35,799 nt of DNA from Actinomycetota bacterium (lineage in GTDB: Bacteria; Actinomycetota; AC-67), in assembly GCA_005884515.1 (NCBI GenBank), contig VAWS01000061.1, positions 1 through 35,799 of the forward strand, written 5' to 3'. The notes under the pieces were generated by a model, which saw only the letters and a list, made by a program, of their open reading frames with translations, searched no databases and had not been told where the DNA came from. Positions 1-35,799 of this stretch are shown in pieces; the stretch's first letter is position 1, and the number at the start of each line of letters is the position of its first letter. Both the position numbers and the translations under genes were made by a program.

Positions 1-2
1 AG

Positions 3-365
3 GGGAGCATCGAGATCCCGCTGGACCCGGTTTTCGAGCACGCCGTCGTTCCGGTCGATCGGACGCTGAAAGTGCAGGGTGCGCTCGTCGAGGTCGGAGC
101 GCTGGCTCTGGTGCCTTCCGGTTATCAGACGCTTCGCATCGAGGAACGCACCGGCAGCGCGCGGATGTTGTTGATCGGCGGAGAGCCGTTCGGGGCTGAG
201 GTCAAGATGTGGTGGAACTTCGTCGCGCGCACATTGGACGAGATCACCGAGGCGTGGCATGCGTGGCAGGATCACGACGACGATCGGTTCGGACCCGTTC
301 CCTCGAAGCTCGGTCGCGTCGAAGCGCCGAAACCCCCGTGGATCCCGGGGGTACAGACGCGATGA
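3..365 (+). CDS. Pirin-family protein, C-terminal part (5' end outside window)
   Basis: Frame 3 is open from the window edge (GSIEIPLDPVFEHAVVPVDRTLKVQGALVEVGAL...LIGGEPFGAEVKMWWNFVART...), typical of the pirin C-terminal cupin. Confidence 0.85.
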   Translation, partial: GSIEIPLDPVFEHAVVPVDRTLKVQGALVEVGALALVPSGYQTLRIEERTGSARMLLIGGEPFGAEVKMWWNFVARTLDEITEAWHAWQDHDDDRFGPVPSKLGRVEAPKPPWIPGVQTR

Positions 366-697
366 CCGAGGTTCGGCACATCCCGGAGAACTACGTGTTC
401 GCGATCATCGTCGACGACGAGATGGCCGGCTACACCGAGTACCGCACGGGACCCGGTGTGCGCGCGTTCATGCACACGATCATCGACGAGAAGTTCCGCG
501 GGCAAGGCCTCGCATCGCAACTCGTGAAGTGGGCGCTCGATGAGACGAAAGGCGAAGGGCTGCTCGTCGAACCGTACTGTCCCTTCACACGGCGTTACAT
601 CCAAGAGCATCCCGAGTACCTCGACCTGGTTCAGGAAGATCGCCGAGAAGACTTCGATCTTCCGCGAAGCTCTCCCGCCGCGCCGGCGGCCGGCTAG
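362..697 (+). CDS. GNAT-like N-acetyltransferase (short YjdJ/COG2388 type)
   Basis: ATG at 362 overlaps the pirin stop; MTEVRHIPENYVFAIIVDDEMAGYTEYR...DEKFRGQGLASQLVKWALDE carries the acetyl-CoA binding RGQGLA motif. Confidence 0.85.
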   Translation: MTEVRHIPENYVFAIIVDDEMAGYTEYRTGPGVRAFMHTIIDEKFRGQGLASQLVKWALDETKGEGLLVEPYCPFTRRYIQEHPEYLDLVQEDRREDFDLPRSSPAAPAAG

Positions 698-714
698 CCA
701 AACCTTCTCATTCC

Positions 715-1575
715 TTAACGGCGGCTGCGGGTCGCCGCGGCGACGAGCCGGTCGTTCGCAACACGCATCACAAGCTCATAGCCGGGCGCGAACGTGCGCT
801 GCAGCCAGTACGCGAGCTGGATATCGCGCGATGTGAGCACCAGATAGCGTCCCTGTTTGACGGCTTGGATGATCTTCGTCGCAACGTCGTCGGGGCTTGT
901 TGCATGTGCCTCGAACCTCTTCGTGAGCTTACGCCAGGCGGGATGGTCCCGATCGACGCCGACTATCTCGACCGTCCCAACCAACGGCGTCTTGACCGCA
1001 CCGGGGCACACCAGCGTGACCCCGATCCCGTGACGGCGGAGATCGAAACGCAGGACCTCTGAGACGCCGCGAAGCCCGAACTTGGCCGCACTGTAGGGCG
1101 CATGCCACGGCAGGCCGAGCAGCCCCGCAGCCGAGGACACATTCACCAAGTGACCACCGCGTCGCGCGCGGATCATCGGTGGCACGAAACACTCGATCAC
1201 GTGGATCGGACCCATCAGGTCGACGTCGATCGTCCGCCGCCAGTGTCGGTGCTCGAGTTGCTCGACCGGCCCCCAGGTTGAGATCCCGGCGATGTTCATG
1301 ACCACATCCATGTTCCCGCAGGCGGTGTGGACGTCCTCGGCGAATCCGACGACGGCTTCGTGATCGGCTATGTCGAGTGCACGCGCGACGTGAACCACGA
1401 CCCCGTCTTCGGCGGCCTCCTTCGCGACGAGCTGCAACTTCGGCTCGTCGATGTCGGTCAGCACCAGCTCGGCACCCTCGGCCGCTGCGTGCAGCGCGGT
1501 GGCGCGACCTATGCCCGACGCCGCGCCCGTGATCAGGATCCGCTTTCCGCGGAGGTTCCGATACGGACGTCTCAC
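715..1575 (-). CDS. SDR-family NAD(P)-dependent oxidoreductase
   Basis: LITGAASGIGRATAL Rossmann motif and APYSAAKFGLRG (YxxxK). GTG at 1575 overlaps the upstream stop by 4 nt. The longer 715..1935 ORF N-terminus is out-of-frame read of the upstream gene. Confidence 0.9.
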   Translation of the reverse strand: MRRPYRNLRGKRILITGAASGIGRATALHAAAEGAELVLTDIDEPKLQLVAKEAAEDGVVVHVARALDIADHEAVVGFAEDVHTACGNMDVVMNIAGISTWGPVEQLEHRHWRRTIDVDLMGPIHVIECFVPPMIRARRGGHLVNVSSAAGLLGLPWHAPYSAAKFGLRGVSEVLRFDLRRHGIGVTLVCPGAVKTPLVGTVEIVGVDRDHPAWRKLTKRFEAHATSPDDVATKIIQAVKQGRYLVLTSRDIQLAYWLQRTFAPGYELVMRVANDRLVAAATRSRR

Positions 1576-2228
1576 TTGTGGGGCCTCCTCGCGGACAGCC
1601 GTTGCAGAGCGCGCGCCCAACGCGGCGGCGGTCCATCGGGGAGTCGATCGGGGACGACGCGCAGCGTGTTCAGCGTCATCGCCAGCATCTCGTATTGGCC
1701 GATCAGCATGCAGAGCTCGATGACTTCGACGTCGCTCAGCAACGGTCGTAGCTCGCTCCACAGCGATTCCGACATCACGCGTTCGTGGTGCAGCTCGTCT
1801 GCGGCGCGAAGGGCGAGCCGCTGTCGCGCGGTCCATCCCGGCGCGGTATGGCCTTGACGCGCGGAGCGCACCTGCTCCGCAGTCAGCCCCACAGCACGCG
1901 CGAGCCGCTCGTGGTGTCGCCACTCGTACTCGCACCCCGTGTTGTGCGCGACACGAAGGATCACCAGCTCTGTTTCGGACCGCGGCAGCACGCCCCCGGG
2001 CATCAGCGCAGCGCCGAACCGGAGCCAGCGACGGAACAAGCGCCGATGACGACCGAGCGTCGTCGCGAAGTTCGGCGGCCCGCCGCCCGTCGCCGCACCG
2101 AGCGCCCGAGCGATCAGCGCGTTGATCGCGCCGATGTCGGCAGCGCTGCCCGGCCCGATCCGTGGAGCGTCGCGAGGGACGCTCTGCTTCCCGGTGCTCG
2201 CGCGCGGCTCTGGCTGCTCAACGTTCAT
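1572..2228 (-). CDS. Carboxymuconolactone decarboxylase/AhpD-like protein
   Basis: ETELVILRVAHNTGCEYEWRHHERLARAVGLTAEQV is the CMD-type motif; 4-nt overlap with the SDR gene. Confidence 0.85.
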   Translation of the reverse strand: MNVEQPEPRASTGKQSVPRDAPRIGPGSAADIGAINALIARALGAATGGGPPNFATTLGRHRRLFRRWLRFGAALMPGGVLPRSETELVILRVAHNTGCEYEWRHHERLARAVGLTAEQVRSARQGHTAPGWTARQRLALRAADELHHERVMSESLWSELRPLLSDVEVIELCMLIGQYEMLAMTLNTLRVVPDRLPDGPPPRWARALQRLSARRPHK

Positions 2229-2261
2229 CGTCGGCGAGGCTCCTTCGGCCGGTCACCGCAG

Positions 2262-2350
2262 CGGAGGCGGAGGGATTTGAACCCTCGATGCGGTTGCCCG
2301 CAAACCGGTACTCCAAACCGGCGCCATCGGCCAGGCTAGGCGACGCCTCC
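2262..2350 (-). tRNA. tRNA-Ser (anticodon GGA)
   Basis: Minus strand GGAGGCG...CGCCTCC acceptor stem, anticodon stem CCGGT-TTGGAGT-ACCGG, long variable arm, GGTTCAAATCC T-arm. Confidence 0.93.
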
Positions 2351-2437
2351 GCGCGGCATCATAGCGGCGGCCCGGCCCTTGTCCGCCCCGGCGATGGGGC
2401 GTATACCCGAAGCAACGGTCGGCGGAAGGAGGCTTCG

Positions 2438-2863
2438 ATGCGAAGCTACCTCGTGGTGTCGAACCAAACCCTCGGCGGAGCTGCTCTGGCGGCCAAAGTG
2501 CGCGCGCTGCTCGAGGAAGGACCGGGCGAATTCCATATCGTCGTGCCCGCGACGCCGCCGCACCACGGCGCGTGGACGGAGGGCGAGGCGCGCGCGATCG
2601 CAACCGAACGGCTCGACGCCGCGCTGCGCTGGTTCGGGTCGATCGGCGCAACCGCGACCGGCGAGGTCGCCGACGAGCACCCGCTCTACGCGATCCGCGA
2701 CGCCTTACGCGATCGCCCGATCGACGAGATCATCATCTCGACGCTTCCGCCGGGGATGTCGAAGTGGCTTCGGCAGGATCTCCCCCGCAAGACCCGACGA
2801 GAGTTCGGCGTCCCTGTTACACACGTGGTCGGCGAGGCGCCGAGCAGAACGAAAAGCGCGTAA
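2438..2863 (+). CDS. Small USP-like/hypothetical protein (141 aa)
   Basis: ATG after AAGGAGG; MRSYLVVSNQTLGGAALAAKVRALL...IDEIIISTLPPGMSKWLRQDLPRKTRREFGVPVTHVV has an alternating alpha/beta pattern. Confidence 0.75.
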   Translation: MRSYLVVSNQTLGGAALAAKVRALLEEGPGEFHIVVPATPPHHGAWTEGEARAIATERLDAALRWFGSIGATATGEVADEHPLYAIRDALRDRPIDEIIISTLPPGMSKWLRQDLPRKTRREFGVPVTHVVGEAPSRTKSA

Positions 2864-2899
2864 CGCGCGGCCCGGTTCGGGCATCGCGCGCTCTCGTGG

Positions 2900-2988
2900 C
2901 GGAGAGGGCGGGATTTGAACCCGCGAGGGACCGCAAAGCCCCTAGACGCTTTCGAGGCGCCCCGATTCGGCCGCTCTCGCACCTCTCC
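2900..2988 (-). tRNA. tRNA-Ser (anticodon CGA)
   Basis: Minus strand GGAGAGG...CCTCTCC acceptor stem, anticodon arm GGCGC-CTCGAAA-GCGTC, long variable arm, GGGTTCAAATCCC T-arm. Confidence 0.93.
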
Positions 2989-3001
2989 GCGGGGCATGGT
3001 A

Positions 3002-3463
3002 TCAGGCGCGCTTCGCCGAGAAATACGCGCGCAACAGGTCGCCGGCCTCTCGTTCGAGCACCCCTGCCGTGACGCTCACGCGGTGGTTCAAACGCGGATC
3101 GTCGGCAACGTTGTAGAGGGATCGGATCGCACCGGCCTTCGGATCAGACGTGCCGTACACGAGCCGCTCGGCGCGCGCGAGCACGATCGCTCCTGCGCAC
3201 ATCACGCACGGCTCGAGGGTGACGTACACCGTGCACGCATCGAGCCGCCAGGAGCCGATCGCCTTCGATGCCGCGCGCAGCGCGAGGATCTCGGCGTGCG
3301 CCGTTGGATCCGCGTCCCGCTCGCGCGCGTTGTGCGCGTGCGCAAGGACCTCGTCGCCGCGTGCGATCACGCAGCCAATCGGCACGTCGTCGTGCTCCAA
3401 TGCAGCGTGCGCCTCTTCCAAGGCGAAAGACATGAAAGCCGTGTCGTCGGGCATCCCGGGCAT
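3002..3463 (-). CDS. tadA: tRNA-specific adenosine deaminase
   Basis: TAHAEILAL (HAE) and PCVMCAGAI (PCxxC) zinc/catalytic motifs, 153 aa, next to a tRNA gene. Confidence 0.93.
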   Translation of the reverse strand: MPGMPDDTAFMSFALEEAHAALEHDDVPIGCVIARGDEVLAHAHNARERDADPTAHAEILALRAASKAIGSWRLDACTVYVTLEPCVMCAGAIVLARAERLVYGTSDPKAGAIRSLYNVADDPRLNHRVSVTAGVLEREAGDLLRAYFSAKRA

Positions 3464-3625
3464 CCTACGACGTGCGCGCGGCGACCCCAGACGGAAGAAA
3501 AGGCGGAGCCGCCGACCCGCAGGGTATCGGCGACTCCGTGGAGGAGCTCGGTATCAGCTTCGAAAGTGAACTCTTGCGCGTGCTACCCGAACAGTCGGCC
3601 GGCCTCCTTGCGCCCTGCATAGTTA

Positions 3626-4063
3626 ATGCGGGTCATCGGCTTCCTGCTCGCGCACGGCGCGTCGGTCAGCGCACTCTTCCGCCTCCGGAAAGAGCGCGAC
3701 CGCGAGAAGATCCGCCAGCTGATCCAGTTCTCGGGGTCGACGATCAAGCTCTTCTACGTGTCACTGCTCGTGCTCGTCGTCGGAGGCGTGGGCGCCGGCC
3801 TTCAAGCGCACTGGTTCAAGCAACAGTGGATCTGGGAGGCGATCGGCGTGCTCGTCGTCATCAGCGTCGCGATGTTCGTCGTTGCGCGCCCGTACTACCG
3901 GGCGATCGCAGAAGCGACGGAGCTTCGTCCGAGCGGCGTCCCGCGTGTGAGCGACGAAGACCTCGCGTTGCGCTTGCAGTCTCCGACCCCGGTGGTCGTC
4001 GCGCTGCTCGGCTTCGGAGGGCTGCTCGTCATCTTGTGGCTGATGATCTTTAAGCCCATGTAG
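3626..4063 (+). CDS. Small integral membrane protein
   Basis: 145 aa with three hydrophobic stretches (LFYVSLLVLVVGGVGAGL, AIGVLVVISVAMFVV, VVVALLGFGGLLVILWLMIF). Confidence 0.7.
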   Translation: MRVIGFLLAHGASVSALFRLRKERDREKIRQLIQFSGSTIKLFYVSLLVLVVGGVGAGLQAHWFKQQWIWEAIGVLVVISVAMFVVARPYYRAIAEATELRPSGVPRVSDEDLALRLQSPTPVVVALLGFGGLLVILWLMIFKPM

Positions 4064-4066
4064 CTG

Positions 4067-5089
4067 CTATAACGACGTCTTCGTGAGCGGCTTCGTGGCC
4101 GGCCCGTTCAAGATCTCACCCGTGGCCCGGTATCGCGAGCCGTGGCACGGGCAGTCCCACGTCTTGTCGGCCGAGTTCCATCCCACCGTGCACCCCAAAT
4201 GCGTGCACTTTGCCGACATCGCGATCAGCTCCCCGTCGTCGTTCCGATAGGCGGCGACCTTCTGTCCGTCGACCGAAACGATCCCGCCCTCGCCCTTTTC
4301 GATCTCCGTGGAAACCTGCGTGATAGTGCGCGCAATCAACACGTCACAGCGCGCGTGCTCGAGCACCTTCTGCGGGACGGAGCCGAGGAGGAACCGGGAC
4401 GCCCCCGTCATGCCCTTGTTCCCGACCACGATCAGGTCCGCGCGCTCGGCTTCCGCGGCCTCCACGATCCTTTCCGCGGGATCGCCTCCGACGACGCGGA
4501 GCTTCGTGTCCATCCCCTCGCCCGCCGCGTCGAGCGTGTCCTTCAGGACCGGGTCCCCGGTGCTGGGGTGGCCGACGAACACCAGCGTTGCTGATGCGCC
4601 GAGCTTCCGTGCCAGATCGAGGCCTTTCCGCGCGGCGCGATCCGCGGTGGGTGACCCGTCGGTCGCTACCGCGATCGACTTGTACGACGGGCTCGGGGGG
4701 TTGTACGTGAACGGGCGCGCGCGCACGATCAAGACGTCGCACGGGGCGTGATGCGCGACACCGTGCGAAACGCTTCCCTGGAAGAACCGCTTCGTGCGGC
4801 TGAGCCCGCGGCTTCCAAGGACGATGAGGCCGGCATCCTTGCGATCGGCGATCTCAACGAGGATCTCTACGGGATCGCCTTCGTGGACTTCGGTGCTCGC
4901 GGTGACGCCCTCGGCCTTCAGCTGTTCCTTCGCCTTCCGCACGACGGCTTCGCCTTGGGCGGCGTGGCTGCAGCCGTGAACGAGGATCAGCTGCGCACGA
5001 GACGCCTTTGCGATCGCCGCTGCGACGCGCTGCGCGTGCTCCGCGGTCGGCGAACCGTCTGTGGCGCAAATGATCTTCGTGTACGGCAT
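4067..5089 (-). CDS. Tandem universal stress protein domains fused to a C-terminal Rieske [2Fe-2S] domain
   Basis: Two USP domains each with G2xG9xGS (GSRGLSRTKRFFQGS; GNKGMTGASRFLLGS), then CTHLGC...CPCHGS Rieske boxes in one continuous ORF. Confidence 0.93.
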   Translation of the reverse strand: MPYTKIICATDGSPTAEHAQRVAAAIAKASRAQLILVHGCSHAAQGEAVVRKAKEQLKAEGVTASTEVHEGDPVEILVEIADRKDAGLIVLGSRGLSRTKRFFQGSVSHGVAHHAPCDVLIVRARPFTYNPPSPSYKSIAVATDGSPTADRAARKGLDLARKLGASATLVFVGHPSTGDPVLKDTLDAAGEGMDTKLRVVGGDPAERIVEAAEAERADLIVVGNKGMTGASRFLLGSVPQKVLEHARCDVLIARTITQVSTEIEKGEGGIVSVDGQKVAAYRNDDGELIAMSAKCTHLGCTVGWNSADKTWDCPCHGSRYRATGEILNGPATKPLTKTSL

Positions 5090-5167
5090 GGCGCGGCTCC
5101 CGTGGTCGGAATACCGAGCCTATCGGAGGCCCCGTACGTACGCCTCGGGAAGCCGGGAACAGGCAAC

Positions 5168-5208
5168 GGGCCGGAAGCGGCACGATCATTCCGTGCGGCT
5201 TCCGGCCC
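5168..5208 (-). terminator. Terminator-like hairpin downstream of the YceI gene
   Basis: GGGCCGGAAGCGGCACG / CGTGCGGCTTCCGGCCC arms (17 bp, one mismatch) with 7-nt loop, just beyond the YceI stop; no clear U-tract. Confidence 0.65.
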
Positions 5209-5222
5209 CGCTGCGCCCGGGG

Positions 5223-5858
5223 TTAAGCGGCTTTCGCCTGTGCCGGATTCAACTCGGTTTCGATCTCGAGCGTGACCTTCTTGCCGACGACCACGCCGCC
5301 CGTTTCCAGAGCTGCGTTCCACGTCATGCCCCAGTCTTCGCGGTTGATCTCCGCCGTGGCGCTGAAGCCCGCAACCGTGGTTCCCCACGGCGCGCGCTCG
5401 ACGCCCTCGAACTCGACCTTCAGCTCGACCGGGCGCGTCTGGTCGCGGATCGTGAGGTCGCCTGTGACGTCCAAGCTGGTCGGACCCGTCTGCTTCACGG
5501 ACGTGCTGCGGAACGTGATCGTCGGATACTTCTCGACGTCGAGGAAGTCCGGGGACCGAAGGTGATCGTCTCGCTTCTGGTCGCCCGAGAAGATGCTCGA
5601 CGCATCGAGCGTCACCTCGACGCTGGAGGCCTCGGGCGTCTCGCCGATCTGGACCTGGCCGGAAAGCCGGTCGAAGTGACCGCGGACCTTCGTCACCATC
5701 ATGTGGCGCGCGACGAACGCAGCCCTCGTGTGGCTCGTGTCCAACGTCCACGTGCCGGGGGCCGGAGCCGCGACTTCGCCGATCTCCGTGATCTCGCTGC
5801 TAAGCGCTGTCTCTGACATCTCGGTTCTCCTCCTTCCGGCCCCTTCCGAGGCCACCAT
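5223..5858 (-). CDS. YceI-family protein
   Basis: GTWTLDTSHTRAAFVARHMMVTKVRGHFDRLSGQVQI...VTLDASSIFSGDQKRDDHLRSPDFLDVEKYPTITFRST is the YceI pattern. Confidence 0.93.
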   Translation of the reverse strand: MVASEGAGRRRTEMSETALSSEITEIGEVAAPAPGTWTLDTSHTRAAFVARHMMVTKVRGHFDRLSGQVQIGETPEASSVEVTLDASSIFSGDQKRDDHLRSPDFLDVEKYPTITFRSTSVKQTGPTSLDVTGDLTIRDQTRPVELKVEFEGVERAPWGTTVAGFSATAEINREDWGMTWNAALETGGVVVGKKVTLEIETELNPAQAKAA

Positions 5859-5878
5859 GCCGGTATGCTTGCTCTTAC

Positions 5879-5935
5879 AACAGTTGCATACACAAAGACT
5901 ATTCCTAGAACAGTTGCGCTGTCAACTATTGCAAC
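5879..5935. promoter_or_regulatory. Candidate MarR operator region between yceI and marR
   Basis: Direct repeat AACAGTTGC at 5879-5887 and 5909-5917 (30 bp apart), palindromes ACAG-TTGCG-CTGT and GTTGC(N13)GCAAC, in an AT-richer divergent intergenic region. Confidence 0.55.
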
Positions 5936-5948
5936 GTAAAATAAGTGG

Positions 5949-6446
5949 ATGAGCTCGGCGACGGGTCAGGCAGAGCTGTGGGCCTCCCTCATGCAGGGGC
6001 AGGCCTTGCTCGCCGACGCCGTCAGCGACCGGCTCGAGGCCGAAGCCGGGATCCCCCTTGCCTGGCACGAGGTGCTCGTCGTTCTGGCCGACGCGCCCGA
6101 CGGGCGCCTCCGGATGCAGGATCTCGCGGACTCGATGTGGCTCAGCAAGAGCGGCCTGACGCGGCTGTGCGACCGGATCGAAGAGGCCGGTTACCTCAGC
6201 CGCGCGAGCTGCCCTACCGACCGCCGGGGGACCTTCGCCGTCATCACCGAGGTGGGGCGCGCGAAAGTGAGCGAGGCACGTCCGGTCTTCGCGCGCGCAT
6301 CCCAGGACCTGTTCCTGCAGCACCTTTCTTCCCGTGAGCGCGACGCGCTGCAGTCCGCGATGCGCAAGATCATCGGCGCGAATCGCGCGCATCTGCGCAA
6401 GCCGGAGCGCGCAGACGATCCACCGCAGGCGTCGCCCAAGCGGTGA
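5949..6446 (+). CDS. MarR-family transcriptional regulator
   Basis: LAWHEVLVVLADAPDGRLRMQDLADSMWLSKSGLTRLCDRIEEAGYLSRASCPTDRRGTFAVITEVGR is a MarR wHTH. Confidence 0.93.
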   Translation: MSSATGQAELWASLMQGQALLADAVSDRLEAEAGIPLAWHEVLVVLADAPDGRLRMQDLADSMWLSKSGLTRLCDRIEEAGYLSRASCPTDRRGTFAVITEVGRAKVSEARPVFARASQDLFLQHLSSRERDALQSAMRKIIGANRAHLRKPERADDPPQASPKR

Positions 6447-6504
6447 CCGCGTAGCGGTCCGAGAAGTCCGTCCACGCTCGGAGCCGCGAATACAATCGAG
6501 TCCC

Positions 6505-8253
6505 GTGAGCACCGCAGTAACGGTTCTTCAGGACCTCGTCCTGGCCGGCCTCGTCGTGGCGAGCGCGATCGCCGCATGGCAATTCGCGAGGAAACCTGGT
6601 TCCCAGCGCGGTTATCTCGCGGCCGGCCTGGCTCTGATCGCCCTCCAGTCGGTCTTCGGCCTCATCGGCCAAGTCACCAACTACCGCTACCGCGCCCTCC
6701 AGATCCTCGGCACGGCGGCGTTCCTCGGATCCGCGTACCTGCTGCTGATGTTCCGCCACAGCTTCGTCCCGGTCGCCCGGTGGTGGAGGGCGTGCGCAGC
6801 CGCGGCGCTCATCGGGGTCGGTATCGCCGCGATCGTGTCCAAGCTGCCGTACACGCGCCATCCGACGTACACGACCGCGCAGTCGTTCGTGCTGCGCGCG
6901 CTCGTGATCGTCTGGAGCGCCGTCTTGCTCGAGCCCACGGTCTTGTTCTGGGTCGCGTCCCGAACGCGGCCACGAGTCCAGCGAATCCGATTGAAGCTCT
7001 TGAGCCTGTCCTTCGCGTTGATCGTGCTGACGCGGATCGCCATCGTGCTGGCGCGCACCGGGCAGAACAAGACGAGCTCGATCGTTGAGAATTCGCTCGC
7101 CTTGCTGTTCCTGCCCTTGCTCTACGTCACACTCATCCCGCCGGCGTGGTTACGGCGCATCTGGCGCCGTGAGGAGGAGCAAGAGCGTCTCCTGACGAGG
7201 CACCTCGCCATGTTCGCTCCCGAGACGACCACCTTGGCGGAGCGAGCATTGGAATGGGCGATGCGTCTCGTCGGGTCTTCGGGAGGCTTCATCCTCGACG
7301 TCGACGGACACGTCTTGGCGCGCAACTCCGTGAGTGAACGAGAAGCGGAAGGCTATTTCGTCTATTCGGAATCGGGGCGCGCAACCGTCTTCCAGTACGA
7401 GCCCGACGGCCGGCTCGCGATCGCCGTGCCGATCGTTCAGGAGCGAGGGCGAGGGCTGCTCGTCGTGATCGCAGGCCCGTTCACGTTGCTGTTCGGTTCG
7501 GACGAGATGCAAACACTCGAAGAGCACGCGGAGGTGATCGGATTCGCACTCGACCGCGTCACGTTGACGGAAACGCGACGGATGCTCGAGCAGTCGAAAA
7601 CACAATTCCTCGCCAACGCCGCACACGAGCTGCGCACGCCGCTCGCGAGCATCGTGGGATTCGCGGAGCTGTTCGCCGGCGGGCTCGACAAGATGCCCGA
7701 GGATGCGGTCAAAGAGGGTCTCGCGGCGATCGTGCGACAGGGCAGACGGATGTCCACACTCGTGAGCGATCTCCTCGACCTCAGCCAGCTCGAGCTCGGG
7801 AAAGCCAGGATGCGGATCCAACCGATCTCGCTGGCACCGACCGTCGAGCAGTCGGTCGAGAACGCGCGGCCGCCCGGTGGACCACCCGTGCAGGTGTCGG
7901 TCGGGCCGGAGCTCACCGTGCTTGCCGATTCGACCCGGCTCGATCAAGTCTTGACGAACCTGCTCACGAACGCGTTCCGACACGGCGGGCCGAACGTCGC
8001 CGTCAAAGCGAACCAAGTCAACGGCGTGGTTCACCTCGTCGTCGCCGACGACGGGCCCGGCATCCCGCCGGACCTTCGGCCTCACCTCTTCGAGCCGTTC
8101 TCGCGCGCGCTGAACGCGCAGGCGAAAGAAGGGTCGGGCCTCGGCCTCGCGATCGCCCGATCGCTCGTCGAAGCGTTCGGCGGCACGCTGTCGTACGAGC
8201 CGGCGGACGGCGGCGGCGCGCGGTTCGTCGTGCATCTTCAGTCTGCGGGCTAA
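6505..8253 (+). CDS. Membrane sensor histidine kinase with GAF-like region
   Basis: Multiple N-terminal TM segments, FLANAAHELRTPLASIVGF (H-box), N-box and GSGLGLAIARSLVEAFGG (G-box). GTG 6505 is the likely start; the 6334 start overlaps marR. Confidence 0.9.
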   Translation: MSTAVTVLQDLVLAGLVVASAIAAWQFARKPGSQRGYLAAGLALIALQSVFGLIGQVTNYRYRALQILGTAAFLGSAYLLLMFRHSFVPVARWWRACAAAALIGVGIAAIVSKLPYTRHPTYTTAQSFVLRALVIVWSAVLLEPTVLFWVASRTRPRVQRIRLKLLSLSFALIVLTRIAIVLARTGQNKTSSIVENSLALLFLPLLYVTLIPPAWLRRIWRREEEQERLLTRHLAMFAPETTTLAERALEWAMRLVGSSGGFILDVDGHVLARNSVSEREAEGYFVYSESGRATVFQYEPDGRLAIAVPIVQERGRGLLVVIAGPFTLLFGSDEMQTLEEHAEVIGFALDRVTLTETRRMLEQSKTQFLANAAHELRTPLASIVGFAELFAGGLDKMPEDAVKEGLAAIVRQGRRMSTLVSDLLDLSQLELGKARMRIQPISLAPTVEQSVENARPPGGPPVQVSVGPELTVLADSTRLDQVLTNLLTNAFRHGGPNVAVKANQVNGVVHLVVADDGPGIPPDLRPHLFEPFSRALNAQAKEGSGLGLAIARSLVEAFGGTLSYEPADGGGARFVVHLQSAG

Positions 8254-8320
8254 CCTTCGAGGAATACTAAATCCGCTGATCGGCGCCTCGTCGTGCGCGC
8301 GCCGGGGGAGGAAATCGCTA

Positions 8321-8360
8321 GGAGGTCGGCGAAGGACCTCCAGGACGCTATCCCTGGAGG
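8321..8360 (+). promoter_or_regulatory. Overlapping alternative hairpins covering the Shine-Dalgarno of ATG 8365
   Basis: GGAGGTC (8321-8327)/GACCTCC (8335-8341) and CCTCCAGG (8337-8344)/CCTGGAGG (8353-8360) share CCTCC; the GGAGG at 8356-8360 lies 4 nt before ATG 8365. Confidence 0.55.
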
Positions 8361-8450
8361 GCCCATGCGATCGAAGCTTCGTTCCGCAGTCGTGACAACG
8401 GCATTGCTCACGTTCGGCCCGGCGACTACAAAGAAGAGGGCTTCAAAGGC

Positions 8451-9941
8451 ATGGACGAAGCGTCGGGCGTCCTCATCGAGAAGCCGAACCTCCACCTCCG
8501 AGGGATGAACCGGAACACCGTCATCATCGACGGCACGAAAGCCGGGACGTCTGCGTGCTCGGGACGGAAACAGGACCAGACGTTCACCAAGGACGGGATG
8601 AACGGCGTCGTCGCGTTCAAAGTGGACGGCGTCTCGGTCGAGAACCTAACCGCGTGCAACTACCTCACCGGCACGTCGGGCGGCGAAGGAAACGAGATCT
8701 GGTGGAACGGCGGCGACGGAAGCGGCAAGATCGGGATGGGCCGCTATTGGGGCGATTACATCACCGCGACGTCGACGTACTCCAATGGGTTCGCGAACCC
8801 TCGCGGTGAATACGGGATCTTCGTTTCCAACGCGAGAGGTCCTGGAATCATCGACCACAGCTACGCGTCGAACATGGGCGACGCCGCCTACTACATCGGT
8901 GCATGCCCCGACTGCAACGCGATCCTGCGGCGTGCGCACGGCCAGTTCAGCGCGCTCGGCTTCTCGGGTACGAACGCCGGCGGCCATCTGATCATCGAAC
9001 GCAACGAGTTCGACCACAACGCAATCGGAGCGGCGCCGGACTCGCAGAACAACGACGACGCGCCGAGCCCGAACAGCGGTCGCTGCCCCAACCCGAACGA
9101 GATCAGTGCGGCGGGTACGAATTCGTGCTCGATCTGGCGCTACAACTTCTTCCACGACAACAACAACCCCAACGTTCCGGGGCTGGGCACCGGAGGACTT
9201 GCCGGGGCGGCGCCGGTCGGCACGGGCATCGCGCTTGCCGGGATCGAGTACCACACCCTTTACAAGAACCGGTTCGAGAACAACGGCTCCTGGGGCGTCT
9301 TGGTGACCGACCTGCCCGACCAGGAAGACCCGCCGGCCGACGTTCCCAGTCAGAACTGCAACGGCGGCATATCGGTCCTCCCGACGGGCACGTCGGCGAT
9401 CGGCCCGCTGTACTCGGGCGGCGCACTCTGCTATTTCCAAGCGTTCGGGAACGACGTTCGCGGCAACACGTTCGTGAACGACGGCTTCTACAAGAACCCG
9501 GGCAACGCGGATATCGCCGACCTCGGTCTCCCCCACAACCCCGGGAACTGCTTCAGCGGGAACACGGATCCGGCCGGCCTCACGGCGTATCCGCCTGCCG
9601 CGCTGCTGCAGTCGGACCTATACGCATGCAATCGGCCCAACGGCGGGGACGTGACGCTGACGCTGCTCCAAGCGAACTGCGCCACGCGAGGGCTGCTCTT
9701 CCCGTGCCCCGACACGCCGCTGACGCACTATCCGCCGTCGACGCACGTCACGCTGCGCATGTCGCCGCGGCAGCCGACGATGCCGGATCCCTGCAAGGGC
9801 GTGCCGGCGAACCCGTGGTGCCCACGCAACGGTTCCACGTCGTACGGCGTCACAGGCACCGTCGCGACCGTCGCCGGAGCGGCATGGATCGTCCTTGGAG
9901 CTGCGCTGGTCCGTAGACGGCCGCTCGAACGGCGGTACTGA
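8451..9941 (+). CDS. Secreted/membrane-anchored right-handed beta-helix repeat protein; N-terminus probably disrupted
   Basis: GVLIEKPNLHLRGMNRNTVIIDG... and further beta-helix-type repeats, C-terminal TM helix plus RRR. In-frame upstream VRPGDYKEEGFKG is not connected to the signal-peptide-like MRSKLRSAVVTTALLTF, which is in another frame from 8365. Confidence 0.75.
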   Translation: MDEASGVLIEKPNLHLRGMNRNTVIIDGTKAGTSACSGRKQDQTFTKDGMNGVVAFKVDGVSVENLTACNYLTGTSGGEGNEIWWNGGDGSGKIGMGRYWGDYITATSTYSNGFANPRGEYGIFVSNARGPGIIDHSYASNMGDAAYYIGACPDCNAILRRAHGQFSALGFSGTNAGGHLIIERNEFDHNAIGAAPDSQNNDDAPSPNSGRCPNPNEISAAGTNSCSIWRYNFFHDNNNPNVPGLGTGGLAGAAPVGTGIALAGIEYHTLYKNRFENNGSWGVLVTDLPDQEDPPADVPSQNCNGGISVLPTGTSAIGPLYSGGALCYFQAFGNDVRGNTFVNDGFYKNPGNADIADLGLPHNPGNCFSGNTDPAGLTAYPPAALLQSDLYACNRPNGGDVTLTLLQANCATRGLLFPCPDTPLTHYPPSTHVTLRMSPRQPTMPDPCKGVPANPWCPRNGSTSYGVTGTVATVAGAAWIVLGAALVRRRPLERRY

Positions 9942-9996
9942 CGTCGCTTGGCCGGAGGTCGCGCGCGCCGCTAAGGTGCGCGGGCGAGGTTCGAAC

Positions 9997-10500
9997 ATGA
10001 CCGAATACATAGGTCACGGGGTCAAGCAGCGCGCTCAGATCGCAATGACGCAATCTGAGATCGACGCGTTCCTCCGGGGCCGTCACACGATGACGATGTG
10101 CACGATGAATCCCGACGGCAACATCCACGCCGTCGGGATGTGGTACGGATTCTGCGAGGGGGCCATCGCGGTTGAGTCGAAAGCGAAAGCGCAGAAGGTG
10201 CAGAACGTTCGTCGCGACCCACGGATCACGTGCATGATCGAAACCGGGGACTACTACGAGGAGCTCCAGGGCGTGTCGGTGATCGGGAAGGCAGAGATCG
10301 TCGACGATCCCACCCGCATGTGGGAGCTCGGCGTCAGCGTCATGGACCGCTACTACATGCCGTATACCGAAGACCTACGGCCGGCTGTGGAGGCGATGCT
10401 CAACAAGCGGGTCGTGATCAAGGTCCAGCCGATCAAAGTCATCTCATGGGATCACCGGAAGCTCGGATTGCCGTCGACGAGGCCGCCCGCGAGCGCTTAG
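9997..10500 (+). CDS. Pyridoxamine 5'-phosphate oxidase (PPOX)-family protein
   Basis: LRGRHTMTMCTMNPDGNIHAVGMWYGF...AQKVQNVRRDPRITCMIE...LQGVSVIGKAEIVDD is the split-barrel flavin/F420-binding pattern. Confidence 0.85.
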   Translation: MTEYIGHGVKQRAQIAMTQSEIDAFLRGRHTMTMCTMNPDGNIHAVGMWYGFCEGAIAVESKAKAQKVQNVRRDPRITCMIETGDYYEELQGVSVIGKAEIVDDPTRMWELGVSVMDRYYMPYTEDLRPAVEAMLNKRVVIKVQPIKVISWDHRKLGLPSTRPPASA

Positions 10501-10559
10501 GCTTGCGTCTTCGACGGGTAGCCGGTGACGGCGGGCACGCTTGAAACGTTCGGGCGTCG

Positions 10560-10949
10560 GTGAGCGACGAGCAGGGGGATCCAGCGATGGACGGGCAGCG
10601 GCGCGAGGTGGGGGCGATGCTTGAGATCTCGGTCGAGCAGCCCTCGGACGGCGTGTTCGTCATCACCCCATCTGGGGAGCTCGACCTCTCCAACGGGGAG
10701 CTCCTGTCGGACGCGATGTCGGACGCACGGGGGAAGGATGCCAAAACGCTGGTCCTCGACCTGACCGGCCTGACCTTCATGGACTCCTCGGGACTGCGGC
10801 TTCTGATCGACGCGTGGAACGAGTCCCAGATCGCCGAGCGGCGTCTGGCGATCGTGGTCCTGGATTCCGGCCTCGTGCGCCGGGTTCTCGAGGTCAGCGG
10901 CACGGACGCTTTCCTGCCGATCGTCGGCCGGCTCGACGACGTGCTGTAG
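10560..10949 (+). CDS. STAS-domain anti-sigma factor antagonist (start uncertain; 10617 possible)
   Basis: VFVITPSGELDLSN...LVLDLTGLTFMDSSGLRLLIDAW with the DSSG phosphoacceptor motif. Confidence 0.9.
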   Translation: MSDEQGDPAMDGQRREVGAMLEISVEQPSDGVFVITPSGELDLSNGELLSDAMSDARGKDAKTLVLDLTGLTFMDSSGLRLLIDAWNESQIAERRLAIVVLDSGLVRRVLEVSGTDAFLPIVGRLDDVL

Positions 10950-11081
10950 CTCGGGGCCCCCCTGCATCGATTCAGCGCGCGGTGGGTAGATGCTGGACAT
11001 CGCCGGGCCGCGAAGGAGGCCGCACCTACGACCGAGTCCGTCTCACCCGGAACCGACACCATCCGGCTGCTCGTCGAGAGC

Positions 11082-12464
11082 GTGCTGGACTACGCCATCT
11101 TCCTGCTCGACGAAAGCGGGCACATCCTCAGCTGGAACGCCGGGGCCCAGCGGATCAAGGGGTACAAGCCGCAAGAGATCATCGGCAAGCATTTCTCGAT
11201 CTTCTACCCGGAGGAAGACCTCGCGTGGGACAAGCCCGGACGGGAGCTCAAGACCGCCCTCCAGGAGGGTCGCGTCGAGGACGAGGGGTGGCGCGTTCGG
11301 AAAGACGGCAGCCGTTTCTGGGCGAGTGTCGTGATCACGCCGTTGTACGAGGCCGACGGGCGGCTGCGAGGGTTCGGGAAGGTCACCCGAGATCTGAGCG
11401 AACGGCGACTAGCCGAAGAACACCTCCGGCGGAGCGAGGAAGAGTTCCGGATGCTCGTGAGCCACGTGACCGACTACGCCATCTTCATGCTCGATGCGCG
11501 CGGCTACGTGCAGACGTGGAACGCCGGCGCGCAGCGAATCAAAGGCTGGACCGCCGACGAGATCATCGGCAAGCACTTCTCGACCTTCTATACACAGGAG
11601 GATCTCGACGCGCAGAAACCCGAACGCGAGCTGGAGATGGCGAAGACGGCCGGGCGGGTGGAAGACGAGGCGTGGCGTGTGCGTAAGGACGGCTCCCTCT
11701 TCTGGGCGAACGTCGTCATCACAGCCGTCTACGACGACGACGGACACCTCCAAGGCTTCGCGAAGATCACTCGCGACCTGACCGACCGCCGCAACGCGGA
11801 GCTGGCGAAGGATCGATTCATCGCCAACGCGGCGCACGAGCTCCGAACCCCTTTGTCCGTCGTCATCGGTCTCTCGAGTCATCTGAGGAATCCGAAGGCC
11901 GTGGAGGATCCGGAGTTTCCCGAGCAGATCGACGCGCTCGCGCGCCAAGCCATCCGTATGAGGACGTTGGTCAACAACCTCCTCGATCTGACGCAGATCG
12001 TTCAGGGGAAAACGAGGCCGCTGAGTGAGGTCCGGCTCGACGACGCGGTCGAACGCGCAATGCTCACGCTTCCGCCGCCGGACGGTACCTCCGTCGACAC
12101 CGCGATCGGTCCGGAGACCGTGCGGGCCGATCCCGGGAGGCTCGACCAGGTGATCACGAATCTGTTGTCCAACGCGTATCGCTACGGCGGAAAACGCATC
12201 ACGCTACGGTCGGAAGCGCGCGCGCCCGATCTCGTCGTGCTCGAAGTCGCCGACGACGGCCCCGGCGTCTCCTCGGAACTGGCGACCGTCTTGTTCGAAC
12301 CGTTCAAGCGCGGGGCGGAAACTCAGGCGATCGAGGGGTCCGGCCTCGGCCTCGCGATCGTCAAGGGGTTCGTGGAATCGTTCCAGGGCCGGATCGACTA
12401 CGCGCCCGCCGATGGCGGCGGCGCGCGCTTCTTGATCTACTTCAAGAGGGGTGAGGATCGATGA
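11082..12464 (+). CDS. PAS-PAS sensor histidine kinase (soluble; start uncertain)
   Basis: Two similar PAS domains (DYAIFLLDESGHILSWNAGAQRIKGY and DYAIFMLDARGYVQTWNAGAQRIKGW), FIANAAHELRTPLSV and GSGLGLAIVKGFVESFQG. The frame is open upstream without an ATG. Confidence 0.92.
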   Translation: MLDYAIFLLDESGHILSWNAGAQRIKGYKPQEIIGKHFSIFYPEEDLAWDKPGRELKTALQEGRVEDEGWRVRKDGSRFWASVVITPLYEADGRLRGFGKVTRDLSERRLAEEHLRRSEEEFRMLVSHVTDYAIFMLDARGYVQTWNAGAQRIKGWTADEIIGKHFSTFYTQEDLDAQKPERELEMAKTAGRVEDEAWRVRKDGSLFWANVVITAVYDDDGHLQGFAKITRDLTDRRNAELAKDRFIANAAHELRTPLSVVIGLSSHLRNPKAVEDPEFPEQIDALARQAIRMRTLVNNLLDLTQIVQGKTRPLSEVRLDDAVERAMLTLPPPDGTSVDTAIGPETVRADPGRLDQVITNLLSNAYRYGGKRITLRSEARAPDLVVLEVADDGPGVSSELATVLFEPFKRGAETQAIEGSGLGLAIVKGFVESFQGRIDYAPADGGGARFLIYFKRGEDR

Positions 12465-12832
12465 GCTCACGTGTTCTCATCGTGGATGACGAGCCAGACA
12501 TCCTTTTCATGATCAAGGTGATCCTCCGCAGCGAGGGGTACGAGGTGGTTGCTGCATCCGGTGTCGCGGAAGCGCGCGCGCAGCTCTCGGAAGACAATCC
12601 CGACCTTGTGCTTCTCGACCTACGCTTGGCCGACGGCGAAGGATGGGACGTCCTCCGCGACCTCCGCGAGGACGGCAGGCTCGAACGGGTCCCCGTCGTC
12701 ATTCTCTCTGCGCACGCGTCACCGGGAACCATCCAGCGCGCGCTTTCTGAAGGCGCGGCCGGATACGTGACGAAGCCCTTCGTCACGAGCGAGCTCGTCG
12801 GCGCCGTGCGGGAGCACGCGTACGGAAACTGA
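12461..12832 (+). CDS. Single-domain response regulator receiver
   Basis: MSSRVLIVDDEPDILFMIKVIL...DLVLLDLRLADGEGWDVL...VVILSAHAS...GYVTKPF; 4-nt overlap with the kinase. Confidence 0.93.
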   Translation: MSSRVLIVDDEPDILFMIKVILRSEGYEVVAASGVAEARAQLSEDNPDLVLLDLRLADGEGWDVLRDLREDGRLERVPVVILSAHASPGTIQRALSEGAAGYVTKPFVTSELVGAVREHAYGN

Positions 12833-12835
12833 CCG

Positions 12836-13234
12836 ATGACACGATTGATCGACGCCACGCTCGAGAACCGGCGCGAAGCCGCTCGCGAGGCGCGACGGCT
12901 CGTGACCGACTTGAACACACCCGCACTCGACGGTGTGATCGATGACGTGGCGCTGCTCGTGTCCGAGCTGGTGACGAACAGCTTCCGGTACGGCGGACTG
13001 CGGGAAGGCGAGCGCATCGCGCTCAGCATCTCCCACGACGACAACACCGTCCGGGCGGAGATAGCCGACCCGGGTCACGGGACGACGCTCCCCTCGCCGC
13101 GGAGGCCGACGCCTACCGGTGGGTGGGGCCTGGAGATCGTCCGGCGGAAGGCGGATCGCTGGGGCGCTGAGAAGCGAAGAGGAGGAACCGTCGTGTGGTT
13201 CGAGATCGACGTGGACGGCGGACGCGATGCCTGA
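12836..13234 (+). CDS. RsbW-like anti-sigma factor / ATP-binding protein (GHKL)
   Basis: VALLVSELVTNSFRYGG (N-box) and GGWGLEIVRRKADRWG (G-box), 132 aa. Confidence 0.88.
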   Translation: MTRLIDATLENRREAAREARRLVTDLNTPALDGVIDDVALLVSELVTNSFRYGGLREGERIALSISHDDNTVRAEIADPGHGTTLPSPRRPTPTGGWGLEIVRRKADRWGAEKRRGGTVVWFEIDVDGGRDA

Positions 13235-13586
13235 GCTAAGAATGCCGGACGATTTCTCCGTGCGCGTGTCGGACGGCGGCGACGCGATCACGATCCGGTG
13301 CGAAGGCGAGCTCGACATCGCAGTGACGTCGATGGTTCGGGACGCTGTGCTGGCCGTCCTCCGGGGAACCCCGAACGAGATCGCACTCGACTGGACCGGA
13401 GTCACGTTCATGGACTCGAGCGGCATAAGGTTGCTGCTGCAGACGATGTTGCTATGCCGAGATCACGGCGTCGAGCTCACGTGGTCGCTGAGCGACGCCG
13501 CGCGCAAGACGCTCGACCTCGTGGGCATCCACGACGCGCTGCTGACAGACCACGCGTCCGGATCCGGCCGTGCGCAGGAGGACTGA
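13227..13586 (+). CDS. STAS-domain anti-sigma factor antagonist
   Basis: ATG 13227 overlaps the previous stop; ITIRCEGELDIAVTSMV...IALDWTGVTFMDSSGIRLLLQT. Confidence 0.9.
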   Translation: MPELRMPDDFSVRVSDGGDAITIRCEGELDIAVTSMVRDAVLAVLRGTPNEIALDWTGVTFMDSSGIRLLLQTMLLCRDHGVELTWSLSDAARKTLDLVGIHDALLTDHASGSGRAQED

Positions 13587-13727
13587 GCGAGCCCGGCGCG
13601 ACTGCACGACACGTGCCGAGGTCGCGTTCGTCGCAGCAGTAGTCGCAGTCGCCCCTCGTGCCGGCGTGGATCGCGACCCCGGTGAGAGCTGTCTGGGAAT
13701 CGGCGACTCCGTTACGCTTGAGCCCCC

Positions 13728-15065
13728 ATGTCGATCGACATCCGGTACGCGCGCGTCGGCCAGCAGCATGTCGCCTATGCAGTCGTCGGCTCCGGCCCGC
13801 TCAATCTGGTCCTCGCCCCGCCCATCACGTCCAACATCGAGATCCAGTGGGACGACCCGTACTACCGGCGGTTCCTGGAGCGTCTCGGCACGTCCGCAAC
13901 GGTCGCCATCTTCGACAAGCGAGGGACCGGCCTCTCCGGACCGATCCTCAACACCGGTGTGCCGACGCTCGAGCAACGCATGGACGACATCAACGCCGTG
14001 ATGGACGCGCTCCATTGGGACAACGCGTCGTTGTTCGGATACGCAGAAGGCGGCTCGCTCTGCACGCTGTACGCTGCGTCGTTCCCGGAGCGGGTGCGTT
14101 CTCTGATCCTCTGTAACGCGGCAGCGCGACTCATGAGGGCGGACGACTATCCGTGGGGCTGGATACCTGAGGCCTCGCCGATGCACGACGCGGCGCCCGG
14201 ATGGGGCAAGCCGGACTTCCGTTTCTACGAGCGCTTCGCTCCCGGGATGCGATCGCACCCCGATTGGGAGGACTTCATCATGGGCCAGGCTCGCGAGCAG
14301 CGTCACGGCGCAAGTCCGGACATGTTCCTCGCGTTGCAGCGCGTCGCGACCGAGATCGACGTCCGAGACGTGCTTCCGTCCATCCAGTGCGCGACGCTGG
14401 TCATGCATCGCAAAGACAACGACATCCTCGACGTCCGCAACGGGCGATACCTCGCCGAGCACATCCCCGACGCGAAATACGTCGAGTTGCCCGGCGCCGA
14501 CCACTATCCATGGTTCGACGACCAGGACACGATCCTCGACCAGGTGCACGAGTTCCTGACCGGGCACCAGCCTGCGCCCGAGCTGGACCGGGTTCTGGCA
14601 ACGATCCTGTTCACCGACATCGTCGGGTCGACCGCGCGCGCGGCCGATATCGGTGACCACAAGTGGAAGGACCTTCTCGGCCAGCACCATTCGATCGTGC
14701 GCAAGGAGCTCTCGCGGTTCCGGGGTCGTGAAATCGACACGGCGGGAGACGGCTTCTTCGCAACCTTCGACGGCCCGGCTCGCGGCGTTCGGTGCGCGAT
14801 GTCGATCAGAGACTCGGTGCGTTCCGTAGGGCTGGAGATACGGGCGGGCCTTCACACCGGCGAATGCGAGATCATGGGCTCGAACGTCGGAGGTCTCGCG
14901 GTGCACATCGGCGCACGGGTAGCTGCGCGCGCCGATGCCAGCGAGGTGCTCGTGTCGAGCACGGTCAAGGACCTCGTCGCAGGCTCGGGCATCAGCTTCG
15001 AAGATCGAGGCACGCATCAGCTCAAGGGCGTTCCGGACGAGTGGCACATCTTCGCGGCGAAGTGA
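13728..15065 (+). CDS. Alpha/beta-hydrolase domain fused to class III adenylate/guanylate cyclase domain
   Basis: N-terminal alpha/beta-hydrolase fold with elbow LFGYAEGGSL; C-terminal ATILFTDIVGSTARAADIGDHKW...DTAGDGFFATF...IRAGLHTGE...VHIGARVAARA. Confidence 0.93.
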   Translation: MSIDIRYARVGQQHVAYAVVGSGPLNLVLAPPITSNIEIQWDDPYYRRFLERLGTSATVAIFDKRGTGLSGPILNTGVPTLEQRMDDINAVMDALHWDNASLFGYAEGGSLCTLYAASFPERVRSLILCNAAARLMRADDYPWGWIPEASPMHDAAPGWGKPDFRFYERFAPGMRSHPDWEDFIMGQAREQRHGASPDMFLALQRVATEIDVRDVLPSIQCATLVMHRKDNDILDVRNGRYLAEHIPDAKYVELPGADHYPWFDDQDTILDQVHEFLTGHQPAPELDRVLATILFTDIVGSTARAADIGDHKWKDLLGQHHSIVRKELSRFRGREIDTAGDGFFATFDGPARGVRCAMSIRDSVRSVGLEIRAGLHTGECEIMGSNVGGLAVHIGARVAARADASEVLVSSTVKDLVAGSGISFEDRGTHQLKGVPDEWHIFAAK

Positions 15066-15130
15066 ACCGGATACCGCACCTTCTCCTCGCCGCGGCCCAT
15101 CGGCGCTATCGTTGATGCGTAACGGGGGGT

Positions 15131-15505
15131 GTGGGCATGAGGCTCGACGTCGGTGAGATGGTTAAGGGGATCCAGCAACGGATCCCATTCCTCGGTGCGC
15201 CGGAGCGCCTGATTTCGGAGCTCGTCGACATGCTCCGCGACGCGCACCGGATCATGCTGCGCCTCGAGGAGACGATGGATCGCTTCGACAAAATGGCGCA
15301 GAGCTGGGACGACCGCATCGCGAGCTTCGAGCTGTCGCCCGAGCGGCTGCTGCGCATGGAACAAGCGCTGTTCAACATCGAGCGGGGGATGATGGGAGTC
15401 GAAGCGAGCTTTGGCGCGTTGCCGCGCGCCGTGCGTACGCGGATCGATCGCGGGCGACGCCCCACCGCCGGCGAGACGCCGCCGGCGCCGCGGCCGCCGT
15501 ACTAG
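15131..15505 (+). CDS. Helical hypothetical protein (about 124 aa)
   Basis: GTG 15131 or ATG 15137; amphipathic helical sequence (LISELVDMLRDAHRIMLRLEETMDRFDKMAQSWDD). No family recognised. Confidence 0.6.
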   Translation: MGMRLDVGEMVKGIQQRIPFLGAPERLISELVDMLRDAHRIMLRLEETMDRFDKMAQSWDDRIASFELSPERLLRMEQALFNIERGMMGVEASFGALPRAVRTRIDRGRRPTAGETPPAPRPPY

Positions 15506-16254
15506 CCCGCGGTGTCGCGCGCGCTTCCCTGATCGAGCGCGCGCTGGATGTGCTCCCCGAGCGTCTCTTGTGCGTGCCGTTCCATCGCGCGCGCGAGCTC
15601 CGCGTCGACGACCATCTCGGCGAGCGGCCGCAAGCGCCAGATCAGCTCGGCCAGCTTGGGGACGTCACCGGCGGGCGGAAGGTCGTCGCCGTACCGGTCG
15701 AAGATGTGCGTCGCAGTCATCTCGACGAAGCGGGCCGCGATGCGATCGACGTCTCGCCGCAGCCGACGGAGCTCCGCTCCTACGACGTCGAGCGGAATGC
15801 CGGCGGCGGCGAGCTCGGCCCCGGCGTGCAGCAGGCGCGGGCTGTTGACCTTAAAGCGCTCGCCGTCGACCTCGAGGATGCCCATCTCGACCGCATCAGT
15901 CAGCGCTTCGACGCTCGCCGCGGACCCGAACAGATCAAGTAGCTCCTCCGGCGACATGTACGTGGGGACCTCGTCGGACCACGGGCTCGACACCGCCTCC
16001 TCGAGGCCCATCAGCTGCCCGAGGTCGTGGCCTTGTTCCACACCGGCGATCAGCTCCGCGATGTTCGCCAAGCTGTATCCACGTTCGAGCAGCCTGCCGA
16101 TCAGCGTGAGCCGCGCGAGGTGCGCGTCGTCGTAGAAGCCCACGCGGCCTTCCCGCCGAGGTGGCGGCAACAGCCCACGATCTTGATACGCGCGAACATT
16201 ACGAACGGTGGTCCCGGCCGCGCGGGCGAGCTCGTCGACGCGATAGTCGGCCAT
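15502..16254 (-). CDS. MerR-family transcriptional regulator
   Basis: MADYRVDELARAAGTTVRNVRAYQDRGLLPPPRREGRVGFYDDAHLARLTLIGRLLERGYSLANIAELI. ATG 16254; the ORF track extends to 16278. Confidence 0.92.
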   Translation of the reverse strand: MADYRVDELARAAGTTVRNVRAYQDRGLLPPPRREGRVGFYDDAHLARLTLIGRLLERGYSLANIAELIAGVEQGHDLGQLMGLEEAVSSPWSDEVPTYMSPEELLDLFGSAASVEALTDAVEMGILEVDGERFKVNSPRLLHAGAELAAAGIPLDVVGAELRRLRRDVDRIAARFVEMTATHIFDRYGDDLPPAGDVPKLAELIWRLRPLAEMVVDAELARAMERHAQETLGEHIQRALDQGSARDTAG

Positions 16255-16286
16255 CAGCCCACACCCATCAGCCCACACCCATCAGC
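16253..16286. repeat. 14-bp tandem repeat ATCAGCCCACACCC (about 2.4 copies)
   Basis: ATCAGCCCACACCC at 16253-16266 and 16267-16280, then ATCAGC 16281-16286, at the hydrolase-SDR stop/MerR start junction. Confidence 0.95.
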
Positions 16287-17967
16287 GTGGCGTCGAGTCG
16301 ACGCGCGCGAGCAGCCGCATGACGCGAGGCGACAGCCGCGAGAGGAACCGAAGCGCTTTCGCTTCGGGTGCGACCGGCACGACGGCGATGTTCTCGCGCA
16401 CCGCACGCACGATCTCCGTCGCAACGCGATCGGGCGTGAAGTTCCGAAGCTGATAGATGCGGATCGCCGCCCGGCGCTGCTTCTCTTGCTCCTCGCGCGG
16501 GAGTCCGACGAAGCTGCTCGTTCGCGTGATCGACGTGTTGATAAGGCCGGGGCAGATCGCGGAAACGCCGATCCCCTTGTTCGAAAGCTCCGCGCGCAGG
16601 CACTCGCTCAGCATCAAGACCGCGGCTTTCGACGTGCTGTACGCCGGGAGCGTGCGGGAGGGGAAGAACGCGGCGGCGGAAGCGACGTTCACGATGTGCC
16701 CTCTTTCGCCGCGGTCGACCATCTGCTGTGCGAACAGCTTCGAGCCGTGGATCACACCCCAGAGGTTCACGTCGAGCACGCGACGCCAGTCGTCGAAGTC
16801 GTGGTCGAGGAACGGACCGGCGACGCCGATGCCGGCGTTGTTTACGATGATGTCGGGAACCCCGTGCTCGGTTTCGACGGCTTTCGCGAACCGCTCCATC
16901 GACTGCTGGTCGGAGACGTCGACCTCGAAGGCGAACGCGTTCGTTCCCAGCAGGCGCGCGAGGTCGGCGGTCCGCTCCGCCGCAGCCGCGTTGATGTCCG
17001 CGATAACGACTTCCGCGCCGCGTTCGGCGAACGCGAGCGCGGTCGCTCTGCCGATGCCGCTCCCCGCGCCGGTGATGACGACGAGGTTCCCTTCGAGCGG
17101 CTTCCGCTTCGCGCCCACGCGCGCGCGCTGGAGCGAGCGAGCCGGCGGCGCCCCTTCGACGTGGTCGACCAGCTCGGCGATCCAGCGCGCGACGAGGTCA
17201 GGGTGTGAGCGCTGGACCCAGTGGCCGGCGCGCACCCGTCGCCGCCAAAGGTTCGGCGAGATGTGCTCGATGCCGTCGAGCAAGGCAGGCGATACGAACG
17301 GATCGCGCGTCGGGATCACGACCTGGACGGGAAGATCGGTGTGCCCGTCTCGCGGGTTCAGCAAGCGAGAGCGCATGCTCTGCCGGTACATTCCGACGCC
17401 GTTACGCACGGTCCGTGGATCGAGACCGCGGCGTGGCGCCAGCCTCGCGACGACGCGTCCCGCCCCGGGGATGTCGAACGCCGCGATGTACCACGATCCG
17501 GCCATCTGACGGAGGAGCTGTCCGATCCGGCCCGCGCGCAGCTTCCGGCGGAGCCATCTGCCCGCGTGATCAAGGCTCGGGCCCGAGATCGACGTGAACG
17601 ATGCGATGCGGCCGCTCAAGCGAGACGTGGTCACCGCTTCCCAGCCCTGGATCGAGCCCCAATCGTGACCGACGAGGTGGACGGGCTTGCTCGGGCTGAC
17701 GGCGTCGATCACCGCTCCGAGGTCGCCCACAAGGTGCTCGAGCGAGTACGCATTCGGACCGCGGGGGGTCGACGACGCGCCGGCGCCGCGCACGTCATAG
17801 CTCACGACGTGATAGCGCGGTTCCAGCCGCTCGAACACCGGAACCCACATAGCTGATGTGTCCGGGTAACCGTGGACGAGGACGACGGTCGGACGGTCGG
17901 GGTCGCCCGCTTCGCGGATGGCCAGCTCGACGTCGCCGGAACGGACGCGACGTTCGGTCGCCAACAT
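16282..17967 (-). CDS. Alpha/beta-hydrolase (epoxide hydrolase-like) fused to SDR oxidoreductase, EphD-like
   Basis: HLVGHDWGSIQGWEAV (Asp nucleophile elbow) followed by VVITGAGSGIGRATALAF and PAYSTSKAAVLML in one 561-aa ORF; same architecture as mycobacterial EphD. Confidence 0.92.
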   Translation of the reverse strand: MLATERRVRSGDVELAIREAGDPDRPTVVLVHGYPDTSAMWVPVFERLEPRYHVVSYDVRGAGASSTPRGPNAYSLEHLVGDLGAVIDAVSPSKPVHLVGHDWGSIQGWEAVTTSRLSGRIASFTSISGPSLDHAGRWLRRKLRAGRIGQLLRQMAGSWYIAAFDIPGAGRVVARLAPRRGLDPRTVRNGVGMYRQSMRSRLLNPRDGHTDLPVQVVIPTRDPFVSPALLDGIEHISPNLWRRRVRAGHWVQRSHPDLVARWIAELVDHVEGAPPARSLQRARVGAKRKPLEGNLVVITGAGSGIGRATALAFAERGAEVVIADINAAAAERTADLARLLGTNAFAFEVDVSDQQSMERFAKAVETEHGVPDIIVNNAGIGVAGPFLDHDFDDWRRVLDVNLWGVIHGSKLFAQQMVDRGERGHIVNVASAAAFFPSRTLPAYSTSKAAVLMLSECLRAELSNKGIGVSAICPGLINTSITRTSSFVGLPREEQEKQRRAAIRIYQLRNFTPDRVATEIVRAVRENIAVVPVAPEAKALRFLSRLSPRVMRLLARVDSTPR

Positions 17968-18959
17968 CAGGCTGCCGCTTGGGCCGGCTCGTCCCAGATC
18001 CGATACGCCTTCCAGATCTGTTTCGTGAAGCCGTCGACCAGACCCAGCTCAACCGCGAGATTGCGAACCTTGGCGAGTGATGCCTTCACCTCGGCCCGCG
18101 CGCGCGGATTGTGCCGGTAGGCCTCGTCCATGACTTCGGAAGGGATGTTGAAGTGCCGCACCATCGCGCGCGACGGCGCTAGCATGATGCGCGACATCTG
18201 TCCCAGGATCATCGGGATCGCAACGCGCAGGATCCGCTTCCGGATGAAGCCGATCTGCGGCAAGCGGCGGCGTAGGTAAGAGCGCGCGAACGACAGATGA
18301 CGCGCTTCTTCCGCGACGTGGATGCGCATGATCCGCTCAGCCAGCGGATGGATGTTCTCGTCTTCGGCGAGCATCCTTCTCTGCACGTAGTCGATCGGAT
18401 CCTCACCGCCCAGGACGAAGAAGAAAAAAAGCTCCGGGAAGAACCGGCCGAGCATGGGCACGAACTGCGCCGTCAGACGGAGGATGGCAGGAAGACCGGG
18501 GATATCGAATCCGGTGCGGTTCACCAGCTCTTGGAACATCATCCCGTGATGGCCTTCTTCGATCGCCTCGTGGTAGGCATACCTGAACTCAGCAGAGCCG
18601 TTCGGGAGCTTGAACGCGTACGTGTACAACCCACGGTTGAGCAGGTTCTCGAACTGCACGCCGACCTTCGCCGCGTTCGCGAACCGATACAGGCCGATCC
18701 CGGAGCGGACCTCTTGCGACTGCGCCTTGTACCAGGGGTGCCCGCCGAGTGAGTCGATCGCGGGAACCTCCCACCGCGGATCGCTGAGATCGATCTTCAT
18801 TACGGGGTCGTCCCACTCGATGTCGATGTAGGGCTCCCAATGTTTCTCGACCGAGGCCTTCGAAAGCCGCTCGACGAGCCGCAGGTAGGCTTGCTCGTCC
18901 TTGGGCGTTTCGCGAACCTCTTGATCGACTGTCTTCGACACAGCCGTCTTAGACACCAT
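17967..18959 (-). CDS. AurF-like diiron oxygenase family protein
   Basis: YAYHEAIEEGHHGMMFQELV and HVAEEARHLSFARSYL carry the E/H ligands expected for ferritin-like AurF family proteins. Confidence 0.8.
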   Translation of the reverse strand: MVSKTAVSKTVDQEVRETPKDEQAYLRLVERLSKASVEKHWEPYIDIEWDDPVMKIDLSDPRWEVPAIDSLGGHPWYKAQSQEVRSGIGLYRFANAAKVGVQFENLLNRGLYTYAFKLPNGSAEFRYAYHEAIEEGHHGMMFQELVNRTGFDIPGLPAILRLTAQFVPMLGRFFPELFFFFVLGGEDPIDYVQRRMLAEDENIHPLAERIMRIHVAEEARHLSFARSYLRRRLPQIGFIRKRILRVAIPMILGQMSRIMLAPSRAMVRHFNIPSEVMDEAYRHNPRARAEVKASLAKVRNLAVELGLVDGFTKQIWKAYRIWDEPAQAAA

Positions 18960-19824
18960 CGCGCGCCACCACCCTTTCTGCGCGCGCCCAGCGGCGCACG
19001 TGCGGGAGATCGTCGTCCAGCCAGTACGCGTCGTCGTCGGTGACGACGAGCAACTCTTCGAACTTCACACCGACGCCGTGGAACCCGAGGTGCGGCTCGA
19101 TCGCCCACATGCCGGGGACCGGCGCGTGGTCCGACCGATGCCCGCCGTTCCACAGCGGCGACCATCCTTCGCTCAATCCGACCATCAGGCTGCGTCCGAG
19201 TCGCCGCAGCGTTCGGTTCCCGAAGCCGGCCACAACGGTGCGCGGGCCCGGGCCCTCGATGTGCCAGACCTGATGTGCGAGCACCTTGCCGGGATACGTG
19301 TGGTGCGCCGGCTCGTAGCCGTGCCGCGCGGCGAGCGCGTCGACGTCCTCGTAGATCTGGCTCAGCTTCTTGCGCGCGCGCACCCCGTCGAGCACGAGAC
19401 CGCGATACTCCTCGAGGTCGGCGATCATCCGGTCGAATATCGCGTTCTCTCCGTCGCACCCGGCGTAGCCGATGTCCGCCGTGAAGCCGCCCACGATCGG
19501 CGCGACGTCCAGGATGTACGGCATCCCCTCCTCGAGCGGCCTGCTCGACGGGAAGAACTTCAGCGGATTGCGCATGCCGCGCAGCGTCGTCCGATCCCCG
19601 AACCACGCGAACGGGACGTGGAACCAATCGTCCGCGCCGTTTTCACGGAGCAGCCGCCCCAGGTGGGCTGAAGCCTGCCGCTCCGTGACGCCGGGCGTGA
19701 GGGACCGGGCAACCTCCTCAGCGCAGCGGTACGCGAGGGCCTGGACGGCACGGAACCGCTCGAGGTCGGCCGGCCCGATGGGCGTCTGCGCGCGCGCTGA
19801 ACTCATCAGGTGGGAATGTACCAT
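18949..19824 (-). CDS. M24-family metallopeptidase (Xaa-Pro/methionine aminopeptidase-like)
   Basis: YILDVAPIVGGFTADIGYAG (D...D), AHQVWHIEG (H), WAIEPHLGFHGVGVKFEELLVV (E...E). Overlaps the AurF-like start by 11 bp. Confidence 0.85.
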   Translation of the reverse strand: MVHSHLMSSARAQTPIGPADLERFRAVQALAYRCAEEVARSLTPGVTERQASAHLGRLLRENGADDWFHVPFAWFGDRTTLRGMRNPLKFFPSSRPLEEGMPYILDVAPIVGGFTADIGYAGCDGENAIFDRMIADLEEYRGLVLDGVRARKKLSQIYEDVDALAARHGYEPAHHTYPGKVLAHQVWHIEGPGPRTVVAGFGNRTLRRLGRSLMVGLSEGWSPLWNGGHRSDHAPVPGMWAIEPHLGFHGVGVKFEELLVVTDDDAYWLDDDLPHVRRWARAERVVARDGV

Positions 19825-19867
19825 TGCACGATGGCACGGTCAAAGATTGGTCCTGACCAGGGATTTC

Positions 19868-20023
19868 CTACGGAGCCGGCGGCTCCTCGGCCCGAGGATT
19901 CGCCCTCGCCTGCTCGTCGCGCGCGTCCTCGAACGCTTGCTTGATCGTGCGGTACTTCCCGTACAGAGCGAGCAACAGATACCCGCCCGCGCAGACGAGG
20001 ATCACGATCCATCCGGCGTTCAT
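19868..20023 (-). CDS. 51-aa single-pass membrane protein
   Basis: MNAGWIVILVCAGGYLLLALYGKYRTIKQAFEDARDEQARANPRAEEPPAP; ATG overlaps the USP stop by 4 nt. Confidence 0.7.
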   Translation of the reverse strand: MNAGWIVILVCAGGYLLLALYGKYRTIKQAFEDARDEQARANPRAEEPPAP

Positions 20024-20469
20024 GGGTACGTCTTCACGATCAGCACGTCGCAGGGCGCGTGGTGCGAGATCACGTTGGGCACGCTGCCGAGCAAGAAGCG
20101 CGACGGCCCTTCCATCCCCCGGTTTCCGACGACGATCAGGTCGGCGTCCTCGAGCTCGGCCACCTTCAGGATCGTGTCGGCGGGGTCGCCCTGCTCGACT
20201 CGGGTGCGCGCGTCGACGCCCATCTCTTTCGCGACCGCAACACCGCGCTCGACGGCGCCTTCTGCCGGCGAGGCGGGACCCAGGCGCCACGCGAACTCGT
20301 CGGGGGCTTGCTCCTTCCACTGCTCGACGGTCACGGGGTCGACCGGCCGGTACACGCACATGATGACGAGCTCAGCCCCGTATGCCTTCGCGACGGTGGC
20401 AGCGTGACGCACGCCCTCGAGCGAGGGCGGCGAGCCGTCCGTTCCCGTGAGGATCCGCTTGTAGCTCAT
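20020..20469 (-). CDS. Universal stress protein (single domain)
   Basis: MSYKRILTGTDGSPPSLEGVRHA...LIVVGNRGMEGPSRFLLGSVPNVISHHAPCDVLIV. Confidence 0.93.
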   Translation of the reverse strand: MSYKRILTGTDGSPPSLEGVRHAATVAKAYGAELVIMCVYRPVDPVTVEQWKEQAPDEFAWRLGPASPAEGAVERGVAVAKEMGVDARTRVEQGDPADTILKVAELEDADLIVVGNRGMEGPSRFLLGSVPNVISHHAPCDVLIVKTYP

Positions 20470-20476
20470 GGCTCCA

Positions 20477-21364
20477 TCATGCAACACGCGGACCCGACGC
20501 GTCTCTCGCCTTCGCGCGAGCACCCCGCCGGAGCGCGCGCACATCGCCGCCGAACAAGACCTCCATCAGATCGCGCACCCCGGGCATCACCAGTGCCCGT
20601 GCGATCGAGCGGCCGGCCGGGACGCTTGCAACATCGAGCGCGCGCGGCTGTGCCATGCCCATGATCGACCGTAGGTCGCGCGGGATGATCGCGACGGCCA
20701 GCCGCACGAGCATCGAGTACGGCACGACGAATGGAAGCAGCTCGGTCGGGAACGTCGGGTGCAGCACGAAGTCGATGAGCTCGCGGCCGTACGCGCCGAC
20801 GCACAGCTGCGGTCGCATCGTCGCCCAGTAGTCGCGGAGATCGGCAACCGACGCCGGAACCCGCTCGGCCGGGACGCCGATCATCGTCGCTGCGGCAACC
20901 CCTTCGGCGAGGTATCGGTCTTGCTCTTGTTCGGTGAGTCGCCCGGCGTAGGCACGGTACGCCGCCATGTACGAGTGCCACGCCACCGAATGCACCCACA
21001 CCTGCTCGTCGACGTTCGCAGCGTCGTACTGCTTGCCCGTGACCGGGTCGATTCCTTTAACCCGCCGGTGCGCGCGCACCACCATCGCCGCCGCCTGTCG
21101 AGCAGCCTCTCGGTCGCCGAACACCGTCGCGTTGACGTATCGAGAAGTCGTGCGGAGCCGGTCGACGGGTCTGTTCCGATAGTCGCTGTGCTCGACGGTG
21201 CCCGCCGCAACGAGCGGGTGGAGCGCGCCGATGATAAGCGATCGCAACCCGCCGACGAACGCCATGGGGTGACCGACGACACGCCATGCGACCGAGGATG
21301 GACCGAACAAGCCATCGTCGCGCGCAACCGCGAGGACCGACGTGGAGGTGGCCACGGCTCTCAT
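20477..21364 (-). CDS. Oxygenase MpaB/DUF2236-like protein
   Basis: SVAWRVVGHPMAFVGGLRSLIIGALHPLVAAGTVEHSDYRNRPVDRLRTTSRYVNATVFGDREAA...VHSVAWHSYMAAYRAY. Confidence 0.85.
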   Translation of the reverse strand: MRAVATSTSVLAVARDDGLFGPSSVAWRVVGHPMAFVGGLRSLIIGALHPLVAAGTVEHSDYRNRPVDRLRTTSRYVNATVFGDREAARQAAAMVVRAHRRVKGIDPVTGKQYDAANVDEQVWVHSVAWHSYMAAYRAYAGRLTEQEQDRYLAEGVAAATMIGVPAERVPASVADLRDYWATMRPQLCVGAYGRELIDFVLHPTFPTELLPFVVPYSMLVRLAVAIIPRDLRSIMGMAQPRALDVASVPAGRSIARALVMPGVRDLMEVLFGGDVRALRRGARAKARDASGPRVA

Positions 21365-21521
21365 TATGTTTGGTCGCGAACGGATGTGTCCATCGCGCGC
21401 AGCCGCAACCGACCCGAAGCGATATTGACTCCGCGGAGGCACGCAAGAGAGACTGTTGCCCCCGAGGCGGTGGGCGCCTGACCGGGTAGATCGCAAAGCG
21501 CAGTCGTTGCATGGAGGCGAG

Positions 21522-22367
21522 GTGCCCGGAAGCGTTAGCGCACGGCCTTCAGAAGGGAACGGCGCCGTCCCAGACTCGGCGATCTCCGTTCAAGGACTAA
21601 CGAAGTCCTTCGGGCCGCAGACGATCTTCGAAGATGTTTCGATGGAAATCCCGAAAGGGCTCGTCACGATCGTGCTCGGTCCGTCTGGGACGGGGAAGAG
21701 CGTTTTCCTGAAACACTTGGTCGGCCTGCTTCGCCCCGATCGCGGACGCGTTCTAGTCGGGGAGGACAACATCTCGATCCTTCGCGGGCAAGCGCTGTAC
21801 GACGTGCGGAAGCGCTTCGGCGTGCTGTTCCAGGACGGCGCGCTGTTCGGGTCGATGACCGTATACGACAACACGGCGTTCCCGTTGCGCGAGCACACGC
21901 GGAAGCCGGAAGCAGAGATCCGTCACATCGTCATGGAGAAGCTCGACCTCGTCGGGCTGCGCGGTGCGGAGCTGAAGTTCCCAGGCGAGATCTCCGGCGG
22001 GATGCGCAAACGTGCCGGCCTTGCGCGCGCGCTCGTGCTCGACCCCAAGATCATATTGTTCGACGAGCCCGACTCCGGCCTCGACCCGGTTCGAACGGCC
22101 TTCTTGAACGAGCTGGTCCTCGACCTGAAGGCCCAAACCGGGGCAACGATGATCATCGTGACGCACCACATCCCGTCGGCGGCGCAGATCGCCGACTACA
22201 TCGGCTTGTTGTTCCGGCGGCGGCTGGTTTCCTTCGGCCCGAAAGAGAACATGTTCACGTCAAAAGATCCGGTCGTGAAGCAGTTCCTCGCGGGGGCGAC
22301 CGATGGGCCGATCGGCATGAGCGAAGAGAGAGACCGCCCGAGCGACGCTGACGGGAGCGCGTCCTAG
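21522..22367 (+). CDS. Mce/Mla-type ABC transporter ATP-binding protein (MceG/MlaF-like)
   Basis: ISVQGLTKSFGPQTIFEDVSMEIPKGLVTIVLGPSGTGKSVFLKHLVGLLRPD; atypical signature SGGMRKRAGLARALVLDPKIILFDEPDSGLDP. GTG 21522 probable start. Confidence 0.93.
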   Translation: MPGSVSARPSEGNGAVPDSAISVQGLTKSFGPQTIFEDVSMEIPKGLVTIVLGPSGTGKSVFLKHLVGLLRPDRGRVLVGEDNISILRGQALYDVRKRFGVLFQDGALFGSMTVYDNTAFPLREHTRKPEAEIRHIVMEKLDLVGLRGAELKFPGEISGGMRKRAGLARALVLDPKIILFDEPDSGLDPVRTAFLNELVLDLKAQTGATMIIVTHHIPSAAQIADYIGLLFRRRLVSFGPKENMFTSKDPVVKQFLAGATDGPIGMSEERDRPSDADGSAS

Positions 22368-23183
22368 ATGGCGGCGAGCCCGGAGACCGCCGGCCGAAGC
22401 GCCGCGCGCAGGCTGGGCCTGCCGAGCGGGCTGCTCGATCAGACCGGCCGCATGTTCTCCCTGACGTTGGACGCGTTCCAGACGATGTTGAAGCGGCCGG
22501 TGCCGTTCGAAGAGTTCGTGCGCGTGTCGTGGTTCATCGCCAGCGTCTCGATCGTTCCGGTAATCCTGGTGTCGCTCGCATTCGGGATGGTCATCGCGCT
22601 GCAGGTCGGCAACATCGCGCGACAGCTCGGCGCGTATTCGCAGACGGGTGCGGCGATGGTGCTCGCGATCGTTCGCGAAGCCGCCCCGATCGCGACCGCG
22701 TTGCTGATCGCCGGCGCCGCCGGCTCCGCGATGACGGCGGACCTGGGTTCCCGCAAGATCCGCGAGGAGATCGATGCAATGGAGGTGCTCGGCGTCGATC
22801 CCGTGCATCGCCTCGTCGTCCCTCGGATCTGGGCGTCGGTGTTCGTGGCGATCCTGCTCGACGGCTTTGTGAGCGTCGCCGGTATCGCCGGCGGCTACCT
22901 TTTCAACGTGGTGCTACAAGGCGGAACGGCGGGCGCGTATCTGAATTCGTTCAGCTTGCTCGCGCAGCCGTGGGACCTGTACTTCGCGCTGTTGAAAGCC
23001 GGCGTGTTCGGCCTCGTCGCGGCGATGGTCGCGGTTCACATGGGCTTGTCGGCGAAGGGGGGACCGAAGGGCGTCGGCGACGCAGTGAACCGAGGCGTCG
23101 TACTGACGTTCATGCTGATCTTCTTCGTCAACATCGTGTTCACCGTCCTCTACTTCCAGTTGATCCCGAACAAGCTGTCCTGA
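22368..23183 (+). CDS. yrbEA: MlaE/YrbE-family permease (first)
   Basis: Hydrophobic protein with REAAPIATALLIAGAAGSAMTADLGSRKIREEIDAMEVLGVDPVHRLVVPR. Confidence 0.93.
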   Translation: MAASPETAGRSAARRLGLPSGLLDQTGRMFSLTLDAFQTMLKRPVPFEEFVRVSWFIASVSIVPVILVSLAFGMVIALQVGNIARQLGAYSQTGAAMVLAIVREAAPIATALLIAGAAGSAMTADLGSRKIREEIDAMEVLGVDPVHRLVVPRIWASVFVAILLDGFVSVAGIAGGYLFNVVLQGGTAGAYLNSFSLLAQPWDLYFALLKAGVFGLVAAMVAVHMGLSAKGGPKGVGDAVNRGVVLTFMLIFFVNIVFTVLYFQLIPNKLS

Positions 23184-23184
23184 T

Positions 23185-24036
23185 ATGGCCGCGCGCGTTC
23201 AGCCCGTCCTGACGTTCCCACGGTTCATGGTGAGCCGCCTGACGCACGGGATCGAGGCGATCGGCGAGCAGATCACGTTCTACATCCGCACGCTCGTCGA
23301 CTGCGTGCTCGTCGTTCCGCGGCATCCGGGTGAGGTCTTGCGGATCATCAGCGAGATCACATGGGGTTCCGGCGCGCTCATCGTCGGAGCCGGCACAGCC
23401 GGCGTGATCTTCTTCATGGCATTCATCACCGGTGGCCTCGTCGGGCTCGAAGGGTTCAAGGGGCTGGAGCTGATCGGCGCGCAGGCCTTCTCCGGCTTCG
23501 TGTCGGCGTTCGGCAACACCCGCGAGATCACGCCGATCATCGCCGGCGTCACGCTTGCGGCACAGGTCGGCGCCAGCTTCACCGCCGAGCTCGGTGCGAT
23601 GCGCATCAACGAAGAGATCGACGCGCTGGAGGTCATGGCGATACCGACGCGGCGCTACTTGGTGTCGAGCCGCGTCGTTGCCGCTTTGGTGGCGATCACG
23701 CCGCTGTACCTGATCTCGCTCTTCGCGTCGTACCTCGCGACCGAGGTTGCCGTCGTCAGGTTGCAAGGATTATCCGCAGGGACGTTCGCCCACTACTTCA
23801 GCCTCTTCCTGCCGCCGATCGACGTCTTCTACTCCCTGCTGAAAGCGTGGATCTTCGCTGCGGCGATCGCGCTGATCCATTGCTACTACGGCTACAACGC
23901 GCGGGGCGGACCGGTCGGCGTCGGCGTCGCGGTCGGAAAGGCCATCCGAACGAGCATCGTCGTCATCCTGGTGCTGAACTTCGCGCTCTCGGCGCTGATG
24001 TGGGGTATCGCGGACACGGTGCGGATCGCGGGATGA
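23185..24036 (+). CDS. yrbEB: MlaE/YrbE-family permease (second)
   Basis: REITPIIAGVTLAAQVGASFTAELGAMRINEEIDALEVMAIPTRRYLVSSR. Confidence 0.93.
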   Translation: MAARVQPVLTFPRFMVSRLTHGIEAIGEQITFYIRTLVDCVLVVPRHPGEVLRIISEITWGSGALIVGAGTAGVIFFMAFITGGLVGLEGFKGLELIGAQAFSGFVSAFGNTREITPIIAGVTLAAQVGASFTAELGAMRINEEIDALEVMAIPTRRYLVSSRVVAALVAITPLYLISLFASYLATEVAVVRLQGLSAGTFAHYFSLFLPPIDVFYSLLKAWIFAAAIALIHCYYGYNARGGPVGVGVAVGKAIRTSIVVILVLNFALSALMWGIADTVRIAG

Positions 24037-25250
24037 GCGCGGCGAGGCGCAACCTCGTCCTCGGCTTGGCCGGCATCGTGTTAACCGTCGGGTTCGTTTT
24101 CTACGTCTTGAGCGGCCTCGGCGGGCACCCCGGCGGGCCGTTCCAAGTGAAGGTTACGTTCGCGCGCACCGGCCAGCTGCTGCGCGTCTCCGGTGACGTC
24201 AAGCTCCGCGGTGTGCAGATAGGCCAGATAGCGAAGATCCAACGCGAGCCGAACCGGACGGCGATCGTGACGCTCGCGATCGACCCAGGGATGGAGATCC
24301 CAGAAGACGTCACCGCGATGATCGGCGCGAAGACGCTGTTCGGCGAGAAGTTCGTCGCCTTGGTCGATCCGACGCATCCGAACGGAAAGCTGCTCCGCAA
24401 CGGTGATCAGATCCCCGAGAGCCGCACCACGGCACCCTTCGAGCTCGATCAGGTGATCTCCGCTCTCGTTCCGATCCTCGACTCGGCGAAACCTGGGGAC
24501 CTCGGTGGTGCGCTGCACGCGCTGGCGGTGGGACTGGCCGGGCAAGAGCAAGACGCGCGCGACGCGATGGACAAGGGAGTCACCGCGCTTGCGGTCCTTG
24601 CCGCGCACAAAGGCGACCTGGACCGGGTGCTCGCAGGGCTGGACACGTCGACCGGTGCGCTCAGCAAGGCATCACCCGATCTCGTCGCGTCGCTCAACAG
24701 CCTGGACAAGCTGAGCAAGCAGCTCGTCACGGACTCGACCGACGTGCAAGCATTCTTGCGAGACGCGCCCACCGTGCTGAACAAGCTGGCCGACCTCGTC
24801 GACAACCACTACCAAGACCTCGTCGACATCTCCGTCAAAGGCGCCGACATCCTCGACATCGTCGCGGCGCACCGCAGTGCGTTGCCGTCGACGGTGGCCG
24901 CGTTGAAAACGTTCACCCAAGACTGGGACACGAACCTGTCGATCCCGTGCACGAACTCAGCAGGGCAGACCGTCGGCCAGCTGCACCCGTCGCTCGAAGG
25001 ATCGACGTGCTGGCAGCTGTGGGTGCTGAGCGCCGAGCAGACGAAGAACCCCGGCGGGTATACGGGTGACGGACCGACGCCCGCGCCCGCGATGGCGTCG
25101 AGCGCCGATCCGCGCATCCTCGCCGCATACCGCGCGCAAGTTGGCCAGCTGCTCGCACTGCCGTTCGGTACCCAACCGAGCGACGTGGCGCTCCTTCTGA
25201 ACGCCGCGCTCGTCGACGGACGCGGCCTGATCCCGGAGCGTCTGCTGTGA
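24033..25250 (+). CDS. mceA: Mce-family protein A-position
   Basis: N-terminal TM plus MCE domain VKVTFARTGQLLRVSGDVKLRGVQIGQIAKI; 4-nt overlap with yrbEB. Confidence 0.9.
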   Translation: MSAARRNLVLGLAGIVLTVGFVFYVLSGLGGHPGGPFQVKVTFARTGQLLRVSGDVKLRGVQIGQIAKIQREPNRTAIVTLAIDPGMEIPEDVTAMIGAKTLFGEKFVALVDPTHPNGKLLRNGDQIPESRTTAPFELDQVISALVPILDSAKPGDLGGALHALAVGLAGQEQDARDAMDKGVTALAVLAAHKGDLDRVLAGLDTSTGALSKASPDLVASLNSLDKLSKQLVTDSTDVQAFLRDAPTVLNKLADLVDNHYQDLVDISVKGADILDIVAAHRSALPSTVAALKTFTQDWDTNLSIPCTNSAGQTVGQLHPSLEGSTCWQLWVLSAEQTKNPGGYTGDGPTPAPAMASSADPRILAAYRAQVGQLLALPFGTQPSDVALLLNAALVDGRGLIPERLL

Positions 25251-26293
25251 AGCTGCGCGGAGTTCTGTTCAAGCTCGCGATCTTCACCGCGGCGACGCTT
25301 GCAGTCACGGTCATCCTCGCATCGCAGATCGGGAACTTCGCACTGCTGCGCGCGCGCTACTCGATTCAAGCGGCGTTCAACGACGCCACCGGCGTTGCCG
25401 CGGGGGACCCGGTAACACTGGCCGGGGTCAAGGTCGGCAAGGTCGACGGCGCGCGCGTCGATCACGGCATCGCGATCGTGAAGCTCGCGATAGACAAGAG
25501 CGTCAAGCTACCGAAGGCGACCCATATCGAGATCCGTTATCGCAACCTGCTCGGCTTGCGCGTCGTGAACCTGGATCCCGGAACGGGGGCCGCTCCCTAC
25601 CTCTCACCCGGCGACTTGGTTCCCACGACGCAAACCGAGGGGCCGCTCGACCTGGACACGATCTTCAACAACCTGAGACCGCTCCTTACCGGCATCAACC
25701 CGTCCGACATCAACGCGCTGAGCGAAGCTCTGGTGCAAGCGATCGCACCGCACAAGGGCGACATCGACGCGATATTGAGCGACACCTCGAAGCTGCTCGG
25801 AACCCTTTCGACGAAAGACGCACAGATCGGCAGCCTCGTCGACGGGCTGAGCACGGTATCGACGGCCGTCGCCGATCAACGCGTCCAGCTCGAGCAACTC
25901 CTTTCCAATCTCGCCACGATCGCAGACACGCTCGCCTCGGATTCGGGGCAGCTCGACCGCGTGTTGATCAACCTGAACACGGCTACCGGCGAGCTCGCGA
26001 AGCTGGTCAAGACGAACAGGGCCTCGCTCGAGCGGGACATAGGCAACGTGGCGACGCTGCTCGAGTTGGTGCGCAAGCATCAGGCCGACCTCGTGCAGAT
26101 CCTCCAGCACCTCGACGACGTCCAGCGCGCGACGCTTAAAGCGATGTCGTACGGCGAGTGGGTAAACCTTTACATCCCCGCGTTCTGCCTCGCCGGGACG
26201 TCCGGGTGCGAGAACGCCGTTTCGTCCGGCTCGGCCGCGGGACAGCCGGATATCACGTCGATCCTGTCGGGCCTGCCGGGAGGGAAGCCGTGA
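25247..26293 (+). CDS. mceB: Mce-family protein B-position
   Basis: IQAAFNDATGVAAGDPVTLAGVKVGKVDGARV, long helical C-terminus; 4-nt overlaps both sides. Confidence 0.9.
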   Translation: MKLRGVLFKLAIFTAATLAVTVILASQIGNFALLRARYSIQAAFNDATGVAAGDPVTLAGVKVGKVDGARVDHGIAIVKLAIDKSVKLPKATHIEIRYRNLLGLRVVNLDPGTGAAPYLSPGDLVPTTQTEGPLDLDTIFNNLRPLLTGINPSDINALSEALVQAIAPHKGDIDAILSDTSKLLGTLSTKDAQIGSLVDGLSTVSTAVADQRVQLEQLLSNLATIADTLASDSGQLDRVLINLNTATGELAKLVKTNRASLERDIGNVATLLELVRKHQADLVQILQHLDDVQRATLKAMSYGEWVNLYIPAFCLAGTSGCENAVSSGSAAGQPDITSILSGLPGGKP

Positions 26294-27405
26294 AGTCCTT
26301 CCGGGAGCGCAATCAGGTCGCGGTGGGCATCGTGTCGATCATCGTGCTCGCCCTGATCTTCCTGCTGGCGTTCGATTTCAAGAAGCTCCCGTTCATCTCC
26401 CACAACTACACGGTCACGGCGGAGTTCGCCGACGCGGCGGGCCTATCGCCGGGAAGCGACGTTCGCATCGCCGGTTTGAAGGTCGGCACGGTCTCCAAGG
26501 TGAAGCTCGACGGCGACCGCGTCCTCGTCACGCTTTCGGTCGGCGGTGGGGTAACGATCCCGCGCGACGCGACGGCCGCGATCTCGCTGAAGACGATCCT
26601 CGGCACCAAGTCGGTCGTCATCGATGCACAAGGTCCGGGGCCGTACATGAAGAACGGTGATCGCATCCCGCTCGACCGGACCGAGATCCCGTTCGAGATC
26701 TATCAAACGGCCAACGCGACGGTCGACCTGCTCACCAACGTCAACGGCAAGGAGCTGAACGAGGCGTTCAAGGCGCTGGCTGCGATCACGGCCGACCCGC
26801 ACCGGAACGTCGCCGGCACGCTCAAGGGTGCTGCGAAGGTGCTCTCGGCCCTCGGCTCCAAGTCGCAGTCGCTCGACACGGTGCTGTCGAAAGGCGATGA
26901 GATCCTCGCGTCGCTGGACGCATCGGCTCCGAACATCCAGACGATCCTCTCGCAGCTCAACACTGTGATGGGCGTGCTCGCACAACGCCGCGCCGTCGTC
27001 CAGAGCTTGCTGCGGAACACGGACGAGCTGGCCGGTCAGCTCGGCGGACTCCTGCGCGCCAAGCGTCCGGATCTCGACACCATCCTCAACGATCTGCACA
27101 GCACGCTCGCGTTGGTGGACGCGAACCTCGGACAGGTCGAGGAAGCACTGAAGCTGATCGGGCCGTCCGCCGAAGCGTTCGCGCGCATCGTGTACCGGGG
27201 CCGCTGGGCCGGCATCTGCATCATGGCGATCGAAGCGAGCTCGATCCCCCCGCTCCCGCCGGTCAAGATCGGAACCGGCGGGGCCGCCGGGCCTCCCCAG
27301 GACTGTGCCGCCGCGAGCGCCGGCGCGACGAACATCGTGTCCACTACGTCGACGTCCGGCGCGCCGCAGTGGAGCCCGCTCGTGGAAGGGTGGATGACCA
27401 AGTGA
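26290..27405 (+). CDS. mceC: Mce-family protein C-position
   Basis: VTAEFADAAGLSPGSDVRIAGLKVGTVSKVKLDGDRVLVTLSV; GTG 26290 in GTGA overlap. Confidence 0.9.
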   Translation: MKSFRERNQVAVGIVSIIVLALIFLLAFDFKKLPFISHNYTVTAEFADAAGLSPGSDVRIAGLKVGTVSKVKLDGDRVLVTLSVGGGVTIPRDATAAISLKTILGTKSVVIDAQGPGPYMKNGDRIPLDRTEIPFEIYQTANATVDLLTNVNGKELNEAFKALAAITADPHRNVAGTLKGAAKVLSALGSKSQSLDTVLSKGDEILASLDASAPNIQTILSQLNTVMGVLAQRRAVVQSLLRNTDELAGQLGGLLRAKRPDLDTILNDLHSTLALVDANLGQVEEALKLIGPSAEAFARIVYRGRWAGICIMAIEASSIPPLPPVKIGTGGAAGPPQDCAAASAGATNIVSTTSTSGAPQWSPLVEGWMTK

Positions 27406-28685
27406 CCGGCTCCCGGCGGCTGCTCGCGATCGCGATCGCGTTCACGTTCCTGGCCGGAACCGTCGCGCTCGCGGTGAAGCCGAGCACCGATCAGGGCTCG
27501 ATCAAGGTCACCGCGATGTTCACGAAGACCATCGGCCTGTTCCCGTCGTCGCGCGTGATGGTGCTCGGCGTCGCCGTCGGTCGCGTCGTATCCGTTACGC
27601 CGGTGGGCAACGACGTCAAGGTCGTGATGCGGATCGACAAGACGCGCAAGATCCCTGCGGACGCGCGCGCGACGATCGTCCCGATCTCGTTGATCTCGGA
27701 CCGCTACGTGCAGCTGTTCCCGCCGTATTCATCCGGAGCAGCGTTGAAGACCGGCGACGTCATCGGCACCGACCACACGTTCATCCCCGCCGAGCTCGAC
27801 GATCTCCTGACGCAGCTCAAGAAGCTGCTCGACGCGCTGGAGCAAGGCACGCAGGGCGGCTCGCCGGCGCTGGGCGTGCTCGTGAGCAATCTGTCCCAGT
27901 CCCTGCGGGGTGTCGGCGGCGACCTCAGCGCAACGCTCGAAGGCGGCGGGAAGGTGAGCGCGACCGTGCTAACGCGGTCGGCCGACCTCGATCAGATCGT
28001 CGTCCATCTATCGTCGTTGATATCGGCGCTGGCCCAGCGGCGCTCCGACCTCGTCGACCTCAATACGCACCTCGCCGAAGCCTTCGGCGCGATCGCGGAC
28101 GAGCGCGCGAGCTTCGGCGGATCGCTTGCGAACATCGCGCTCCTGACCGATCAGCTCTCTTCGCTGGTACATGACCACAAGGCCGCGCTGGAGACCGACC
28201 TCGTCACGCTGTCGAAGACGACGCAAGCGATCATCCGGCACCAAGACTCGCTGGAACGAGCGGTGGAGTGGACGCCCGTGCTGGACGACGGCGTGGAGGG
28301 GCATCACAACGGCGGCGCGGTGGACTTCTCCGGCCCGGGCCCGGTGCACATCGACGTCCGCGACGCGCACTTGACGACGTGCCCGCCGGGCGTGCCGGTC
28401 GCCCTCTGCGTGCTGCTCGGTCTCGAGGGACTGCCGCTGTCGGGATCGTCGGCTCAAACGGCGCCGCCGGCTCCGTCCGCGAAGGCGTCACCGGCGCCCT
28501 CGGCCGGGAACGCGCCGAACACCGTCCCGAACCTGCTCGACCTCTTGCCGAAACTGCCGCTGCTTGGACCGTCGACCTCATCCGGGCCGGCGCCCGCCCC
28601 GTCGAGCACGCCGGGCGGGTTGCTCGGCGGGCTGCTCGACCGGATCGGCGGCAGCCTCGATCACGCGTTCAGGTGGTTGTGGTGA
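27402..28685 (+). CDS. mceD: Mce-family protein D-position
   Basis: VTAMFTKTIGLFPSSRVMVLGVAVGRVVSVTP; Pro/Ala/Ser-rich C-terminus; GTG 27402. Confidence 0.9.
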   Translation: MTGSRRLLAIAIAFTFLAGTVALAVKPSTDQGSIKVTAMFTKTIGLFPSSRVMVLGVAVGRVVSVTPVGNDVKVVMRIDKTRKIPADARATIVPISLISDRYVQLFPPYSSGAALKTGDVIGTDHTFIPAELDDLLTQLKKLLDALEQGTQGGSPALGVLVSNLSQSLRGVGGDLSATLEGGGKVSATVLTRSADLDQIVVHLSSLISALAQRRSDLVDLNTHLAEAFGAIADERASFGGSLANIALLTDQLSSLVHDHKAALETDLVTLSKTTQAIIRHQDSLERAVEWTPVLDDGVEGHHNGGAVDFSGPGPVHIDVRDAHLTTCPPGVPVALCVLLGLEGLPLSGSSAQTAPPAPSAKASPAPSAGNAPNTVPNLLDLLPKLPLLGPSTSSGPAPAPSSTPGGLLGGLLDRIGGSLDHAFRWLW

Positions 28686-29734
28686 AGCGCGCGCTCGGCC
28701 TCATCGGCGTGCTGCTCGTCACGAGCGGCCTCGCCGCGTGCGGGAGCGGCGGCGGCTCGATCAAGGTCGATGCGATCTTCCATCAGGTGGGAGACCTTCC
28801 GCGGTTCGCGACCGTGCAGTCTTCGGACGTCGTGATCGGCAGCGTCCGCGCGATCAACCTCGATGGTTACAACGCGCGCGTGACGCTTCGGATCGATAAG
28901 GGCGCGCGCATCCCGCGCAACGCGCTCGCGCTGATCCGCTCGACGTCGCTCCTCGGCGAGGAGTTCGTCGAGCTGCGCGCGCCCTCCAACGAGACCCCTT
29001 CGCCGCAGCCGCTGCAGAACGGCGACGTCATCCCCTTGGATCGGACCAGTCGTATCCCGGGCCTCGACGATGCGCTCATCTCGCTCGGCCGTCTGCTGCA
29101 GGGTGGGACCACCGCCGACCTCGCCACGGTGATCCGCTCGTCGTCGCAGATCCTGAAGGACAAAGGTACGGAGCTCGGGCAGATCTTCAGTGAGCTGCGG
29201 CAGATCACTCCCGTGCTCGCGAACCGCGCGCCGGACCTCGCAACCGCGATCGACAACCTCAACAGCGCGATCTCGGCGGTTGCTGGAAGCACCGATATTG
29301 TCGCGCGCGCGATCTCGTCTACCGCCGACGCGACGGAGATCCTCGCGGCGCAGCGTGCCGACCTCGATCGGTTGGTGTCGTCGCTGGACAACGCGTCGTC
29401 GGTGCTTGCGCGGTTCACGAAGGCGACAGAGCCGTCGACCGACCGCCAGGTCAAAGACCTGACGCTCGTCCTCGACAAGGTCATGACGGCGACCGGCGAC
29501 CTCGACAAGGCGCTCAGCTCGCTGGCGAGGTTCACAGATCTGTGGCCGCGGGCGTTCCCCGGTGACTACCTCCAGCTCGACGTCATCTTGTCCCTGACAA
29601 ACACGGGACCGCCGGGGACCGGATCGGCGGCGCTCTCCCCGAGCGCGCCGGCCGTCGCGCAGGCACCGGCTGCGTCGAAACAGGCGTCGAAGGCGTCGAC
29701 CCTCGCCGACCTGCTGTGGGGGCCGACGCGATGA
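28682..29734 (+). CDS. mceE: Mce-family lipoprotein E-position
   Basis: Lipobox-like LVTSGLAACGSGGG, MCE domain IKVDAIFHQVGDLPRFATVQSSDVVIGSVRAINL; GTG 28682. Confidence 0.9.
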   Translation: MKRALGLIGVLLVTSGLAACGSGGGSIKVDAIFHQVGDLPRFATVQSSDVVIGSVRAINLDGYNARVTLRIDKGARIPRNALALIRSTSLLGEEFVELRAPSNETPSPQPLQNGDVIPLDRTSRIPGLDDALISLGRLLQGGTTADLATVIRSSSQILKDKGTELGQIFSELRQITPVLANRAPDLATAIDNLNSAISAVAGSTDIVARAISSTADATEILAAQRADLDRLVSSLDNASSVLARFTKATEPSTDRQVKDLTLVLDKVMTATGDLDKALSSLARFTDLWPRAFPGDYLQLDVILSLTNTGPPGTGSAALSPSAPAVAQAPAASKQASKASTLADLLWGPTR

Positions 29735-30765
29735 GGCTCGACCGGCGGCTGATCATCAACACGAGCGCGTTCCTGCTGCTCTCGGCGGCCCTCGTGCTCC
29801 TGCTCGCCGTGCAGGTACTGCCGACGGTGTTCGGGAGCACGTACCACATCTACGGGATCTTCCCGACCGCCGGCGGCGTCGCGACGAACCAAGAGGTGTC
29901 GTACCGCGGCGTCCAGGTCGGCCGGGTCGGCCACATGTCGCTCACGCGCGACGCGGTCAAGATCGAGATGATCATCAACAGCAAGTGGAAGATCCCCAAG
30001 GACGGCACGCGCGCGCAGGTCCAGTTCAAGAGCGCGGTCGGCGAGCAGTTCATCGACCTTCTTCCGGTGTCGGCCTCAGGGCCCATATTCCACAGCGGTG
30101 ACGTCATCCCGGAGTCGCTGACGCAAACGCCGCTCCAGATCGAGGATCTCCTCAAAGAGTTCACCGTGGTGCTGAACTCGATCGACCCGAAAGAGCTCGG
30201 CACCGTGATCCACGAGCTCGGCACCGGCTTGACCGGACACGGACCAGACCTGCGAGCGCTCATCAAGGCCCTCGATCAGCTCGCAACGATCGGCGCCGAC
30301 CGCAGCGGCGAGATCGCGTCGCTTCTTTCGAACAGCGCCGATCGCACGCTCGACACCGACATCATCTCGCTGCTGAACGACCGCAAGCCCCAGATCGATA
30401 CGGTGGTGTCCGACCTGGCTACCGTCACGCGTAACACGCACAAGCACCTCGAGAGTCTCGACTTGCTCCTCACGTACCTCGGACCGTTCCTCAGCGACGT
30501 GTCCGCCGCGTACGCAGCGCCGTACTTCATCTTCAACATGGTCGAGAACCAGCAGCCGGTCCAGTGCAGCTACAACCCGAGCAGCCGTCCGGTGCGCTCC
30601 GTCACCGACGTGGGGCCGAAGGAGCCGGTCACCAACTTCCGCTGCGCCGGCACGTCTGCTTCGATGACCGCCGCTGCACCGCCGCCCATCGTGCCCCTGA
30701 CCCCCACGGCACAGCTCCAGCTCGAACGGGTATCGTGGTTGCACCTCTACACCTTGGGATACTGA
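29731..30765 (+). CDS. mceF: Mce-family protein F-position
   Basis: YHIYGIFPTAGGVATNQEVSYRGVQVGRVGHMSL; ATG 29731. Confidence 0.9.
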   Translation: MRLDRRLIINTSAFLLLSAALVLLLAVQVLPTVFGSTYHIYGIFPTAGGVATNQEVSYRGVQVGRVGHMSLTRDAVKIEMIINSKWKIPKDGTRAQVQFKSAVGEQFIDLLPVSASGPIFHSGDVIPESLTQTPLQIEDLLKEFTVVLNSIDPKELGTVIHELGTGLTGHGPDLRALIKALDQLATIGADRSGEIASLLSNSADRTLDTDIISLLNDRKPQIDTVVSDLATVTRNTHKHLESLDLLLTYLGPFLSDVSAAYAAPYFIFNMVENQQPVQCSYNPSSRPVRSVTDVGPKEPVTNFRCAGTSASMTAAAPPPIVPLTPTAQLQLERVSWLHLYTLGY

Positions 30766-31367
30766 TGGCGACCGAGCAGAAGCCGCACACGACGGGATCA
30801 GGCCCGTGGTTCGGGGACGCGATGGACGAAGACGTTCCCGCCCCGATGCCGACGCTCCTTCAAGAGCGCCACGAACGCCGCCCGGTCGGTGCGTGGATCG
30901 CGATCGCAGCCGGCGTCGGGATCATCGCGCTGTTGGCAGTGTCGGTCCTCCTGTTCCGCAGCAATGCCCCCGAGCACACGCGCTCGGACGTGCTCGCGCT
31001 CTCACGACGGTTCGTCGTCTCTCTTACGACCTACGACGCGGCGACCCTTCCGACCCAGCGAACGACCGTGCTTGCGATGTCCAGCGGGCAGTTCCGGTCC
31101 GACTTCGATCGCCTCACGAGCAACCCTAAGTTCGCGTCTGCGGTGAGCGCCACCAAAGCGACGTCGCAGGGGAAGATCGTCAACCTTGCCGTCTCATCGG
31201 TGAGCGGTGACAACGCGACGCTGCTCGCCGTCGTCGACGTCACGGTGACGAACAAGGATTCGACGGCTCCACGCGTCGACCGGCAGGTTCTCCAGATGAC
31301 GCTGGTTCACGCGTCGAGCGGCTGGAAGGTCGACTCCGTCACGCTGCTCGGCAAGCTGACGACCTAG
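30765..31367 (+). CDS. Mce-associated membrane protein
   Basis: TGATG coupling to mceF; one TM helix followed by VLALSRRFVVSLTTYDAATLPTQRTTVLAMSSGQFRSDFDR, typical of Mce-associated proteins. Confidence 0.85.
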   Translation: MATEQKPHTTGSGPWFGDAMDEDVPAPMPTLLQERHERRPVGAWIAIAAGVGIIALLAVSVLLFRSNAPEHTRSDVLALSRRFVVSLTTYDAATLPTQRTTVLAMSSGQFRSDFDRLTSNPKFASAVSATKATSQGKIVNLAVSSVSGDNATLLAVVDVTVTNKDSTAPRVDRQVLQMTLVHASSGWKVDSVTLLGKLTT

Positions 31368-32597
31368 ACGAGCACTGCCGTGGGTGCGTCCGGCATCTCT
31401 GCCGGCTCGGTGCGCGCGCGCGGGCCGGCCCGGAGCCCGATCAGCATCTCCGGAACGCCGGCCGCGAAGATCGCGAGGAACGGGAGCAACGGCATCCGGT
31501 AGCGCGCGAGCGGCAGGAACACGCTGAAGAAGCCCACGAAGTAGCCGGCGACGATGACGAGCAGCCAGATCTCACCCCAGCGGCGCCGGTACGCGAGCGC
31601 GAGCACGGCGGCGATGAAGACCAACGGGTAGATCACGCGCTCGTCGAGGCGGGGCGGGCGCCACCCGTGGAGCGTGTACCAGTCCCGGATGTACGGGTCG
31701 GGGTAGGAGAAGAACAGGCCGACGTCGCGGACCCATCCGATCGCCGCCTTGCTCGGATGCGCCCTGATCCACGACAGCGCGAGGCGCCGCCACTCGTTGT
31801 CTTGCTGGATCTCGGGCAGGGACGAACGCGTGCAAGCGCAGCTCGTTCCGGATCGTCCAGGGCGCGACAACGCCGTACGCGGCGACGAGGAAAACCGCTC
31901 CGAGCGCGAGCGCGCGGCGGCTGCGGCCGGTGACGAACGCGATATAGATGGCGATCGGTACGGGCAGCAGAAGCACCTGCGGCCGGACCAGGATCGCGTA
32001 GCCGAGCAACAGCCCCGAGCACACCAACAAGTGCCACGACCGTCGCCGCAACCCGAAGAACGCGAGCGCGATAGAGCCGAAGAGGGTCGCCGTGAAGAGG
32101 ATCTCCGACATGTTGAGCTGCGCATAGGTTGGGAGCACACCGGTCGCGACGAGGATCGCCTCGCTCAGCAGCGCGGCGAGCGGCCCGAAGAGCCGCAACG
32201 AGATCAGCCCCGCGGTGAGAACGATGAGCCCGACCAGCGCGGCCTGGACCCCGCGCCTGGTCGCCGCGTCGTCGGCGTGGAGCTCCTTCAACGTCACGAG
32301 CATGAACGGATAGCCCGGCGGCACGTACGCCGAGTACGGCACCGAGCGAAGCTCTTCCTTCGCGAGCTTCGACGTCGCCGTGTCGCCGTAGAAGCCCAGC
32401 CGGTACAGGTTGGTCGCCCACAGCTCGTACCGGCGTTCGTCGAAGCCCGGCGTGCGCGCTGCCGGCGCCCCGGTCAGGGCGGCTTGGACGGTAGCGATCG
32501 CAGCGATGGCGAGCATCCCTGCGATGACCTTCTTCGACGGGCGGCTTCGGACGGGTTGCTCGCGCACTGGGACGGGCGCCGGTGTGTCCGGCGGCAC
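31364..32597 (-). pseudogene. Glycosyltransferase family 39/ArnT-like membrane protein, split over two frames
   Basis: ORF 31572..32597 reads as a multi-TM protein to APWTIRNELRLHAFVP; the continuation LPEIQQDNEWRRLALSWIRAHPSKAAIGW... lies in the frame of 31364..32140. Junction near 31820-31830. Confidence 0.75.
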
Positions 32598-32689
32598 GGG
32601 CGCGGGGGGTGGACGTCTCGTCGCGATCGGTGACTCCTTCTAGCGGCCGAGCGTCCGCGATGAGCATAAGGACCGGAGGTCAACTTCAC

Positions 32690-32707
32690 CGTCGCCGGGA
32701 GGCGACG
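32690..32707. other. Perfect small hairpin in divergent intergenic region
   Basis: CGTCGCC-GGGA-GGCGACG. Confidence 0.5.
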
Positions 32708-32771
32708 TTAGGAAAACTTGAGATGAACGGAAGGCGCACTTAGGCTTCGCACCCGATCGCAGCCGGATCGG

Positions 32772-33233
32772 ATGGACGAGGGGGATGCAGTGGCCCGGAT
32801 CGAGTTCGACGTCGATACGGCGTTGCCGCCGGAGAAAGTGAAAGCGATGCTGCTCGACTTCTCCGATCGCCGGCCCGACACGTGGCCCGGCCTCGGGCGG
32901 GACCAGTACAAGGTGTACTCGATCGGCGAGACGTCCGCCGAGATCCGTGAGGGAAACAAGCGGCCCAACGTGTGGGCGCGAGAGCGCTACGACTGGTCGC
33001 GACCCGGGATCGTCCGGTGGGAAGTGATCGAGAGCAACTTCTCGGCCCCGGGGAGCTTCCTCGAAGCGCACCTAAATCCGAAAGAAGGCGGCGGGACCAG
33101 CGTGCACATCGTCTGGAGCCGCTCGCCGACCTCGGCCATGGGCCGTTTCGCGCTCGGCCTCATCAAGGTGACCAAAGGCGCGCCCGTGAAGGCATCCTTG
33201 AAGGCAGCGTTCAAGAAAGCGGAAGCGTCCTAG
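32772..33233 (+). CDS. SRPBCC-family protein
   Basis: ARIEFDVDTALPPEKVKAMLLDFSDRRPDTWPGL...YKVYSIGETSAEIREG...YDWSRPGIVRWEVIESNF. Confidence 0.75.
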   Translation: MDEGDAVARIEFDVDTALPPEKVKAMLLDFSDRRPDTWPGLGRDQYKVYSIGETSAEIREGNKRPNVWARERYDWSRPGIVRWEVIESNFSAPGSFLEAHLNPKEGGGTSVHIVWSRSPTSAMGRFALGLIKVTKGAPVKASLKAAFKKAEAS

Positions 33234-33253
33234 GCGCTGAGCGCTTCCCGCGG

Positions 33254-33568
33254 TTACACGTTCGAGCTGGTGCCGGTCGCGCTCGTCCTGCTCGACGGGC
33301 GTGGGCAGTTGTGACGGGCCGTCCCCGAGTTCTCAGCTTGCTCCTGCGCGGTGGTTTCCTGCTTCTCGTGCGCAGCGCTCTCGTTGGACTTCGGGGTCGT
33401 GCTCGGCGAGGCCGTCGCGGCAACGGCCGTGCCCGTGAGCGCGGTGGTGGTCCCACCGGTGGCGGCCGTGGCTGCGCCGCCCGACAGCATCATCCCGCCG
33501 ATGAACCCGCCGGTCGCGAGCGCGCCGGCGAGCGCGAGCGAAACGATCCCTCTGCGGAGTCCCCTCAT
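33254..33568 (-). CDS. Small secreted Ala/Thr/Ser-rich protein
   Basis: MRGLRRGIVSLALAGALATGGFIGGMMLSGGAATAATGG signal/TM segment, then a low-complexity hydrophilic tail. Confidence 0.55.
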   Translation of the reverse strand: MRGLRRGIVSLALAGALATGGFIGGMMLSGGAATAATGGTTTALTGTAVAATASPSTTPKSNESAAHEKQETTAQEQAENSGTARHNCPRPSSRTSATGTSSNV

Positions 33569-33650
33569 CGATCCATCCTCCCCTTCGGTGGTCCATCCGA
33601 TCCTGCTCCCCGAATCTGGCAAGGCCCTGTGATCTGGATAGGAGTTTCGC

Positions 33651-34985
33651 GTGCGAGACCGCATCCGACTCGCCTCGGAAGAGGGAACGGGCGGGCGCGC
33701 AGCGAAATCCCGACGCGTGACTCCTTTGAGACGACGTCTGATCGTTGCGATAGCCGTGTCGGCCTTGGCGACCCAGGCGGCGCACGCAGCGAACGGTCCA
33801 AAACCGCCGCAAGGCTTCTGGGTGGCCGGCGACCTGCACGTGCACACGATCTACGGCCACGACACCTGCATCACGCCGACGCAGGCATGGGATCCGAGCA
33901 CGCCGAACAGAGCTGCTCGAACGTCGTGCGACGCCCCCTACACCGTGAGCTTCACTCCAGCCCAACGATTTGGGGAAGCGCTTTCACGCGGCTTGAGCTT
34001 CCTGACGATCAGCGATCACAACAACGTCGTCAATCAAACCGATCCCGACGAGCTCGCCTGGCGTGCTGCTCACCCGAGCTTCGTCGCCATCCCCGCGTAC
34101 GAGAACTCGCAGCCTGGGCACGTGCAGATGCTCGGTGCGCGCGCCTGCTACTCGAACACCGGGCCGATCGCGGGTGCGACGGTGGAGTGCGACCACGACG
34201 TCACCGACCAGTCCGCGGCCGGAGAGACCGCCCTCGCCGACGCGTTGCGCGCGAACGGCGGCGTGTTTCAGATCAATCATCCGAGCGACATGAGCTGGCT
34301 TTCGAAGTTCGGCCATACCGTCGTTCCCGATACGGTGGAAGTCTGGAACATCGGGCCCTGGATCTACCAGCACCCGTTCCCGGCGAGCAACGACAACAAC
34401 TTCTCGCTCGATTGGTACGACGGTTTCCTCCGCGCGGGCTACGAGGTCGGCGCAACCGGAGGCAGCGACAGTCACTGGGTCATAACCGATCCCGCACAAG
34501 GCGTGGGTGAGCCGACGACGTGGGTCTTCGTCCGCGCACTCACCGTGCAAGGGGTGCTCGACGGGATACGCGCGCACCACACGTTCGTTTCGGCGCTGCC
34601 GCCTGCGCTCCTCGGCCCGCAGCTGTTGCTCGAAGCCGATGGAAATGGAGACGGTGTGTTCGAGGCGATCGCCGGCTCGGAGACGCGTCCCGGATCCACG
34701 TTCCGCGCGCGAACGGTAGGGGCTTTGCCGGGAAGCATCCTGCGCATCGTCACGGATGCCGGGAGCACGGACGTGACGCTCGGCGCCTCGACGAGCTACA
34801 CGTTCCGACCCGGCTTGAATGGGCTCCCTACGGCCGCTTCCTTCGTCCGCGCGGAGCTGCTCGAACCGGACGCGCGCGCCGCCAGGCAGCAAACCTGCGA
34901 TCCGATCCTCGAGCAGCTCAAGAGCACGCTGTGCGCGGACGACCTGCTGATGGAATCGCTGACCTCACCGATCTTCGTCCGCTGA
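33651..34985 (+). CDS. CehA/McbA-family PHP-domain metallohydrolase (secreted)
   Basis: GFWVAGDLHVHTIYGHD, LSFLTISDHNN, VFQINHPSD, GATGGSDSHW metal-ligand motifs; N-terminal signal-like segment. Confidence 0.88.
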   Translation: MRDRIRLASEEGTGGRAAKSRRVTPLRRRLIVAIAVSALATQAAHAANGPKPPQGFWVAGDLHVHTIYGHDTCITPTQAWDPSTPNRAARTSCDAPYTVSFTPAQRFGEALSRGLSFLTISDHNNVVNQTDPDELAWRAAHPSFVAIPAYENSQPGHVQMLGARACYSNTGPIAGATVECDHDVTDQSAAGETALADALRANGGVFQINHPSDMSWLSKFGHTVVPDTVEVWNIGPWIYQHPFPASNDNNFSLDWYDGFLRAGYEVGATGGSDSHWVITDPAQGVGEPTTWVFVRALTVQGVLDGIRAHHTFVSALPPALLGPQLLLEADGNGDGVFEAIAGSETRPGSTFRARTVGALPGSILRIVTDAGSTDVTLGASTSYTFRPGLNGLPTAASFVRAELLEPDARAARQQTCDPILEQLKSTLCADDLLMESLTSPIFVR

Positions 34986-35059
34986 GCGCTGCGGTCGGCC
35001 TTCCCGAGTGGGAATGACGGTGCTTTGGGCTGCGTTCGGCGAATCGAGGAGGTGCCGTC

Positions 35060-35799
35060 ATGAAAGCATTCGCTCTCGACACGCTGGGACAGCCCGGCTC
35101 GATCCACGACCTGCCGGTCCCGGAGCCTTCCGAAGGCCAGGTGCGTATCAAAGTCGCCGCCGCCGGCTTGAACCCGTTCGACAGCGCGGTAGTCAACGGG
35201 CATATGGAAGGCCGGATGCAACATCGCTTCCCGCTGGTCCCGGGCATGGACGCCTCGGGCACCGTCGATTCGGTCGGTGACGGTGTCGATGAGCTCGCCG
35301 TCGGCGACGACGTGTTTGGGTCTGTCGGGAAGATTGTCTTGGGTGAGGGGACCCTCGCCGAGCTCACGACGATGTCGAACGGAACGATCGCGCGCAAGCC
35401 CTCCTGGCTCGAGCACACCGGCGCTGCTGCGATCCCCGTCGCCGGCATCACTGCACTGGTGATGATGGACGCCATCACCCCTCAGGCCGGCAACATCGTC
35501 GTCGTCATCGGCGCGACCGGTGGCGTCGGCACCTACTTCGTCCAGCTCGCTGCCAGCAGTGGCTCGACGGTAGTTGCCGTGTGTAGCACAGACAACGTCG
35601 CGTATGCGCGGAGCTTGGGCGCAGCAGACGTGATCGACTACACATCGGACGACGTGGTGGACGCCGTTGCCGGTCGGTACCCCGGCGGCGTCAACGTCGT
35701 CGCAGACATGAGGGGTGACAAGACGGTCGTTGCCCCGGCTCGCGGAGACGATCCGCGAAGGGGGCCACGTCGTGTCGGCCGTCGGCAGCGCGGACCCCG
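35060..35799 (+). CDS. NADP-dependent quinone/zinc-type oxidoreductase, truncated by window end
   Basis: MKAFALDTLGQPGSIHDLPVPEPSEGQVRIKVAAAGLNPFD...VVIGATGGVGTYFVQLAASSG. Frame appears shifted near 35733-35736. Confidence 0.88.
   Translation, partial: MKAFALDTLGQPGSIHDLPVPEPSEGQVRIKVAAAGLNPFDSAVVNGHMEGRMQHRFPLVPGMDASGTVDSVGDGVDELAVGDDVFGSVGKIVLGEGTLAELTTMSNGTIARKPSWLEHTGAAAIPVAGITALVMMDAITPQAGNIVVVIGATGGVGTYFVQLAASSGSTVVAVCSTDNVAYARSLGAADVIDYTSDDVVDAVAGRYPGGVNVVADMRGDKTVVAPARGDDPRRGPRRVGRRQRGP

Follow-up and report, generated by a model that had tools for sequence, protein, structure and literature searches.

Why two universal stress protein (USP) domains should be joined to a Rieske iron-sulfur domain, and what the resulting protein does, are questions raised by a gene in the 35,799-bp stretch of DNA analyzed here (the window), which comes from an actinomycetotal genome that is 83% complete (2.39 Mb). 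The gene (4067-5089) is a single uninterrupted frame of 340 aa plus stop, as the initial annotation had it, to which can be added that it lies on the minus strand, with its ATG at 5089 and its stop at 4069-4067. Pfam assigns Usp (PF00582) to two stretches of the protein (E 3.9e-58, 196.4 bits; gathering score, 24) and Rieske to residues 260 to 336 (E 2.4e-15, 56.6 bits; gathering score, 20.3). USP domain 1 (residues 3 to 123; 4721-5083, minus strand) contains D11 and the loop G92-x2-G95-x9-G105-S106, and USP domain 2 (about residues 136 to 256; 4322-4684, minus strand) contains D144 and G223-x2-G226-x9-G236-S237; both have the Asp and the G2xG9xG(S/T) motif of ATP-binding USPs and are predicted to bind nucleotide. 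The Rieske domain (4082-4312, minus strand) has both of the cluster boxes previously noted, C295-T-H297-L-G-C300 and C313-P-C315-H316-G-S318-R-Y320, and with the C-x-H and C-x2-H ligands of the Rieske family (PF00355; here C295, H297, C313, and H316) it is predicted to hold a [2Fe-2S] cluster, with C300 and C315 as the disulfide cysteines. The protein has no transmembrane (TM) segment (maximum 19-residue hydropathy, 1.16), and an AlphaFold model from three sequences only (pLDDT 65.3) recovers two USP folds in tandem and a Rieske fold.

Upstream on the same strand is a YceI-family gene (5223-5858, minus strand; Pfam E 1.3e-53). Its co-transcription with the USP-Rieske gene is possible at the genus level only, the linkage being kept in the same-genus locus (L162) and absent from the loci of other relatives. 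Elsewhere, the window codes for two alpha/beta hydrolase fusions, one with an adenylate/guanylate cyclase domain (13728-15062, plus strand; 445 aa) and one with a short-chain dehydrogenase (16285-17967, minus strand; 561 aa). An Mce-type lipid uptake operon begins with genes for an ABC ATPase, a pair of MlaE permeases, and an MCE protein (21456-26290, plus strand). A second USP gene, with a single domain (20023-20544), lies between genes for an AurF-type N-oxygenase (17970-18959, minus strand) and an MPAB/Lcp-type oxygenase (20480-21496, minus strand).

The USP-Rieske fusion is not peculiar to this contig. Its codon-position GC content (0.65/0.50/0.85) is typical of a gene, and in a genome of the same genus the fusion recurs, 95% identical and with no internal stops. 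In an even draw of 397 genomes from Actinomycetota, 31 contain matches at an E value of ≤1e-40, a few of them partial or cut by contig ends; these span at least seven families, and one relative belongs to a class in which 22 of 27 genomes have a match. Usp and Rieske are both present in all 25 aligned relatives (25/25), and none of the 33 sequences that reach the Rieske domain departs from it at any of the four cluster ligands, at either disulfide cysteine, or at Ser318 (the CPCHGS serine). Given this spread, the dual-domain relatives, and the invariant ligands, the fusion is old and under selection. A stop or frameshift between the USP and Rieske parts, which the initial annotation gave as grounds for refutation, is not seen in the genus mate, and a chimera, frameshift, or assembly join is ruled out by the 95% identical copy together with more than 30 relatives. 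A search of plasmids returned Rieske-domain matches only and no USP-Rieske fusion. The ATP motifs, described previously as both intact, are so in the window copy; across the family the USP1 loop is loose (Ser106 in 15/35 sequences, Gly95 in 30/35) and the USP2 loop is mostly kept (G223, G226, and D144 in 35/35, G236 in 26/35, and S237 in 30/35).

What the fusion may do is best read from features that the initial annotation did not include, since most of the functional information lies in a membrane partner and in the relatives bearing a reductase or a cupredoxin. By Pfam, Pyr_redox_2 and Reductase_C are not in the window protein; in six relatives the USP-Rieske frame extends into an NAD(P)H-ferredoxin reductase with these two domains (L137, L139, L143, L147, and L154, at 762 to 786 aa, and L136, which is cut by a contig end), and three loci (L149, L151, and L157) have a separate adjoining reductase gene of the same type. 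The reductase half is of the HcaD/AndAa type, with its best matches among the ferredoxin-NAD(+) reductases of dioxygenase systems. Loci L158 and L161 have instead a gene resembling Si-specific NAD(P)(+) transhydrogenase, which at L161 (5560-6964, minus strand) is apparently in three pieces. The source genome of the window has one Reductase_C gene, unlinked and on contig C55, whose product shares 48 to 53% identity with the reductases that are fused or adjacent in relatives. The frame of this gene (L169, 4012-6072, minus strand) extends past Reductase_C into the gene for an ABC-transporter ATPase, with which it is apparently not in frame, likely reflecting a missing stop or a frameshift.

The membrane partner is encoded in the window by a gene (3626-4063, plus strand) that converges on the USP-Rieske gene, 3 bp from its stop, and specifies a DUF2269-like multi-helix membrane protein of 145 aa. 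This is a conserved neighbor, adjoining the USP-Rieske gene in 30 of 31 judgeable loci (35 examined) in two arrangements, either upstream in the same direction (18 loci) or downstream and convergent (12 loci). At three of the other loci the contig ends at the expected site (L135, L137, and L146; the contig edge at L137 still shows the cupredoxin end of the membrane gene), and a fourth (L164) is without a Rieske domain; L159 is the only judgeable locus that truly has no membrane gene beside the USP-Rieske gene. Adjacency retained in two arrangements favors function over inertia. Genome-wide, the USP-Rieske protein and the membrane protein each occur in 31 of the 397 genomes, with 30 shared, and the exceptions are a contig edge (G256) and a genome with the membrane protein only (G073); the Fisher value of 8.5e-43 ignores shared ancestry and is not to be taken literally. 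At L148 (6141-6611 and 8007-8486) and also L153, copies of the membrane-protein gene flank the USP-Rieske gene on both sides.

The window copy of the membrane protein matches DUF2269 (PF10027) at 22.7 bits, below the gathering score of 28, and several relatives score above it (37.2 bits in G095). An AlphaFold model from three sequences only (pLDDT 66.8) has four long helices, and none of the PDB neighbors of this shallow model is convincing. His8, His19, Met92, and Met149 (A5 numbering) are invariant in the copies that adjoin USP-Rieske, the one exception being the window copy, from which His8 is missing; the window gene is without the start of TM1 and has a TAG at the family-invariant His8 site (window 3560-3640). 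This may be a real truncation or an assembly error, which look alike here because the same-genus copy is cut by a contig end. Among five paralogs located away from USP-Rieske (L185, L186, L187, L188, and L190), four keep the His and have Ala at position 92, weakening the idea that H19 and M92 must act together as ligands. Several of the paralogs adjoin genes for LLM-type flavin oxidoreductases or cupins.

In one clade the C terminus of the membrane protein is a cupredoxin domain (amicyanin match, E 8.4e-7), with a complete set of His, Cys, His, and Met ligands in 12/12 copies; it is absent from the window copy. The tree places all of the reductase fusions in this cupredoxin clade, and the other clade, which includes the window, has neither a fused or linked reductase nor a cupredoxin. 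Charged loops after TM1 and TM3 point to an N-out/C-out topology; the cupredoxin would then lie on the outside.

The architecture, the ligand conservation, the fusion and adjacency of the reductase, the adjacency of the membrane gene, and the cupredoxin fusion are all observed directly in these genomes, and a Rieske protein joined to USPs, encoded almost always beside a membrane protein, and sometimes fused to a reductase suggests an electron-transfer chain tuned by nucleotide. We give an even chance to the reading that this is a cytoplasmic Rieske carrier with a tandem USP nucleotide module, fed by a reductase and working with the adjacent DUF2269-like membrane protein; as predictions from the genomes, the carrier role and the membrane partnership are both well supported. 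NAD(P)H electrons would enter through the HcaD/BphA4-type flavin reductase that is fused or adjacent in relatives, with the stand-alone C55 reductase perhaps the source in the window genome, and would pass to the Rieske [2Fe-2S] cluster, then to the membrane partner, and in one clade on to the cupredoxin, which is predicted to face outward. The two USP domains would most likely tune this transfer to the adenine-nucleotide state. We infer the direction of electron flow, the gating by USPs, the cofactor of the membrane protein (if any), and the final acceptor. Of the two roles proposed at the outset, that of a USP-gated electron carrier thus gains on the carrier side, from the fused or adjacent reductases and the invariant ligands, and gating stays plausible from the presence of the domains by itself; a redox-responsive stress protein finds no direct support.

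Several points count against the chain. Neither a linked reductase nor a cupredoxin is present in the window's clade, the window membrane gene is without the first invariant His, and USP1 nucleotide binding is doubtful in many relatives. Adjacency of the two genes is not proof of interaction, and the membrane protein is a candidate partner. The bc1/b6f-type box, if it confers a high potential, would be unusual for an NAD(P)H-fed carrier; the Rieske disulfide, Ser, and Tyr have been given as the cause of the high potential in bc1 clusters, but these effects are not universal (PMC3758308), so the box predicts potential only weakly. A more specific version of the chain is a speculative extension that we think unlikely: electrons from NAD(P)H would go through the flavoprotein and the Rieske cluster on the inside to a heme-binding DUF2269-type four-helix protein and then to the outward cupredoxin, at a rate that adenine nucleotides control through the USPs. 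The heme residues would be H8, H19, M92, and M149 (A5 numbering), an idea that has the conserved His and Met as its sole basis and is weakened because paralogs carry Ala in place of Met92.

Three other functions are each unlikely. The protein could be a soluble ferredoxin for cytoplasmic oxygenases, supplying a non-heme oxygenase, or an enzyme of that sort, with electrons from the reductase while the membrane protein acts as an accessory, as the dioxygenase-system type of the reductase half and the diiron AurF-like and MPAB/Lcp-type enzymes encoded in the window would suggest; however, no oxygenase recurs beside the gene among 37 loci, where the membrane protein is the only recurrent neighbor, and the box has the bc-type disulfide cysteines that dioxygenase ferredoxins usually are without. 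A quinone-linked module, with quinone rather than heme bound by the DUF2269-like protein and Rieske exchange at the inner membrane face as a minimal analog of the Rieske/cytochrome b pair, also seems a rather poor prospect. It would account for the Ser and Tyr of the bc1/b6f-type box, for the membrane gene adjoining in 30 of 31 judgeable loci, and for the upstream YceI-family gene, a family that includes isoprenoid-binding members, but the membrane protein has no recognizable quinone site, the YceI linkage is restricted to the genus, and the Rieske domain would be on the cytoplasmic side, the reverse of bc1. Nor do we expect the protein to be a redox sensor whose cluster responds to oxidants or redox state and alters USP-mediated signaling through the membrane protein with no steady electron flow. 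The window-clade copies, with no linked reductase, would suit such a sensor, and a regulatory role is common for USP domains; six relatives have a catalytic reductase fused, however, and in one clade the partner bears a copper carrier, so electron transfer fits better than sensing. The chance that the fusion is accidental, or an assembly artifact with no function, is negligible, as nothing speaks for it beyond the rarity of the architecture and it occurs with invariant ligands in at least seven families as well as in the genus mate.

The reductase-fed carrier with a membrane partner can be set beside several known systems. The domains are all of known families, and full-text searches of the openly accessible literature found no account of a USP-Rieske fusion or of its partnership with DUF2269. 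The C-terminal domain has its best matches in soluble b6f/bc1 Rieske domains (Chlorobaculum 8hn2 and PetC), with which it shares the ligands, the disulfide cysteines, and the Ser and Tyr of CPCHGSxY, but it has N-terminal USPs and neither a TM anchor nor a neighboring cytochrome b gene. Identity as a bc1/b6f Rieske subunit was rejected, as the protein misses the NCBIfam cutoffs (PetC, 67.3 versus 250; Rieske_proteo, 45.5 versus 97.4) and has no N-terminal TM anchor. The closest Rieske sequences without USPs are those of YhfW-type FAD-dependent oxidoreductases, which are 50 to 60% identical over the domain (an example is in L076); these enzymes likewise have a C-terminal Rieske domain, but a DAO-type flavoprotein takes the place of the USPs, and the window protein is not of this type. 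The HcaC/HcaD and BphA3/BphA4 ferredoxin-reductase pairs of dioxygenase systems, and Rieske-reductase fusions such as AIFM3, resemble those relatives in which Rieske is joined or linked to Pyr_redox_2 and Reductase_C, and they differ in having no leading tandem USPs, membrane partner, or disulfide-type box; the window protein also has no linked reductase.

For the membrane partner, the nearest parallel is PuuD, a urate oxidase (DUF989) reported to have distant similarity to DUF2269 (PMC4562309). Both have an N-out/C-out TM domain, as predicted for the partner, and a C-terminal extracytoplasmic carrier, which is a cytochrome c in PuuD and a cupredoxin in one clade of the partner; PuuD has eight helices, whereas the partner has four. 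Kinship with PuuD/DUF989 (PF06181) was set aside at an hhalign probability of 0.4% from small alignments, and PuuD is still a useful analogy, as a membrane domain of obscure origin that hands electrons to an outside carrier. The USP-Rieske partnership provides a functional lead for one branch of the uncharacterized DUF2269 membrane proteins.

The N-terminal 255 residues have their best sequence and fold matches in the tandem USPs Rv2623, TTHA0350, and AF USP 3loq, which also contain two ATP-motif USP domains but stop after the second, where the window protein adds the Rieske domain. USPs are widespread, but little is known of their biochemical role. The USP pair of this family is tied covalently to a defined redox cofactor and genetically to a membrane protein and a flavin reductase, so that an effect of nucleotide on the USPs could be read directly as reduction of the cluster.
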